Source: Acidobacteriota bacterium (lineage in GTDB: Bacteria; Acidobacteriota; UBA6911; RPQK01; JAJDTT01). Taken from it: a DNA stretch of 60,947 nucleotides. Positions 1 through 60,947 of the stretch are shown here, in pieces (position 1 is the stretch's first letter; each line of letters starts with the position of its first letter). Under the pieces are notes generated by a model, which searched no databases, was not told where the DNA came from, and saw nothing but the letters and a program-made list of their open reading frames with translations. The stretch covers positions 1 through 60,947 of the forward strand of contig JAJDTT010000061.1 in the NCBI GenBank assembly GCA_022827025.1, given 5' to 3'. Both the position numbers and the translations under genes were made by a program.

Positions 1-2
1 CC

Positions 3-1070
3 CGCCTGCTGGAACCGCGGATCACCGGCGCCATCCGCGAAGTCCTGGATTCGGGCGCGTTCATCCTGGGACCGGCGGTCTCTCGGCTGGAGGAGAGGAT
101 GGCCCGTTACTGCCAGCGCCGCCGCGCCGTTGCCGTCGCCTCGGGGACCGACGCGCTGCGCCTGACCCTTTCGGCTCTCGGCATCGGTCCCGGCGACGAG
201 GTGATCACGACCCCCTTCAGCTTCGTGGCGACGGCGAGCACCATTCTTCGTGCCGGTGCGACCCCGGTGTTCGCCGACATCGACCCCGGCAGCTTCAACC
301 TGGACCCCGGCCGGATCGAGTCCGCCGTCACCTCCCGAACCCGGGCGATCCTCCCCGTTCACCTCTATGGCCAACCGGCGGACATGGATCCGATTCGGGA
401 TCTGGCGGCGGCGAGGGGCCTGAAGTTGATCGAGGACTGTGCGCAGGCGGTGGGAGCCCGGTACGGCGGCGCCAGGGTCGGTTCCCTGGGCGATGCCGGG
501 TGTCTCAGCTTCTTCCCGACCAAGAATCTCGGGGCCTTCGGCGACGCGGGGATGATCGTCACCGACAGCGCCGACCTGGTCGAGCGGCTGGCCCTCCTCC
601 GGAATCAGGGGAATCGCCGCAAGCACCGGGCCGGCGTCCTTGGCTTCAACAGCCGGATGGACACCCTCCAGGCGGCCATCCTCGAGGTCAAGCTGGATTC
701 CTTGGAGGAGTGGAATTCCCGGCGGCGAGCCATCGCCCGCCGTTATGAACGCTGGCTTGAAGATGCCCCCGTCAAGACGCCGCCGGAATCCCCCCGCGGC
801 CATCACGTCTACAACGTCTATACGCTACGGGCGCCTCGCCGCGACCAACTCGCCAACCGGCTGACCAGCCGGGGAATCGGAAACGCCGTCTACTATCCGG
901 TCCCGTTGCATCTCCAGAGGGCTTTCTCCAGCCTGGGGTACACTCCGGGAAGCCTGCCGGTGTCCGAGACGGCGAGCCGCGAGGTCATCTCGCTACCCAT
1001 CTTTCCCGAACTGACGCGAGAACAGCAGGGGCGCGTCTGCGAAGAAATTTACGACTTTTACCGGGAATGA
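3..1070 (+). CDS. DegT/DnrJ/EryC1/StrS-family aminotransferase, 5' end missing
   Basis: PLP-dependent sugar aminotransferase of the type that aminates NDP-keto-sugars for surface polysaccharides. The reading frame is open from base 3, and the residues before the first internal ATG (base 99) already match the family (E-P-R-I, then SGAFILGPAV), so the true start lies left of the window. Visible motifs, numbered from that ATG: ASGTDAL near 14-20 (phosphate binding), EDCAQA near 112-117 with the aspartate that contacts the pyridine ring, and SFFPTKNLGAFGD with the Schiff-base lysine at about 142. The sugar substrate cannot be read from the sequence. No linked polysaccharide genes are visible because the window starts here. 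Confidence 0.9.
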   Translation, partial: RLLEPRITGAIREVLDSGAFILGPAVSRLEERMARYCQRRRAVAVASGTDALRLTLSALGIGPGDEVITTPFSFVATASTILRAGATPVFADIDPGSFNLDPGRIESAVTSRTRAILPVHLYGQPADMDPIRDLAAARGLKLIEDCAQAVGARYGGARVGSLGDAGCLSFFPTKNLGAFGDAGMIVTDSADLVERLALLRNQGNRRKHRAGVLGFNSRMDTLQAAILEVKLDSLEEWNSRRRAIARRYERWLEDAPVKTPPESPRGHHVYNVYTLRAPRRDQLANRLTSRGIGNAVYYPVPLHLQRAFSSLGYTPGSLPVSETASREVISLPIFPELTREQQGRVCEEIYDFYRE

Positions 1071-1134
1071 CCGCCTGTCCCGTACCGGAAGCCGGGTCCG
1101 TGCTCGATCAGGCCTGCATCGGGATGGACAAGAA

Positions 1135-1221
1135 TGCCCGGAGTGGGATTCGAACCCACACGGAGGTGAACCTCCTCAGGATTTTAAGTCCTGTGCGTCT
1201 GCCAATTCCGCCATCCGGGCA
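1135..1221 (-). tRNA. tRNA-Leu (anticodon TAA)
   Basis: On the minus strand an 87-nt cloverleaf has a perfect 7-bp acceptor stem (TGCCCGG/CCGGGCA), an anticodon loop CTTAAAA giving anticodon TAA, a long class II variable arm and the T-loop TTCGAATC. CCA is not encoded. Identity as leucine follows from the TAA anticodon and the long variable arm. Confidence 0.95.
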
Positions 1222-1500
1222 CAAAATTCATTCCCCACGAGACCTGGATGCAAAAGCTCCCGTACGTCAACTCACGCTCGATCAGTCGCCTAAGGCAAGA
1301 TTCATCGTGGTATTTGACCGGCGCTGCATCCACGATCTCCGCATTGGTCCGAACTTTCGTCCCGAACGACTCGATTCAGGAGAATAATACCATCCCAGCC
1401 TCGATTCCTCAGTCCCGGAGCGGCGGACCGGCGCCATTCTTCGGATTGGCCCCATTGAACCTTCCCCTTCCAGGGGGCACGCCGGGACCTGAACCCGGAC
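1222..1500. other. intergenic region, no gene seen
   Basis: About 280 bases between tRNA-Leu and the gltX promoter. Open frames crossing it have no recognisable motif, and I see no repeat or clear terminator. It probably contains the tRNA-Leu promoter, reading leftward. Confidence 0.4.
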
Positions 1501-1509
1501 TGATATAAT
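1501..1509 (+). promoter_or_regulatory. extended -10 promoter of gltX
   Basis: TGATATAAT at 1501-1509 is a perfect extended -10 (TG-N-TATAAT) with no good -35. The gltX ATG begins only 8 bases after the hexamer, so the predicted transcript start lies within a few bases of the start codon and the mRNA would be nearly leaderless. Confidence 0.55.
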
Positions 1510-1517
1510 CGGACGCC

Positions 1518-2960
1518 ATGAGTCGCGTCCGGGTCCGTTTCGCTCCGAGTCCGACCGGATTCCTTCACCTCGGCGGTGCCCGAACCGCCCTCTTCAACTG
1601 GCTCCTCGCCAGAAAAACCCGGGGAACCTTCGTTTTGCGGGTCGAGGATACGGACGCCCGGCGTTCCAGCCAGGAGATGGCGGAGGGAATCATGGAGGGT
1701 CTGAGCTGGCTGGGTCTGGACTGGGACGAAGGGCCCTTCTACCAGTCTCGGCGGCTCGAAATCTATCGGGAAGCGGCCAAGAGAACCGTTGCGAGCAGGC
1801 ATGCCTATACCTGCTTCTGCTCTCCGGAGGAGATTCAGGCTCGCTCGGCCGAGTCCCGCTTGGCAGGCCGGATCTGGAGATGCCGTAGATGCCGGAATCA
1901 AGCCTCGCGCCTTGTCAGGTCGCGAGTCGCGGCGGGAGAATCCCACACCCTCCGTTTTCGGGTTCCGGCGGACCGCCGGATCGTCTTTCGGGATCAGGTC
2001 TACGGCAAGGTGTCGCTCTCCACGGAGAACATCGAGGACTTCACCCTTCTCCGGTCCGACGGAAGTCCCACCTACCACCTGAGCGTGGTGGCCGACGATT
2101 GGGAGATGGGAATCTCCCACGTGATCCGGGGAGCGGACCATCTTTCCAACACTCCGAAGCAGATCCTGCTGCATGAAGCTCTTGGCACCCAGGCGCCCGG
2201 CTACGCCCACCTGCCGCTGATTCTGGGTCCTGACAAGAAACGGCTGAGCAAGAGAAACGGGGCCGAGTCGGTGCTCGAATATCGGGACCAGGGAGTCCTT
2301 CCCATGGCGCTGTGCAATTACCTGGCGCTCCTCGGCTGGTCTCCGGGCGACGACCGCGAGCTCTTCTCCAATGGCGAGCTGGTGAAAAGCTTTGATCTGG
2401 ACCGGGTCAACAAGGCCAATGCCGTCTTTGACCGGCGGAAGTTGGACTGGATGAATTCCCGCTACTTGGCCGGCTCGAGCAGCCAGGATCTGGTCCCGCA
2501 CTTGCAACCTTTCCTCGAGCGCTCCGGATATCCGGAGGAACGGGGAAATGACGGCAGGCTGCTCCCGGTGATCCGCCTTCTCAAGAGCCGATTGAACCGG
2601 CTCTCGGACTTTCCCGAGATGGCGGGTCCTTTCCTGACCGACGACTTCGACTATGAATCCAAGGCGGTGAACCGCCACTTTTCCCTGGCGGACCCGGAGC
2701 AACGCTCCCGGCTCCGAAGCCGGCTGGAAATCCTGGCCGAAGAATACGACCAGCTCCAGGAGTTCAACCTGGAAAACGTGGAGGCGGTGCTCCGGGGAGC
2801 GGCCAAGGAATCGGGCTTCAAGATCGGAGTCTTCTTCGGGGCCGTGCGGGTGGCGCTGACGGGAAGGACCGCGTCTCCGGGAATCTTCGATGTGATCGTC
2901 ACGCTGGGACGGCAAAGAGTCGTCGAGCGCCTCACACGGTGCCTGAAACTCCTCCAATGA
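1518..2960 (+). CDS. gltX: glutamate--tRNA ligase
   Basis: Cytoplasmic class I aminoacyl-tRNA synthetase charging tRNA-Glu with glutamate. At 480 aa it has the usual length. The HIGH-type signature is at residues 8-20 (FAPSPTGFLHLGG) and the KMSKS-type signature is KRLSKRNG near 241. A cysteine-rich segment (CFC ... CRRC) around residues 97-120 fits the zinc-binding stem-contact region. gatC and gatA in the same window suggest that tRNA-Gln is also supplied by transamidation, so this enzyme could be non-discriminating; that is inference. No convincing Shine-Dalgarno is present before the ATG. It is the first gene of a tight operon with the glycosyltransferase, pdxJ and rsmI. Confidence 0.97.
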   Translation: MSRVRVRFAPSPTGFLHLGGARTALFNWLLARKTRGTFVLRVEDTDARRSSQEMAEGIMEGLSWLGLDWDEGPFYQSRRLEIYREAAKRTVASRHAYTCFCSPEEIQARSAESRLAGRIWRCRRCRNQASRLVRSRVAAGESHTLRFRVPADRRIVFRDQVYGKVSLSTENIEDFTLLRSDGSPTYHLSVVADDWEMGISHVIRGADHLSNTPKQILLHEALGTQAPGYAHLPLILGPDKKRLSKRNGAESVLEYRDQGVLPMALCNYLALLGWSPGDDRELFSNGELVKSFDLDRVNKANAVFDRRKLDWMNSRYLAGSSSQDLVPHLQPFLERSGYPEERGNDGRLLPVIRLLKSRLNRLSDFPEMAGPFLTDDFDYESKAVNRHFSLADPEQRSRLRSRLEILAEEYDQLQEFNLENVEAVLRGAAKESGFKIGVFFGAVRVALTGRTASPGIFDVIVTLGRQRVVERLTRCLKLLQ

Positions 2961-3712
2961 GGCCCTTCGTCCTCTCCGTCATCATCCCCGCATACAACGA
3001 GGAGAACCGGCTGGGACCCAGCCTCGGGAGAATCATCGCCTACCTCGACGACCGCCGCCGCCCCTTCGAACTGCTGGTCGTAGACGACGGCTCCTCCGAT
3101 GGAACGGTCCGGACCGCCATTTCGGCCGTGCGGGACCGGGGGCGGGAGGACTGCCTCCGGATCCTGGAGAACGGGACCAACCGGGGCAAGGGTTACTGTG
3201 TGCGGCGTGGCATGCTCGCCGCCCGCGGGACCCACGCTCTCCTCACCGACGCCGATCTGAGCACTCCCATCGAGGAGGTCGCCAAGCTGGAGCGGGAATT
3301 GACTCGCGGCGGAAACCAGATCGCGATCGGATCGAGGGGCTTGACGAACTCTCGGATCCGGAAGCGTCAGGGCATAGTCCGGGAGACGGCCGGAAAGATC
3401 TTCAACCTGGCCATGAGACTTGCGACCGGATTGCCGTACCGGGACACGCAATGCGGATTCAAGCTGTTCGAACTGGAATCATGCCGTGTCCTTTTCCGGA
3501 AACAGCGGCTGAAGAGCTATGCCTTCGACGTGGAAATCCTTTATCTTGCCCGCAAGGCCGAGTTGGCGGCTCAGGAGGTCGGGGTGATCTGGCGCCACCA
3601 CTCCGAAAGCAAGATCCATTTTCTCAGAGACGGCGCCGGACTCTTGCAAGGCCTGATCTCCATCCGATGGAACGATCTGCTCGGCCGCTACGACGTGGAT
3701 GAAAGAAACTGA
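2957..3712 (+). CDS. family 2 glycosyltransferase (dolichyl/undecaprenyl-phosphate glucosyltransferase-like)
   Basis: GT-A fold transferase moving a sugar from a nucleotide donor, probably onto a polyprenyl phosphate. Its N-terminus [13 protein letters not shown], then [10 protein letters not shown] and a DADLSTP metal-binding motif, are typical of the Alg5-like subgroup. I chose the ATG at 2957, which overlaps the gltX stop as ATGA; an in-frame GTG at 2939 would add six residues. From the chosen start the product is 251 aa with no C-terminal membrane segments. Sugar and acceptor are not determinable from sequence alone. Confidence 0.85.
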
Positions 3713-3731
3713 CCATCGAGGGGAGCGACTC

Positions 3732-4466
3732 ATGACCAGACTGGGTGTGAATGTGGACCACGTGGCTACGGTTCGGCAGGCTCGCCGGGCCCCCGAGCCG
3801 GACCCGGTGACCGCGGCGCTGCTGGCCGAGCTGGCCGGCGCCGACGGCATCACCGTACACTTGCGCGGAGACCGGCGGCACATTCGCGAGCGGGACGTGC
3901 GGCTGCTGCGGGAGGTCGTCACCACCCGGCTCAACCTGGAGATGGCCATCACCGGGGAGATGGTGGAGATCGCGACCCGGCTCCTCCCCAATACCGCCAC
4001 CCTGGTGCCCGAAACCGATGAAGAGGTCACCACCGAGGGCGGACTGGATGTGATGGCGCGCCCCGAATCGGTCCGCTCGGCGATCCGAACCCTGGAAGGG
4101 GCCGGGCTGGAGGTCTCCCTGTTCATCGATCCCGACCTGGAGCAGTTGGACGCCGCCTCCCGGATCGGCGCGGGCCTGGTGGAACTCAACACGGCAGCCT
4201 ATGCCGAGGCCGTGCCCAAGGGTTTGTCGGAGCATGAACCGGGCTACCGGCGGGAGTTGGACAAGATGGTCGAAGCCTCGGAATTTGCCGCCTCCCGGGG
4301 CATTCGGGTCCTGGCCGGTCACGGCCTGACCTACCGAAACGTCCGGCCCATATCGCGAATTCCTCAAGTCGAAGAGCTCAACATCGGCCACAACATCGTG
4401 GCTCGAGCCACTCTGGTGGGCATGGAGCGCGCCGTCAGAGAAATGTTGAGCGCCATGAACGCATGA
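3732..4466 (+). CDS. pdxJ: pyridoxine 5'-phosphate synthase
   Basis: Condenses 1-deoxy-D-xylulose 5-phosphate with 3-amino-2-oxopropyl phosphate to make pyridoxine 5'-phosphate in the DXP-dependent vitamin B6 pathway. The N-terminus [15 protein letters not shown] is the hallmark of the family, followed by [15 protein letters not shown] and, near the C-terminus, [10 protein letters not shown] start at ATG 3732, preceded by GGGAG, rather than the upstream ATG at 3699 that lies inside the previous gene. Product 244 aa, normal length. The stop region overlaps the rsmI start by 4 bases. Confidence 0.97.
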
Positions 4467-5365
4467 ATCCCGCGACGGGCCTTCCATCCCGTGGGAACGC
4501 CGCGCCTGGAACTCTGCATATTCTCGCCACTCCATTGGGCCACCTGGGGGACCTGAGTCCGCGGGCGCGTGAAACTCTTGCATCCGTCGATCTCATCGCC
4601 TGTGAAGACACTCGATATTCCGGAAAGCTGCTCAACAGCTTCGGCATCCGGACTCCCACGATCAGCTACCACGAACACAATGAAACGTCGCAGGCCCGAA
4701 CCCTCCTGGACCGCCTCCGCCAGGGCCGGAACATCGCCTTGATCAGCAATGCCGGGACACCCCTGGTTTCTGACCCCGGTTATCGCCTGGTCCACCTCTG
4801 CCGGAAGAACAGGTTTCCCGTCTCACCGGTTCCCGGTCCCACGGCGGCCATCGCCGCTCTCTCGGTTTCCGGGCTGCCCACCGACCGATTTCTGTTTGCC
4901 GGTTTTCTTTCCAGGCAATCCGGATCCATGCGCCGCGAGCTGGCGGCGCTGAAGCACTTGAAGGCGACGTTGATTCTCTATGTGTCGCCGCACCGGCTGG
5001 CGTCCACACTGGAGACGGCAAGGGACGTGCTGGGCGATCGCCAGGCCTGCCTGGCCAAGGAGATGACCAAGATCCACGAAGCGTTCTACGTGGGAGCCCT
5101 GAGCCGGGTCAGCTCCCTGGCCGGCGACCGGCCGAAAGGCGAGTACACACTGGTGATCGAAGGAGCCCCGTCCCAGGCCCCCGCAGCTTCGGGCCTGGAC
5201 CTGGAAGCCTACGTGGAAGGACTGATGCAGGTGCGGGATCTGACTCGCACCCAGGCCGTACGATCCGCCGCGCGCGCCTCGGGGCTCCCCCGCCAGGAGG
5301 TCTACCGCCATTGCCTCAAAGCCGAAAAGCGGCCCGGCCGCCGTGAGGAATCCGGTCACACTTGA
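4463..5365 (+). CDS. rsmI: 16S rRNA (cytidine(1402)-2'-O)-methyltransferase
   Basis: SAM-dependent tetrapyrrole-methylase-fold enzyme that 2'-O-methylates C1402 of 16S rRNA in the P site. Key motifs are [13 protein letters not shown] near residue 25, CEDTRYS, YHEHNE, and the glycine-rich [13 protein letters not shown] around residue 95. Product 300 aa. The first 18 or so residues before [11 protein letters not shown] are not family sequence, so a later start is possible, but the ATGA overlap with pdxJ supports the start given. Last gene of the gltX operon; transcription runs toward an AT-rich regulatory region. Confidence 0.95.
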
Positions 5366-5367
5366 GG

Positions 5368-5384
5368 AAATATTCAGAATATTT
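5368..5384. promoter_or_regulatory. perfect 17-bp palindrome, candidate operator
   Basis: AAATATTCAGAATATTT is a perfect 8-1-8 inverted repeat in an AT-rich island of otherwise GC-rich DNA. A second palindrome, ATTTGCAAAT (5381-5390), overlaps its right end. It lies about 30 bases upstream of the promoter for the NTPase-argCDB operon. ArgR-type operators are AT-rich palindromes containing TTCA or TGAA arms, so an arginine-responsive site is plausible but unproven. Confidence 0.45.
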
Positions 5385-5413
5385 GCAAATCAATCGGACA
5401 TTTCTCACTCTAC

Positions 5414-5443
5414 TTGACTTTATTCCATTATTTTCTGTATAAA
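5414..5443 (+). promoter_or_regulatory. sigma70-type promoter of the P-loop NTPase-argCDB operon
   Basis: TTGACT (5414-5419), an 18-base spacer and TATAAA (5438-5443). The following bases (ATATGAATTC) again resemble an ArgR half site. The predicted transcript start is near 5450, about 30 bases before the first start codon, leaving room for the GGAG preceding the ATG at 5482. Confidence 0.6.
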
Positions 5444-5481
5444 TATGAATTCTTGCCCCACAGCGGGATGGGTGACGGAGC

Positions 5482-6567
5482 ATGAACGATTTCAAGCACG
5501 CAACGAGCCTCGCGACTCCGGCTGCAACCAGTATCGACGCCGTCTCCTCGGTGGTTTCCCGTCTCCGGCTTGCTGCGAACCTGCGGCTGGGACATCCGGA
5601 CCGGATTGACTACGGCCAGGTCGTGGCGGCCCGAGTCCGGAGCGTCAACCTCGCCTATCCGGTGTTGGAAACCACGGAGGCTCGGGGTGTCCGGCTCCGG
5701 GAGGGCATGAGAATCGTCGGGGCGCTGGGCGCCCGCCGAGCTCTCCACGGGTTCTCCGGACGTTTGCCGGCGCGGCTCGGCCCAGGAGCCATTTTCCATC
5801 TTCTGAACAAAGGGGGCGTGATGGGCGAGTGCACCGCTTTTCACCGCGCCCTGGGATGGCCGGCGGAACTCGAGTATCTCGGGACCGTTCACGACGGGAG
5901 AGGGTTCCTGAGTCTCCGGGACGGGGCTCTTCCCTCGCTTTCCCACTCCCTTCCCAGGATTCCCGTGATTCTGGTGCTGGGGACCTGCATGAATTCGGGA
6001 AAAACCGCCGTCTGCAAGCAGATTCTCCGGCTCTTCTCCCCGAAAGGATTCACCGTCAACGCCGGCAAGGTGGCCGGTGTGGCAGCGTGCGCCGACCTGG
6101 AGGCAATGCGCAACAGCGGCGCCGGCCGGGTCTTGAGCTTTCACGACCTGGGCCTTCCCTCCAGCGCCCATTTGTCCGATCTCTCCACGGTCGCCCGGTC
6201 TCTGGTGCACCACCTCTCCTCGCCGCCGCCCGATTTCACCCTCTTGGAGGCGGGAGATGGAATTCTGGGTGGCTACCACGTCGATTCCCTGCTCCGGGAC
6301 GATCACCTGCTGGAACGAATCGTCTGCGTCGTGCTGTGCGCCAACGACCTGATGGGAGTCTGGGGGTCCCTGGAGTGGTTGCGCCAACAAGGTCATGACC
6401 CCAAGGAACTTTCGCTTCTGGTCTCCGGGCCGGCCACCGACAGTGCCGAGGGGATCCGGTACATCGAGCGGCATTTCCAGGTTCCGGCGGCCAATGCCTT
6501 CGAGAGCTCCGGCAAGCTGTGCACGTTCATCCTGGAACGGTTGATACCATGGTCAAGATCGGCATAG
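5482..6567 (+). CDS. P-loop NTPase of unknown function in the arginine operon
   Basis: 361 aa. The first 150 residues or so carry no motif I recognise. A Walker A motif, LGTCMNSGKTAVCKQ, begins near residue 165 and is followed by NAGKVAGVAACAD and LLEAGDGILGG. This layout recalls dethiobiotin-synthetase/MobB/DUF1611-type P-loop proteins, but I cannot assign it to one. It has its own promoter, is first in the operon, and overlaps argC by 19 bases, so co-expression with N-acetylglutamate metabolism is likely. Possible roles are an ATP-dependent ligase or a kinase-like enzyme acting on a small amino acid derivative. No signal peptide or membrane segment. Confidence 0.6.
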   Translation: MNDFKHATSLATPAATSIDAVSSVVSRLRLAANLRLGHPDRIDYGQVVAARVRSVNLAYPVLETTEARGVRLREGMRIVGALGARRALHGFSGRLPARLGPGAIFHLLNKGGVMGECTAFHRALGWPAELEYLGTVHDGRGFLSLRDGALPSLSHSLPRIPVILVLGTCMNSGKTAVCKQILRLFSPKGFTVNAGKVAGVAACADLEAMRNSGAGRVLSFHDLGLPSSAHLSDLSTVARSLVHHLSSPPPDFTLLEAGDGILGGYHVDSLLRDDHLLERIVCVVLCANDLMGVWGSLEWLRQQGHDPKELSLLVSGPATDSAEGIRYIERHFQVPAANAFESSGKLCTFILERLIPWSRSA

Positions 6568-7559
6568 CGGGCGGGTCGGGATACAGCGGCGGGGAACTGA
6601 TCCGCAACCTGGCCAAACATCCCCAGGCGCAGTTGTGCTGGATCTCCTCCCGGCAGTTTACCGGCCAACCCGTGGCATCCCTCTATCCCAACCTGCGAGG
6701 ATTCGTGGATTGCCGTTTCGACAGTCTGGATTCTCTTCCGGACACCGATCTGGACGTCCTCTTCCTGGCGTTGCCCCACGGCCATGCCATGAAGATCCTG
6801 CCGCGGCTTCCCCGCGACCTGGTCGTCATCGACCTGAGCGGAGATTTTCGCATTTCCGATGCCGCCGTCTTCGAGCAGCACTACGGCTTCCCCCAGGAGG
6901 CTCCGCAACATCAGTCCACCTTCGTCTACGGCCTTCCCGAGATCCTTCGGGACCGGATCCGCCGGAGCTCGCGGGTGGCCAATCCGGGCTGCTTCGCCAC
7001 GGCGACCATTCTTGCCCTCCACCCCCTTTACCAGGAGGGGTGGGTCAAGGGACCCGTTTTCGTAGATACCAAGACCGGATCCTCCGGGGCCGGGCGCGGA
7101 CCGGGCGCCAAGACCCACCACCCCCGGCGGAGCAACAGCTTCTTTCCCTACAAGCCTTTTCGCCACCAGCACGTGGCCGAAATCTCGCAGATCCTGGACA
7201 CCGCCGCCCATCCGCTGGTCTTCCAGACCTACTCCACACCCCTGGTCCGGGGCATTTTTGCCAGCCACTACATGGAATTGGACCGGCCGCTGCGGGATGA
7301 CGAAGCGCGGGATCTCTACTCCAGCTACTACGCAGATGAATTCTTCATTCGTTGGGCCGGGAAAGATCCGGATATCAACTTTGTCCGCAACGGGAACTTC
7401 GTGGACCTGGGCGCGGCCCACGACGACCAGTTCCTCATCGTCTGGTCGACGCTGGACAATCTTCAGAAGGGCGCCGCCGGTCAGGCCATTCAGAACATGA
7501 ACCTGATCTGCGGCCTCCCGGAAACCATGGGACTCGATTTTCCTCCGTCGCACCCGTGA
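6549..7559 (+). CDS. argC: N-acetyl-gamma-glutamyl-phosphate reductase
   Basis: NADPH-dependent reduction of N-acetylglutamyl 5-phosphate to the semialdehyde, third step of arginine synthesis. Rossmann motif GIAGGSGYSGGELIR at the N-terminus, LPHGHAM, and the catalytic-cysteine segment ANPGCFATA. The upstream ATG at 6519 lies deep in the preceding gene; the ATG at 6549 places the Rossmann motif at the correct distance. Product 336 aa. Overlaps the NTPase gene by 19 bases, a sign of translational coupling. Confidence 0.95.
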   Translation: MVKIGIAGGSGYSGGELIRNLAKHPQAQLCWISSRQFTGQPVASLYPNLRGFVDCRFDSLDSLPDTDLDVLFLALPHGHAMKILPRLPRDLVVIDLSGDFRISDAAVFEQHYGFPQEAPQHQSTFVYGLPEILRDRIRRSSRVANPGCFATATILALHPLYQEGWVKGPVFVDTKTGSSGAGRGPGAKTHHPRRSNSFFPYKPFRHQHVAEISQILDTAAHPLVFQTYSTPLVRGIFASHYMELDRPLRDDEARDLYSSYYADEFFIRWAGKDPDINFVRNGNFVDLGAAHDDQFLIVWSTLDNLQKGAAGQAIQNMNLICGLPETMGLDFPPSHP

Positions 7560-7585
7560 CGGAACCCACTCGGCAGGGAGAGAAA

Positions 7586-8755
7586 ATGGGAGAAATTGCC
7601 AACACCGTCATTGAAACGGAGGACCGCTACCAGCTCAAGACCTACGCCAAACTACCGTTGGTGCTGGATCGGGGCCGTGGGTGCTACGTCTACGACCAGG
7701 ACGGAAACGAATACCTGGACCTGTACGGGGGCCACGCCGTGGTCTCCACCGGCCACTGCCACCCGCGGGTGGTGGAAGCCCTGCGCACTCAGGCCGAGGA
7801 CATTCTTTTCTATTCCAACGTGGTCTACAGTTCCGTGCGGGCCCGGGCTGCAAAGAAGTTGATGGAATTGGCGGGGCCGCCCTACTGGCAGGCGTTCCTG
7901 GCCAATTCGGGCAGCGAGGCCAACGAGAATGCCATCAAGCTGGCGCGCGCCCTCACCGGCCGGGCCACCGTGATCTCGCTGTCCAACTCCTTTCACGGAC
8001 GCACCTACGGGAGTCTTTCCAGTACCGGCGTCTCCAATTATGCCGCGTATCTGAACACACCCGTCCCCGGTCATCGAATCCTGGACCTCCAGGACGTCGC
8101 CGAATCGATCGATTCGGACACGGCGGCCGTCCTGCTGGAGCCGATTCAGAGCATGGGAGGAATGGAGGAAATCCCGGAGCAGACTCTCCGTCAGATCCAC
8201 GGCAACTGCCGGAAACATGGCGCTTTCCTCATTTTTGACGAGGTTCAGACCGGCGTCGGGCGAACCGGCAGCTTCCTCTACGCCGGCACCGGCGGCATCT
8301 ACCCCGAGATGGTCACCCTGGCCAAGGGGATCGCGTCGGGCGTTCCCGCCAGTGCGCTTCTGGTGACCCGTGAAGTGGCGGATCAGGTGCGGTCCGGAGA
8401 CATGGGAGCGACCTTCGGTGGAGCGCCCGTCGCCTGCGCCGCCATGGAAGCCACGCTTCAGGTTCTGGAAGAGGAAGACCTCCTCAGGAATGCGGCCCGG
8501 ATCGGCAACTATCTGCGGGAGCAGTTGGAGGCATTGCCCTGGGTGGCGGAGGTCCGGGGGAGAGGGCTGCTGCTCGGCATCAAGATAGCCGGGGGCACGG
8601 CCAAGCACCTGGGACGCTTCCTGCGAACCCGAAAAATCCTGGCCGGGACCTCCAGCGATCCGTCGGTGCTCCGTCTCATGCCGCCGCTCATTCTGGCGCG
8701 CGATCAGGCCGACACTTTCCTGGAGGCGATCCGCAGTTATGAACCTGGTCATTAA
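7586..8755 (+). CDS. argD: acetylornithine aminotransferase
   Basis: Class III PLP aminotransferase converting N-acetylglutamate semialdehyde to N-acetylornithine; many homologues also serve lysine synthesis. Motifs: GGHAVVSTGHCHP, the NSGSEANENAIKLAR cofactor-phosphate region, FDEVQTGVGRTG, and the Schiff-base lysine in TLAKGIASG. The start is ATG 7586 with GGGAG five bases upstream; the open frame extends farther left but only inside argC. Product 389 aa, usual length. The end overlaps argB by 17 bases. Confidence 0.93.
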   Translation: MGEIANTVIETEDRYQLKTYAKLPLVLDRGRGCYVYDQDGNEYLDLYGGHAVVSTGHCHPRVVEALRTQAEDILFYSNVVYSSVRARAAKKLMELAGPPYWQAFLANSGSEANENAIKLARALTGRATVISLSNSFHGRTYGSLSSTGVSNYAAYLNTPVPGHRILDLQDVAESIDSDTAAVLLEPIQSMGGMEEIPEQTLRQIHGNCRKHGAFLIFDEVQTGVGRTGSFLYAGTGGIYPEMVTLAKGIASGVPASALLVTREVADQVRSGDMGATFGGAPVACAAMEATLQVLEEEDLLRNAARIGNYLREQLEALPWVAEVRGRGLLLGIKIAGGTAKHLGRFLRTRKILAGTSSDPSVLRLMPPLILARDQADTFLEAIRSYEPGH

Positions 8756-9557
8756 GCTGAGCGGCAAGGTCCTGGAAAAGGAGGGTTCCCGCCAGGCTCT
8801 CTGCCGCCAGGTCACGTCCCTGGTTCGCACCCCTCACCGGGTCCTTCTGATCCACGGAGGCGGCAAGCAGCTCTCCAGCCTCTGCGAACGGCTGGGGATT
8901 CCGGTGGTGCAGCACGAGGGCCGCCGGGTCACCGACGAACCGACGTTGGATGCGGCGAAGATGGTCTTCTCGGCCGCCAACCGGGACCTGGTCGCGGCGT
9001 TGAATTCCTGCGGCGCCAGAGCCATCGGCTTCGCCAGCTTCGATGCCGGACTGGTCCGCTGCCGCCGCCGGGGACCGATCCCGGTGCGGACGGCGGGGAG
9101 CAACGGCGTCTCCGCGAAACGGCTTGTGGATTTCGGTCTCGTGGGCGAGATCGAGAGTGTGGACCCTCGCCTGATCGAGGATCTCTGGGCGGCCGATCTG
9201 CTCCCGGTGGTGAGCTGCCTGTGCGCAACCGGTGACGGCCGAATCCTCAACATCAACGCCGACACCCTGGCGGCGCGACTCGCCACGGCGCTACGGGCCG
9301 ACCGCCTGGTGTCGGTAACCGACGTGGAAGGGCTCTACCTGGATGAATTCAAGGAGACCGTGCCCCGCTTGACCGCGGATGAGGTCCGCCGGCACCTGCG
9401 TTCCGGCGTCATCAGCGGGGGGATGGTTCCCAAGCTGCAGACCGCATTGGAGGCATTGGAGCAGCAGATCCCCATGTTCCAGATCGTGGGGGGATTGGCG
9501 CCCAACGGCCTGATCCGGGGAATCGAGGGGCGGGCAGGAACCTGCATCGTCCCCTGA
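8739..9557 (+). CDS. argB: acetylglutamate kinase
   Basis: Amino-acid-kinase-fold enzyme phosphorylating N-acetylglutamate, the committed and usually feedback-controlled step of arginine synthesis. Motifs: VIKLSGKVL at the N-terminus (substrate-binding lysine), HGGGKQL, ILNINADTLA and ISGGMVPKL. Product 272 aa, close to a classical ArgB. There is no clear N-terminal kinked helix of the arginine-sensitive hexameric type, so feedback inhibition cannot be assumed. It ends 17 bases before the converging gatA end, and no terminator is evident in that gap. Confidence 0.93.
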   Translation: MNLVIKLSGKVLEKEGSRQALCRQVTSLVRTPHRVLLIHGGGKQLSSLCERLGIPVVQHEGRRVTDEPTLDAAKMVFSAANRDLVAALNSCGARAIGFASFDAGLVRCRRRGPIPVRTAGSNGVSAKRLVDFGLVGEIESVDPRLIEDLWAADLLPVVSCLCATGDGRILNINADTLAARLATALRADRLVSVTDVEGLYLDEFKETVPRLTADEVRRHLRSGVISGGMVPKLQTALEALEQQIPMFQIVGGLAPNGLIRGIEGRAGTCIVP

Positions 9558-9574
9558 CGCCGGACGCGTAAAGT

Positions 9575-11071
9575 TCAGGCCCCCAGAGCCAGCGAGGGCC
9601 TCACCAGACCCAACTCCCGCTCCAGCACGTGCGCCACCCTCAGCAGCCGGCCTTCCCCGAAGTGGGGACCCAGCAACTGCAGACCGATGGGCACGCCCTC
9701 CGGCGTGTAGGCGCAGGTCGTGGCCAAGCCGGGGATGCCGGCCAGGTTGGCGGTGACCGTATACACGTCCGACAAGTACATCTCCAGGGGATCGGAGGTC
9801 TTGTCGCCCCGTCGGAACGGCAGCGATGGGGCGGTGGGACCCATCAGGACGTCCGCCCGCTCGAAAGCTCTGAAGTAGTCCTCCTTGATCAGAGTTCGGA
9901 CCTTGCTGGCCTTGAGGTAGTACGCATCGTAGTACCCGGCGCTCAAGACATAGGTCCCGATCATGATCCGCCGCTTGACCTCGTCTCCGAAGCCTTCATT
10001 GCGGCTGTTCCGGTAGGTTTCCTCCAGGGATCCGGCCCTGCGGCTGCGGTGGCCATATCGCATGCCATCGTAACGAGCCAGATTCGAACTCGCCTCGGCC
10101 AGGGCAATGATGTAGTAGGTGGCGATCGCGAACTCCGTATGGGGCAGATCGACCTCCACGACCTCGCACCCGGCCGCCGCCAGCTTGGCTGCCGCGGCCC
10201 GGACCGCGGCTTCGATCCGCGGGTCCAGACCCGAAGAGAACCACTCCGCCGGAAGACCGATCCTCAAGCCCCGGATATCCCCTTCGAGGCCCGCCACGTA
10301 ATCGTCCACCGGGCGCCGCGCGGAGGTCGAGTCCATCGGATCGTAGCCCGACACGACCTGCAGAATCATGGCCGCGTCACGTGCGGTACGGGCCAACGGC
10401 CCAATCTGGTCCAGGGAGGAGGCAAAGGCCACCAGTCCGTAGCGGGAAACCCTTCCGTAGGTCGGTTTCAACCCCACGACTCCACAGAAGGCGGCCGGCT
10501 GGCGAATCGATCCGCCGGTGTCGCTCCCCAGGGCGCCCGGAGCCTCCAGTGCGGCCACCGCCGCGGCCGACCCGCCGCTGGACCCTCCGGGGACCCGGTT
10601 CAGATCCCAGGGATTGCGGGTCGGGAAGAACCCCGAGTTCTCGGTGGTGGAACCCATGGCGAACTCGTCCAGGTTGGTCTTTCCCAGGATCAGCCCTCCG
10701 TCCGCCCGGAGACGGGCGACCGACGTGGCTTCATACGGGGGAACGTAATGCTCCAGAATCCGGGACCCGCAGGTCGTCCGCATTCCCCGGGTGACGATGT
10801 TGTCCTTCACCGCCAGGGGAATCCCGGTCAACAGGCCGACCGCCCGTTTTCCCGAGGCCAGGGACTGATCCAGAGCCCGGGCCTCCTCCAGCAGAGTTTC
10901 CGCACTACGGCTGATGAAAGCCTGGACCTTGGGGTCGCGGGACCGGATTCGCCGCAGGTAGGCTTCGGCGATTTCCACCGACGAGATCTGCCGCTTCCTG
11001 ATGCCCCGGTGCAGTTGGGCAATGGACAGATCGCAGATTTCACACGCCGGGCGGGATGCCTCGCGTTCCAT
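9575..11071 (-). CDS. gatA: aspartyl/glutamyl-tRNA amidotransferase subunit A
   Basis: Glutaminase subunit of GatCAB, which amidates Glu-tRNA(Gln) and/or Asp-tRNA(Asn). Amidase signature complete: catalytic lysine 89 in PLAVKDN, cis-serine 164 in GGSSGGS and nucleophile serine 188 in DTGGS. Product 498 aa. I prefer the ATG at 11071, which overlaps the gatC stop as TGATG, over the GTG three bases upstream. gatB is not in the operon and must be elsewhere. Confidence 0.97.
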   Translation of the reverse strand: MEREASRPACEICDLSIAQLHRGIRKRQISSVEIAEAYLRRIRSRDPKVQAFISRSAETLLEEARALDQSLASGKRAVGLLTGIPLAVKDNIVTRGMRTTCGSRILEHYVPPYEATSVARLRADGGLILGKTNLDEFAMGSTTENSGFFPTRNPWDLNRVPGGSSGGSAAAVAALEAPGALGSDTGGSIRQPAAFCGVVGLKPTYGRVSRYGLVAFASSLDQIGPLARTARDAAMILQVVSGYDPMDSTSARRPVDDYVAGLEGDIRGLRIGLPAEWFSSGLDPRIEAAVRAAAAKLAAAGCEVVEVDLPHTEFAIATYYIIALAEASSNLARYDGMRYGHRSRRAGSLEETYRNSRNEGFGDEVKRRIMIGTYVLSAGYYDAYYLKASKVRTLIKEDYFRAFERADVLMGPTAPSLPFRRGDKTSDPLEMYLSDVYTVTANLAGIPGLATTCAYTPEGVPIGLQLLGPHFGEGRLLRVAHVLERELGLVRPSLALGA

Positions 11072-11367
11072 CACTCGATGACCCTGGGCACTCGGAAGTA
11101 CCCCTTTCGTGCCTTGGGCGCCCCCTCCAGGACGGTCTCCGGCGCCAGCGAGGGCTGGTTCCGGTCGGGACGAACGGCCCCCGCCTCCGGGATCTCCGCC
11201 AAGCCATGGTAGGTCGGCTCCACCCCTTTCGTGTCCACCTGCCGGAGTTGTTCGAAGTAGTCCAGAATCCGTTGAAATTGGCCGACGAACCGTTCCAGTT
11301 CAGCGGGGGAGAATTCGAGATGGGCCAACTCGGCGATTCGCCGGACTTCCTTGGGAGTGATGCTCAT
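11071..11367 (-). CDS. gatC: aspartyl/glutamyl-tRNA amidotransferase subunit C
   Basis: Small 98-aa subunit that helps assemble GatA with GatB. Begins SITPKEVRRIAELAHLEFS, the typical first helix, and contains FVGQFQRILDYFEQLRQVDT and VEPTYH. Coupled to gatA (TGATG) and to ribF (4-base overlap). Confidence 0.95.
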   Translation of the reverse strand: MSITPKEVRRIAELAHLEFSPAELERFVGQFQRILDYFEQLRQVDTKGVEPTYHGLAEIPEAGAVRPDRNQPSLAPETVLEGAPKARKGYFRVPRVIE

Positions 11368-12320
11368 GGGGCCCTCTTCGCGAGAATCGAATCCGATTTC
11401 CTGCCATATTTTCGGGCCATCCGCACATCGGATCCGAGTTTCCGTTTCAAGGCTTCCAGGCTGGAGAACCGCCTTTCCGAGCGCAGCCTGTACCAGAAAT
11501 CGAGCGTCATGAACTCTCCATACAGGTCGCAGTCCGCATCCAGCAGGTAGGTCTCCACCACCGGCTTGTCCGCGGGCTCGCCCAATGTGGGCCGGTAGCC
11601 TACATTAGTGGCGCCGACAAAAACAGCGCCGTTGACCGTCGCCCGAGTCACGTAAACTCCGGTCGCCGGTATGAGTTCGCTGGCCGGCTGAAGATTCGCC
11701 GTCGGGAATCCCAGGTCCGCACCCCGGCCCGATCCCCTCACCACCGTACCCAGAATCTGATAGGGCCGGTTCAGGAGGCGCCGGCAGAGCGCCACCCTCC
11801 CTTGGACCAACAGCTTGCGGACGACCGTGCTGCTGATACGCTGTCCCCGAAAACGAACCGAATCGATGGCGTGGACATCAAACCCGAACTTCCGCCCCAG
11901 GGATTCCAGGGTCTTGAAATCGCCTGCTCTCCCGTAGCCGAAACGAAAGTTGCTTCCCACGTGGATCTCTCTTACGGCATCGGATCCCAGGACGTCCCGG
12001 ACGAAACGTTCCGGACTGAATCGGGAGAGCTGCCGGCTGAACGGGAACCGAACCAGGACGTCCAGACCCAACTCTCCGAGGAGACGATGCTTCTGCGCCG
12101 GCAACTGCAGGAGCGAAGGCGCATCCGCGGGCGAAATGATTTTCTGCGGATGAGGTGTGAAAGTGAGGAGTATCCCGGTCCCGTTCATTTCTCGAGCCCG
12201 CTGAACCACCCGTTTGACAATCGCCTGGTGCCCCAGGTGGAGTCCGTCGAAAACTCCGATCGCGGCCACCGGATACGGTAAACGGGGAGGAAGGTTCTTC
12301 AGGTCGTCAACGATCTGCAT
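11364..12320 (-). CDS. ribF: bifunctional riboflavin kinase / FAD synthetase
   Basis: Makes FMN and FAD from riboflavin. The N-terminal nucleotidyltransferase half has IGVFDGLHLGHQ near residue 22; the C-terminal kinase half has GRGADLGFPTANL around residue 205 followed by GVYVTRATVNG. Product 318 aa, normal for bacterial RibF. The supply of FAD is relevant to mnmG and to the flavin chemistry of the nearby F420 genes only in a general sense. It is followed directly by gatC, and the gap to the next gene upstream is 39 bases. Confidence 0.96.
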   Translation of the reverse strand: MQIVDDLKNLPPRLPYPVAAIGVFDGLHLGHQAIVKRVVQRAREMNGTGILLTFTPHPQKIISPADAPSLLQLPAQKHRLLGELGLDVLVRFPFSRQLSRFSPERFVRDVLGSDAVREIHVGSNFRFGYGRAGDFKTLESLGRKFGFDVHAIDSVRFRGQRISSTVVRKLLVQGRVALCRRLLNRPYQILGTVVRGSGRGADLGFPTANLQPASELIPATGVYVTRATVNGAVFVGATNVGYRPTLGEPADKPVVETYLLDADCDLYGEFMTLDFWYRLRSERRFSSLEALKRKLGSDVRMARKYGRKSDSILAKRAP

Positions 12321-12359
12321 GGTTCTTTGCGATGGGGGAGGCCGCGGCGGCGACTCGAG

Positions 12360-13112
12360 TCAAACCTCCAGGACCAGGCCGTCATGGGCCAGACTGACTG
12401 CATCCGGCAGGTAGGCATTCCCCTCGTCGTGATCCACCTCGTGGCAGATGTGGACCAGATAGGTTCGCTCGGGCCCGATGCGGGCCGCCGCCTCGACCGC
12501 TTCGGGCAGACTGAAGTGCGTTGGATGACTCTGATAACGAAGCCCGTCCAGCACCAGGCACTCCACCCCTCGGAGACGCTCGAAGCTGTCGTCCGGAATG
12601 TAGCTCACGTCGGTCAGATAGGCGAAACGCCCGATCCGAAAACCCAGCACCGGCATTCGACCATGCATCAGGTCGATGGGCTCGATCTCCAGATCGCCCA
12701 CACGGAACCTGCCGGCAACCGGAATCAACTCGACGCTGGGAACGCCGGGATAACCCTTTCCGTCGAAGAGGTGCCGAAAGGTCACCGCGATCTCCTTGAG
12801 CGTGGCCTCACTCCCATAGGCGGGCAACGTTCGCTCCGACCACATGTTGAACGGGTAGACGTCATCGAGTCCGAGAATGTGGTCCACGTGAGAATGGGTA
12901 TAGAGGAGGGCGTCGAGGTGACGAACTCCGTACCGAAGCATTTGAACGCGGAAGTCGACGGAAGTATCGATGACCAGCGTCACCGTTCCCTGGATCAGCA
13001 GCGAACTGCGCAGCCGATGGTTCTTCGGATTGTCCGACAGGCAAACCTTGCAGTCACATCCGATGACGGGAATCCCGCGGGAGGTCCCGGTTCCGAGAAA
13101 CGTCACCCGCAT
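12360..13112 (-). CDS. metallo-beta-lactamase fold hydrolase, PhnP-like
   Basis: Predicted metal-dependent phosphodiesterase. The N-terminus FLGTGTSRGIPVIGCDCKVC matches the PhnP-like group, in which the cysteines bind an extra zinc. The core metal motif HSHVDHILGLDD lies near residue 76, and later histidines (VHICHEVDH) complete the site. In PhnP the substrate is a cyclic ribose phosphate from phosphonate breakdown, but no phn genes are nearby, so another cyclic phosphodiester substrate is likely. The ATG at 13112 overlaps the upstream stop as TGATG. Confidence 0.85.
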   Translation of the reverse strand: MRVTFLGTGTSRGIPVIGCDCKVCLSDNPKNHRLRSSLLIQGTVTLVIDTSVDFRVQMLRYGVRHLDALLYTHSHVDHILGLDDVYPFNMWSERTLPAYGSEATLKEIAVTFRHLFDGKGYPGVPSVELIPVAGRFRVGDLEIEPIDLMHGRMPVLGFRIGRFAYLTDVSYIPDDSFERLRGVECLVLDGLRYQSHPTHFSLPEAVEAAARIGPERTYLVHICHEVDHDEGNAYLPDAVSLAHDGLVLEV

Positions 13113-13543
13113 CACAGCTTGATCGACTTGGACTGCCTCATGACACCCATCTGCATCTCGTAGATCAGGCCGTCCAACAGCTTCGACTCCTCATTCGACA
13201 GATTCCCGCGAGTCTTTTCCTTCAGCAACGTCAGGATTTCAATCATTTCCCTGGCTGCCGGGAGGTTCGCCTCCTTTTTGCCGGTTGCCGGGTCGGCAAT
13301 GGCGCCCAAATGAACCATGCCGGTCGTGGCTATGGACAGCACAAAGGCGGAAAAATCGATCTTTGCTTCGGTTGGCGCCTCGCCTGTCGCGGGAGGCCGC
13401 GACTCTTTGGAGTCCGTCTCGGCCGCAACTTTTTCCGAGCCCTCCGATACCTTTTCCGGACCGGACTCGCGCAACTCTCCATCCTCGGAGAAAATCCTTC
13501 GATCCTGAACCTTGAATCCTCCCTGGCCCGAATCTCCCGTCAT
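13112..13543 (-). CDS. DUF1844 domain protein
   Basis: 143 aa. The N-terminal half is polar and low in complexity (rich in E, S, K, P), probably disordered. The C-terminal half is the DUF1844 region: DFSAFVLSIATTGMVHLG, PAAREMIEILTLLKEKT and the end LIYEMQMGVM. Function unknown. DUF1844 proteins are small and widespread in Acidobacteriota and deltaproteobacteria; this is from memory. No signal peptide. Confidence 0.8.
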   Translation of the reverse strand: MTGDSGQGGFKVQDRRIFSEDGELRESGPEKVSEGSEKVAAETDSKESRPPATGEAPTEAKIDFSAFVLSIATTGMVHLGAIADPATGKKEANLPAAREMIEILTLLKEKTRGNLSNEESKLLDGLIYEMQMGVMRQSKSIKL

Positions 13544-13613
13544 GATTTCGCCCCCTCTTCGTCCGTCACTCCCGTATACTGATAGCCCATGTTTCCCGCG
13601 CTGCGAACAGTGG

Positions 13614-14648
13614 TCAAGGCCGAAGGATGACCTTCGTCAGTCCAGGCTCACGCGCGTACAGCCTGTCGAACATTTCCTGCCCGCGCTCCAAGGGGACCGA
13701 GGCGCTCAACACCGGACGCACTCGGATGACGCCGCGCCGCATCATGTCCAGGCAGGCAGGGTAGTCGTTGGAAGACGCGCACGAGCCGAGCACGTCGATT
13801 TCGCGGGTCACGACGCTCTGCAACCCGAAACCGACGGTCGGTGCGATGTTGCCGATCAGGACGACCCTCCCTCCCTTGCGCACGCTGTCGATCGACATGG
13901 CGACGGTCTCGCCGATCCCCACCGCCTCCATGACCAGGTCCGCCCCGTGCCCGCCGGTCATCTCCCTCACCGCGGCCGGCACGTCCATCCCGTCGCCGGC
14001 CTGAATGGTCTCGTCCGCTCCCAGGTCCTCCGCCAGCCTCAGGCGGTCGGCCGCCAGGTCGGCCACGAAGATCCGGCCGCACCCCGCGCTACGCAACGCC
14101 TGGATCGTCAGCAGGCCGATCATGCCCGCTCCCACGACCAGCGCCCGGGTCCCCAGCGGCGGGTTGGCGCGCCCGACGGCATGCACGGCGACGGAGACCG
14201 GTTCCACCATGGCAGCCTCGTCGAAGCTGACGCCGTCAGGCACCCGGAACACGATGTGGTCCGGCACGGCCACGTATTCGGCGAACGCCCCGTGGCGCCG
14301 ATAGTCGTCACACGAGACACCGAGGACCCGGCGGTCCTCGCACAGGTTCGGCCGGCCGTCCCGGCAGAACACACAGTTGCGGCAGCAGATCATCGAGTCG
14401 AAGGTGACCCGTTGGCCTGAACCGAAGCCACGTACCGCGCTTCCCACTGTCGCAACTTCGCCCGAAGCCTCGTGGCCCATGATCACCGGCGGGATCCGGC
14501 GGCCCGAGCTTCCGTCGTAGCCGTGCACGTCGCTTCCGCAGATCCCGCACGAGCGCACCCGCACCAGCACTTCGTTGGGCGCGGCGTCCGGATTCGGGAC
14601 ATCCATCAGGTCCAGCTTCTTGTATTCGTTCAGGACGAGCGCTTTCAT
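13614..14648 (-). CDS. zinc-dependent medium-chain alcohol/polyol dehydrogenase
   Basis: MDR-family NAD(P)-dependent dehydrogenase, 344 aa from the ATG at 14648. Catalytic zinc ligands lie in CGICGSDVHGYDG and GHEASGEV. The structural zinc lobe has four cysteines spaced C-x2-C-x2-C-x7-C (CCRNCVFCRDGRPNLC). The Rossmann motif is VVGAGMIGLL. Closest in appearance to sorbitol, threonine or galactitol-phosphate dehydrogenases; the substrate cannot be fixed. The open frame extends 108 codons farther upstream, but only through mazG. It overlaps the mazG end by 4 bases. Confidence 0.88.
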   Translation of the reverse strand: MKALVLNEYKKLDLMDVPNPDAAPNEVLVRVRSCGICGSDVHGYDGSSGRRIPPVIMGHEASGEVATVGSAVRGFGSGQRVTFDSMICCRNCVFCRDGRPNLCEDRRVLGVSCDDYRRHGAFAEYVAVPDHIVFRVPDGVSFDEAAMVEPVSVAVHAVGRANPPLGTRALVVGAGMIGLLTIQALRSAGCGRIFVADLAADRLRLAEDLGADETIQAGDGMDVPAAVREMTGGHGADLVMEAVGIGETVAMSIDSVRKGGRVVLIGNIAPTVGFGLQSVVTREIDVLGSCASSNDYPACLDMMRRGVIRVRPVLSASVPLERGQEMFDRLYAREPGLTKVILRP

Positions 14649-15529
14649 TGCTTCTTGCTGCCGGCAGACCCTCCCTCCCGTTTCTGGCTCTGCCATTGCC
14701 GCTCCATTTCCTCCAGCCCCACCTCCGCCAGCGACCGCCCCTGACGGGCGAAGTGCTCTTCCATGGACCGGTACCGGCGGGAGAATTTTTGGTTGGCCCG
14801 GTTCAAGGAAGTCTCCGGGTCGATCTGGAGAAAACGGGCAACGTTGATGGCGGCAAAGAGAAAATCTCCGACTTCTTCCCTGATCTCCGATTCGTCCCGC
14901 TTTCGGACGGCCGCAGCCAACTCCTGGAACTCCTCCGCGACCTTTTCTCCCACGGCCTCGAGATTCGGCCAATCGAAGCCTGTTCGCGCCGCCTTGGCCG
15001 ACATCTGATACGCCGCGTATATGGCAGGCAGCCGATCCGGCAAGGAATCCAAGAGAGCGTTCCGTTCCTCATCCTGGCCCCGATCCACCTTCTCGCCGGC
15101 CTTGATTTGCTCCCATGCCCTCAACAATTCGCCGCTCGACTCGAAATGAGCCTGCCCGAAGACGTGCGGATGCCGGCGGACCATCTTTTCGTGGACGGTC
15201 CTGCAGACGTCGTCGATATCGAACTCGCCTCTCTCCTTGGCGATCCGGCTGTGAAAGACGATTTGCAGCAAGAGGTCTCCCAACTCGTCGCACAGCGCTG
15301 CCGGAGACGACCAATCCAACGCCTCCAGGACCTCGTAGCTCTCTTCGATCAGCATCGCCTTGAGGGTTTCAGGAGTCTGCTCCTGATCCCACGGGCATCC
15401 ACCCGGCCCCCTCAGCGTATCCATCAGCTCCACGAGCTTCCGAAAATGAGGATGGCGGACCGGATTCCTGGCGCCGTTGTCATCTGACGGTTCGGAACGG
15501 AACGCGTTTTGCGGATCGAACGCCGTCAT
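14645..15529 (-). CDS. mazG: nucleoside triphosphate pyrophosphohydrolase
   Basis: House-cleaning enzyme hydrolysing (d)NTPs to NMP and pyrophosphate. It shows the two-domain MazG pattern: GGCPWDQEQTPETL near residue 43, EESYEVLEA with the metal-binding acidic residues, CDELGDLLLQIVFHS, and a second EEVGDFLFAAINVARFL segment. Product 294 aa including a C-terminal basic extension. Overlaps the RNase E/G gene upstream by 4 bases. Confidence 0.95.
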   Translation of the reverse strand: MTAFDPQNAFRSEPSDDNGARNPVRHPHFRKLVELMDTLRGPGGCPWDQEQTPETLKAMLIEESYEVLEALDWSSPAALCDELGDLLLQIVFHSRIAKERGEFDIDDVCRTVHEKMVRRHPHVFGQAHFESSGELLRAWEQIKAGEKVDRGQDEERNALLDSLPDRLPAIYAAYQMSAKAARTGFDWPNLEAVGEKVAEEFQELAAAVRKRDESEIREEVGDFLFAAINVARFLQIDPETSLNRANQKFSRRYRSMEEHFARQGRSLAEVGLEEMERQWQSQKREGGSAGSKKQ

Positions 15530-17340
15530 TTTCCAATCACCTCGAACTGTTCGATCTTAAGCAGCGGGTCCGGCTTGACCCGAACTTTCTGGCCCGTCAG
15601 CTTCTTGATTTCCTTGAGCACCAGGTTCTCCCCTCCCCGCAGCGCCTTCCCGATCTCCGGATGGCAACGAATGGTCATCGACCTGGCGTCCGGAGAGAGG
15701 GGAAGCATGCTCTGCACCTGGTGATGAACGGAATAGCAGACGGTGCGGACGGAACGGGTCAGGCCGGTGCCCTCACAGACCGTGCATTTTTGCGAAAGCG
15801 TCCGCTCCAGGGACTGCTTGTCCCGTTTCCGAGTCAGCGCCACCAACCCGAACTCGTTGAAATCGAGCACCTTGAAGGGAGCCTTGTCCTTGGACAACTC
15901 CCTGCGGAGCGCATCCAGGACCTGCCGTTGGTTCGAGCTGTCGGACATGTCGATGAAATCGATGATGATGATTCCGCCGATGTTGCGGAGCCGGATCTGG
16001 CGGGCCAGCTCCTTGACGACCTCCAGGTTTGTCCGCGTGATGGTGTCCTCCAGAGAATCGGTCTTGCCGACGTAGCGCCCGGTGTTGACGTCGATGGCGA
16101 CCAGCGCCTCGGTCTGATTGATCACGATGTGACCGCCGCTCTTCAACCAGACCTTCGGGCGCAACGCCTTTTTGATCTCCACGTCGATCCCGTAGGCCTG
16201 GAGAATATCCGCGTCCTTGGAATAGAGCTTGATTCGCGAGACCAGTTCGGGACTCAGACGCCGAACCATCTCCAGAGTTTTCTCGTATTCCTCCTCATCA
16301 TCGATGTAGACATGGCGAAAGTCCGCAGAAAGGTAGTCCCGCACCACCCTTTCCGAAAGACTCGGCTCGGCGTAGACCAGCGCCGGCGCCGCCATCCGCC
16401 GGCCCTTCCTCTTGATTCGGTCCCAGAGCCGGGTGAGGTATTCCATATCACGACGCAACTCCTCCTCCGAACGGTTCTCCGCCACCGTTCGCACGATGAA
16501 GCCGCCTTTGCTGAAATCGCGCCGCAACTCACGGATCAGTCTCCTCAAGCGCCGCCGTTCCTCCTCGGACACGATTCGCCGGGAGACACCAACGTGGCTG
16601 ACGGTCGGCATGTAGACCAGGTACCGGCCGGGAAACGCCACGTGGGAGGTAATCCGAGACCCCTTCCGGCCGATCGGTTCCTTGGCAACTTGAACCAGAA
16701 TTTCCTGGTTCTCCTGGAGCACCCTCCCGATGGACAGATGAGTTGCGGTTCCGCCGCCTCGCCGCTTACGGTTCCGATGTCTCCGACTCGAATTTCCTGC
16801 GGAACCGTTGGACTTGTCGCCGCTCGACCCGGCCGCGCCTCGCGCCGGAGAATCGAATCCGCTCAACCACTCGGGAAGGATGGCGGGAGACCAGCCCGTA
16901 GCGCCCCCGCCCATGGCAACGCTATCCGGACCGATCCCGGGATCGAGGGAGATTCGCCCCGGGAGAATTGAAGCCCGGATCGTTCCCTCCCGTGAGACCT
17001 CATTCCGGCCGTCCCCGGCCGCCAGCGGTTCGGAGGTTGTCCCCCGACCTTCGGCAGCCACCCGGCCGGCGTCAGCCTGCGACTCGAGACCCACTTCGAC
17101 ATCGGGAAACTGCTCTTCAAGAAAATCGGAGACAAAAAGAAACGCACTGCGGCCCAGGCCGATGTCCACAAAGGCCGCCTGCATACCCGGCACGACCTTG
17201 GTCACGCGGCCCTTGTAGATGTTGCCCAGTATCCCTCTGGTCTTCTCCCTTTCGATGAAGACTTCGACGACCTCGCCGTCTTCGAGAAGTGCAATCGTCA
17301 TCTCGAGCGGAGTCGAGCCGATGATGAGTTCCTTGATCAT
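15526..17340 (-). CDS. rng: ribonuclease E/G with a long insertion in the S1 region
   Basis: Endoribonuclease for rRNA maturation and mRNA decay. S1-domain start GNIYKGRVTKVVPGMQAAFVD at residues 38-58, catalytic-core motifs VAIDVNTGR and GGIIIIDFIDM (metal-binding aspartates), and the zinc-link pair C-T-V-C followed by EGTG. At 604 aa it exceeds a typical RNase G because roughly residues 78-205 are a Gly/Ser/Arg-rich, probably disordered insertion inside the S1 region, ending in a basic RRHRNRKRRGG block. It lacks the long C-terminal degradosome scaffold of enterobacterial RNase E. A 5' leader of about 100 bases separates it from the promoter-like TATAAT. Confidence 0.93.
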   Translation of the reverse strand: MIKELIIGSTPLEMTIALLEDGEVVEVFIEREKTRGILGNIYKGRVTKVVPGMQAAFVDIGLGRSAFLFVSDFLEEQFPDVEVGLESQADAGRVAAEGRGTTSEPLAAGDGRNEVSREGTIRASILPGRISLDPGIGPDSVAMGGGATGWSPAILPEWLSGFDSPARGAAGSSGDKSNGSAGNSSRRHRNRKRRGGGTATHLSIGRVLQENQEILVQVAKEPIGRKGSRITSHVAFPGRYLVYMPTVSHVGVSRRIVSEEERRRLRRLIRELRRDFSKGGFIVRTVAENRSEEELRRDMEYLTRLWDRIKRKGRRMAAPALVYAEPSLSERVVRDYLSADFRHVYIDDEEEYEKTLEMVRRLSPELVSRIKLYSKDADILQAYGIDVEIKKALRPKVWLKSGGHIVINQTEALVAIDVNTGRYVGKTDSLEDTITRTNLEVVKELARQIRLRNIGGIIIIDFIDMSDSSNQRQVLDALRRELSKDKAPFKVLDFNEFGLVALTRKRDKQSLERTLSQKCTVCEGTGLTRSVRTVCYSVHHQVQSMLPLSPDARSMTIRCHPEIGKALRGGENLVLKEIKKLTGQKVRVKPDPLLKIEQFEVIGK

Positions 17341-17451
17341 TGCACCCTCGAGAGACGATCCCGCAACGGGACCGGCGAACAGAACGCCGGCGGCCGGCGG
17401 GCGCCGCCTCGACTCTGCCTTTGGCCGTTACGACGCATCCTGCGCCCGCTC

Positions 17452-17457
17452 ATTATA
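17452..17457 (-). promoter_or_regulatory. candidate -10 element for the RNase E/G gene
   Basis: On the minus strand TATAAT stands about 110 bases upstream of the start codon, in the 242-base gap after rodA. No good -35 at the standard distance was seen; a TTGACG lies too close. If real, the long leader could allow autoregulation through RNase cleavage, as known for RNase E in other bacteria. Confidence 0.3.
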
Positions 17458-17582
17458 CCGTCAACACTCGCGCCGCCGTCCTCCCGCCGAATCGTATGAC
17501 TTCCGGTTGACGACTCCAACAAGAATCAGAAGCTGCCGGGATGGAACTGTACGCGGCGGCGGGGCGGGAATCGCCCGGAGGA

Positions 17583-18668
17583 TCAGTTGACGTAACTCTG
17601 AGACTGGGCGCTGAGCGCGACACCCAGTGCCGCGAAGGTGACGATGGTGAAGGATCCCCCGTAGCTGAGAAGAGGAAGGGGGATGCCGATCGGAGGCAAC
17701 AGCCCCAGTGTCATTCCCACGTTCACCAGAACGTGGGATGAGATCATGCAGACCACGCCGGTGACCACCAGGATCACGGTCCTGTCGCGCGCCTCGACGG
17801 CGATGCGAATCAGCCTGGTCAAAACCAACAGGTACAACAGCAAAATGGTTCCGGCGCCGATCAGGCCGGTCTCCTCGGCCAAGAGTGCGAAAATGAAATC
17901 CGAGTGAATCTCCGGGACAAAACCGAAGTGGCTCTGGCTGCCCTGCCCGATCCCTCTCCCGAATACGCCGCCCGACCCGATGGCGATCTGGGATTGCCGA
18001 GTCTGGTAGCCAACGCCCTGAGGGTCCAACTCGGGATCGAGCGTGGTCAGGATTCGCTGCTTCTGATAGTCCTTGAGGTAGATCCATACGGCGGGGGAGG
18101 CGCACAGAACGGCGACCATGGACCAGACCAGGACCCGTTTCCGGAGGCCCGCCACCACTACGATGCCCAGCATGATCGGCAGGTACATGAGCGCCGTTCC
18201 CAGATCGCCCTGAAGAACGACGAGAACCATGGGAACCAACGTCAGAACGCCCACCTTCAGGAGCTGCCAAGTCCCGGGGTGCCTTCGGTTCATGCCGGCC
18301 AAGGACTTGGCAAGGATCAAGAGGACCGCCAGCTTGCCCATCTCGGACGGCTGAATCTGAATCGGACCCAGGACCAGCCAACTCCGGCTGCCGTTGATTT
18401 CGGAACCGTAGATCAGGACCAGAACCAGGAGCGCCAGGCCGCCGCAATACCAGACGGGGGCATAGTCCGTGTACAGCCGGTAATCCAGGCTGACCAGAAC
18501 TGCACAGAGGCCGATGCCCAGGGCGATCCAGACGAGTTGCCGGACAAAGAGCCCGCTGGAGCCGGGTTCCGCAGCACTGTAGACGCCCACGCCCCCCATC
18601 AGCGAGAGCACCGATACCAGGATCAGCAAAACGGGGTCCAGGCCCGTGCGAAAGCGCCGCCGCATCAT
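17583..18668 (-). CDS. rodA: rod shape-determining peptidoglycan glycosyltransferase RodA
   Basis: SEDS-family membrane glycosyltransferase that polymerises lipid II in the elongasome. Product 361 aa with about ten hydrophobic segments. Characteristic stretches include NGSRSWLVLGPIQIQPSEMGK near residue 91, QGDLGTALMYLPI, and near the C-terminus LPLLSYGGSF. It overlaps the PBP2 gene by 4 bases, fitting the obligate RodA-PBP2 pair. Confidence 0.95.
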   Translation of the reverse strand: MMRRRFRTGLDPVLLILVSVLSLMGGVGVYSAAEPGSSGLFVRQLVWIALGIGLCAVLVSLDYRLYTDYAPVWYCGGLALLVLVLIYGSEINGSRSWLVLGPIQIQPSEMGKLAVLLILAKSLAGMNRRHPGTWQLLKVGVLTLVPMVLVVLQGDLGTALMYLPIMLGIVVVAGLRKRVLVWSMVAVLCASPAVWIYLKDYQKQRILTTLDPELDPQGVGYQTRQSQIAIGSGGVFGRGIGQGSQSHFGFVPEIHSDFIFALLAEETGLIGAGTILLLYLLVLTRLIRIAVEARDRTVILVVTGVVCMISSHVLVNVGMTLGLLPPIGIPLPLLSYGGSFTIVTFAALGVALSAQSQSYVN

Positions 18669-20491
18669 GGGTGCTGATGCCCCGCCATTTCCACAACCCT
18701 GTCGGGACTCCGCTTATCGTGGAACACCTGCAGAATTTTCGCCGCGATCGGAGCGGCCACGGCTCCGCCCGAGCCGCCGGCTTCCACCAGGACAACCACG
18801 GCGATCTCGGGGAACTTCTGGGGAGCAAAACCCACAAACCAGGCATTGGCGGTGAAGCGGGCGGCTTGCTCCGCCTCAAGCTTCGAGAGGCTCGGCCGGC
18901 CGATGGTCTGCGCCGTTCCCGTCTTCCCGCACACGTCGAAGCCGTTGACCTGAGCGGCGCGGCCGGTGCCATACCGATTCACCACCTCCCACATGGCTTC
19001 CCGCACCAGATCGAGGTTGTCACTCGAGATCTCAATTGCAGACGCGTTTGTTGCCGGCCGCCCCCCGGGAAGCTGGTTCCGGGCCAGGTGCAGGGGAACG
19101 GCAGATCCGGTGGCCAGGATACCGACCATCCGGGCCAGTTGAAGTGGTGTCAGGTGGACCGGACCCTGACCGATGGAGACGGAAACGGTTTCCCCCCGGT
19201 ACCACTTCTGCCGGAAGGTCCGCTGTTTCCACTCCTTGGACGGGACCAATCCGGCAACCTCGCCCACCAAGTCGATCCCGGTCGGCCGATCGAGGCCGAT
19301 GGCGTGTCCGAAACCGGAGATCAGATCGATGCCCAGGCTCTTTCCGAGCTGGTAAAAGTACACGTTGCACGAGCTGCGGATCGCTTCCCGAAGCGACACC
19401 GATCCATGCCCATCCTTTTTCCAGCATTGGAAATGATGCCCGTACAGAGTCACTCCGCCGTTGCAAAAATAGGACCGGTCGGGATCGATGTCCCCCCATT
19501 CCAGGCCGGCGAGCGCCACGACCAGCTTGAAGACCGACCCCGGCGCAAACGTACTCTGGACCGCCCGGTTCTGAAGCGGGTGGTGCTCGTCCCCGACCAG
19601 ACGGTCCCATTCGCTCCGGCTGATTCGGGCTGCAAACCGGTTCGGGTCGAAAGCCGGCTGGCTCACCATGGCCAATATCTCGCCGTTTCGGGGATCGAAG
19701 GCAACAACCGCTCCCCGCCTGCCGCCGAGTTGCCCTTCCGCCGCCATCTGCAGGTCAAGGTCAAGCGTGAGCTCAAGCGCGGCTCCCTCCTGGGGAGGAA
19801 CCCGCCCCAACTCGTCGATGGTGCGTCCCAGACTGTCGACGAGTATTTTCCGGGTGCCGTTCCGGCCGGCCAGATGACGATTGTAGACCCGCTCGACGGC
19901 GTACTTCCCGACGATGTCGCCGGCCCTGAAATCGGAAAATTCCGCGGTCTCCAATTGAACCCTCGACGCCTCGCCCACGTAACCCAGGACATGTGCGGCC
20001 AATTCACCGTACGGGTATGACCGTCTCGGTTCGGCCAGAATATCCAACTCGGGATACTCGCCTTTCCGGGAGAGGAGATAGGCCACCTCCGCCATGGTCA
20101 GGCTCTTCTTGACCACCAGCGGCTGATACGGGGAATAGCCGTCGGTCACGGCGAGGCGCTGCTCCAGCCTCTCTCTGTCGAGACCAAGTCCCTGGGCCAG
20201 AAAGTCCGCGGTGGCCTGCAAATTCGCCGCCTCGCTCCGATAACACGCCAGGCTGAACGAGTTCACGCTGCTCGCCAGGACCCGCCCTTCACGATCGTGG
20301 ATCACTCCGCGGGGGGCCCGGATGGGGACGGTACGAGCGCGGTTGCGCTCCGCCGCCACGCTGTGTTGCGTGAAATCGACTACGGTCAGATGCCAAAGCT
20401 TCAGGAACAGCCCCAGAAACAAAACGAAGAGAAGCCCCTGGATCCACCTGAGGCGAAGCCGGCAGAGTGAATTGTCCTGATAGAGGGGCAT
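18665..20491 (-). CDS. mrdA: penicillin-binding protein 2 (elongasome transpeptidase)
   Basis: Class B PBP that cross-links peptidoglycan during cell elongation, partner of RodA. A single N-terminal membrane anchor (FVLFLGLFLKLWHLTVV) precedes the dimerisation domain; the catalytic S-x-x-K is S319-V-F-K322 in APGSVFK, SCN follows around residue 377, and KTG starts at K523. Product 608 aa, typical. The 98-base gap from mreD contains one of the hairpin repeats. Confidence 0.96.
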   Translation of the reverse strand: MPLYQDNSLCRLRLRWIQGLLFVLFLGLFLKLWHLTVVDFTQHSVAAERNRARTVPIRAPRGVIHDREGRVLASSVNSFSLACYRSEAANLQATADFLAQGLGLDRERLEQRLAVTDGYSPYQPLVVKKSLTMAEVAYLLSRKGEYPELDILAEPRRSYPYGELAAHVLGYVGEASRVQLETAEFSDFRAGDIVGKYAVERVYNRHLAGRNGTRKILVDSLGRTIDELGRVPPQEGAALELTLDLDLQMAAEGQLGGRRGAVVAFDPRNGEILAMVSQPAFDPNRFAARISRSEWDRLVGDEHHPLQNRAVQSTFAPGSVFKLVVALAGLEWGDIDPDRSYFCNGGVTLYGHHFQCWKKDGHGSVSLREAIRSSCNVYFYQLGKSLGIDLISGFGHAIGLDRPTGIDLVGEVAGLVPSKEWKQRTFRQKWYRGETVSVSIGQGPVHLTPLQLARMVGILATGSAVPLHLARNQLPGGRPATNASAIEISSDNLDLVREAMWEVVNRYGTGRAAQVNGFDVCGKTGTAQTIGRPSLSKLEAEQAARFTANAWFVGFAPQKFPEIAVVVLVEAGGSGGAVAAPIAAKILQVFHDKRSPDRVVEMAGHQHP

Positions 20492-20510
20492 GACTACCGA
20501 GGGGCCTCTA

Positions 20511-20541
20511 CCAGCCCATGGCGAAAGTCGTCACGGGCTGG
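20511..20541. repeat. hairpin repeat, palindromic family (single stem)
   Basis: CCAGCCCATG and CACGGGCTGG form a 10-bp stem with one mismatch (a G-U pair in the minus-strand RNA) around the 11-base loop GCGAAAGTCGT. The loop and inner stem match the left arm of the 165-bp palindromic element at 41287-41451. It lies between mreD and mrdA, so it could tune expression within the operon. Confidence 0.6.
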
Positions 20542-20589
20542 CCGGGGACTGCTGCGCATGGACTCCCCTGACCTGTCCATAGCGGCCTC

Positions 20590-21156
20590 TTAGAAGGGAT
20601 CTCCCTCGTCCCTCGATTTTCCGGCGAAATCCTTGGGAGGAAACTTGATCCAATCGTAACCGCGAAAGATTAAGATGCCGACCACCGATGCAACGCAACT
20701 GCGAATAGCGATGAAGGTCAGCAAGCTATCGGGTAACCGCTGTCCGAGCAAGTCCAGAATAGCAACCATGAGGACCGTGTCAAGAGCAGCCGCCGCCCCC
20801 AACAACAACATGCGTCCCGCAACGCCCTCCGCCGCCCTCAGGCGAAACAGGCCGGCCAGCCATCCGATCAGGGTCTTGCTCAAACCGTTGAGCCCCAAAA
20901 GGGTTCCCAGCAGCAGATCGGACAACAAGCCGAAACATGTGCCCCAGAACGCACCCTTGGCCGCTGTCGAATGCATGGACAGGTAGAGGACCAGTGTCAG
21001 CGGCAGATCGATGTAGCGCCGCAACTCCGGCAGCGCCCTGCTGAGCAGGATTTCGAAACTCCCCGCGAACAGGAGCAGGAGCAGAATCTCAGTGCGGGAG
21101 AATCGGGCTTGAAAAGGGGTCCAACGAGTCTCGGCGGCCGGTCGCGGACGTTTCAA
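20590..21156 (-). CDS. mreD: rod shape-determining protein MreD
   Basis: Integral membrane component of the elongasome, 188 aa. Hydrophobic segments include ILLLLLFAGSFEILL and LPLTLVLYLSM, and the family-typical GTCFGLLSDLLLGTLLGLNG follows near residue 72. The first 20 residues are polar and cytoplasmic. Identification rests on hydropathy, this motif and its place between mreC and mrdA. It overlaps mreC by 4 bases. Confidence 0.88.
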   Translation of the reverse strand: MKRPRPAAETRWTPFQARFSRTEILLLLLFAGSFEILLSRALPELRRYIDLPLTLVLYLSMHSTAAKGAFWGTCFGLLSDLLLGTLLGLNGLSKTLIGWLAGLFRLRAAEGVAGRMLLLGAAAALDTVLMVAILDLLGQRLPDSLLTFIAIRSCVASVVGILIFRGYDWIKFPPKDFAGKSRDEGDPF

Positions 21157-21962
21157 GGAACACGCGCGACGAGAACTTCCTCGACCTTGGAAAAATCGAC
21201 GAAGGGTTCGACCTTGATGTTGCGATAGTTCATTTCCCCTTTCTCGGAGCTCACTACCCGGCCGACCGGAATGGCTTTGGGATAGATCCGGTCGGTCCCG
21301 GAAGTGTAGACCGACTCACCGACCCCCACCGGCTCGTGATTGGGGATGAATTTCCACTCCAGGAGATCGCCTCCGTTGCCCTGGACCACACCTTGCAAAC
21401 GGGAGTCGGCCAGCATGGCGCCGGCCGAAGCGCCGCGGTTGGTGATCAACTCCACCTCCGAACTCATGGGCGTGGTCGCCACAACGCGCCCGATGATGCC
21501 GGACAGACCGAGGACCGCCAGATTTCGCTTGACGCCATGGCTGGTGCCCAGGTTGATGCCGAGACGCCGACTGAAGAAGGGAGCGGTCTTCCAGATAATG
21601 GTGGCCGTCATGGTTTCGAAAAGATACTGCCGGGCCAGAATCTGGAGTTCGGCACTGCGGCCCAGCATCGACTGAACGCTCTTGAGCTGCGCGTTCTCCA
21701 GGCGCAGCCTCCCGATCTCCGCCTCCAATTCTTCATTCCGTTCCTGAATTCCGAAAAGAATCACATATCGATTCAACGCGCCCTCGACGCTGTCGGCCAC
21801 TGCCGAAACAGCCAGCGCAAGAGGGGAGATCACGGCCACTCCCAAGGTTCTCAACAGCGACTGACCGTCGGGATTCCGCACCTGCGCCGAGATCAGCACC
21901 AGGTGCATCACGACCGCCAGGATGACCAGTGGCAGTGATTTTCGTTCGGCCGGCCAACTCAT
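21153..21962 (-). CDS. mreC: rod shape-determining protein MreC
   Basis: Periplasmic scaffold of the elongasome, 269 aa: one N-terminal membrane anchor (LVILAVVMHLVLISA), a coiled-coil segment (residues about 70-105, NEELEAEIGRLRLENAQL) and a beta-rich domain with VVATTPMSSEVELITNRG. Ten bases downstream of mreB and overlapping mreD. Confidence 0.93.
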   Translation of the reverse strand: MSWPAERKSLPLVILAVVMHLVLISAQVRNPDGQSLLRTLGVAVISPLALAVSAVADSVEGALNRYVILFGIQERNEELEAEIGRLRLENAQLKSVQSMLGRSAELQILARQYLFETMTATIIWKTAPFFSRRLGINLGTSHGVKRNLAVLGLSGIIGRVVATTPMSSEVELITNRGASAGAMLADSRLQGVVQGNGGDLLEWKFIPNHEPVGVGESVYTSGTDRIYPKAIPVGRVVSSEKGEMNYRNIKVEPFVDFSKVEEVLVARVP

Positions 21963-21972
21963 CCGGAGATCC

Positions 21973-22995
21973 TCAGGAGCTGATCCTCTTCAACAGCTCG
22001 ATGTCCTCGAGCATCTTTCCGGTTCCGATGGCGACGGAGGAGAGCGGATTCTCGGCCACGTAGACGGGAAGGCCCGTCTCCTTGCTGATTCGGTGGTCCA
22101 TCTTCTGGAGCAGCGCCCCGCCTCCGGTCAAGATGATTCCCGTGTCCGATATGTCGGCGGACAACTCGGGTGGCGTTCTCTCCAGAGCGACTCGGACCGC
22201 ATTCACAATCGCCACCATGGAGTCGGCCAACGCATCGCGAATCTCACCGTCGGTGACGATCACAGTCTTGGGTATTCCCTCGATGAGATTCCTGCCCTTC
22301 ACTTCCGCGGTGAGTTGATCCGGCAATTCGTCGGCCGATCCGAGCTGGATCTTCACTCGCTCCGCCGTCCGTTCGCCGATGAGCAGATTGTGCTTTCGCT
22401 TGATGAACTGAATGATGGCTTCGTCCATTTCGTTTCCCGCCACCCGGACGGAGCGGCTGTGGACGATCCCCGCAAGACTGATGACGGCGATGTCGGTGGT
22501 CCCGCCGCCGATGTCGACGATCATGTTTCCGTTCGGCTCGGTGATGGGAAGGCCGGCACCGATGGCAGCCGCCATCGCTTCCTCCACCAGGTAGACCTCG
22601 CTGGCCTTCGCGCGCAGCGCAGATTCGCGAACCGCCCGCTTTTCCACCTGTGTGATCTCGGAGGGGATGCAGATGATGATCCGGGGGTTCAGCAGAAAAC
22701 TCCGGTTCTGCGCCTTCCTGATGAAATAACGGAGCATTTCCTCGGTCACGTCGAAGTCGGCGATGACCCCGTCCTTCATCGGCTTGATGGCGACGATGTT
22801 GCCCGGCGTCCTCCCCAGCATCTCCTTGGCGTCGGTCCCAACGGCTTCCACCTTGTTGGTGAACTTGTTGATGGCGACGATGGAAGGTTCGTCGACGACG
22901 ACTCCTTTCGCTCGTGCGAAAACGAGAGTATTCGCCGTGCCCAGATCAATGGCCAAATCGTGGGAAAAAGATTTTAAAAGGGAACGAAAGATCAT
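21973..22995 (-). CDS. mreB: rod shape-determining protein MreB
   Basis: Bacterial actin homologue directing lateral wall synthesis, 340 aa. Phosphate-1 loop DLGTANTLVF near residue 17, MIVDIGGGTTDIA (phosphate-2) around residue 160, GNEMDEAI, and adenosine motif ILTGGGALL near 290 are all intact. The first 13 residues (FRSLLKSFSHDLA) could form the short membrane-binding amphipathic helix. First gene of the operon, with its own divergent promoter region. Confidence 0.97.
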   Translation of the reverse strand: MIFRSLLKSFSHDLAIDLGTANTLVFARAKGVVVDEPSIVAINKFTNKVEAVGTDAKEMLGRTPGNIVAIKPMKDGVIADFDVTEEMLRYFIRKAQNRSFLLNPRIIICIPSEITQVEKRAVRESALRAKASEVYLVEEAMAAAIGAGLPITEPNGNMIVDIGGGTTDIAVISLAGIVHSRSVRVAGNEMDEAIIQFIKRKHNLLIGERTAERVKIQLGSADELPDQLTAEVKGRNLIEGIPKTVIVTDGEIRDALADSMVAIVNAVRVALERTPPELSADISDTGIILTGGGALLQKMDHRISKETGLPVYVAENPLSSVAIGTGKMLEDIELLKRISS

Positions 22996-23069
22996 TGGTC
23001 CCTGATGCTCCTCGGGATTTCAGCGGGACCACGCCCTCAACCAGGGCAGTCCCCTTTTCACTGTGGTCC

Positions 23070-23099
23070 ATTATCGGACGCAACCGGGTGCTGTCGCAA
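23070..23099 (-). promoter_or_regulatory. candidate sigma70 promoter of the mre operon
   Basis: Read on the minus strand: TTGCGA, 18-base spacer, GATAAT. Predicted start of transcription is about 70 bases upstream of the mreB ATG, in the divergent gap with the foldase gene. Confidence 0.45.
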
Positions 23100-23139
23100 G
23101 AAAACTCTCTCCGGAGACCGCGTAGCGGTGCCCGCCTCA

Positions 23140-23148
23140 TGGTATAAT
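23140..23148 (+). promoter_or_regulatory. extended -10 promoter of the PpiD-like gene
   Basis: TGGTATAAT is a perfect extended -10. The hexamer ends 21 bases before the ATG at 23170, leaving a short leader that carries GGAGGAC as ribosome binding site. It points away from the mreB promoter. Confidence 0.55.
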
Positions 23149-23169
23149 CGGCCGCTGACGGAGGACTGG

Positions 23170-25074
23170 ATGCTACCCTTTTTCCGCGAGAAGAGACGAG
23201 GGCTCAAGTGGATCCTGTGGTTGGTCATCATCGGGTTGGGCGTCGGAATGATGGGCCTGTTCGTCGATACGCCGGGCACCAGCTCCGGAATCTCCTCTGC
23301 CCATGCCGCCGAAGTGGCCGATTTCGTCATTACCTCCAGTGAATTCCGGAGACACTACGTCCAACTCTACGAGGCCTACCGCCGAGTCTACAAGTTGGAC
23401 CGCCAGGACACTGCCGTCATCAAGCAGTTGCGTCTGGAACAACAGGCGCTCGATCAACTGGTGGCGGAATACGCGACCTTCCACGAAGCCCGGGAAATGG
23501 GAATCACCGTGACCTCGGATGAAATCGTTCGATTCATCACCAAGACCCCCGTATTCCAGGAAAACGGCAACTTCATCGGCGTGGATCGCTACCGCGCCAT
23601 CTTGCGGGCCAATAACTGGGCGCCCCAGGAATTCGAGGACAGCATCCGGAGACAGCTTGCCCAGGAGAAGCTGCGCAGAATCCTGACCGACGGGATCTTT
23701 CCCACGCCCGATGAGATCCGGCGAGAGTTTCTGAAGCGGAATCAGGAGGTGAAGCTCCGGTACGTGTCCTTCGACCCGGAAAAGTTGGCTCCGGGGGACG
23801 TGGAAGAAGAAAAACTCAAGGAGTATTTCGACGAACGGCAAGAGAACTACCGGGTCGGCGAGCAACGCAGGATACGGTACGTTTCCGTCGGCGTCGACCC
23901 TGAGAACGCCACCGTCTCCGAAGAGCAGATCCGGGATCGAATGGACCGCGTCACGGACACGGACCAGGCAAGAGTCAGCCATATACTGGTTTCGGTGCGG
24001 AGCCCTGACGAGGAACCCGCGGCGAGGGCCAAGGCCCAGGGTCTCCTGCAGCAGCTTCGGACCGGCGCGGATTTCGCGCAGTTGGCTCGCGAGCACTCGG
24101 AAGACCCGGTTTCGGCGGCAGCCGGCGGGGACCTGGGCTTTTTCGGACGAGACAAGATGATGCCGGAGTTCGAGAAGGCCGCTTTTGCGCTGAAGCCCGG
24201 CGAGCTGAGCGACCTGGTGGTGACGCCCTTCGGCTACCACATCATCCTCGGCGCCTTCAATCCCCAGCACCACGACGGCGATGCCCGGCGTCCGATCGCC
24301 GAATACGAAGCCCGGCGACAGGAGGCGGAAAGCCAGGCCAAGGATCTGGCGGCGGAAATATCCGGAGAGCTGGCCGAAGAGCCGGATCTGGCGAGGGCGG
24401 CGAGCGCTCGCGGTCTCGCAGTTGAGGAGTCGGACTTCTTCGAGCTCGGCGGATTCATTCCCGGCCTGTCCGTCCAGAACGACTTCAATCAGAAAATCTT
24501 CGATCTCCAGGAGAACCAGTCCCTGGATCCGTACGAAGCGGCCGGTTCCTACCTGGTGGCTCAGCTCATGGAGACCCGGCCGGGCCACATGCCGGCTTTC
24601 GAAGAGATCCGCGCCAAGGTTCTCGCCGACTACCGCTCCACGCAGGGTGACGAATCCGCCCGGGAGAACGCCTTCGCCATGCACCAGGCCATCGGCGGCG
24701 GCGGCGAGTTCCGGAAGCTGGCACAGGAACGGGAATTGGCGGTGATGACGACCCCCTTCTTCAAGCGGGGCGCCACCATCGACGAGAACCTCCGATTCTC
24801 GCCGCAGGTTCACGACCATGCTTTTCGACTGGAGACGGGAGAGGTCGCGCCGCCCGTACTCGTCACCGGCAGGTATTTCGTGTTCCAGGTAGCCGAGAAG
24901 ACGGGCCTGGACCAGGAGAAGTTCGAACGCGAGAAGAGTCAACTGGAAAAGGAGTTGACGGAGAAGAAACGTACGGACTACTTCAATGCCTACGTGGAAG
25001 GCACCCTGGAACGCCTGCGCGGCGACGACGCCATCACCATCAACCAGGAGATGGTGGACGCCATAACCGGGTAG
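23170..25074 (+). CDS. peptidyl-prolyl isomerase, PpiD/SurA-like membrane-anchored foldase
   Basis: 634 aa from ATG 23170, preceded by GGAGG; the open frame extends 55 codons upstream but through the promoter. One N-terminal membrane anchor (WILWLVIIGLGVGMMGLF) leaves the rest in the periplasm. A SurA-N-like helical region (residues about 50-230) is followed by a parvulin domain around residues 265-365 with SHILVSVRS, FAQLAREHSEDP, GGDLGFFGR and FGYHIIL, then a further helical region. Architecture matches PpiD, which helps fold outer-membrane and secreted proteins leaving the Sec channel. Monocistronic; converges on glmS. Confidence 0.88.
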   Translation: MLPFFREKRRGLKWILWLVIIGLGVGMMGLFVDTPGTSSGISSAHAAEVADFVITSSEFRRHYVQLYEAYRRVYKLDRQDTAVIKQLRLEQQALDQLVAEYATFHEAREMGITVTSDEIVRFITKTPVFQENGNFIGVDRYRAILRANNWAPQEFEDSIRRQLAQEKLRRILTDGIFPTPDEIRREFLKRNQEVKLRYVSFDPEKLAPGDVEEEKLKEYFDERQENYRVGEQRRIRYVSVGVDPENATVSEEQIRDRMDRVTDTDQARVSHILVSVRSPDEEPAARAKAQGLLQQLRTGADFAQLAREHSEDPVSAAAGGDLGFFGRDKMMPEFEKAAFALKPGELSDLVVTPFGYHIILGAFNPQHHDGDARRPIAEYEARRQEAESQAKDLAAEISGELAEEPDLARAASARGLAVEESDFFELGGFIPGLSVQNDFNQKIFDLQENQSLDPYEAAGSYLVAQLMETRPGHMPAFEEIRAKVLADYRSTQGDESARENAFAMHQAIGGGGEFRKLAQERELAVMTTPFFKRGATIDENLRFSPQVHDHAFRLETGEVAPPVLVTGRYFVFQVAEKTGLDQEKFEREKSQLEKELTEKKRTDYFNAYVEGTLERLRGDDAITINQEMVDAITG

Positions 25075-25097
25075 CCGGCAGCGGCCGGTCCTGCCGG
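25075..25097. terminator. hairpin between converging genes, possible bidirectional terminator
   Basis: CCGGCAG and CTGCCGG form a 7-bp stem with a 9-base loop right after the foldase stop codon. No T-run follows on either strand, so function as an intrinsic terminator is uncertain. Confidence 0.3.
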
Positions 25098-25142
25098 TCC
25101 CCACTCTCTGCTCCCACCCACCAGCGGCGGTGTCTCAACGGA

Positions 25143-26969
25143 CTACTGCACCGTGACCGACTTGGCCAGATTCCGGGGCCGGTCGATGTCGCAGCCCCGC
25201 TCCCTGGCCACGTAATATGCCAGGAGCTGGAGCGCCATCACGCTCAGGAATGGCGTGAACATCTCTCCGCATTGCGGAATCTCGATCAGGTCGTCGACCA
25301 GCTCGGCCAAGTGCGCGTCTCCTTCCGTTCCCACCGCGATGACCGGGCCGTTTCGACTCTTGATCTCCTGGATGTTCCCGATCATTTTTCGATAGACGCT
25401 GTCGCGGGGCGCCAGGCAGATGGTGGGAAAATTCTCGTCAACGAGGGCAAGAGGTCCGTGCTTCATCTCTCCCGCGGCGTACCCCTCGGCGTGCAGGTAG
25501 GAAATCTCCTTCATCTTCAGGGCTCCCTCCATCGCCACCGGATAGCTGAATCTTCTTCCCAGATACAGCAGGTTGCGGTGGTGGGCGTAACGGCGGGCGA
25601 TCCCTTCAATGGCGGGAGCCCGCGCGAGCATGGACCGCATCCTGTCGGGCAAGTCCCGGAGCTCATGGACGAATTCCTGGCCTTCGCTCAAAGACATCTG
25701 CTGATGACGGCCCAGCAGGAGGCCCACCAGGTAGAGAATGGCGATCTGGGAGACGAAAACCTTGGTGGAGGCGACACTGATTTCCGGTCCGGCGTGATTG
25801 TAGATTCCGGCGTCGGTGAGGCGGGCGACGGTGCTGCCCACCACGTTGACGAGGCCCAGGCTGAGAGCGCCGCGCCGTTTGACTTCGCGGACCACGGCCA
25901 GGATGTCGGCCGTCTCGCCCGACTGGCTGATGGCCAGAACCGCCGTGCCCGCTTGCAGGTTCAACTTGCGGTACTGGAACTCGGAAGCGAGGTCGACGTC
26001 GACAGGATAGTTGGTGCAACTCTCGATGACGTACCGCCCCAGCAGTCCGGCGTAGTAGGAGGTCCCACAGGCCAGGATGATGAGCCGCCGCATGTTCCTC
26101 AGGCGCGACCAGACCCGCTCCAGGCCGCCCAGCTTGGAGAGTCCTTCCGCCTCGATCAGCCTTCCCCTGATGGCCTCTCCGACCACCTCGGGCTGCTCGT
26201 GGACCTCCTTGAGCATGAAGTGGGGGTAACCCCTCTTCTCGGCGGAGGACATGTCCCAGTCCAGGGTCTGGACGGAGCGATTCATGGGCATCCCGCTGAG
26301 CGTTCGTATCCGGTAGCTGCCGGGCTTCAGCAATGCCACCTCGCCGTCATGGAGGTAGGCCACCTCCCGGGTGTGACTCATCAGCGCCGCCGCGTCGGAC
26401 GCGGCAAAGATCTCACGGTCCCGGATTCCCAGGACCAGGGGGCTGCCCAGCCGGGCGACCACGATCTGCGAAGGATTTCCGGCGGAAATCACCCCGATTC
26501 CGTAGGTTCCGTCGACGCGTTGAAGAGCCGAGTTGACCGCATCTTCCAAGTCGCCTCGATAGTATTCCTCGATCAGGTGGGCCAGGACCTCGGAATCGGT
26601 GGAAGAGCGGAACCGGTGCCCCTTTTCCCGAAGTTCCTCCCGCAACTGCCGGTAGTTCTCGATGATTCCGTTGTGCACCACGAAGATGCGGTTCCGGCAG
26701 TCGCCATGCGGATGAGCGTTTTCGGGAGAAGGAACCCCATGCGTGGCCCAACGAGTATGGGCAATGCCGCCCCAGCCGGTCCAGGATTCGTCCCCGAGAA
26801 GCCCCGCCAGATCCGAGATCTTTCCCACCGCTTTCCGGCAGTGGATCTCCTCATTCACGGCTACCGCGACACCGCTGGAGTCGTAGCCGCGGTATTCCAG
26901 TCTTCTCAGGCCGTTGAGCAGGATCGGCAGGGAGGGGCGATCCCCCAGGTAGCAGATGATTCCGCACAT
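25143..26969 (-). CDS. glmS: glutamine--fructose-6-phosphate aminotransferase (isomerizing)
   Basis: First committed step of UDP-GlcNAc synthesis, feeding peptidoglycan and lipopolysaccharide. The N-terminal glutaminase begins M-C-G-I-I-C-Y-L-G-D with catalytic Cys at position 2; ARWATHG-type motif HTRWATHG follows. Two SIS domains carry GTSYYAG and SQSGETADIL, then SVASTKVFVSQ; the C-terminus AKSVTVQ is typical. Product 608 aa. No glmS ribozyme is recognisable in the leader, which instead contains a 160-bp repeat element. Confidence 0.97.
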   Translation of the reverse strand: MCGIICYLGDRPSLPILLNGLRRLEYRGYDSSGVAVAVNEEIHCRKAVGKISDLAGLLGDESWTGWGGIAHTRWATHGVPSPENAHPHGDCRNRIFVVHNGIIENYRQLREELREKGHRFRSSTDSEVLAHLIEEYYRGDLEDAVNSALQRVDGTYGIGVISAGNPSQIVVARLGSPLVLGIRDREIFAASDAAALMSHTREVAYLHDGEVALLKPGSYRIRTLSGMPMNRSVQTLDWDMSSAEKRGYPHFMLKEVHEQPEVVGEAIRGRLIEAEGLSKLGGLERVWSRLRNMRRLIILACGTSYYAGLLGRYVIESCTNYPVDVDLASEFQYRKLNLQAGTAVLAISQSGETADILAVVREVKRRGALSLGLVNVVGSTVARLTDAGIYNHAGPEISVASTKVFVSQIAILYLVGLLLGRHQQMSLSEGQEFVHELRDLPDRMRSMLARAPAIEGIARRYAHHRNLLYLGRRFSYPVAMEGALKMKEISYLHAEGYAAGEMKHGPLALVDENFPTICLAPRDSVYRKMIGNIQEIKSRNGPVIAVGTEGDAHLAELVDDLIEIPQCGEMFTPFLSVMALQLLAYYVARERGCDIDRPRNLAKSVTVQ

Positions 26970-27115
26970 CGTTGCCTCAGAATGGTACCGGCAAGTTATC
27001 GGGATCCTTCCGTTACCGTGACGTCAGCCGTCGAGGGTCTTGCCGGCAATGGACGGCGGGAGGGTGCGCGCGGCAGAGCGCGGGAAGAGACTTGCAAGTG
27101 ATTGAAGTCCCGCTA

Positions 27116-27275
27116 GGAGTCTGCGCGGTAGAAATGATCGTAGCGAGAAAGTGGAGAATCGAGGCCAGATTTTCACGATTTTGAGGTGCATAGTGGTTCT
27201 ATTCGCCGAGAAATCGGGGAAATATGGACCGATTATACGCTTTCGCAGCAGATTAATTTCTGCCGCGCAGGCTCC
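27116..27275. mobile_element. MITE-like 160-bp element, copy A
   Basis: Non-coding element with imperfect 20-bp terminal inverted repeats: left GGAGTCTGCGCGGTAGAAAT, right end reverse-complemented GGAGCCTGCGCGGCAGAAAT (two differences). It is flanked by TA on both sides. The interior is AT-rich and closely matches copy B at 36518-36677, with identical length and only a few substitutions. It lies in the 319-base gap between glmS and sufT; the rest of that gap (26970-27115) shows nothing I recognise. A TATAAT reading toward glmS lies inside it. Confidence 0.75.
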
Positions 27276-27288
27276 TAGATCCCGCTGG

Positions 27289-27660
27289 TCAGAGAAGGCC
27301 CAGTTGAAGTCTTGCCGCCTCGGACATGTTCTCCATGGTCCAGGGCGGGTCCCACACGACCTCTACGGCGACTTTTTCTATGCCGGGGAGCGCCCGTACC
27401 TTGGACTCGACCTCCAACGGCAGCGACTCGGCCACCGGACAGCTCGGCGAAGTCAGGGTCATCTTGATATCCACAGCACCGGCGGCGTCGACGTCGACCC
27501 CGTAGATCAGACCCAGTTCGTAGATGTCCACCGGAATCTCCGGATCGTAACAACTCCTGAGGACCGAAATCACCTCTTCCTGGATAGGCTCCCCCACCGG
27601 CGCAATCCCACTTCCCGTTTCGCCCTGCAACCCCGGTTCCGGGTTCGGTTCTTCTACCAT
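27289..27660 (-). CDS. sufT: SUF system assembly protein SufT (DUF59/MIP18 family)
   Basis: 123-aa accessory factor for iron-sulfur cluster maturation. DUF59 motifs: SCYDPEIPVDIYELGLIYGV around residues 36-55 and TSPSCPVAE with the conserved cysteine near 74. Last gene of the suf operon, 31 bases after sufU. Its exact role in other bacteria is an auxiliary one in FeS maturation; here it is inferred from domain and location. Confidence 0.9.
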   Translation of the reverse strand: MVEEPNPEPGLQGETGSGIAPVGEPIQEEVISVLRSCYDPEIPVDIYELGLIYGVDVDAAGAVDIKMTLTSPSCPVAESLPLEVESKVRALPGIEKVAVEVVWDPPWTMENMSEAARLQLGLL

Positions 27661-27691
27661 GGATCCCCCTCCGCGGTCCTCCGCGGGAGTC

Positions 27692-28147
27692 TTACTCGGT
27701 CGAGACGACCTCGTTTCTCTTTTCGAGTGCCGCCCGCAACGTATGCCAGGTCAAGGTGGCGCATTTCACCCGAACCGGATAGCGGCTGACCCCTTCAAAC
27801 ACCACCAATTTACCCAGATCCGGTTCGGAGTGATCTTCCGAATCGAGATTCCCGGTCACGAGCTGGTGAAAGCGCTCGAACAAGGCCTTGACTTCCTCCA
27901 CTGTCCGACCCTTCAGGCTCTCGGTCATTATCGAGGCGGAAGCCATGGAGATCGCGCACCCCGAACCCTGAAACGAGATCTCGTCGACGACGGAGCCCTT
28001 CAACTTGAGGTACACGGTGACCCGGTCGCCGCAGAGGGCATTGAAGCCTTCCGACTGGTGGTCCGCGTCCTCCAGAACAGCGAAATTCCGAGGCCGCCGG
28101 TTGTGATCCAGGATGACCTCCTGGTAGAGGGCGCTCAGGTCCGCCAT
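27692..28147 (-). CDS. sufU: iron-sulfur cluster assembly protein SufU
   Basis: 151 aa, IscU-like fold. Three conserved cysteines at about 39 (ALCGD), 64 (GSGCAIS) and 129 (KCATL). The roughly 20-residue insertion between the second and third cysteine regions (TVEEVKALFERFHQLV) is the mark of SufU rather than IscU. In Gram-positive bacteria SufU is a zinc-dependent sulfur acceptor that activates SufS. The ATG at 28147 overlaps the sufS stop as TGATG; a GTG three bases upstream is the alternative. Confidence 0.92.
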   Translation of the reverse strand: MADLSALYQEVILDHNRRPRNFAVLEDADHQSEGFNALCGDRVTVYLKLKGSVVDEISFQGSGCAISMASASIMTESLKGRTVEEVKALFERFHQLVTGNLDSEDHSEPDLGKLVVFEGVSRYPVRVKCATLTWHTLRAALEKRNEVVSTE

Positions 28148-29412
28148 CACTCAAACACCTCCATCACCTTCTCCAGGCCCCGGCACAAGGCATCGATCTC
28201 TTCCCGCGTGTTGTAGAACGCCAGCGACGCCCGCGCCGTCGCCGGGAGCCCATAGTAATCCATCAGAGGCTGAGCACAGTGATGTCCGGTCCGAATCGCC
28301 ACCCCCTCCAGATCCAGAATGGTGCCCATGTCGTGAGGATGGACTTCGTCCAGGACGAAGGAGAGCACTGCCGCCTTCGACGGAGCGGTGCCGATCAGGC
28401 GCAGGCCGGAAACCTGGGAAAGCCGGGAAGTTGCGTATTCCAGAAGCTCGTTCTCGTAGGCCGCCACGCGATCGAGGCCCAGGTTCTCCAGGTAGTCCAG
28501 CGCCGCGGCCAACGCGACGCCGCCGGCGATATTGGGCGTCCCCCCCTCGAACTTGTGCGGAGGTTCGTTGTAGGTCGTCTTCTCGAAGGAGACGGAGCGG
28601 ATCATCTCTCCTCCCCCCTGGTAGGGAGGCATGGACTCCAGGTGGTTCCATTTGCCGTAGAGGATGCCGATGCCGGTGGGCCCGTAGATCTTGTGTCCGG
28701 AGAAGCAGTAGAAATCGCAATCCAGTTCCTGAACGTCCACCTCGAGGTGCGGCACCGCCTGAGCCCCGTCCAGCAGGACGAGGGCCCCATGCCCGTGCGC
28801 CATTTCAACCATTTTCCGCACCGGGTTGACGGTCCCCAGAACGTTGGACACATGGGTCACCGCGACGATCCGGGTGCGAGGATTCAACAGCTTCTCGTAC
28901 TCGTCCAGCAGTAGCTCGCCCCGGCCCGACACCGGAATGACCCGAAGCCGGGCGCCCTTTTCCTGGCAGAGCATCTGCCAGGGAACGATATTGGAATGAT
29001 GCTCCATCCGGGAAACGATGACCTCGTCACCCGGGCCCAGAATGCTCCGTCCCGCCGTCTGGGCCACCAGGTTGACCGCCTCGGTCGTGCTCCGGACGAA
29101 CACGATCTCTTCCGCCCGGGTGGCGTTGAGGAACTTCCGGACTCTCTCCCGGGTCGCCTCATATGCGTCCGTCGCCTGGACGCTCAATAGGTGGACGCCC
29201 CGCTGAATGTTGGCGTTGGTGCGGGAATAGTATCGGCTCACCGCATCGATGACCTGCTGCGGCTTCTGGCTGGTGGCCGCATTGTCCAGGTAGGCCAACG
29301 GCTTGCCGTGAACCTTCCGGGAGAGGATCGGGAAATCCCGTCGGATGCGTCCCGGATTCAACCCTTCAGACACGCACGGGTGATGGTTTCGGGCGGTTGT
29401 GCTGAAACTCAC
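28147..29412 (-). CDS. sufS: cysteine desulfurase SufS
   Basis: PLP enzyme providing sulfur from cysteine, 421 aa. Schiff-base lysine in FSGHKIYGPTG near residue 240 and catalytic cysteine in RTGHHCAQPLM near residue 382. The N-terminus carries about 18 extra residues before IRRDFPILS, so a later start is possible. Overlaps sufD by 4 bases. Confidence 0.95.
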   Translation of the reverse strand: MSFSTTARNHHPCVSEGLNPGRIRRDFPILSRKVHGKPLAYLDNAATSQKPQQVIDAVSRYYSRTNANIQRGVHLLSVQATDAYEATRERVRKFLNATRAEEIVFVRSTTEAVNLVAQTAGRSILGPGDEVIVSRMEHHSNIVPWQMLCQEKGARLRVIPVSGRGELLLDEYEKLLNPRTRIVAVTHVSNVLGTVNPVRKMVEMAHGHGALVLLDGAQAVPHLEVDVQELDCDFYCFSGHKIYGPTGIGILYGKWNHLESMPPYQGGGEMIRSVSFEKTTYNEPPHKFEGGTPNIAGGVALAAALDYLENLGLDRVAAYENELLEYATSRLSQVSGLRLIGTAPSKAAVLSFVLDEVHPHDMGTILDLEGVAIRTGHHCAQPLMDYYGLPATARASLAFYNTREEIDALCRGLEKVMEVFE

Positions 29413-30752
29413 GTCAGTGCCTTCCTCAGAAAACTTCCTTGCGGCAGCCGGTCGAAGAGCAGGGAACTGAGTCGATCCCGGAGACCGGCCAGCCGCACGC
29501 GGCGGATCACGTCCTCGGCAAAACCGTAGGTCAGGATGCTTCGCGCCATGTCTTCATCGATACCTCGCGACCGCATGTAGAAGATGGCTTCCCGGTCGAG
29601 CTGCCCGATGGTGGCGCCATGGGTGCATTTGACTTCGTCCGCGTAGATCTCCAGTTGGGGCTTCGTGTTCACCAAGGCTCGATCGGAGAGCAGGAGGTTG
29701 TTGTTGGTCTGCACCGAGTCGGTCTTCTGGGCTCCCGGATGAACCACGATGCGTCCCCGGAACACCCCCCGGGAACGGCCGCCCAGAATACCCTTGTAAA
29801 TCTCACGGCTGCCGCAATGGGGAGCCGCGTGCTCGATCCGGGTGTGGTTGTCCACCAACTGCTCGCCGGAAACGACGAAGATACCGTCAAGCGCCGCGTC
29901 CGCTCCCTCTCCCCCCAGAACCACGTTCAGGTCGTTGCGTGTCAGCCGTCCCCCCAGGTCCGCCGACATGGTGCGGGCCACACTGTTGGATTCCTGCCGG
30001 ATCTCCAGGGTCGAGACATGGTGTGCGGCGGGACTCTCCTCCTGCAGCCGATAGTGATCCAGGCGCGCGTTCTCCCCCACCGCCACCTCGGTGACGGGAT
30101 TGCTGAAATAGGGTTTCTCTCCGACTCCCACGTAGTGCTCGACCACGGAGCATTCGCTGCCGGCGCCCGCCAGGATCAGGTTCCGGGGATGGGTCACGAA
30201 TGCCGGCCCGCCGTTGCCGGTGGAGAGAAATACGAGATGGATGGGATCCGGGATCCGAACTCCGTCGGGAACCCGAACGACGGCTCCGTCTTCAATAAAT
30301 GCGGTGTTGAGAGCAACGAACGGATGGCGCTCAGCCTCCACGTACCGGGCCAGGTGGTCCTCGACCTCTTCGGGACTTTCCCGAAGAATGGCCGCCAAGG
30401 AGCCGATCCGGACCTGGCGATCCATCTCCTCCAAGCGGGACAGTTCCGCGCAGTAGCGTCCATTCAGGAAGACGCAATGGGCGGCGGCGCTGCCGCCCGC
30501 CGCCAGGGACTCCGTCCGGCAATGTCCGTCCGGAGGAGTCGCGGGAGCGGTCTCGAATGCGGTGGCCGCCAGGGGGGCGACGTTGGTGTAACGCCAATCC
30601 TCATCGGCGATGGTGGGGAATCCCGTGTCGGCAAAACGCAACATGGCTTCCCGGCGCAGCCGGGACAACCAGGCGGGACTGTCCGACGACGCATCGTCCA
30701 GCCGGTTGAATCGTTCCAGGTAGGAGTCCAGGGACTTTCGTGCGACCTTCAT
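29409..30752 (-). CDS. sufD: FeS cluster assembly protein SufD
   Basis: Beta-helix partner of SufB in the SufBC2D scaffold, 447 aa. C-terminal hallmark KCTHGATIGQLDREAIFYMRSRG around residues 375-397 with the conserved histidine. Sequence diverges from sufB and lacks its cysteine-rich features, as expected. It starts 14 bases after the sufC stop. Confidence 0.93.
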   Translation of the reverse strand: MKVARKSLDSYLERFNRLDDASSDSPAWLSRLRREAMLRFADTGFPTIADEDWRYTNVAPLAATAFETAPATPPDGHCRTESLAAGGSAAAHCVFLNGRYCAELSRLEEMDRQVRIGSLAAILRESPEEVEDHLARYVEAERHPFVALNTAFIEDGAVVRVPDGVRIPDPIHLVFLSTGNGGPAFVTHPRNLILAGAGSECSVVEHYVGVGEKPYFSNPVTEVAVGENARLDHYRLQEESPAAHHVSTLEIRQESNSVARTMSADLGGRLTRNDLNVVLGGEGADAALDGIFVVSGEQLVDNHTRIEHAAPHCGSREIYKGILGGRSRGVFRGRIVVHPGAQKTDSVQTNNNLLLSDRALVNTKPQLEIYADEVKCTHGATIGQLDREAIFYMRSRGIDEDMARSILTYGFAEDVIRRVRLAGLRDRLSSLLFDRLPQGSFLRKALT

Positions 30753-30766
30753 CTCGATTCGTGCCT

Positions 30767-31534
30767 CTAGGCTCCCGCCACCGCCTGCGGCCGGTCCTGC
30801 ACCAGGCCGGCATACCCTCTCTCTTCCAGTTCCAGAGCCAACTCCTTGCCCCCCGACCGGACGATGCGGCCGCGGGCCAGGACATGGACGAAGTCGGGGA
30901 CGACGTAATTGAGCAGACGCTGATAATGAGTCACGACGATGATGGCCCGCTCAGTCGACCTCATGGCGTTGACCCCGTGGGCGACGACCTTCAGCGCGTC
31001 GATATCCAGCCCCGAATCGGTCTCGTCCATGATGCACAGGTCCGGTTCCAGGACCGCCATCTGGAAGACTTCGTTGCGTTTCTTCTCGCCGCCCGAGAAA
31101 CCTTCGTTCACCGGCCGGGTCAGGAGACTCTCGTCCATCTTCAGGAGCCGGGTCTTCTCACGGACCAGATTGAGGAAATCCAGAGCGTCGACCTCCTCCT
31201 GGGAGCGGCTGACCCGGATCGAGTTGAGCGCGGCTCTCAGGAAATAGGTATTGCTCACTCCGGGAATCTCCACCGGGTACTGAAAGGCCAGGAATACTCC
31301 CGCCTGGGCCCGCTCTTCCGGTGAGCACTCCAACAGGTCTTCGCCCTTGTAGGCGATCGTTCCCCGAGTGACCTGGTAATCTTCCCGGCCGGCCAACACC
31401 TGGGCCAAGGTGCTCTTTCCGGACCCGTTGGGCCCCATGATGGAGTGGATCTCTCCCTTGCGGACCGTCAGGTCCACGCCGTTCAGGATCTTCGTATCCC
31501 CCGATCTCACATGCAGATCACTGATTTCGAGCAT
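30767..31534 (-). CDS. sufC: FeS assembly ATPase SufC
   Basis: ABC-type ATPase of the SufBC2D scaffold, 255 aa. Walker A GPNGSGKSTLAQ near residue 35, signature FSGGEKKRNE near 148 and Walker B LCIMDETDSGLD near 172. ATP hydrolysis drives the rearrangement of SufB and SufD during cluster assembly. No membrane segments. Confidence 0.97.
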   Translation of the reverse strand: MLEISDLHVRSGDTKILNGVDLTVRKGEIHSIMGPNGSGKSTLAQVLAGREDYQVTRGTIAYKGEDLLECSPEERAQAGVFLAFQYPVEIPGVSNTYFLRAALNSIRVSRSQEEVDALDFLNLVREKTRLLKMDESLLTRPVNEGFSGGEKKRNEVFQMAVLEPDLCIMDETDSGLDIDALKVVAHGVNAMRSTERAIIVVTHYQRLLNYVVPDFVHVLARGRIVRSGGKELALELEERGYAGLVQDRPQAVAGA

Positions 31535-31592
31535 TGGATTCCCTTCCTGGGTTCAGGAGCCTCGCGGCTTGATGGATGGGCGGCGTGGCGGT

Positions 31593-33050
31593 TTACCCGA
31601 CACTCCCTTCGAGGCTGATGGACAGCAGTTTCTGAGCCTCGACGGCAAATTCCATCGGCAGTTCCTTGATGACCTTCTTGCAGAAGCCATTGACGATCAT
31701 GGAGACGGCGTCCTCCGCCGAAAGTCCCCGCTGTTGGCAATAGAAGATCTGGTCCTCTCCGATCTTTGAGGTCGACGCCTCATGCTCCATGTGGGCGCTG
31801 CTGTTGTTCACCTCGATATAGGGGAAGGTATGGGCTCCACACTCGTCCCCCATCAACATGGAATCGCACTGGGTATAGTTGCGGGCCCTTTCGGCGCCGG
31901 AGCCGATCCGGACCAGGCCCCGGTAGGTATTCTGTCCATGGCCGGCCGAAATCCCCTTGGAGACGATGTTGCTCCTGGTGTTCCTGCCGATGTGGATCAT
32001 CTTGGTCCCGGTATCCGCCTGCTGCCGGTTGTTGGTCAAGGCCACGGAGTAGAACTCCCCCACGGAATTGTCGCCGATCAGGATGCAACTGGGATATTTC
32101 CAGGTAATTGCCGATCCCGTCTCCACCTGCGTCCATGAGATCTTGGAGTTGACCCCCTGGCACTTGCCCCGCTTGGTGACGAAATTGTAGATGCCGCCTT
32201 TGCCGTTCTTGTCCCCCGGGTACCAGTTCTGAATGGTGGAGTACTTGATCTCCGCATTGTCCAGCGCCACCAACTCCACGACCGCCGCGTGGAGTTGGTT
32301 CTCGTCTCTCATGGGCGCGGTGCAGCCCTCCAGATAGCTGACGTAGGACCCCTCGTCGGCGACGATCAGGGTGCGCTCGAATTGTCCGGTCTTGGCGGCA
32401 TTGATCCGGAAGTAGGTCGAAAGCTCCATGGGGCAGCGGACGCCTTTGGGTACGTAGACGAAGGAGCCATCGGTGAAGACGGCCGAGTTCAGCGCCGCAA
32501 AGAAATTGTCCGTGTGGGGCACCACCGAACCCAGATAGCGCCGAACCAGCTCCGGATGTTCCTGAATGGCTTCGCTGAACGAGCAGAAGATGATTCCCAG
32601 TTCCGACAGCTTCTCCTTGAAGGTGGTCGCCACCGAGACGCTGTCGAAGACGGCATCCACGGCCACCTCCGTGACCCCGGCCAACATTTCCTGCTCGCGC
32701 AGGGGAATGCCCAGCTTTTCGTAGGTGGCGCGGATCTCGGGGTCGATGTCGTCCAGGCTCTGGGGACCGTCGCCGTTCGACTTGGGAGCCGAATAGTAGA
32801 CGATGTCCTGGTAGTCGATGGGTGGATAGTGGACATTGGGCCACTCGGGCTCCGTCATCTTCCGCCAGCGGCGATAGGCTCTGAGCCGCCACTGGAGCAT
32901 CCACTCGGGCTCCCCCTTCTTGGATGCAATCAGCCCGATGGTGTTTTCGTCCAGGCCGGGAGGAACCTCGTCGGTCTCCACATCGGTGTAGAAACCGTAT
33001 TTGTATTCCTCCGCCGCCAGATCCTGCAACTGCTCCATCTCAGTAGGCAT
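31593..33050 (-). CDS. sufB: FeS cluster assembly scaffold SufB
   Basis: 485 aa. Conserved features: YYSAPKSNG near residue 92, [54 protein letters not shown], and [19 protein letters not shown] near the C-terminus. First structural gene of the operon, 49 bases after the Rrf2 regulator, which suggests one transcript for regulator and machinery. Confidence 0.97.
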
Positions 33051-33099
33051 GGGATTCCTCTCTCACCGACGATGGCCGTTCCGGCAATCCTTCCGGTTT

Positions 33100-33570
33100 T
33101 CAGCTTGTGGCCTGCGGCGCGCCCAACTCATTGCCGCGTCCCGCCTCCAGCGGGACCAACGAGCCTGACAGCGGAGACGTCATGTCCTGCAGACTGATCC
33201 TCTCCAGTGCGTCCAGAACCGCCTGGTTGATCACCTGCCAGTTGCTCCGGATACAGCAGACCGGTTCCTGCTTGCACTCTCCCGGGGTCCCGATGCACTC
33301 GGTCATGGCAATGGGCCCCTCGATGACGTTGATGATGTCCGCCACCGAGATTCGCCCCGGCTTGAGCGCCAGACTATAGCCTCCCTTGGCGCCGCGGCGG
33401 GACGACAGGACTCCTTGCCGAGTCAACACCTTGAGGATCTTGCTGACCATGGGCAGCGGGATCCGGGTTTCGTCGGAAAGTGCGCGAGCGCTGTAGGTCA
33501 GTCCCTCGCCCCCGGCAAAATGCGTCAACAGAACGATTCCGTAGTCGGCCTCCTTGCTCATTCGTATCAC
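33100..33570 (-). CDS. Rrf2-family transcriptional regulator of the suf operon
   Basis: 156-aa winged-helix regulator. N-terminus RMSKEADYGIVLLTHFA and the wing LSSRRGAKGGYSLA are typical of IscR/SufR-like Rrf2 proteins. The cysteine set (TECIGTP, GECKQ, PVCCI) around residues 92-109 could bind a [2Fe-2S] cluster, letting the protein sense cluster demand. The frame starts with GTG at 33570; an in-frame ATG lies three codons later, but homologues have residues before the MSK-like motif. Probably autoregulates sufBCDSUT. Confidence 0.9.
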   Translation of the reverse strand: MIRMSKEADYGIVLLTHFAGGEGLTYSARALSDETRIPLPMVSKILKVLTRQGVLSSRRGAKGGYSLALKPGRISVADIINVIEGPIAMTECIGTPGECKQEPVCCIRSNWQVINQAVLDALERISLQDMTSPLSGSLVPLEAGRGNELGAPQATS

Positions 33571-33595
33571 GATCTCGTCACCCTCTGGATCGCAT

Positions 33596-33625
33596 ATAGT
33601 ACTAATTTGGTCCTGTTTCTGTCAA
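33596..33625 (-). promoter_or_regulatory. promoter of the Rrf2-suf operon with a candidate operator
   Basis: Minus strand TTGACA, 18-base spacer, TACTAT. The spacer and -10 form an AT-rich imperfect dyad (GGACCAAATTAGTACT) in the position where Rrf2 regulators usually bind. Leader about 20 bases. Confidence 0.55.
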
Positions 33626-33732
33626 CGTCCGCGGCAGCCGATTCCAAAGCGGGTCTCAGACCCTGCTTCCCACCGGATCTCACGGGGCGGGGATCCGGCG
33701 AGCCATGAACCTGTCGCCGGAAGGAAGGACCG

Positions 33733-34749
33733 CTACGGACGGGGCACAGGCGGAGAACCGGGGGCGTAGTATCCGGGCCGGGTATGGACTACGGCGCCGG
33801 GAACCGCCGCCCGGATCGTCACGTCGCGCCAGGAGCCGTCACGGGCGGGATTGGTCGGACGATAAGAGATATAGTATTGATTCTTAAGCTCTTCCGCTAC
33901 CCTCACATAGACATCGGAAAGGCTTTGGAAGGCCTCGCTGTCAAGAACGCGGCCTCCGGTCCGGTCCGCCAGCGTGCGGAGAAATTTCCTCGCACCGATG
34001 ATGTACTCGTCGGTCATCTGCCGGGGAATGAGGCGTCCGCGGCTCATGAGCTGGACTCGGGCGTTCATGGCGCCTCTCCAGTACGCTTCCACCGTCGACG
34101 CGACGTAGGTCATGGCCTCTGAGCGGGTCACCAGATCCAGGGCCTCCTCGGGAGTGACCATGCTGTTGGTGTCGATTCCGTCGGACAGCAGAATGATCGC
34201 TTTTCTTCCCGACACGCCGGCCAGGAGATCGTCGCAGGTGACGTAGAGGGCGTCGTTCAGAACGGTCCGTCCCTTGGCATAGATCTTCAGCATCGCGTTC
34301 TGGATGCGCTGGCGGTCGTTGGTCCAATCGAGGATGAGCTTCGGAAGGCTGCTGAAGGTGATGACGGCGATCTGGTCCTCCTCGCCGAGGCTGTCCACGA
34401 AACGGAGAGCCGCCCGCCGGATCTCGCTCTGGCTTCCCCGGGTGCTTCCACTGACGTCCACCAGCAGCACCACGCGCACGGGCAACGCCTCGCTGTAGAA
34501 GTTCAGGATCTCCTGCCGGACGCCGTCCTCGTAGACGGAGAACTGGTCGCGGGTCAGGCCCCGGAGGAAACCGCCCTGGGCGGAACGCGCGTTCACGGAA
34601 AGGAAAACCTGGTCTACGGCGACGCCGATTCTGAAGCCGGTGTCGGTTTCTTCGACCTGGGGCGGGACACCTTCTTCGGCCTGGGGCGGGGCATCGTCCT
34701 GGATAGCGGGCCAGAAGAGCCCCCAGATCAACAGCGTGAGATGGGACAC
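33733..34749 (-). CDS. VWFA-related acidobacterial domain protein
   Basis: 338 aa. A short hydrophobic N-terminus (LTLLIWGLFWPAIQ) may be a signal peptide or anchor. The beta-sandwich segment FLSVNARSAQGGFLRGLTRDQFSVYEDG precedes a von Willebrand A domain with the metal-ion site DVSGSTRGS near residue 97 and LLSDGIDTNS near 174. The C-terminal region ends in YYISYRPTNPARDGSWRDVTI, typical of the family expanded in Acidobacteria. Molecular role unknown; likely extracytoplasmic protein binding. 37 bases beyond moaC on the same strand, so possibly read through from it. Confidence 0.88.
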   Translation of the reverse strand: MSHLTLLIWGLFWPAIQDDAPPQAEEGVPPQVEETDTGFRIGVAVDQVFLSVNARSAQGGFLRGLTRDQFSVYEDGVRQEILNFYSEALPVRVVLLVDVSGSTRGSQSEIRRAALRFVDSLGEEDQIAVITFSSLPKLILDWTNDRQRIQNAMLKIYAKGRTVLNDALYVTCDDLLAGVSGRKAIILLSDGIDTNSMVTPEEALDLVTRSEAMTYVASTVEAYWRGAMNARVQLMSRGRLIPRQMTDEYIIGARKFLRTLADRTGGRVLDSEAFQSLSDVYVRVAEELKNQYYISYRPTNPARDGSWRDVTIRAAVPGAVVHTRPGYYAPGSPPVPRP

Positions 34750-34786
34750 GGGTCCATTATAGCGGAGGACCCGGTTTCGGATGCGG

Positions 34787-35242
34787 TCAGGGCAGAGGGG
34801 ACTTCGTCTTTTCCAGGAGGCGGACCCGCCCGATCTCCAGTCCCGGGTCCACTGCCTTGCACATGTCGTAGAGGGTGAGGGCGGTGACAGCCACCGCCGT
34901 CAAGGCCTCCATCTCCACGCCGGTCGCCCAGCGGCAGCTGACTCGGCTCCGGATCAGGAACCCCGATTCGTCCAACTCCACGTCCACGTCGACGAAATCC
35001 AGGTTGATATTGTGGCAGAGCGGAATGAGGCCGCTGGTCCGCTTGGCCGCCTCGATTCCGGCCAGACGGGCGACCTCGAACGGATTGCCCTTGGGAAGAC
35101 CGGCTTCCAGTATTACCCGGCGGGTATTCTCCGCCATCAGGACCCGCCCCTCGGCGGCAGCCGTCCGGCGGACCAGCTTCTTGGCGCCGATGTCCACCAT
35201 GCGCGCTCTTCCCGTCGAATCCACGTGGGTCAGCCGTGTCAT
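34787..35242 (-). CDS. moaC: cyclic pyranopterin monophosphate synthase
   Basis: Second enzyme of molybdenum cofactor synthesis, acting on the MoaA product. 151 aa from the ATG at 35242, which has GGAG upstream; the long open frame upstream belongs to moeA. Motifs: TGRARMVDI, KGNPFEVARLAGIEAAKRT, LIPLCHNI and GVEMEALTAVAVTALTLYDMCK. moaA, moaD and moaE are not in the window. Confidence 0.96.
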   Translation of the reverse strand: MTRLTHVDSTGRARMVDIGAKKLVRRTAAAEGRVLMAENTRRVILEAGLPKGNPFEVARLAGIEAAKRTSGLIPLCHNINLDFVDVDVELDESGFLIRSRVSCRWATGVEMEALTAVAVTALTLYDMCKAVDPGLEIGRVRLLEKTKSPLP

Positions 35243-35253
35243 CCCGCCTCCTC

Positions 35254-36483
35254 TCACGCCAGTCGGCCCCGGCCCGGGTCGGCATCGAGGAGCAGGACCG
35301 ACGCCTGGGCTCCGGCGGCGATACCGGAGACGTGCGAGGGGATGACCAGCAGGGAATCCGCCCGGGCGAACCCCGTCAGATCGGCGGACCCTCCCGTCTC
35401 GACCGGGGAAACCCGGAGCGTCCCGCTCCACTCCATGCGGGCCGGCTTGAAGAAGGTGCGGCCCGGCTTATGGGAGACGGCCTGCGTCAACGTCGCCTCG
35501 ACCCGCCGCAACGAGACCGATTCGAATCCCATCCACCGCCGGATCATCGGCCTCGCAAAGAGCTGAAAAGTGACGAATGCCGAAACCGGATTGCCCGGAA
35601 GACCGAAAGCCAGTGTCGATCCCTTTCGGCCCACACAGATCGGTTTTCCCGGTTTGACGGCGGCCTTGTGGAAAATCAGTCCGGCTCCTTCCCGCTCCAG
35701 GACCCGGTGGACGAAATCGTACTCGCCCATGGACACGCCGCCGGAGAGAAGGAGGAGGTCGAATTTCAGTCCGAATCGAATGGCCTCGGCGATGCGTTCC
35801 GGATCGTCCCCCACCGAGACCTCCGATTCGACCTTCAGCCCCAGCCGGCGACAGAGCGCCGAGATCATGGGGCCGTTGGAATTTCGAATCTGTCCGAACC
35901 GGGGCCGGGTGTCGACCGGCACCAACTCATCTCCGGTGGAAACCACGGCGACGGAGAGCGAGCGAAAGACTTCGGGCCGAGCCTGGCCGAAGGAGGCCAG
36001 GACACCAATTTCGCCGGGGCCGATCAATCGTCCCGCTTCCAGAACCACGCTTCCCCTGGCGACTTCCCTGCCTTGTCTCGAGACGTTTCTCCCCGGCGCC
36101 ACCGTCTTCAAGATCTCGACGGTGGATCCATCGACCATTCTCGATTCCTCCACCATCTGAACCGCATCGGTGTCGGGCGGGACCGGCGCCCCGGTCATGA
36201 TCCGCACCGTTTCGCCGGGAGCCACAGACGGCAACGAATCGGCTCCGGCCGCCACTTCTCCAACCACGGCCAGGCGGGCCGGGACTTCCCGGACGTCGGC
36301 ACTGCGGACGGCAAAGCCATCCATGAACGATTTGTCGAACGGGGGCACGTCCGCGTCCGCATGAACAGGCGACGCCAGAACTCGATCCAGACACTGCTCC
36401 AAGGGCAGTGTCACCTTCACCGGGGGCGGACACTGGGCAAGAATCCGCTCCAACGCCTCTTCATAGGAAAGATAATCGACCAT
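35254..36483 (-). CDS. moeA: molybdopterin molybdenumtransferase
   Basis: Inserts molybdate into adenylated molybdopterin. 409 aa from the ATG at 36483, which has AGGGAG 10 bases upstream; another ATG three codons earlier sits too close to that site. Motifs: PPFDKSFMDGFAVR near residue 48, TGAPVPPDTDAVQMVE, STGDELV, IRNSNGPMI, LLSGGVSMGEYDFV and FGLPGNPVSAFVTF. MITE-like copy B ends 34 bases upstream, so any promoter must lie in that repeat or beyond. Confidence 0.95.
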   Translation of the reverse strand: MVDYLSYEEALERILAQCPPPVKVTLPLEQCLDRVLASPVHADADVPPFDKSFMDGFAVRSADVREVPARLAVVGEVAAGADSLPSVAPGETVRIMTGAPVPPDTDAVQMVEESRMVDGSTVEILKTVAPGRNVSRQGREVARGSVVLEAGRLIGPGEIGVLASFGQARPEVFRSLSVAVVSTGDELVPVDTRPRFGQIRNSNGPMISALCRRLGLKVESEVSVGDDPERIAEAIRFGLKFDLLLLSGGVSMGEYDFVHRVLEREGAGLIFHKAAVKPGKPICVGRKGSTLAFGLPGNPVSAFVTFQLFARPMIRRWMGFESVSLRRVEATLTQAVSHKPGRTFFKPARMEWSGTLRVSPVETGGSADLTGFARADSLLVIPSHVSGIAAGAQASVLLLDADPGRGRLA

Positions 36484-36517
36484 TCCGTTCATACTCCCTG
36501 TTCGGTTCCGGAGCCTG

Positions 36518-36677
36518 GGAGTCTGCGCGGTAGAAATGATCGTAGCGAGAAAGTGGAGAATCGAGGCCAGATTTTCACGATTTTGAGGTGCATAGTTGTT
36601 CTATTCGCCGAGAAATCGGGGAAATATGGACCGATTATACGCTTTCGCAGTAGATCAATTTCTGCCGCGCAGGCTCC
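36518..36677. mobile_element. MITE-like 160-bp element, copy B
   Basis: Same element and orientation as 27116-27275, also exactly 160 bases, with the same terminal inverted repeats (GGAGTCTGCGCGGTAGAAAT at the left). Flanking dinucleotides are TG on both sides. Differences from copy A are few (for example at the base after GCATAGT and near the right end). It sits immediately upstream of moeA and, with the next repeat, fills the 250-base gap to the mutase gene. Confidence 0.75.
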
Positions 36678-36685
36678 TGGGAGCC

Positions 36686-36746
36686 GGCAGTCCGCCGGGA
36701 TGCGGACCCGGTCGAACGCCGTGACGATTTTTGCCACGGCCTGCTA
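36686..36746 (-). repeat. partial copy of the palindromic repeat family
   Basis: Read on the minus strand, 60 bases beginning TAGCAGGCCGTGGCAAAAAT match the left arm of the 41287-41451 element at 52 of 60 positions by hand alignment. The right arm is missing. The TAG at its start is the stop codon of the mutase gene. Confidence 0.65.
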
Positions 36747-38339
36747 CAGCACCACCTGCTCCCGATACTCCCCGAACACCTCTCCCAGGGCCTCAGACAT
36801 TTCTCCGACCGTCGCACCCGCCTCGACCCCCTCAACAATGGCGGCCATCGTATTCTCCCGGCCCCGGGCGATTCGGGTCAGTTTCTCCATGGCGCGGCGC
36901 CAACCATCCCGGTCACGCCCGGCACGCTGCCGTGACAATTCCATGATCTGCCGCTCTCTCGTCTCGGGGTCCACCCTCAACAAATCAATGTCGACCGGAT
37001 CTTCATCCTGAAACCGGTTGACGCCCACCACCACCCTTTCCCCCGACTCAAGGGTTCTCTGGAGACGATGAGCCGAGTCCTGGATCTCTCGCTGGACAAA
37101 CCCGCTCTCGATGGCCGGCACCATCCCTCCCAGGGCCCGGATGCGCTCCAGGTAGCTTTCCGACTCCTCCTCCAGGCGGTTCGTGAGCTTCTCCAGATAC
37201 CAACTCCCGCCGAGAGGATCGACCACGTCCGTCAGACCCGACTCGTGGGCCAGAATCTGTTGGGTCCGGAGCGCCAACTCGGCGGCGGCCTCTGTCGGAA
37301 GAGACATGGCCTCGTCTTTGCCGTTGGTGTGAAGCGACTGGGTGCCCCCCAGGACCGCAGCCAACGCCTGCACGGTGGTTCGCACCACGTTGTTGTCCGG
37401 CTGCTGCGCCGTCAGGGTGCTTCCACCCGTCTGGGTGTGAAAACGCATCATGCAGGACTTGGGATTCGCGGCGCCCCAGCGTTCCTTGACGCAGCGGGCC
37501 CAGAGCCGGCGCGCCGCCCGGAACTTGGCCACCTCCTCGAAAAGGTCGTTGTGGGCCGCGAAGAAAAAGGAAAGCCGCGGGGCGAAATCATCGATGTGAA
37601 GACCTGCCTTCAAGACCGATTCCACGTAGGTTTCGGCATTGGCCAACGTGAATCCGATCTCCTGAGCGGCTGTAGAGCCAGCCTCCCGGATGTGGTAGCC
37701 GCTGATGGAAATGGGATTCCATCCCGGAACCGTCTCATGACAGAACGTCACCAGGTCGGTGACCAGCCGAAGGGACGCCTCCACCGGATAGAGGTAGGTG
37801 CCGCGGGCAATGTATTCCTTGAGAATGTCGTTCTGGACCGTGCCCCGCACCTTTCCCCAGGACGTTCCCTGCCGGCGGGCCTGAACCAGGTAGAGCGCCA
37901 GCAAAATCGGCGCGGTTGCATTGATGGTCATGGAGGTGGAGACCCTGCCCAGGTCGATTTCACGGAACAAGGTCCCCATGTCCCACAGGCCGTCTATGGC
38001 AACGCCGGCGCGGCCGACCTCACCCTCCGCCAGGGGATGGTCCGAATCCAAGCCCAGTTGAGTCGGCAGGTCGAACGCTACGGACAGGCCCCTGTTTCCC
38101 TGAGAGAGGAGGTAGCGGTATCGACGATTGGATTCTCGAGCGGTGGCGTAACCCGAATACTGGCGGATCGTCCAGTGACGGTCACGATACATGCCGGGAT
38201 AGGCGCCCCGAGTGAAAGGATAGCCGCCCGGGTTCCCCAAGTCCCTGCTCTCGTCGAATTCCGGCACGTCTTTGGGCCCGAAGCATGCCTGCTCAGGTTC
38301 GTCGGCGCCGGAACTCAATCCGGTGGCATCGTTCCTCAC
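36744..38339 (-). CDS. methylmalonyl-CoA mutase catalytic (alpha) subunit
   Basis: 531 aa covering only the TIM-barrel catalytic domain; the C-terminal cobalamin-binding domain (D-x-H-x-x-G) is absent, so it must act with a separate small subunit, as in the two-subunit mutases. Motifs: [25 protein letters not shown] around residue 52, [38 protein letters not shown], and [19 protein letters not shown]. Substrate is probably methylmalonyl-CoA, though isobutyryl- or ethylmalonyl-CoA mutases look similar. GTGAGG lies four bases before the ATG. The stop codon is inside a repeat. Confidence 0.9.
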
Positions 38340-38453
38340 TTTACAAGCACCCCGTGTTTGATATCATGAGCCCAACCCAGGGCAAGCGCGCCGCAAGGCC
38401 GCATCCTTGCTCGATTTCGGCTGGATGTTAGCAACGGGAAGGGTGGAACTCAA

Positions 38454-38717
38454 ATGCGAGACGGGCAGCTGAAGGACTACAAGAAGAAACTCGAGTCAGC
38501 CATCAACGACGCCCTCGTCAGTTCCCCCCAGATCAACGCCGCCATACAGGGCATTCGAGAACACGGATACGATGTCTTCCTCATCATCGAAGCCACCATC
38601 GGTTTCAATTCGAGAGGGAGTGGAGCGGCGCCGGCCAAGAAACTGTCTGCGGTCCGGCTGCAGTTGACGGGTCAGGACGAGAAGTTTCTGCGCTCGCTGA
38701 AGATCAGCCCCGAGTAG
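38454..38717 (+). CDS. small protein of unknown function
   Basis: 87 aa, well-formed gene: GAAGGGTGG about 8 bases before the ATG and codon use like its neighbours. Contains YKKKLESAINDALVSSPQIN, GIREHGYDVFLIIEATIGF and ends LKISPE. No signal peptide or membrane segment; predicted mixed alpha/beta. It is divergent from the mutase gene and stands 63 bases upstream of mnmG. I do not recognise the family. Confidence 0.65.
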   Translation: MRDGQLKDYKKKLESAINDALVSSPQINAAIQGIREHGYDVFLIIEATIGFNSRGSGAAPAKKLSAVRLQLTGQDEKFLRSLKISPE

Positions 38718-38780
38718 CACACCCTTTTTGGCCGGGTCCAATTGGGCGCCTCCGGTCGTGAAGACGATACAATCCCCGCC

Positions 38781-40685
38781 ATGCCCGATCTCTCGGTCGA
38801 TGTCATTGTCATTGGGGGCGGCCACGCCGGTTGTGAGGCGGCGTTTGCCTCGGCCCGAATGGGGGCCGATACCGCCCTGGTCACCATAAACCGGGAAATG
38901 ATTGCACAGATGTCTTGCAACCCCTCCGTCGGGGGCATCGGCAAGGGTCACCTGGTGCGGGAGATCGACGCCCTGGGGGGCCTCATCGGCCAAGTGGGGG
39001 ATTCGAACGGGATCCATTTCCGGCTGCTCAATCGGAGCCGCGGCCCCGCCGTCCAGGCCCCTCGCGCCCAGTGCGACAAGAAACTCTACCGGCAGGAGAT
39101 GCAGCATCGGCTGCGTTGTCAGGAAAACCTCGCCGTGGTCGAGGCAGAGGCCACGGCCCTGTTGCGGAATGGGAATCGAATTGCCGGCATCGAAACGGCT
39201 GCCGGGGACCGGATCGATGCGGCCTGCGTCGTTTTGACCACCGGCACCTTCCTGAACGGACTCTGCCATTTGGGACAAAAGAAGTTTCGTGCCGGCCGTT
39301 CGGGAGAAAAAGCTTCCGTGCAGCTCGCCCGTTCCTTGAAATCCATCGGCTTTCGCCTCGGCCGCCTGAAAACGGGGACGCCGCCGCGGCTCGAACAGAA
39401 AAGCATCGACTTCTCCGGTTTCGAAGTCCAGTCCAGCGATCCGGATCCCACCTTGTTCTCGTTCCGAAGTCAGGGGCCGCGATTGCCCCAAGTCGACTGT
39501 TGGCTCACGCTCACCAACAACCGGGTCCACGATGTGATTCGCAACAATTTGCATCGCAGCCCCCTTTACAGCGGCGACATCGTCGGTCTCGGACCCCGTT
39601 ATTGCCCCTCCATTGAAGACAAGGTGGTGAAGTTTCCTCACCACGACCGTCATCAGCTGTTCCTGGAGCCGGAAGGACTCGATTCCGAGCTCATTTACGT
39701 CAGCGGGCTCTCCACCAGCCTGCCGGTGGACGTACAGGCAGAGATTCTGGCCCAGATCGGCGGCCTGGAGGAAGCGACCATGATCCGGCCCGGTTACGCG
39801 GTCGAGTACGACTACGTTCAGCCGTCGGAGTTGCGCCCTTCGCTGGAGACCAAGAAGGTCGAGGGACTGTTTCATGCCGGCCAGATCAACGGAACCACGG
39901 GCTATGAGGAAGCCGCCGGCCAGGGCATCCTCGCCGGCATCAATGCCGCCCTCAAGGCCGCGGGGGGCGAGCCGTTCGTACCGGGCCGCAGCGAGAGCTA
40001 CCTGGGAATTCTGGTGGACGACCTGGTCACCAAGGATGTCGACGAGCCGTATCGAATGTTCACGTCCAGAGCGGAGTGCCGCCTGCTGCTCAGGATCGAC
40101 AACGCCGACCGGCGGCTCATGCCTCACGGCCACAGGCTGGGACTCGTCTCGTCGAAGGTCTTCGAAAAATTCCAGGACAAATGGAAGCGGATCGACGATG
40201 CCATCGAATTCCTGCGGAAGACTCGTCTGAAGAAAGCGTCCCGCCTGCTGGAGGACCTGCGGGAGCGGACCGGCGCTCCCCGCGGAGCCTGCCTGGACCG
40301 GCTGCTCAAGCGGCCCGAGGTGGACATTCGCGATATGACGCCGATTTTGCGGGCCCACGGGCATGATCTGAGCCGTGAGGAGGGGCAGGTGGTCCAGACG
40401 CAGATCCGGTACGAAGGCTATATCCGGCTGCAGATGCAGGATGTCCGGCGCATGAAGAACATGGAAGGCAGAACCATTCCCGCCGGAATCGACTTCGACC
40501 GCGTCAACGGGCTTTCCCTGGAAATGAAGGAGCGGTTGGAGCGGGTTCGCCCCACCAGCCTGGGCCAGGCCTCCCGAATCCCCGGAATCACTCCGGCCGC
40601 CCTGTCGATGCTGAGCATACACCTCGAAGTGAGAAAGAGGTCCCTGGTGCGGCGGCCCGCCGCCGGAACGATCTCCCAGGCATGA
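38781..40685 (+). CDS. mnmG: tRNA uridine-5-carboxymethylaminomethyl modification enzyme MnmG
   Basis: FAD-binding partner of MnmE in modifying the wobble uridine of several tRNAs. N-terminal dinucleotide fold [16 protein letters not shown], then [23 protein letters not shown] and [21 protein letters not shown] around residue 370. Product 634 aa from ATG 38781; the frame extends 13 codons upstream without family sequence. There is no Shine-Dalgarno, but TACAAT ends 7 bases before the ATG, so the transcript could be leaderless as for gltX. Overlaps rsmG by 4 bases. Confidence 0.97.
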
Positions 40686-41275
40686 GCCGCTTCTCGAATT
40701 GCGTCTCTTCGCTTGAAACCCTCTTCGGCCTGACCCTCGACCAAGCGCAACGAAACCGGGTCCGCACCTATCTCCGTTTGCTGGCCAAATGGAACTCGCG
40801 GGTGAATCTGACTCGCGTGGCTCGAACGGAAGACAGGCTGCGATTTCATTTCTTCGAGTCGTTCTGGCTGGCACAGCGGTTCCTGGAGCCGTGCCACTCC
40901 GTACTGGACGTCGGCAGCGGAGCGGGGTTCCCGGGGCTGGCCATGCAGCTCTATTACCCCGGCCTCACCCTGACTCTGGTCGAAAAGAACTTCAAGAAGA
41001 CCGTCTTTCTGAAGGAGGCCGCCCGTGCTCTTTCCCTTCGGGCCCGGGTCGTTCACGGAGAGGCCGAAACCGACGCCGACTGGGAGGCCGTGCAACTGGT
41101 CACGGTGCGCGGGCTCAAACCATCACCCCGGTTGACCGAAGTCCTGGACCATCGTGGCATTCCGTTACTGGCGCTTCATGGCGAGAAGCTGGGAGAAACC
41201 CTGAAGGGACGCCGATGGGTTCGCCGTGAACGGGTTCCGGGCTCGCAAGGCCGCTTTGCGACGCTGTTCGGCTAG
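40682..41275 (+). CDS. rsmG: 16S rRNA (guanine(527)-N7)-methyltransferase
   Basis: 197 aa. [23 protein letters not shown] corresponds to the usual N-terminal region, [20 protein letters not shown] near residue 77 is the SAM-binding motif, and VTVRGLKP replaces the common RA-V/F segment. Normal partner of mnmG. Directly followed by the 165-bp palindromic repeat. Confidence 0.94.
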
Positions 41276-41286
41276 GAATCCGCCGA

Positions 41287-41451
41287 TAACAGCCCGTGGC
41301 AAAAGTCGTCACGGCATTCGACCGTCCCTGCATCCCGGCGGACTGCGTTGCTATCGGCCCACATACTCCCGGTATGCTCCCTCCGAAGCGCCTTGTCCGG
41401 CGGGCGCAGGAACGGTCTCGGTGCTCGCGCGACTTTCACCACGGGCTGTTA
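41287..41451. repeat. 165-bp palindromic repeat (hairpin or MITE-like element)
   Basis: Ends are inverted copies of each other: left TAACAGCCCGTGGCAAAAGT, right end reverse-complemented TAACAGCCCGTGGTGAAAGT. A second paired block (GACCGTCCCTGC with GCAGGAACGGTC) continues the palindrome, and the centre CATAC-TCCCG-GTATG is itself a hairpin. The left arm also recurs at 36686-36746 and, in short form, at 20511-20541. It starts 11 bases after the rsmG stop and ends 8 bases before parS. Confidence 0.7.
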
Positions 41452-41459
41452 TGCGGGCA

Positions 41460-41475
41460 TGTTTCACGTGAAACA
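41460..41475. promoter_or_regulatory. parS: parS centromere site
   Basis: TGTTTCACGTGAAACA is the exact 16-bp palindromic consensus bound by chromosomal ParB proteins. It lies 125 bases upstream of parA. Chromosomal parS sites cluster near the replication origin, so the region is likely origin-proximal. The rest of the 41476-41600 gap shows no gene; TACTAT near 41575 could be the parA -10. Confidence 0.95.
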
Positions 41476-41600
41476 ATGCGGCGGCGCAGGTTCAATATTG
41501 ACCGGCTCGCCGCTTGTCCGCCGCAACGGGATACGCGGACGACGCGCGCTCCGGATCTTTCACCGCCTGCTGCTACTATGCCGACACTCGGAACCGAAAA

Positions 41601-42401
41601 ATGACAAGAACCATTGCCATTGCCAACCAGAAGGGTGGCGTCGGCAAGACCACAACTGCGATCAACCTGGCAGCCTCGCTCGCTCTCGCCGAGTGGCGGG
41701 TCCTCGTGGTTGACCTGGACCCCCAGGGAAACGCCACGTCGGGATTGGGAATCGACAAGAACGGAAACGGCCTCTTTGTCTATGACGTTCTCGCGGGCGG
41801 CGCGGACCCTCTTTCCGCCCTGAGGCGGACCGAGCTGGAGAACCTGCACCTCCTGCCGGCCAATCGATCTCTCGTCGGCGCCACCGTGGAGTTGCTCGAA
41901 GCGCGTGACCGGGAACGGCTGCTCGGCCGCGCTCTGAAGCCGATTCGCGACAATTACGACTTCGTCCTGATCGACTGCCCACCGTCGCTGGGCATTCTCA
42001 CCCTGAACGGACTGGTGGCTGCCGACACCGTCCTCATTCCGGTCCAGGCCGAATACCTGGCGCTGGAGGGATTGACGGATCTCATGGAGACCATCCGGCG
42101 GGTCCGGGAAGGTTCCAACCCGGGCCTGGTGCTGGAAGGCATTCTCCTGACCATGTACGACGAGCGCCTCATCCTCTCCTCCCAGATTCGCGCCGATGTC
42201 TGCTCCCACCTGGGCTCCTGGGTTTTCGACACCTTCATTCCCCGCAACGTGCGGCTGGCCGAATGCGCCAGCTTCGGTCAGCCCATCCATTCGTATGACG
42301 CCCGTTGCAAAGGCGCCGCCAGCTACCAGAGCCTCGCCCGCGAATTGCTCGGACGTTGCAACCTGGGGCTGGCCCCGGTATCGCGTGAGGTGAACGGATG
42401 A
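41601..42401 (+). CDS. parA: chromosome partitioning ATPase ParA (Soj)
   Basis: Deviant Walker A ATPase IANQKGGVGKTTTAINLAA at residues 7-25, with VVDLDPQGNATSGLG next and LIDCPPSLGILT. 266 aa from ATG 41601; the frame extends 29 codons upstream without family sequence. The short N-terminus lacks a helix-turn-helix, so this is the chromosomal Soj type. It segregates ParB-parS complexes. Overlaps parB by 4 bases. Confidence 0.97.
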   Translation: MTRTIAIANQKGGVGKTTTAINLAASLALAEWRVLVVDLDPQGNATSGLGIDKNGNGLFVYDVLAGGADPLSALRRTELENLHLLPANRSLVGATVELLEARDRERLLGRALKPIRDNYDFVLIDCPPSLGILTLNGLVAADTVLIPVQAEYLALEGLTDLMETIRRVREGSNPGLVLEGILLTMYDERLILSSQIRADVCSHLGSWVFDTFIPRNVRLAECASFGQPIHSYDARCKGAASYQSLARELLGRCNLGLAPVSREVNG

Positions 42402-43225
42402 AGCGAAGAGCTCTCGGACGGGGCTTGGGCGCCCTGCTGCCCAAGCCCGAAACCGCATCCTTTTTTCTTCAGATCGAACTGGACCGGATCCGGCCGAATC
42501 CATTTCAGCCCAGAATCCGCATGGACAGCGCCCGGCTCCAGGAACTCGCCGATTCGATCACGGAAAACGGCGTGCTCCAACCCATCGTCGTCCGGTCCCG
42601 GCCCGAGGGCTACGAAATCGTCGCCGGCGAGCGCCGCTGGAAGGCGGCTCAAAAGGCCGGTCTTTCTCGCATTCCTGCCGTCGTTCAGGACCTTTCCGAC
42701 GAAAAAATGGTGGAAGTGGCCGTCGTCGAGAATATCCAGCGCGACGAATTGAGCCCCATCGAGGAAGCGCACGCCTACCACATCCTGATCCAGGACTTTC
42801 GACTCACCCAGGAACAGGTGTCTCAACGCGTCGGGCGCAGCCGCGCCGCCGTCGCCAACACTCTTCGGCTGCTGCGGCTTCCCAAAGCCGTGCAGGAGTC
42901 CCTCCTGGAGGGCAAGATCAGCATGGGGCATGCCCGGGCGCTGATTCCCTTGACTCAAGCACAGCAATTGAAGTTGGCCCGCCAAATCGTGTCGGAGGAC
43001 CTTTCGGTCCGCCAGGTGGAGCGCCGCGTCCAGGCGTTGCGCCTCGGTCCAACCTCGCGGCCGTCCTCCGTTGACCCCAACGTCAAGGCCGCACAGCAGA
43101 GGCTGCAACGACGTTGGAAGACGAGAGTTCAGATCCGCACCCGGGGCTCAAAGGGCCGAATCGTCTTCCACTTCAATTCCAACGAGGAATTGGATCGACT
43201 GTACGAGAACCTCATGAAGTCGTAG
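42398..43225 (+). CDS. parB: chromosome partitioning protein ParB
   Basis: 275-aa CTPase and parS-binding protein. N-terminal RALGRGLGALL (ParA-stimulating), NPFQPRIRMD, the CTP-binding region GYEIVAGERRWKAAQKAG near residue 71, ENIQRDELSPIEEAHAY, and the helix-turn-helix LTQEQVSQRVGRSRAAVANTLRLL around residue 137. C-terminal dimerisation region ends in a DRLYENL-like segment. The TAG stop is the start of a short hairpin repeat. Confidence 0.97.
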   Translation: MKRRALGRGLGALLPKPETASFFLQIELDRIRPNPFQPRIRMDSARLQELADSITENGVLQPIVVRSRPEGYEIVAGERRWKAAQKAGLSRIPAVVQDLSDEKMVEVAVVENIQRDELSPIEEAHAYHILIQDFRLTQEQVSQRVGRSRAAVANTLRLLRLPKAVQESLLEGKISMGHARALIPLTQAQQLKLARQIVSEDLSVRQVERRVQALRLGPTSRPSSVDPNVKAAQQRLQRRWKTRVQIRTRGSKGRIVFHFNSNEELDRLYENLMKS

Positions 43226-43246
43226 GGGCACCCCTTGTCGGTGCCC
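43226..43246. repeat. short GC hairpin repeat at the parB-mnmE junction
   Basis: GGGCACC and GGTGCCC form a 7-bp stem with a 7-base loop (CCTTGTC) starting right after the parB stop. The same sequence GTAGGGGCACCCCTTGT recurs, inverted, at 51484-51504. No T-run follows. The rest of the gap to 43328 shows nothing. Confidence 0.6.
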
Positions 43247-43328
43247 TCTGATGATCCCGGCAGGGGACGCCGGGCGGGCAATCGCTCTACCCATCGGAGT
43301 TCGCGGGAGTTTCGCCACGCACTTCCAG

Positions 43329-44756
43329 CTATTTCCCGATGCAGAACGTGCTGAAAATCTGTCCCAGCAGGTCTTCCACGGTCGTCTCGCCCGTCACCGC
43401 GTCCAGTTCGGACAAGGCCCCCCGCAGGTGATACAAGGGGAATTCTTCGCTCAGACCGTCCCGATAGCCTTTCATTCCCTCGCCGAGCCGCTGCCGCGCG
43501 CGATGCAGACATTCCTTGTGCCGCAGGTCGGTGATCACGACGCGTTCCCGCTCCCAGTCGCTGTCGGGCGCGACGGCCTCCCGGATGGTCCGCCGGAGGG
43601 CGTCCACTCCCTGACCGGTCAGCGCTGAAACGTCGGACCGGCTTCGAGCGCCCGACTCCAACTCTGAAGGAATTCGAAGCACGGCCTCCAGGTCCACCTT
43701 GTTCACCACCAGCAGATACGGCCTGTCCTTGAGCTCCTTCCAGATTCTGGCGTCCTCCGCTGAGAAGTCTCTGCTGCGATCGACCACGAACAAGGTCAAG
43801 TCCGACGCGCCGACGTAGTCCAGTGATTTTCGGACACCGAGCCGCTCCACCGGATTCCGCGCTCTCCGGATTCCTGCCGTATCCACCAACTGCATCGGGA
43901 TGCCCTCCAGATCCACGGCCTGGTCGACGGCGTCTCTGGTGGTCCCGGCGACAGGGCTCACGATAGCTCGTTCTGTTCTGCATAAAGCATTGAATATACT
44001 AGACTTACCTGCATTTGGACGGCCGACGACAGTGGCGGTGAATCCATCCCGCAGCACCCGCCCTACGCGAAAGGATTCTTCCAGATCCCGGATGCGTCCG
44101 GCGATCCTCCGCAAGTTCCGAAGCAAACTGTCCCGGCTGTCGGGTTCCACGGGATCTTCGACGAATTCCAACCCCGTTTCCAGGTGTGAGATGACCCGCA
44201 CCAGGCGCCCCTTCACCGACCGGAGCACCCGGGACAACTTGCCGTCCAATTGGTCCCGTGCGATGCGCGCCTGGTGTGCGGTCTGGCTTCGGATCAGGTC
44301 GCGGACCGCCTCCGCCTGGACCAGATCCATCTTCCCGTTGAGAAAAGCCCTTAGCGTAAACTCTCCCGGTTCAGCCAGACGGGCGCCCGCTTCCAGGAGG
44401 CCGTCCACGATCTGCGCCTCCACCGCGGGGCTTCCATGGCAGGAAATCTCCACGACGTCCTCCCCGGTGTACGAGGCCGGCGCCGCGAAAAACGTCAACA
44501 GGACCCGGTCGATACGATTCCCGTGGCGGTCCAGAAAGTCCGTCAATGATGAAAGCCGGGGTTTCCAGAGACGGCGCCGGGAGGAAGGAAGCCGGCGGTG
44601 CACGAGGCGCCGGCTGGACGGACCGCTGACGCGAATCACCTTGATGGCCCCGCGGCCCGGGGGTGTGGCGGCCGCAACTATGGTATCGCTGTACGGGTCG
44701 GTGGCGTCAGGGGGTTGCGTGGATAATGACGCGCCGATTGGATCCCGTGCCTTCAC
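43329..44756 (-). CDS. mnmE: tRNA modification GTPase MnmE
   Basis: 475 aa. The N-terminal tetrahydrofolate-binding domain begins SDTIVAAATPPGRGAIKVIRVSG. The G domain has G1 GRPNAGKSSIFNALC near residue 233, G2 GTTRD, G3 DTAGIR and G4 NKVD; the C-terminal C-I-G-K is intact. With MnmG it makes 5-carboxymethylaminomethyl-uridine. The start is a GTG inside jag, giving a 50-base overlap; no in-frame ATG, GTG or TTG exists between the jag stop and the conserved domain, so the overlap is real. Confidence 0.95.
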   Translation of the reverse strand: MKARDPIGASLSTQPPDATDPYSDTIVAAATPPGRGAIKVIRVSGPSSRRLVHRRLPSSRRRLWKPRLSSLTDFLDRHGNRIDRVLLTFFAAPASYTGEDVVEISCHGSPAVEAQIVDGLLEAGARLAEPGEFTLRAFLNGKMDLVQAEAVRDLIRSQTAHQARIARDQLDGKLSRVLRSVKGRLVRVISHLETGLEFVEDPVEPDSRDSLLRNLRRIAGRIRDLEESFRVGRVLRDGFTATVVGRPNAGKSSIFNALCRTERAIVSPVAGTTRDAVDQAVDLEGIPMQLVDTAGIRRARNPVERLGVRKSLDYVGASDLTLFVVDRSRDFSAEDARIWKELKDRPYLLVVNKVDLEAVLRIPSELESGARSRSDVSALTGQGVDALRRTIREAVAPDSDWERERVVITDLRHKECLHRARQRLGEGMKGYRDGLSEEFPLYHLRGALSELDAVTGETTVEDLLGQIFSTFCIGK

Positions 44757-45285
44757 TTTCAGTCCGAACTCCGGGCTCGTCGGCCAGGCTCAAATGAATG
44801 ATTCTCCGCTCGGCCGCCGGCAGAGACTGGAACACGAACTCCCGGCCAGTGAGCCGCACCTGCTCCGCGGCCGTTCCCGCCAGCAGCCTCAACTCCCCGT
44901 CCCGATCCCTGCGGTAACCATTGCAGTCGACCCAGAAGTTACATCCTGTCAATGATTTACGGTAGTAGATCTGGTTGAGCAGGTGATTCACCGCGTAGAG
45001 AAAACGGGCGTTGTTGGCAAGGACCACTTCGCTGTCGTGGCCGCTGAGGCGAAAACTGATCAGGTCGTCATCGAGACTTGATTCGAAGGAGAGTTCCAGG
45101 TCCAGCTTCTCCAACAAGTTCTTGAGAAACATCTCCGAACTGGCCAGGATCTCGCCATTGTCGATCTTTGGCTGAGCCTTCCACGGCCGTCCCGGTCCTT
45201 GACGCCCCCGAGGACGGCGCCAGCGCTCCCGGCGCCGCCCGGACTGGCCTCCGGACGGAGGTCTCCAGGGCCGGGACTCCATCAT
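44707..45285 (-). CDS. jag: KH/R3H RNA-binding protein (Jag/KhpB)
   Basis: 192 aa. A basic Arg/Pro-rich N-terminus of about 35 residues stands where other bacteria have the Jag-N domain. It is followed by a KH-like region (LDLELSFESSLDDDLISFRLSG, then RFLYAVNHLLNQI) and an R3H region (LPAAERRIIHLSLADEPGVRTESEG). Usual neighbour of yidC. It probably binds RNA and affects division and envelope expression, as in Firmicutes; its role outside that group is less clear. Confidence 0.87.
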   Translation of the reverse strand: MMESRPWRPPSGGQSGRRRERWRRPRGRQGPGRPWKAQPKIDNGEILASSEMFLKNLLEKLDLELSFESSLDDDLISFRLSGHDSEVVLANNARFLYAVNHLLNQIYYRKSLTGCNFWVDCNGYRRDRDGELRLLAGTAAEQVRLTGREFVFQSLPAAERRIIHLSLADEPGVRTESEGTGSNRRVIIHATP

Positions 45286-46973
45286 TTCTTCCTGGTTTTC
45301 TTGGGGCGGGACTTACGCTTCGAGGCCAACTCAGGCTTCAATCTCTGCATCAAGACCTGAAACATCATAGCAAAGAGGTTGCTGAACAGAAAGTAGACCA
45401 CCAAGCCACTGGACAGGTTCAAGAAGAAGAACGTGAAGACCACCGGCAGCAGCATCATCATGCGCCTCTGCATCGGGTCTCCCGCCGCGGGCGTCATCTT
45501 CTGTTGCACAACCATGCTCGCCCCCATGACGATAGGGGTGATGTAGTAGGGGTCGTGCCGGGAGAGATCCTGTATCCAGCCCACGAAAGGCGCCGCCCGC
45601 AATTCGATGGAGGAATCCAGCATGCGGTAGAAGGCGAAGAGGAAGGGCATCTGGATGAACAGCGGCAGACATCCGCCCAAAGGATTCACGCCATGCTTCT
45701 TGTACATCCCCATCATTTCGGCATTCATCTGCTGGCGCCTGGGGTCGGTCCGCTTCATCCGCTTGTACCGGTCCTGGATGGAGCGGACCTTGGGTTGAAG
45801 CTCGGCCATCTTCTTCATGGACACGATCTGCTTGTAGCGCAGGGGGAAGAGAGCCAGGTTGATGAGGAAGGTGAGAATGATGATGGCGACGCCGTAATTG
45901 CCCACATAGGCATAGCTCAGCTTCAGGCAATAGAGCAGGGGCCTCACCAGGAGGTCGAACCAGCCGTAGTCGACGATGCCGCTCAGAAAGGGATCGGCAA
46001 GAACCAACTCTTCCTGGTCCTTGGGCCCCAGAAACAAGGTGTACCGGGCCGTGCCCCTGAATTCGGCTTCTCCCAACACCAACGGCGGCTCGTCCGATTC
46101 GGTGCCCTCCACCGGCGGCCACGGGACCACCGACAGGCGCGCCGCGCGGATCTCGCCGGGCGCGATCGCCACGCAGGTGAAATACTTGCTGTCGACAGCC
46201 ACCCAGCGAGCGGCCGTCTCGATCCGGTGGGCTCCCTCCGCCAGATCGGAAGCCGCGTACTTTTCCACCGAGCCTCCCGCGTAATAGGCAACGCCGGGCC
46301 ACCAGAAATCCGTAGAAGTCCCTCCCTCCGGGTCCGCCTCTCCGAGGCCCGGCCCCAAAAGGACCGAATACGTTGCTGGTCTTCCGCCGAGCTCGACCCG
46401 GGTCCGGACCTCCAGCATATGACCCGCCTCGGGAATGCTGATCTCCTCTTCGACCAGGAGGCCCTGGCTCCGGTAGCTGAACTCAATCCGGGCGGGCGCC
46501 TGCACCCTGCCGGCAGCCGCTCCGGCAACCTCGAACGGCGAGGTGGCGAGTTCCAGGTCCAACTCTTCATCGTCCAGACGCAGCTGCATGGATCTGGGAA
46601 GACTTTCGGCGAGGTCCTGCACCAGCAGTTCCACCGGTTCTCCCGACTCATCCATGTAACGTTTGAGCTGCACGCTTTCCAGCCGGGCGCCAGTGCTGCT
46701 CCAGGTCAGAACCATGTCGTCGTTCTCGACCTGAATCCTGCGATCCTGGCCCTGGGTCGGACTCAGGGGCTCGCTGCCCGGGGGGCTGTCCCGGGAAACG
46801 CTCTCTTGCGGCGGTTCCGGTTCGACCGGCCGCTCCTCGACTTCCTGCTCCTCAGCCGTTTCGACAACGACCGGAGGCGGAGACGGCCCCAGCCGCTGGT
46901 AAAGAAAGGGAATCAGCAGCAGAACGGCCATGGAAAGGAGCATCGCCATGAGGAGGCGCTTCTCCATGTCCAT
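45282..46973 (-). CDS. yidC: membrane protein insertase YidC
   Basis: 563 aa from ATG 46973 (an ATG nine codons upstream is possible but lacks a ribosome site). N-terminal membrane segment LLMAMLLSMAVLLLIPFL, a large periplasmic domain (residues about 60-310, Gram-negative type), then the conserved insertase core YGVAIIILTFLINLALFPLRYKQ, CLPLFIQMPFLFAFYRML and further hydrophobic segments. The C-terminus is strongly basic (KRKSRPKKTRKK), as in ribosome-binding homologues. Between the first anchor and the domain is a proline/glutamate-rich linker. Confidence 0.95.
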   Translation of the reverse strand: MDMEKRLLMAMLLSMAVLLLIPFLYQRLGPSPPPVVVETAEEQEVEERPVEPEPPQESVSRDSPPGSEPLSPTQGQDRRIQVENDDMVLTWSSTGARLESVQLKRYMDESGEPVELLVQDLAESLPRSMQLRLDDEELDLELATSPFEVAGAAAGRVQAPARIEFSYRSQGLLVEEEISIPEAGHMLEVRTRVELGGRPATYSVLLGPGLGEADPEGGTSTDFWWPGVAYYAGGSVEKYAASDLAEGAHRIETAARWVAVDSKYFTCVAIAPGEIRAARLSVVPWPPVEGTESDEPPLVLGEAEFRGTARYTLFLGPKDQEELVLADPFLSGIVDYGWFDLLVRPLLYCLKLSYAYVGNYGVAIIILTFLINLALFPLRYKQIVSMKKMAELQPKVRSIQDRYKRMKRTDPRRQQMNAEMMGMYKKHGVNPLGGCLPLFIQMPFLFAFYRMLDSSIELRAAPFVGWIQDLSRHDPYYITPIVMGASMVVQQKMTPAAGDPMQRRMMMLLPVVFTFFFLNLSSGLVVYFLFSNLFAMMFQVLMQRLKPELASKRKSRPKKTRKK

Positions 46974-47043
46974 CTGTTCCGGCCCCTGACCACCCTGCAT
47001 CGTCTACACCAATCCACGAATCGCGCCGTTCGCGACCAGACTT

Positions 47044-47253
47044 CTACGGAACCGGGTCGACCCCCCCGGCGTGCCAGGGGTGGCAACACGCCACTCGCCT
47101 GAGCCCCAGCAGGATCCCCTTGAGCACTCCCTTTTTCTGAATCGCCTGGCGCATGTACTCCGAACAGGAGGGGTGAAACCGACAGGACGGGGGCAACAGA
47201 GGAGACACGAATTTCTGATACAAGCGAAGACACCCGACCAGAATCCGCCTCAC
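47044..47253 (-). CDS. yidD: membrane protein insertion efficiency factor YidD
   Basis: 69 aa. Contains YQKFVSPLLPPSCRFHPSCSEY and the later CCHPWHAGG, both hallmarks of the family. Overlaps rnpA by 4 bases. Confidence 0.95.
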   Translation of the reverse strand: MRRILVGCLRLYQKFVSPLLPPSCRFHPSCSEYMRQAIQKKGVLKGILLGLRRVACCHPWHAGGVDPVP

Positions 47254-47609
47254 CGCCTCTGCTTCCTTCTCTTCCAGCGTGAAACCACTCGGAGAAACTC
47301 TCCCTGGAGTTCCTGGAACGTGGCTGCCGCGGCGCGGCCCCGAACGTTGACCACTACATCGGAGCAGGGAAGAATTCCCCGTTTGTTCCTGCGGAAACTT
47401 TCCCGCAGGCGCCGCCGGATGCGGTTTCGCACCACGGGCCGGCCCACTTTCCGCGACGCGGCGATCCCCAGCCGGCTGAATTTCCGACCGTTCTCCCGGA
47501 AGTAGAGGACGAAGCAGGGCGCGAAGACCCTGTACCCTTCCCGGTAAACGGCGAGATATTCTTTCCGCGTGTGCAGGCGCTCTTCCCAGGAGAAACCGAA
47601 CTGTTTCAC
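47250..47609 (-). CDS. rnpA: ribonuclease P protein component
   Basis: Protein subunit of RNase P that processes tRNA 5' ends. 119 aa, very basic. Signature [29 protein letters not shown] spans about residues 45-74. Overlaps rpmH by 4 bases, the usual gene pair. Confidence 0.95.
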
Positions 47610-47746
47610 CCGCTCACCGAAAGCAGCGTCCGCTTCTTGGCTCGCCTCCGCCTCAGAATCGCCCGGCCCGCCGGCGAAGCCATGCGCGCCCGGAACCCAT
47701 GATTCTTCTTGCGACGGCGATTATTCGGTTGAAAGGTTCGCTTCAT
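47606..47746 (-). CDS. rpmH: 50S ribosomal protein L34
   Basis: 46 aa beginning [20 protein letters not shown], and later [13 protein letters not shown], unmistakable L34. The frame extends 40 codons upstream, but ATG 47746 with a GGAG just upstream is the family start. Confidence 0.97.
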
Positions 47747-47777
47747 CTCCGTCTCCGCCCGTATTGAAAGGAACCAG

Positions 47778-47806
47778 ATGCTATCAATTCCGGGCTTCCG
47801 GTTCAA
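47778..47806 (-). promoter_or_regulatory. candidate rpmH promoter
   Basis: Minus strand TTGAAC, 17-base spacer, TAGCAT, in the 77-base gap between pheA and rpmH. Leader about 25 bases. Confidence 0.45.
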
Positions 47807-47823
47807 CTCGCCCCACAGCGCGG

Positions 47824-48693
47824 CTACATGCCCTTCCTCGCATGCGTCGCATCCCTGGGGTAACAACCCAGCACGTTCACGAACTCCGTTAATTCACCGA
47901 GGTGGCTCAACGCGTTGCGCACCCGCGCCTCACCGGTGTTCCCGAGAAAGTCGAGGTAGAACAGGTACTCCCAGGGACGCCCGTGGATGGGGCGCGACTC
48001 GATCTTGGTGAGGTCGATGTCCCTCAGCGCGAAGACGCTGAGACACTTGAAGAGCGCGCCTGCGGCATTCTTGAAGCTGAAGACGATGGAGGTCTTGTCC
48101 GCGGCTTCGGACACCGAGGATCTGCTCGAGAGCAGAACGAAACGGGTGAAGTTCTCCTCGCTGTCCTCGATCCGCTCCATCAGCACTTTCGCGCCATAAA
48201 ATCGAGCGGCGTTCCTGCTGGCGATGGCGGCATGGTCCCGGAGGCCTTCTTCCACGATCTCCTTGACGCTTCCGGAAGTGTCATAGCCGGTTTCCCGCAC
48301 CAGGTGCGGATACCGTTCGAAGAAACGCTCGCACTGATCCAGCGCCACCGGATGGGAGCGGACCGTTTTCACGTGCTCGAAGCGGCCGCCAGCCAGCACG
48401 ATCAAGCTGTGCTCTACGGGCAGATTGGTCTCCTGCCGGATTCTCAAGCCATGGCGGACCAGAAGATCGTAGTTCCGGTGAATCGATCCCGCCAGAGAAT
48501 TCTCGATGGGAATGACGCAACAGCCACATTCTCCCCGGGTCGTACGCTGAAAGACTTCGTCAAAAGTCCGGCAGCAGAGAAACTCCACCGGCGCCGGGAC
48601 CATCTGCCTTGCCGCCTGCTCGCTGAACGATCCGCGTTCTCCCTGAATGGCGACTCGGGTCGCCTTTCCCTTGTCGTACCGATCCACGTCCAA
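47824..48693 (-). CDS. pheA: prephenate dehydratase
   Basis: Converts prephenate to phenylpyruvate for phenylalanine synthesis. Motifs: [32 protein letters not shown], the catalytic [10 protein letters not shown] and an ACT domain with [20 protein letters not shown], so feedback control by phenylalanine is likely. The open frame runs back into the tRNA-Sec gene, so the start must be internal: TTG 48693 has GGAGG six bases upstream (289 aa); a GTG two codons later is the alternative. No chorismate mutase domain. Confidence 0.9.
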
Positions 48694-48744
48694 CCGGAAC
48701 CTCCAATTCCGCTCTCGTCCAACCTCCAGGCCAGCGCCATCCGG

Positions 48745-48840
48745 CGGAGGCACATGGGAATCGAACCCACCGGCCCCGGATCTCGCCGCGGCCCGACTGA
48801 TTTTGAAGACCAGGCCCGTCACCAGACGAGAAGTGCCTCC
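48745..48840 (-). tRNA. selC: tRNA-Sec (anticodon TCA)
   Basis: 96-nt minus-strand gene with the features of bacterial selenocysteine tRNA: 8-bp acceptor stem (GGAGGCAC/GTGCCTCC), 6-bp D stem (CTCGTC/GACGGG), anticodon loop CTTCAAA giving TCA, a long GC-rich variable arm, a T arm with loop TTCGATT and a 5-bp T stem (one G-U), and discriminator G. CCA is not encoded. A leucine, serine or suppressor tRNA with UCA anticodon would not have the 8+5 acceptor/T arrangement. Confidence 0.93.
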
Positions 48841-48848
48841 GTGCCGTC

Positions 48849-48857
48849 ATTCTAGCA
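48849..48857 (-). promoter_or_regulatory. candidate tRNA-Sec promoter (extended -10)
   Basis: Minus strand TGCTAGAAT ends 8 bases before the tRNA 5' end. No good -35. It may also transcribe pheA, whose start is about 50 bases beyond the tRNA. Confidence 0.4.
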
Positions 48858-48907
48858 CTCAAGAGGCTCTTTTCCGGCTGAACGGCGGCTGCTACCATCA
48901 CGCTGGA

Positions 48908-50074
48908 ATGACCAAGACGCGGGAACGGCGGCTCCCGGAGTCCGTACAATCTCTCTGCCGCAGCGCCGCGCGCTTGCGCGACCAGGTCAAGGGCCGGACC
49001 ATCAGCTTTTCGCCCAAAGTCTTCCTTCCGTTGACCCGCCTCTGCCGCGACCGTTGCGGCTACTGCGCCTTCCGGCAGGATCCCAATGACGCGACTCCAA
49101 ACTACATGACCCCGGAGCAGGTTCTCGCCGTGGTTCGCCGGGGAGAAGAACTGGGCTGCCGCGAGGCCCTCTTCGTCCTGGGCGACCGCCCGGAGCAAAG
49201 CTACCCCGGGGCGCGCCTCTGGCTCCGTCAGCACGGATACGACAGCACCATCGAGTATCTCCACGACATGTGCTCTCTGGTTCTGGAGGAGACCCGGCTC
49301 TTTCCCCACAGCAATCCCGGCATCCTCACCCGGCGCGAGTTGGCGTCCCTGAAACAGGTCAACGCGTCCATGGGCCTGATGCTGGAAAGCACGAGCCGCC
49401 GACTCAGCGAACCGGGAGGACCGCATCATCGGAATCCGACCAAGGATCCCCAACTTCGACTCCGAGTGCTGCGGGACGCGGGCGAGCTGAAGATCCCCTT
49501 CACAACCGGCCTCCTGGTCGGAATCGGAGAAACCGGCCGGGAACGGATCGATTCCCTTCACCAACTCCGGCGTCTTCAGAGCCGGTACGGCCACCTGCAG
49601 GAATTCATCATCCAGAACTTCGTCCCCAAGCCGGGAACTCCCATGGAGGCGGCGCCGGGCGCATCCGGCCGGGAGATGATGGAGACCATCTCGCACGCCC
49701 GTCTGATCCTGGGCGGCTCAGCCAACCTGCAGGCGCCCCCCAATCTCTCGGGCCGCAACCTTCGGTATCTCGATTACCTGGATGCCGGAATCAACGATTG
49801 GGGCGGCATTTCTCCGCTGACCATCGATTTCGTGAATCCCGAGGCGCCCTGGCCTCGAATCGCCGCCCTGGCCCGTCAAACCGAATCGCGCGGTTTCCGG
49901 CTCAAGGCCCGCTTCCCCGTCTATCCCGAGTACTTTCAGGGTCCTTCCTCATTCCTGCCCTCGACTCTCCACTCCCGCTTGCGGTCGGAAGCGGATCCGG
50001 ACGGGTACTTCCCGGCCGGTTCCCTCCGGACGCATCCCCCTGTATCGACCGGGGAGGCCGCCGGTGCCCACTGA
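48908..50074 (+). CDS. cofG: 7,8-didemethyl-8-hydroxy-5-deazariboflavin synthase, CofG subunit
   Basis: Radical SAM enzyme that with CofH builds Fo, the chromophore of coenzyme F420, from the riboflavin precursor and tyrosine. The cluster-binding motif C-x3-C-x2-C is CRDRCGYC near residue 47. Also FVLGDRPEQSYPGA, EYLHDMCSLVLEETRLFPHSNPG and the C-terminal NDWGGISPLT match CofG. 388 aa from ATG 48908. Overlaps cofH by 11 bases. Confidence 0.95.
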   Translation: MTKTRERRLPESVQSLCRSAARLRDQVKGRTISFSPKVFLPLTRLCRDRCGYCAFRQDPNDATPNYMTPEQVLAVVRRGEELGCREALFVLGDRPEQSYPGARLWLRQHGYDSTIEYLHDMCSLVLEETRLFPHSNPGILTRRELASLKQVNASMGLMLESTSRRLSEPGGPHHRNPTKDPQLRLRVLRDAGELKIPFTTGLLVGIGETGRERIDSLHQLRRLQSRYGHLQEFIIQNFVPKPGTPMEAAPGASGREMMETISHARLILGGSANLQAPPNLSGRNLRYLDYLDAGINDWGGISPLTIDFVNPEAPWPRIAALARQTESRGFRLKARFPVYPEYFQGPSSFLPSTLHSRLRSEADPDGYFPAGSLRTHPPVSTGEAAGAH

Positions 50075-51368
50075 TCCGGAGCGGGCGCTGAGCGGGGTTC
50101 GAATCGGCGTCGCCCGAATTTTGGGCAGAGCCCTGGAGGGCGGGGACCTGGCGGTTCCCGACATGGTCCGCCTGTTGGAGTGCCGGGGACCCGAGTTTCT
50201 CGCCCTGCTGGAAGCCGCCGACTCCCTGAGGCGCCGTTCCGTCGGCGACCCCGTGACCTACGTGGTCAACCGGAATATCAATTTCACCAACGTCTGCACC
50301 AAGAAATGCAGCTTTTGCGCCTTCAGCCGAACCTACCGCAGCGACGAAGGCTATTGGCTGCCCGTTTCCGAAATCGTCCGCCGGGCCCGGGAGGCGCGGC
50401 AATTCGGCGCAACGGAGGTCTGCATCCAGGCCGGGCTGCCGCCCGCCATGCCGGGAGACCTCTATATTCGAATCTGCCAGGCCGTGACCGACGCCCTGCC
50501 GGGCCTGCACGTCCATGCCTTTTCGCCGGAGGAGATCTCATACGGGTGCCGGCGTTCCGGGATGCGGGTTCGGGATTACCTGGCGGAACTCCTCGATGCG
50601 GGAATCGGCAGCCTGCCCGGCACGTCCGCCGAGATACTGGATGACGATCTCCGCAACGTCATCTCGCCCGGCCGCATCAGCAGCGGTGAATGGACCCGGA
50701 TCATCTCGACGGCCCACTCCCTCGGCATCCGGACCTCCTCCACCATGATGTTCGGTCACCTCGAAACCCCGGTCCACGTCGCACGGCACTTGGCGCACCT
50801 GAGAACCATCCAACGCCAGACCGGCGGTTTCACCGAGTTCGTACCCCTGGGCTTCGTCCACACGGAGGCGCCCCTCTACCAGAGCGGACGGCTGCCGAAG
50901 CTCCGGCCCGGACCCACGGGTTGGGAGGTTCTGAAGGTCCACGCCGTCTCCCGGCTGGCGCTGGACAAGGACATTCCCAACCTCCAGGTCTCGTGGGTCA
51001 AGGAAGGGATGAAGCTGGCTCAACTCTGTCTGGCAGCCGGCGCCAACGACCTGGGGGGCACGCTGATCAACGAGAGCATTTCCACCGCCGCCGGGGCCGG
51101 CCACGGCCAACTCGTGACCCCGGAAGAGCTGCATCGCGTGATTCGCGACGCGGGCCGGGTCCCGGCGGAACGGGACACGCTCTACCGGACCCTGCGCACC
51201 TTCGGCGGCGGCGACGAAGACGGGGCTCACCCTCTGGATTCCCTGCGCACCGGCGACCGGAACCGCTTCGGCTCCTACGCCCAGTTGACCCGGTCGCGGA
51301 GGTTTCGCTTCAACCCCGGTTCAGCACCGGTCTCGGGGACGCGGGAAACTTCCGCCACGGACGGTTAG
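50064..51368 (+). CDS. cofH: 5-amino-6-(D-ribitylamino)uracil--tyrosine 4-hydroxyphenyl transferase, CofH subunit
   Basis: Second radical SAM half of Fo synthase, 434 aa, GTG start at 50064 inside the end of cofG. Cluster motif CTKKCSFC near residue 78 after VNRNINFTNV; SPEEISYG, LGIRTSSTMMFGHLETP and ANDLGGTLINESIS are family features. Separate CofG and CofH, as in archaea and cyanobacteria, rather than the fused FbiC of actinobacteria. Confidence 0.95.
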   Translation: MPTDPERALSGVRIGVARILGRALEGGDLAVPDMVRLLECRGPEFLALLEAADSLRRRSVGDPVTYVVNRNINFTNVCTKKCSFCAFSRTYRSDEGYWLPVSEIVRRAREARQFGATEVCIQAGLPPAMPGDLYIRICQAVTDALPGLHVHAFSPEEISYGCRRSGMRVRDYLAELLDAGIGSLPGTSAEILDDDLRNVISPGRISSGEWTRIISTAHSLGIRTSSTMMFGHLETPVHVARHLAHLRTIQRQTGGFTEFVPLGFVHTEAPLYQSGRLPKLRPGPTGWEVLKVHAVSRLALDKDIPNLQVSWVKEGMKLAQLCLAAGANDLGGTLINESISTAAGAGHGQLVTPEELHRVIRDAGRVPAERDTLYRTLRTFGGGDEDGAHPLDSLRTGDRNRFGSYAQLTRSRRFRFNPGSAPVSGTRETSATDG

Positions 51369-51392
51369 TGTGCTGTCCCTCAAAAAGACGCA

Positions 51393-51505
51393 GGGGCGAC
51401 CCTTGTGTGGTCGCCCGCCCGGCAACGGCGGCCGAGTCGTCCCGGGGGAAGCTTTGTACTGGTGGCGTGACCTGGACCGAAGAGGGCACCCACAAGGGGT
51501 GCCCC
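51393..51505. repeat. paired GC hairpins flanking a 113-bp intergenic repeat
   Basis: Left hairpin GGGCGACC/GGTCGCCC (8-bp stem, 7-base loop, 51394-51416) and right hairpin GGGCACC/GGTGCCC (7-bp stem, 7-base loop, 51484-51504). The two ends are imperfect inverted copies of each other (GCAGGGGCGACCCTTGT versus GTAGGGGCACCCCTTGT). It fills the space between the converging cofH and cofE genes and could stop transcription from both sides. Confidence 0.6.
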
Positions 51506-51566
51506 TACGGGGATTCGAAATCGAGGCTCGATCCGTTACGAACACATGTATTTGCGGGGCGGCGGG

Positions 51567-52322
51567 CTAGCGAAACAGGTCCCGGTCCGCAGGCCGGACC
51601 AGGTTCGACGCATCGCCCGGCCCTTCTTCCAGACGCACTCCCCGGACCAGGGCCGCCGGCACCCGGCGACGCTTTCCCATCACCAGCTCCGCGGCGGAGG
51701 CGATTTCGTCGGCACGGGCGATGCAGGTGGACTGCAGGGTTCGGCCGAACCCGTCTTTTCTGCCCCGGTAGTCCGACAACGGCATTCCTCCCGCCACGCC
51801 GATGGCCACGTTCACCTGCCCCTCGCGCCAGGGACGGCCGAACGTGTCGGCAATGATCACCACCAGGTCCCACCCCGCCGCCTCTTTCAGGCCCGCCCTG
51901 ATGGCGGCCGCGGAGCGGTCCGGATCCTCCGGGAGCAGGGTGGCCATTCCCTCCGGACTGTTGGAGAGATCCACCCCGGCATTGGCGCACACGAACCCGT
52001 GCCTGGTTTCGGCCAGCAGCACCCCGCGATCCAGCTTCACGATCCTCCGGCTCTCGGACAGGGCCAATTCGACCACCCTGGGATCCCGGCCCCATTCCCG
52101 CGCCCAGGAGTCGGCCAACGGAGACGGGGTGACCGCCGCCAGGGGAACGATCCGCCCCTCCGCCTTGGAAACGATCTTGTGAGCCAACACCAGAATGTCC
52201 CCTGAGCGAGCCTGCAAGGGGAGCTTCGTCAGCGCCTCTGCCAGGAGCGGGACCAGGGCGTCCCCCGGCTTCACTTCGGGGAGTCCCGGGAGGGCCAGGA
52301 TGCGCACGCCGGTGTTATTCAT
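51567..52322 (-). CDS. cofE: coenzyme F420-0:L-glutamate ligase
   Basis: GTP-dependent addition of glutamates to F420-0. 251 aa from ATG 52322. Motifs: SGDILVLAHKIVSKAEGR near residue 40, and DTFGRPWREGQVNVAIGVAG near 155; AETRHGFVCANAGVD lies between. Only the ligase domain is present: the C-terminal nitroreductase-like domain found fused in FbiB of mycobacteria is absent. Overlaps cofC by 8 bases. Confidence 0.93.
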   Translation of the reverse strand: MNNTGVRILALPGLPEVKPGDALVPLLAEALTKLPLQARSGDILVLAHKIVSKAEGRIVPLAAVTPSPLADSWAREWGRDPRVVELALSESRRIVKLDRGVLLAETRHGFVCANAGVDLSNSPEGMATLLPEDPDRSAAAIRAGLKEAAGWDLVVIIADTFGRPWREGQVNVAIGVAGGMPLSDYRGRKDGFGRTLQSTCIARADEIASAAELVMGKRRRVPAALVRGVRLEEGPGDASNLVRPADRDLFR

Positions 52323-52989
52323 CAAGGTTCCACCCCTCCTCGGCCAGGCGGGCGACGAGGCCATTCTCGGCGAGATACCTCCTGGTCGCCGCCCCTCCCT
52401 TCGCGCGCCAGAACCGCAACAGATCTTCGGGGGCGTCCAGGTCGAGGCCGAACCGCGGGTTCGAGAGCACGGTGGCGGGAACCCGGGCGCGGCGCGCCTC
52501 CGCCAGATGCCGGCGCAGGCTGTCACGGCCGAAGCGGGACGGAAAGGCATCCGGCGGCATTCTCAACAGGGCATTGGTGCCCCGGCCGTCCCGCGAGGGC
52601 ACCAGGAGCGCCGCCGGAGCGGCCAGCGTTCGTCCCAGCAAAGCATCCACATCCCGCCCCTCGATGAGAGGGACGTCAAGCGGCACCCTGAGGACGCACG
52701 TTGCTCCCTGTTGGCGAAGCGCGGCTGCACTCTCGTCCACGGAGCGGCTCTCGGAGGTTTGGGACCGCTCCCGGATGAACTCCCACCGCCGCCGGGCGGC
52801 ATAGGCCGCAAGCTCAGGGTCCCGGCCGGCGACCACCACCTTGTCCGGCATTTTCGCGCACACCAGGGCCCTGCCCACATCCTCCAACATGGCCCGGACC
52901 AGCCCCGTCCTCTCCCGGCGGGACAGCCAGGGAGCCATTCTCCGTTTGGCTTGGGCCAGTTCCTTGACCGGCAACAGAACGACGTTCAC
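52315..52989 (-). CDS. cofC: 2-phospho-L-lactate (or PEP) guanylyltransferase CofC/FbiD
   Basis: Activates a three-carbon phosphoacid with GTP for F420 synthesis. 224 aa from GTG 52989, which overlaps the cofD stop as GTGA. Motifs: VVLLPVKELAQAKRRM at the N-terminus (nucleotide binding), LRVPLDVPLIEG and NPRFGLDLDAPEDL. The substrate (2-phospholactate, PEP or 3-phosphoglycerate) cannot be read directly. The open frame runs 233 codons farther upstream, but only through cofD. Confidence 0.88.
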   Translation of the reverse strand: MNVVLLPVKELAQAKRRMAPWLSRRERTGLVRAMLEDVGRALVCAKMPDKVVVAGRDPELAAYAARRRWEFIRERSQTSESRSVDESAAALRQQGATCVLRVPLDVPLIEGRDVDALLGRTLAAPAALLVPSRDGRGTNALLRMPPDAFPSRFGRDSLRRHLAEARRARVPATVLSNPRFGLDLDAPEDLLRFWRAKGGAATRRYLAENGLVARLAEEGWNLDE

Positions 52990-53966
52990 ACCAATCGCAA
53001 CAGGGCGCGCGCCAGAGCCCGTTTCGCGCCGGAGGTGTCCATGACGGTATTTCGGACCACGACCCGCATGCCCAGACGTTCGATGGCCGGTGCGCTTCCG
53101 GCATCGCGTTCGTCCAACACGAAAACATCCAGGAGGCCCCGGTAGATCCGGGCAACCCCTTCGGCGGAGACCGGATGCCCCAGCTCCCCGAGCATCTTCG
53201 CCGCCGGCCCCTTGAGGGCGCGCCCGCCGACAATGGGACTGACCGCCGCCACCAAGCCGCGGCTCGCGGCCACAGCCCGCCTGATTCCGGGGACCGCCAG
53301 GATGGGTCCTACGCTGATGAAAGGGTTGCTGGGACAGATGACCACGATCCGGGCGTCTCGAATGGCCTCTTCGACTCCCGGGCCGGCGCGCTGACGACTC
53401 ACACCAGTGTATTCGAAGCCCTGGACCCGAGGCGCGCACTTCTCCCGGACCAGGTACTCCTGAAGATGAAGGCGCCCGGCATCGGTCTTCACCAGAGTCG
53501 GCGTGTAGCCTTCCGCCATGGGCAGGACCGAAACTTCCACCCCCAGGGCCTCGCAGAGGTGTGCGGTCACGGCCGCCAGACCCCACCCCTGGCTCAACAG
53601 CGACGTCCGCCGGAGATGGGTCGCCAGATCCTGGTCTCCCAACCCGAACCACGTGTCCGCCCCCAAGCGGCCAAGGGCCTTCAAGCAACGGAACGTGTCC
53701 CCCTCGATGCCCCAGCCCCAGGCCCGGTTGGACAGGCCCGCCAGGGTATAGGTGATGGTGTCGAGATCCGGGCAGATCCGGAGCCCGAAGGCTTCCAGGT
53801 CATCCCCGGTATTCACCACGACGGAAAGGCGGCTTCCGAGCCCTTCCCGCGCCAGGCCCCAGACCAATTTTGCGGCGCCCACCCCTCCGGCCAAGGCCAC
53901 CACGGGAGCGGCATCCGGCCCGGAGAATTCATCGCCGGTCCCGACACGGGCAGGAGCTGCCGCCAC
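52986..53966 (-). CDS. cofD: 2-phospho-L-lactate transferase CofD/FbiA
   Basis: Joins the activated phosphoacid to Fo to give F420-0 (or its dehydro form). 326 aa. Motifs: VVALAGGVGAAKLVWGLA near residue 23, VVNTGDDLEAFGLRICPDLDTI, WGIEGDTF and ICPSNPFISVGPILAVPG. The first 20 residues are not family sequence, and an internal GTG near VVALAGG is an alternative start. Confidence 0.94.
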   Translation of the reverse strand: MAAAPARVGTGDEFSGPDAAPVVALAGGVGAAKLVWGLAREGLGSRLSVVVNTGDDLEAFGLRICPDLDTITYTLAGLSNRAWGWGIEGDTFRCLKALGRLGADTWFGLGDQDLATHLRRTSLLSQGWGLAAVTAHLCEALGVEVSVLPMAEGYTPTLVKTDAGRLHLQEYLVREKCAPRVQGFEYTGVSRQRAGPGVEEAIRDARIVVICPSNPFISVGPILAVPGIRRAVAASRGLVAAVSPIVGGRALKGPAAKMLGELGHPVSAEGVARIYRGLLDVFVLDERDAGSAPAIERLGMRVVVRNTVMDTSGAKRALARALLRLV

Positions 53967-53972
53967 GGATCT

Positions 53973-54632
53973 TCAAAGCCCCACGACACGGAAACGCGAC
54001 TCGTGAACCCGGTATCGGCGATTGATGCCGATCAGAAGGGCGCTCATTCTCTCCAGGGTCCGGGCCGTGTCGAGCCGGCCGGCGTCCACGGTCCGGACAC
54101 CTGGCCACCGGCTCAGCACCTGCGCCACCTCACGCTTCCGGCGCCCGGAATTCCCACACACGAAGACATCGCAATCGAGAGGCGCCGCGACCTCTTCCAG
54201 AAGGCGGGCCGGAACCGTCTTCAGGGCCGCCACCAGGGCGCCCGGATCAGGAAGAAGCGCAGCCAGTTGCTCGCTGCCGGAGGCGGCCTCCAGCGGGGTC
54301 ATCCGTATCCGGCCGGCGTCGAATGACACCGGCACCGTGACATCGACCCAGGTGGTTTCAGGCGCGGCGCGCGGCGTACACCCGGACACGAGATCGGCGG
54401 CGGCGGAAAAAGGCGCCGCCAGGAAGAGAACTTTCGACTGGGCCGCGACCTCCCGGTTCAGCGATCCCCGGATATGGGTTCCGCCTCCCAGAAGACGATT
54501 CAACTCCGACGCCGTCCCGGCCGCCCGGCTCCGGCTCCGGGATCCTACCATGACCTCGCAGCCCGCTCCGGCCAGGCGCAGTGCAATGCCCCGGCCTTCC
54601 TGTCCGGTGCCGGCGAGAACACCCAGTGTCAC
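53973..54632 (-). CDS. npdG: NADPH-dependent F420 reductase
   Basis: Transfers hydride between NADPH and F420, supplying reduced cofactor. 219 aa from GTG 54632, which follows GAGAGGGCGG; the longer upstream frame has no family sequence. Motifs: GVLAGTGQEGRGIALRLA (Rossmann), GSRSRSRA (NADP phosphate binding), KVLFLAAPFSAA, and DVFVCGNSGRRKREV near the C-terminus. First gene of the minus-strand F420 operon. The 275 bases to the next gene (54633-54907) hold nothing I recognise beyond the presumed divergent promoters. Confidence 0.9.
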   Translation of the reverse strand: MTLGVLAGTGQEGRGIALRLAGAGCEVMVGSRSRSRAAGTASELNRLLGGGTHIRGSLNREVAAQSKVLFLAAPFSAAADLVSGCTPRAAPETTWVDVTVPVSFDAGRIRMTPLEAASGSEQLAALLPDPGALVAALKTVPARLLEEVAAPLDCDVFVCGNSGRRKREVAQVLSRWPGVRTVDAGRLDTARTLERMSALLIGINRRYRVHESRFRVVGL

Positions 54633-54907
54633 AACCCGCCCTCTCTCTTGCCTGCCTCGCGGGACCCCGACCCGGGATCCACCCTTGCAGGAAGCCGCAT
54701 TACAGCAAAGCGCGGCCACCCCCACAAGTCTTGCGTTCAGTGGGTTTTGTCCGTCCGGCGCCCCTGTCGCCACCGATCCGGAAGGCTTGCGGGGGAGAGA
54801 GCGTCCGCGTAATCTCTGCACTGCGTTGATGAGTTGATGGAGGCGCCGCCGGCAACATTTTCAGGGCGGTGCAGCGGTTCGAGCCCGGATGTTCCCGGTA
54901 GCGGTCA

Positions 54908-57900
54908 ATGAACTCGGTAGCTGAATATCTCAAGGGCAAGACACTGTTCATCACCGGAGCCACCGGTTTCCTGGGACAGTGCCTGGTCGAGAAAATCCTC
55001 TGGGCGGTGCCCGACGTCAAGCGCGTCTATGTCCTGATCCGCCCGCGAACGAACCTGCGCGGCGCGGTCGTGACCGCCCGGATGAGACTGGAAAGGGAAC
55101 TCTACCAAGCCAGTTGTTTCGACCGTCTCCGAAGCAAGCTCGGCGGCGATTTTCCGGCCTTCCTGAAAGAAAAACTGGTCCCGGTCTCGGGCGATCTGTC
55201 CCGGGACGACCTGAACATCGACGAGCAGACCCGGCTTCGCCTCCAGGGCGAAACCGACATCGTCATCAACAGTGCCGCCGTCGTCTCTTTTGACGCCCCG
55301 CTGGACGAAGCCTACCACCTGAATGTGCTGGGCGCCGAGCGGGTCGCCCGGTTTGCCCAGTCGTGCGACGGCTGCGTCCTGGTGCATGTCTCCACGGCCT
55401 ATGTGTGCGGCGCCGTCATCGGCTCGGTCCCGGAAACGATTCCGGCGCCTCCGGTGCGGACCGGCGAGGCATTCCCCGTGCGCGCCTTCAGCGACGTGGA
55501 CCTGGACATCGAGCGCATCGAGAAGATCCTCGACTCGGTCCGCGAGCGCGCCTATGCGCCCGAACTCGAGCGGGAATTCGCGGCGGCGCTGTTGCGGCGA
55601 TTCAGGCGCTCGAAGGGGGGGCGCAATGTTCGGCGGCGGGAGAAGATCGAGAACCTCCGCAAGAAATGGATCCAGGACCAGCTCTCCCAGGAGGGGATGA
55701 GCTGGGCTCGCGAGCGAGGCTGGAACGACACCTACACCTACACCAAGTCCATCGGCGAACGGATCGTCTTGCGGACCCGGAACGGGGCTCCGACCATCAT
55801 CATTCGCCCCGCCGTCATCGAGAGCGGCTTTTCCGAGCCCAGCCCCGGATGGCTCGAAGGGCTTCGCATGGCCGATCCTCTCATCGCCGCCATCGGCAAG
55901 GGCCGTCTCCGGGCCCTGCCCCTGAGCCCCAAGGTCATCATCGACCTGGTGCCCGTGGATATGGTGGTGAACGCGTTGCTGGCGTCGCTTCCCGCCAACT
56001 CGAACGCAACGGGCGTCCGGATCTACCAGGTGGCCACCGGGTCCTGCAATCCCATCACGTTGGGCTATCTCTACGATCTCATCTACCGCTATTTCAAAAG
56101 AAACCCCATGTTCGACAAGTCGGGGCGGCCCATCGACATTCGCTACCTCCGCTTCCCGAAGCCGGCCAGTTTCCGCTTGCAACATCGACTCAAGGCGCTG
56201 CCCTTGAACCTGGCGGCCGGCGCCTTGGACAAGCTCTCCCTGCTCGACTCGTTCAGAAGTGTCCAGCGCTACAAGCGGCGCCTTTCGGCGCTGACGGCGG
56301 CGCACGAAAAACTCCATTACTACGGAGAAATCTACGAACCGTATCTGAACCTGAATTGCCGCTTCGGAATCGAGAACACGATGGGCCTCCTGGACAACAT
56401 GTCCCCGGAGGAGCGGGAAGTCTTCAACTTCGACGTGACGCGCCTGAACTGGCGCCACTACATTCAGAACATCCACATCCCCGGGGTCAAGAAGTTCATT
56501 CTGAAGATGGAGGGAGCCGGCACGCTGGAACTGGACGTCCAACCGGCCGGCGAAGGCGGATCCGTCTCGACCATCAACGACCTCCTCGCCTACAGCGTAT
56601 CCCGGTACTCCGCCAAGACCGCGCTCCAGATGCAGCGCAACGGCGAGTGGATCCGCTATTCGTACTCGGATCTTCAGCGCCGGGCCGGGGCCGTCGGCCG
56701 GCAACTCCGGATCGAGGGCCTGGCCAAAGGCGATCGAGTGGTCCTCTTTGCGGAGAACCAGCCGGACTGGGGCGTCGCGTACCTCGGCGCGGCCTCTCAG
56801 GGACTCGTCGTCGTTCCCCTCGATTCCCAGTCGTGGCACCGAGAGGTCTGGTCCGTCGCCCGCTTCACCGGGGCCCGGGCCATCCTGGCTTCGTCACGCA
56901 CCATCGAGCGGTTGCCGCCTGAAAGCATGGCGCGGAATGAAGCCGGCGAGGTCCCGGTCCGGCTCCTCAACATCAACGAGCTGGCCCAACCGTTCGGCGT
57001 GCCGCAATGCCCGCGCAGCACCGGCGCCGTGGATCCCGCTTCGCCGCCGGCCGCCGGCGGCCCGGTGACGGTCGACGCCCAGGACCCGGCCTCCATCATC
57101 TTCACCACGACCACCGCAGCCGACCCCAAGGGCGCCGTCCACACCCATTCCAGCTTTCTCAGCAATCTCCACGGCATGAACCGTTACCTGGCGGCGGAGG
57201 AGACGGATCAGATCCTTTCGGTGCTCCCTCTCTACCATGCCCTGGAGTTCACGTGCGGCTTTCTGTCCCCGCTGTTTGGCGGTGCTACCGTCACCTACCT
57301 TCACTCCCTGAAGCCGAGAGTCATCCTGAAGACCATGCGGGAGACGGGCACCACCTGCATGTTGGGCGTCCCCAGCCTCTATGCGCTGATCCGCGACGAC
57401 ATCAACCGGCGCACACTGCGCGCCTCCAAGTCATCTCTGAAGTCCAACCTGGTGGCCAGGTCACGCCAACTCAGCAAGTCCATCGACAAGACCTTCGGCA
57501 AGAACCTGGGACGGCAGCTCTTCGCTCGGGTACACCAGGAATTCGGGGGCAGGATCCGGGCCTTCGTCAGTGGCGGTTCTTCTCTCGGCGATGAACTCTA
57601 CGACGACTTCAAGGCCCTGGGCCTGACCATCTACGAAGGCTACGGGCTCACCGAGACCGCGCCGGTCCTCACGGTCAACCCGCTGAACAGGAGCCGCCGG
57701 GGATCGGCCGGAAAGCCGTTGCCCGGGACCGAGCTGCGGATCTTTCAAGCCGATGACCGGGGCGAAGGCGAGATCATCGTCCGTACGCCCAGCCTCATGA
57801 AGGGTTACTACAAGAACCCGCAAGCCACCCGCGCCGTGATGCGCGAGGGCTGGTTTCACACCGGGGATCTGGGGTGGGTGGACGAGGACGGATACCTCTA

Positions 57901-59284
57901 CATCACGGGGCGCAAGAAAAACGTCATCGTCACCGGGGCCGGCAAGAACGTCTATCCCGTGGACCTGGAGGCCATCTACCGCAATGTTCCGGCCGTCGAC
58001 GACATCTGCGTGGTGGGCACTCCCAAGGGACTGACCGAAGACGTCCATGCGGTCATCGTGCCCAAGAAGGAGACGTTGCGGGATGTGGCGGCGCCGGAAT
58101 GGCCACGGGCCATGAAGCGGGCGACTCGCGCACTCGCCCGCCAGCTACCCGGATACCAGCGGCTGCAGCATATTCATCTTTCGGAGACGCCCCTGCCGAG
58201 ACACGGTGACGGGTCGCTCGCCCGCGACGTGATCCTGCAAAACGTGCGCCGGAGCGTCGCCCGCGCTCGAGCTCGCGGCGGCCCGGGGACGCGGCCCCGC
58301 GGCAGCGACGTCGCCATGGAGCTGACCCGGGAGCTGAGCCGAATCTCGGGGATTCCCTCGGCGGAAATCACGCCCGACTCCCATCTGTTCACCGACGTGG
58401 GCCTGGATTCCCTTGCCGCCATGGAGCTGCTGATTCAACTGGAGCATCGATTCGGCATTTCTCTTTCGGAAGAGCGCGTCGCCTCCCTGGTGAGCTTTGG
58501 CGATCTGGTCGCCGCGGTGAAGGAGAGCCGGGCCGCAACCGAAGCCGGCACAACCGGCACGGCCGCCGTCCGGTCCGCCCTGCCGTGGTCCCAGCGGCCG
58601 TCCATCGACCGCGCCTTGCTCGGGCTCTCCTTTTCCGCCCTCCGGCTCCTGTACGCAAGCTACTTCCGGTTGCGGCTGCGATTTCCGGAACACCTTCCCC
58701 GGGACGAGGCCTACGTCATCGCCGCCAACCATTCCAGCCATCTCGACAGCGGCGCCATCATCGCCGCCCTGGCCGGGGCCCTGGGGCCCAAACAGGCAAA
58801 AAAGCTCCATCTTCTCGGCGCCCGGGACTACTTCTTCAACAACCCCGTTCGCGCCTGGTTTTTCAGCACCTTTCTCAACGTGGTGCCCATCGAACGGGAA
58901 GAAACCTCGTTGGCGGGACTCCGCATCATCCAAACGATCCTGCAGGAAGGCGAACCCATTCTCATCTTTCCGGAGGGCACGCGATCGCGGACCGGCGAAC
59001 TTCGATCCTTCAAACCTGGCCTCGGCCTCATCGCCCGGGAACTCAGGGTGCCCATCGTCCCGACCCATATCGACGGCGCCTACCGGGCGCTGCCGGCGGG
59101 ACGCAACCTTCCCCGTCCCGGAAGGCTGGAAGTGACTTTCGGCAAACCGATCAGGACCGAGCGGTATTTCTCGGACGGCGCCGAGGAGTCCCGCGTCCAC
59201 CTTTACCGAAAGATCGCCGACGACGTCAGAGAGCATGTCGTGCGCTTGGGGAGCCGGGACGGGGGCGGGGACGAACCGGTTTGA
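54908..59284 (+). CDS. four-module enzyme: fatty acyl reductase - acyl-AMP ligase - acyl carrier protein - PlsC acyltransferase (ElbD-like)
   Basis: 1458 aa. Module 1 (about 1-545): fatty acyl reductase with ITGATGFLG (15-23), the Y276-x3-K280 catalytic pair and a FAR-C-like end (YYGEIYEPYLNLNCRFG). Module 2 (about 550-1095): AMP-dependent acyl ligase with EGYGLTE (910-916) and GWFHTGDLGW; its phosphate loop FTTTTAADPKG (732-742) lacks the usual S-G-T-T-G glycines. Module 3 (about 1130-1200): carrier protein with phosphopantetheine serine S1168 in GLDSLAAME. Module 4 (about 1240-1450): acyltransferase with H1275-x4-D1280 and FPEGTRSRTG (1354-1363). No membrane anchor is obvious. The arrangement suggests loading, reduction and acyl transfer of a lipid chain on one polypeptide, as in myxobacterial ElbD (from memory). 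Substrate and order of steps are inference. Confidence 0.88.
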   Translation: MNSVAEYLKGKTLFITGATGFLGQCLVEKILWAVPDVKRVYVLIRPRTNLRGAVVTARMRLERELYQASCFDRLRSKLGGDFPAFLKEKLVPVSGDLSRDDLNIDEQTRLRLQGETDIVINSAAVVSFDAPLDEAYHLNVLGAERVARFAQSCDGCVLVHVSTAYVCGAVIGSVPETIPAPPVRTGEAFPVRAFSDVDLDIERIEKILDSVRERAYAPELEREFAAALLRRFRRSKGGRNVRRREKIENLRKKWIQDQLSQEGMSWARERGWNDTYTYTKSIGERIVLRTRNGAPTIIIRPAVIESGFSEPSPGWLEGLRMADPLIAAIGKGRLRALPLSPKVIIDLVPVDMVVNALLASLPANSNATGVRIYQVATGSCNPITLGYLYDLIYRYFKRNPMFDKSGRPIDIRYLRFPKPASFRLQHRLKALPLNLAAGALDKLSLLDSFRSVQRYKRRLSALTAAHEKLHYYGEIYEPYLNLNCRFGIENTMGLLDNMSPEEREVFNFDVTRLNWRHYIQNIHIPGVKKFILKMEGAGTLELDVQPAGEGGSVSTINDLLAYSVSRYSAKTALQMQRNGEWIRYSYSDLQRRAGAVGRQLRIEGLAKGDRVVLFAENQPDWGVAYLGAASQGLVVVPLDSQSWHREVWSVARFTGARAILASSRTIERLPPESMARNEAGEVPVRLLNINELAQPFGVPQCPRSTGAVDPASPPAAGGPVTVDAQDPASIIFTTTTAADPKGAVHTHSSFLSNLHGMNRYLAAEETDQILSVLPLYHALEFTCGFLSPLFGGATVTYLHSLKPRVILKTMRETGTTCMLGVPSLYALIRDDINRRTLRASKSSLKSNLVARSRQLSKSIDKTFGKNLGRQLFARVHQEFGGRIRAFVSGGSSLGDELYDDFKALGLTIYEGYGLTETAPVLTVNPLNRSRRGSAGKPLPGTELRIFQADDRGEGEIIVRTPSLMKGYYKNPQATRAVMREGWFHTGDLGWVDEDGYLYITGRKKNVIVTGAGKNVYPVDLEAIYRNVPAVDDICVVGTPKGLTEDVHAVIVPKKETLRDVAAPEWPRAMKRATRALARQLPGYQRLQHIHLSETPLPRHGDGSLARDVILQNVRRSVARARARGGPGTRPRGSDVAMELTRELSRISGIPSAEITPDSHLFTDVGLDSLAAMELLIQLEHRFGISLSEERVASLVSFGDLVAAVKESRAATEAGTTGTAAVRSALPWSQRPSIDRALLGLSFSALRLLYASYFRLRLRFPEHLPRDEAYVIAANHSSHLDSGAIIAALAGALGPKQAKKLHLLGARDYFFNNPVRAWFFSTFLNVVPIEREETSLAGLRIIQTILQEGEPILIFPEGTRSRTGELRSFKPGLGLIARELRVPIVPTHIDGAYRALPAGRNLPRPGRLEVTFGKPIRTERYFSDGAEESRVHLYRKIADDVREHVVRLGSRDGGGDEPV

Positions 59285-59327
59285 CCCGGCAAGCGCGGCG
59301 CCTCTAGAATGGCGTCCTTCTCTGGCC

Positions 59328-59419
59328 GGAGAGGTGCTGGAGTGGCTGAACAGGGCTGCCTGCTAAGCAGTTACTCGGGGGAACCTGGGTCGGGGGTTCG
59401 AATCCCCCCCTCTCCGCCA
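59328..59419 (+). tRNA. tRNA-Ser (anticodon GCT)
   Basis: 92 nt including an encoded CCA: acceptor GGAGAGG/CCTCTCC, anticodon loop CTGCTAA giving GCT, long class II variable arm, T loop TTCGAATC. An integrase lies directly downstream in the same orientation, so the 3' end of this gene is the likely attachment site. Confidence 0.96.
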
Positions 59420-59575
59420 ATACCCCATCCAATGAAATCCAGAAACGTCCAATATTGTCTTTTTTATCAACTATTTAAAATGATTACAGGTGCAGATCAG
59501 TCCATTGGAATCCCTTGACATCCGGGGGCAATATTCGGAGGCAGGCTGCAAATTATCTACAGGAGTTGCCCCCAC
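59420..59575. other. AT-rich segment between tRNA-Ser and integrase, presumed att region
   Basis: Markedly lower GC than the rest of the window, with no gene. This is where an attL and the integrase promoter are expected. A GGAG 10 bases before the integrase ATG is a ribosome site. No second copy of the tRNA 3' end is visible in the remaining 1.5 kb. Confidence 0.4.
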
Positions 59576-60082
59576 ATGCCCCTCACCGCTATTGCCGTCC
59601 GTCATTCGAAACCCTCTACCAAGACCCGAAAAATGTTCGACGGAGGCGGTCTGTACCTGGAAATATCCCCCCGCGGCAACAAGTGGTGGCGGCTGAAATA
59701 TCGGTTCGGAGGCAAGGAGAAGCGGATTTCCCTGGGTGTCTATCCTGAGATATCTCTGAAGGAGGCTCGGGTCCGGCGCGCCCAGGCCCGCCAGCTCTTG
59801 GCCCGAGAGATCGATCCCAGTGAGTGCCGCAAGACACAGAAGGCCGCGAAAGAGCGAGGCTCAGCCAACAGTTTCGAAGCCATGGCACGGGAATGGCATG
59901 CCAAGCACACCCCCAACTGGGCGACCAGTCATGCTTATCGAGTGTCCAGCCAACTGAAACGAGATATCTTTCCGTGGATGGGCGGGCGGCCGATTGCCGG
60001 TATCACCGCCCCTGAGAAGTCAACGTCAAATCGCTTAGTGCTCTTGTCCCTTCCCTGCGGTCCGACGTGCGGAGGATCGTAG
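59576..60082 (+). pseudogene. truncated P4-type tyrosine integrase
   Basis: The first 147 or so residues are a clear Arm-DNA-binding (DUF4102) N-terminus of a P4/prophage integrase: MPLTAIAVRHSKPSTKTRK, DGGGLYLEISPRGNKWWRLK, SLGVYPEISLKEARVRRAQA, then the start of the core-binding domain ending FPWMGGRPIAGITAPE. Homology stops at about 60016; the remaining 21 codons are unrelated. The catalytic domain with R-H-R-Y is absent, so the protein cannot recombine DNA. Remnant of an element inserted at tRNA-Ser. Confidence 0.85.
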
Positions 60083-60303
60083 ACCACTACGGCGTAGGAA
60101 TCGTCCTCAACTCCCGGCATCTCTCTGTCGTCGGCGATAATGTCCGGCTTGTACCTTGGGTCAATGTCCATTGACACCACGGGCCGGACGGACCCCTTCC
60201 AGAATCTTCCTGCGTTGTAGGTGGCGTCGAGTATCAAGTCTGGAGTGATAACGGGGTAGAAGTCCAGCATCACATCTAGCCCGAGTTTACCGTGTTGGGC
60301 CAC
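60017..60303 (-). pseudogene. fragment of a phage-type SAM-dependent methyltransferase
   Basis: About 95 residues in minus orientation: PDLILDATYNAGRFWKG (SAM-binding motif I region), MDIDPRYKPDIIADDREMP and VVVYDPPHVGP (D-P-P-H catalytic-type motif). The frame then runs into the reversed integrase sequence near 60017, so the C-terminus is lost; the N-terminal side abuts the transposase region and is probably also incomplete. Likely cargo of the decayed mobile element. Confidence 0.6.
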
Positions 60304-60358
60304 AGAATACAGATAAGTTCCTTTTTTTCAGAGACATGGAGCAGACCTTGCGTATGAC

Positions 60359-60947
60359 CTAACGAGGCTGCGGCAGGGGTTGGATCGTGTGGCTGTCGAG
60401 GCCCAGGATTTCGTAAATTCGCCGCTGTTCGGCCGTCATCTGCGAGAGCGTCGTCCTGAGTTCGGGCTCGCCGCCCTCCTCCCGGGCGGGATAGAGCACG
60501 TCGACCTCGCGGATCCCCGCGAGCGCGTCCAGCAGTGCCGGAATGGAGTCCTTCACGCCGTGGCGGCTCAGTTCCCGTTGCAGCAGGCCGCACAGCATCA
60601 GCGCCAGCACACAGCAGAACACGTGCACCGCGATTTTCTGGTCCGTCCAGTGGTATTGCGGCCGGATCGCGATGCAGTCGCTGTCCTTCATCTGCCGGAA
60701 GGCGCTCTCGACCTGATGCTGGGCCCGGTAGCCCCGCACCAATTCGGCGTCGCTCCAGTCCGCCTGATCGGTGAACAGCAGGGTCTTGCCCAGCAGCGTA
60801 CGCTGTAGCTTCTCCCAGGCGCCCCTCTGGAACCGGTAATTCACCTTCGGCAGGCCGTCCTCCTCACGCACCTGGACGTGGAACAGGTCCCGCATGTGCC
60901 GGGCCCGCAGCCAGCCGTCGACCTTCTTTTGCGTGGCGGCCACGCCC
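60359..60947 (-). CDS. IS4/IS1634-type DDE transposase, C-terminal part
   Basis: At least 195 residues, open to the right edge of the window, so the N-terminal two thirds are outside. The YREK-type signature of IS4-superfamily transposases is visible as GYRAQHQVESAFRQMK, followed by the hydrophobic helix VHVFCCVLALMLCGLL. The end of the IS would lie between about 60304 and 60358, but I could not identify its inverted repeat. Confidence 0.8.
   Translation of the reverse strand, partial: GVAATQKKVDGWLRARHMRDLFHVQVREEDGLPKVNYRFQRGAWEKLQRTLLGKTLLFTDQADWSDAELVRGYRAQHQVESAFRQMKDSDCIAIRPQYHWTDQKIAVHVFCCVLALMLCGLLQRELSRHGVKDSIPALLDALAGIREVDVLYPAREEGGEPELRTTLSQMTAEQRRIYEILGLDSHTIQPLPQPR

Follow-up and report, generated by a model that had tools for sequence, protein, structure and literature searches.

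How bacteria synthesize alkyl-ether membrane lipids under aerobic conditions is unsettled, and the ether lipids of Acidobacteria, used as palaeoclimate proxies, have a debated origin. The gene described here raises the question of whether an uncultured acidobacterial order could make such lipids with an enzyme of the ElbD type, and whether all the modules of this enzyme work in the ordinary way. ElbD of Myxococcus xanthus (Lorenzen 2014, described in PMC9131029) is required for ether lipids, and the protein has shown both ACS and ACP activity in vitro (PMC9131029). We have analyzed a contig of 60,947 nucleotides (the window) carrying a gene that the original prediction had proposed as a candidate ether-lipid or wax-type lipid synthase.

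A four-module gene and its locus

Positions 54908-59284 of the forward strand form an uninterrupted ORF of 1458 residues. Its translation and the Pfam matches gave the order fatty acyl reductase (FAR), AMP-ligase, acyl carrier protein (ACP) and PlsC acyltransferase, as had been predicted. The features of the gene and its surroundings are the following.

Within 51567-52550: cofE, F420 block
Within 52315-53688: cofC, F420 block
52986-53966: cofD, F420 block
53973..54821, - strand: F420_oxidored-family protein (Pfam), divergent neighbour and start of the F420 gene block
54908..59284, + strand: whole gene, FAR - AMP-ligase - ACP - PlsC, 1458 aa (ORF translation, Pfam; 15/18 genomes of the order)
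54950..55975, + strand: FAR NAD(P)-binding domain, residues 15-356, TGATGFLG and YTYTK intact (Pfam NAD_binding_4, 1.8e-61)
56243..56506, + strand: FAR C-terminal 'Sterile'/FAR_C domain, residues 446-533 (Pfam PF03015, 3.9e-16)
56594..57811, + strand: AMP-ligase N-terminal domain, residues 563-968 (Pfam PF00501, 1.1e-69; AF2 pLDDT 88.8)
57101..57133, + strand: degenerate ligase P-loop, residues 732-742, FTTTTAADPKG against (F/Y)TSGTTGxPKG (motif comparison)
57965..58201, + strand: AMP-ligase C-terminal domain (AMP-binding_C), residues 1020-1098 (Pfam PF13193, 2.8e-6)
58190..58225, + strand: A10 motif TPLPRHGDGSLAR, with Ser1103 in place of the catalytic lysine (motif comparison)
58322..58519, + strand: acyl carrier protein, residues 1139-1204, phosphopantetheine Ser1168 at 58409-58411 (Pfam PF00550, PP-binding, 4.6e-13)
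58670..59071, + strand: PlsC/AGPAT acyltransferase, residues 1255-1388, HX4D and FPEGTRS intact (Pfam PF01553, 1.3e-23)
59328..59419, + strand: tRNA-Ser(GCU), right end of the conserved locus

Inspection of the motifs agreed with the earlier reading that Ser1168, the HX4D motif and the FAR motifs are intact (TGATGFLG, YTYTK, GLDS1168L, NHSSHLD and FPEGTRS are all present). The GLDSL motif of the ACP is found across the clade members, with GFDSL in one of them as the sole exception. From its sequence the FAR module is of the alcohol-forming type, and the AF2 fold of the ligase N-terminal domain gave acyl-CoA ligases as top Foldseek matches. The original prediction counted the ligase as present, with no remark on its abnormal ATP-binding loop.

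Full-length copies were found in 15 of the 18 genomes examined from the order of the host; their identity with that of the window is about 54-92%, and one copy was split over two frames. The dN/dS of these copies within the genus was 0.15-0.19. This low ratio and the number of full-length copies indicate that the four-module fusion is not an artefact. As far as sampled, the lineage of the gene is restricted to this one uncultured order. The F420_oxidored-family gene is a conserved neighbour in several families; position is all that is conserved, and we have not retained the F420 genes as functional partners. Among the Pfam-identified genes of the window (about 47 of its ORFs scanned) there was neither an ether-forming enzyme nor a HAD phosphatase, as the original prediction had stated. 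Neither elbB, elbC nor elbE is found in the window, unlike in the elb loci. In sister families the gene just upstream of the ortholog codes for a YegS/DAGK-like lipid kinase, and some of these families have, downstream of it, genes for an ElbB-like HAD phosphatase, an ADH and an ElbC homolog resembling LarA. ElbE was seen only in the loci of myxobacteria and of the acidobacterial family f29 type, and no close homolog of ElbB, ElbC or YegS was found in the host genome.

Relation to ElbD and origin of the modules

We have compared the protein with the ElbDs of Corallococcus and Pyxidicoccus, standing in for that of M. xanthus. They share the module order, a length of approximately 1450-1500 aa, collinearity over the full length and about 33% identity. 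In a whole-genome search the window protein matched myxobacterial ElbD at 1.8e-194, the next match in that genome (G396) being at 5.6e-54. In the opposite direction ElbD matched the window protein at 5.9e-195 against 1.4e-121 for the next, so that both are reciprocal best hits. An initial scan of contigs had brought up myxobacterial ligases of other kinds and no ElbD.

The trees of the individual modules gave a different picture for each one. Specifically, the FAR tree placed the window module outside the ElbD FAR clade, and AU tests rejected its placement inside (p = 1.3e-11 and 1e-7). In the ligase tree the window clade formed a supported clade of its own, and its placement as sister to ElbD was not rejected (p = 0.22). 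The PlsC appeared as sister to that of ElbD with support of 92/82, under our threshold, and leans towards ElbD. Since the FAR module belongs to another lineage, the gene cannot be called a strict ortholog of ElbD, and an ordinary ElbD ortholog is ruled out for this module. The domain order, the collinearity and the reciprocal best hits match ElbD all the same, so by these sequence criteria the gene is a parallel ElbD-like lineage. The link to ElbD proposed originally therefore stands for the architecture and fails for the descent of the FAR.

The FAR module matched the solved fatty acyl-CoA reductase 7eoz at 1.4e-84 and grouped with it in the tree, away from the ElbD FARs. From its sequence we take 7eoz to be a plant FAR of the MS2/DPW type; these FARs and 7eoz are stand-alone enzymes, unlike the fused module of the window. 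Palmitoyl-ACP is reduced by plant MS2 (PMC11013768), and such an activity would fit a window FAR whose substrate is bound to the ACP. The nearest bacterial relatives of the module are FAR-ligase-ACP proteins of other Acidobacteriota (L177-L179), which have no PlsC and whose gene neighbours gave no functional hint. A second NAD_binding_4 match in the host genome (contig C39) was set aside as secondary metabolism because of the KR/ACP and radical-SAM genes nearby.

Genes similar to elbD have been described in Acidobacteriota before, both in gene clusters from the Acidobacteriota and Poribacteria of sponges (PMC9426513) and as further homologs (PMC11868695, PMC10087280), with the same four domain types by their description. 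The canonical acidobacterial type (L163-L176, from f29 and other families) clusters with the ElbD of myxobacteria, and its P-loops are intact, unlike those of the window clade.

The catalytic loops of the ligase

The second glycine of the P-loop was missing in all 14 clade sequences examined against 9/143 other ligases, and the A10 lysine in 12 of the 14. In the genus of the window the Ser, Gly, Thr and Gly of TSGTTG have all been replaced (FTTTTAAD). Among the 143 other ligases the Gly735 position was kept in every one and that of Gly738 in 134. The lysine of A10 was also missing in 19 of the 132 other ligases that have a residue at this position, two Pyxidicoccus ElbDs among them, so its loss is not decisive by itself. 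With rare exceptions FTSGTTGxPKG is intact in the myxobacterial relatives, whereas the window clade has lost the P-loop and usually the A10 lysine too. The P-loops of four Myxococcota relatives were missed by our regular-expression scan; of the three then read by eye, those of L241 and L223 were altered and that of L229 was near-canonical.

Apart from these loops the domain is well preserved. The ligase keeps around 90% of the family-conserved positions, and seven of its nine clade-specific departures at such positions belong to the P-loop or to A10 (p = 2.5e-5). Its identity between families is about 60% and its dN/dS (0.085-0.185) is not above that of the FAR (0.17-0.20). The AF2 pose of the window ligase was thioester-forming, and that of an intact ligase folded with the same sequences was adenylate-forming (one model each). 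Adenylation by the clade ligases has probably been lost or strongly altered, to judge from these sequences.

It could be argued that the enzyme is an ordinary ElbD-like one in which the P-loop change is tolerated, so that the ligase still activates fatty acids and loads its own ACP. We regard this as rather doubtful. It would agree with the conservation of Lys741 in the P-loop, of the motifs YGLTE and TGD and of the A8 region, with the strong constraint on the domain, with the other ligases devoid of the A10 lysine, and with the FAR-ligase-ACP relatives, where the P-loop change is Gly-to-Val only and TSGTT and the A10 lysine are kept. It is hard to reconcile with the joint loss of four TSGTTG residues in the window genus, the conservation of both glycines elsewhere and the clustering of the departures in catalytic loops.

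Proposed role in ether-lipid synthesis

The mammalian peroxisomal ether-lipid pathway consists of FAR1, GNPAT, AGPS and an SDR reductase. Similarly, the host genome encodes a FAR, acyltransferases, an AGPS and an adjacent SDR, but here the FAR shares one chain with a ligase, an ACP and a PlsC, and the SDR is only a candidate alkyl-DHAP reductase. The AGPS homolog matched mammalian AGPS (4bby) at 4e-164 against 1.6e-22 for D-LDH and keeps SHHHGVGK; by sequence it is a true AGPS, not a GlcD/D-LDH. In another family the AGPS and SDR genes overlap by 4 bp. The SDR had no relative at 1e-30 among solved structures. Since AGPS and the window gene lie on different contigs, their coupling is our inference. 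Of six genomes, three had AGPS, and the other three, with no detected AGPS, had ElbB- and ElbC-like genes. For a Ger/PlsAR-type route (an anaerobic synthase of ether lipids or plasmalogens), no DUF2229 protein match appeared in the host genome, and four controls did match.

The explanation that fits best, although our confidence and our doubts about it are evenly balanced, is that the gene encodes a multifunctional ElbD-type enzyme of a parallel lineage, which would supply fatty alcohol and acyl groups for alkyl-ether phospholipids with its ACP charged in trans. We propose charging in trans since the second P-loop glycine and, in most copies, the A10 lysine are missing from the built-in ligase. 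The ACP could receive its fatty acyl group from the two ligase-ACP-PlsC paralogs of the same genome, whose ligase is intact, or as acyl-ACP from FAS II. The FAR would then turn the thioester into fatty alcohol with NAD(P)H. The ether bond would arise when the separate AGPS puts this alcohol in the place of the acyl group of acyl-DHAP. The keto group would be reduced by the neighbouring SDR, and the PlsC domain would contribute acyl transfers on the glycerol backbone. A literature search on inactive adenylation domains loaded in trans gave only papers of the ubiquitin type.

The lipid role originally predicted is thus best supported in its ether-lipid form, by the module order, the reciprocal best hits, the ElbB/ElbC-like genes beside orthologs in sister families and the AGPS-SDR pair; what did not hold is strict ElbD orthology, and the ligase seems unable to adenylate normally. 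The reductase from a different branch and the ATP-binding loop altered in every relative point to ether-lipid synthesis by a modified route. We have counted against this explanation that ElbD homologs also occur in bacteria with no detected ether lipids (Pontiella, PMC11868695), and further the host's want of close ElbB, ElbC and YegS and the A10 lysine loss in other ligases. A match to elbD need not mean an active ligase or an ElbD ortholog, which calls for caution in homology surveys of ether-lipid producers (PMC11868695). The FAR-ACP-PlsC fusion, AGPS and SDR make up a defined enzyme set in an uncultured acidobacterial order, open to direct test.

The enzyme might instead make another fatty-alcohol lipid (a wax-type ester, a glycolipid or a secondary metabolite). 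This would suit the grouping of the FAR with 7eoz, the absence of ElbB and ElbC from the genus and the several acceptors possible for PlsC domains. We consider it unlikely in view of AGPS and SDR in the host and in a sister family, the lipid kinase and ElbB/ElbC-like genes beside orthologs, and a locus kept across the whole order, unlike a patchy secondary-metabolite cluster. A wax role in particular found no support, although the WS/DGAT search was uninformative here, with no match in the host genome or in the controls.

An improbable variant of the ether-lipid explanation makes the ligase a specialised non-adenylating domain, which would either keep the thioester-forming half of the ligase cycle or act in acyl relay or ACP docking, and would be fed activated acyl groups by other enzymes. 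AGPS and ElbB-ElbC (ElbC as a nickel-pincer LarA-like enzyme) would moreover be interchangeable partners of ElbD-type enzymes, and ElbB/ElbC would act in an undescribed ether-forming route. That the ligase is a decaying remnant with no role is very improbable: several catalytic residues are gone, and the genus with the most degraded loop is also the one with no partner genes at the locus, but purifying selection at least matches that on the FAR. A pseudo-domain is made unlikely, too, by the identity between families and by the share of conserved positions that is retained, most departures being confined to two loops.

Fusion gene, surroundings and distribution

Positions 54908-59284 (+) form one uninterrupted reading frame, whose translation has 1458 residues. 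A Pfam search confirmed that the four predicted modules, fatty acyl reductase (FAR), AMP-ligase, ACP and PlsC, lie in this order in a single protein, and on inspection the FAR, ACP and acyltransferase modules each retain their catalytic motifs, as had been expected. The following features of the window neighbor the gene:

Divergent to the fusion gene: F420 block (F420_oxidored-family protein, cofD, cofC, cofE)
Starting 43 bases past the end of the fusion gene: tRNA-Ser(GCU)

Elsewhere in the window, the scanned genes have mostly housekeeping roles (SUF, Mre, RNase E/G, YidC, a GlmS-like protein, amino-acid biosynthesis). A tRNA-Sec, found near the fusion gene throughout the order, lies here at 48743-48840 (-) and overlaps the N-terminus of the longest cofG frame (48647), so that the true cofG start is probably later. 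Beside the tRNA-Ser(GCU), near the window end, 59576-60082 (+) codes for the N-terminal part of a phage-type integrase, where an integrated element probably starts.

When 396 genomes of the phylum were searched with the FAR module, full-length fusions at 56-93% FAR identity appeared only in the order of the window, in which 15 of the 18 genomes searched have the gene (7/8 of the good-quality ones). In sister families the locus is flanked by tRNA-Sec and tRNA-Ser as in the window, and this common bracketing argues for vertical inheritance of the fusion gene at one ancestral site. In one congeneric genome (G290, locus L149) the ortholog is broken into frames of 883 and 755 aa, which an assembly error probably explains. 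Other acidobacterial families, f29 above all, have a second group of fusions of about 1500 residues, at about 30% identity. Many Myxococcota carry ElbD-like fusions: the FAR module has matches in 99 of 146 genomes, mostly in ElbD-size frames. Six other acidobacterial loci (L104-L107, L112, L118) code for fusions of about 780-830 residues whose N-terminal part is HAD phosphatase-like and whose C-terminal part is a FAR.

Relation to ElbD

The proposed likeness to ElbD, the Myxococcus xanthus ether-lipid enzyme (represented by the Corallococcus and Pyxidicoccus proteins), holds for module order, for collinearity across residues 4-1436 and for reciprocal best hits, but not for the FAR. In the FAR tree, a quick search with SH-aLRT support alone, the order clade joins FAR-ligase-ACP proteins without PlsC (L177-L179) and the solved fatty acyl-CoA reductase 7eoz, and none of the ElbD FARs is in this group; placing this module with ElbD was rejected by tree tests (p = 1.3e-11 and 1e-7). 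The ligase tree, obtained in the same quick way, gives a separate starred clade, and neither grouping with ElbD (p = 0.22) nor with the FAR-ligase-ACP proteins (support 77) was rejected. In the PlsC tree, which was not a quick search of this kind, the clade is sister to the ElbD PlsC with moderate support (92/82). Since the module trees conflict with simple ElbD orthology, we conclude from these sequence comparisons that the protein is a mosaic or parallel lineage that, strictly speaking, falls outside the ElbD clade. Its function may well resemble that of ElbD.

The altered ligase

The canonical ligase P-loop is (F/Y)TSGTTGxPKG. In the window it reads FTTTTAADPKG, and sisters have FTTGTAVDPKG, FTNSTAVDPKG, FTSGTIVNPRG and similar versions. 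The second glycine is replaced in all 14 clade members versus 9/143 other ligases. Twelve of the 14 also lack the A10 lysine, a less telling loss because it is missing from 19 of the 132 other ligases having a residue there. Overall, 83 positions are conserved in other ligases; the clade differs at nine of them, seven of which belong to the P-loop or A10 (p = 2.5e-5, assuming independent positions in what is a single lineage). The clade keeps YGLTE, TGD and the hinge region. The within-genus dN/dS of the ligase (0.085-0.185; FAR, 0.17-0.20) indicates that the domain is maintained. From its sequence, the ligase is altered and probably non-adenylating. Two intact ligase-ACP-PlsC paralogs are found in the same genome (contigs C225 and C92).

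The AF2 model of the window ligase (pLDDT 88.8) is closest to thioester-forming structures (3cw9 0.75 and 4g37 0.75, against 3cw8 0.61 and 4g36 0.62), and that of the canonical ligase L010, with the same 37 sequences, gives the reverse pattern (3cw8 0.76, 4g36 0.75, 4g37 0.66). With a single prediction each, this pose difference is only suggestive. Two Myxococcota ElbD-like proteins (L241, L223) also have altered P-loops and, as single cases, indicate that the alteration may be recurrent.

Possible partners and proposed route

As originally noted, the window has no ether-forming enzyme; an AGPS was found on contig C299 of the same genome. This 639-residue ORF matches guinea-pig AGPS (4bby) at 4e-164 and D-lactate dehydrogenase at 1.6e-22, carries the SHHHGVGK motif and is followed by an SDR gene. 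The AGPS-SDR pair is also present in G037 and in G148, of another family, where both genes overlap by 4 bp; AGPS identity was confirmed against the solved enzyme for the host protein only, and those of G037 and G148 were assigned by identities of 94% and 64% to one another. Loci of the pair in uncultured Acidobacteriota are:

L260:6566-8485 (-): AGPS-SDR gene pair
L261:4735-6498 (+): AGPS-SDR gene pair

The gene is real and conserved. It is better termed an ElbD-like lineage parallel to ElbD itself, in a genome that encodes AGPS at another site. In the proposed route the ACP would be charged in trans, the FAR would reduce to fatty alcohol, AGPS would form the ether, the SDR would reduce the keto group and PlsC would acylate. 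We infer every reaction from protein families; the parts list and its conservation are observed. FarA-type reductases form alcohols directly (PMC11948995) and plant MS2 uses palmitoyl-ACP (PMC11013768). In vitro, ElbD is active as a ligase and as a carrier, and ether-lipid formation requires it (PMC9131029); ElbD homologs are no guarantee of such lipids (PMC11868695). The interest is moderate because the central claim is testable by standard assays.

In sister families a YegS/DAGK-like kinase gene lies directly upstream of the ortholog (4 bp overlap in L159), and downstream some loci have an ElbB-like HAD phosphatase, an alcohol dehydrogenase and an ElbC homolog. Among six genomes compared, AGPS-type matches were found in three (the host, G037, G148) and ElbB plus full-length ElbC in three (G008, G211, G140), where AGPS absence was judged by match length and score. 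Mutual exclusion of AGPS and ElbB/ElbC in these six is put forward as a hypothesis, because they are so few, several are incomplete drafts and two belong to one genus.

ElbC, whose function is described as unknown (PMC9131029), has a Lar_N domain. The observation concerns two loci:

L185:6751-8361 (+): ElbC-type gene
L159:11047-12621 (+): ElbC-type gene

The LarA papers searched had no mention of lipids or elb. The acidobacterial homolog scores above the NCBIfam cut-off for NPN-dependent (nickel-pincer) LarAH14/15/16 hydroxyacid isomerases.
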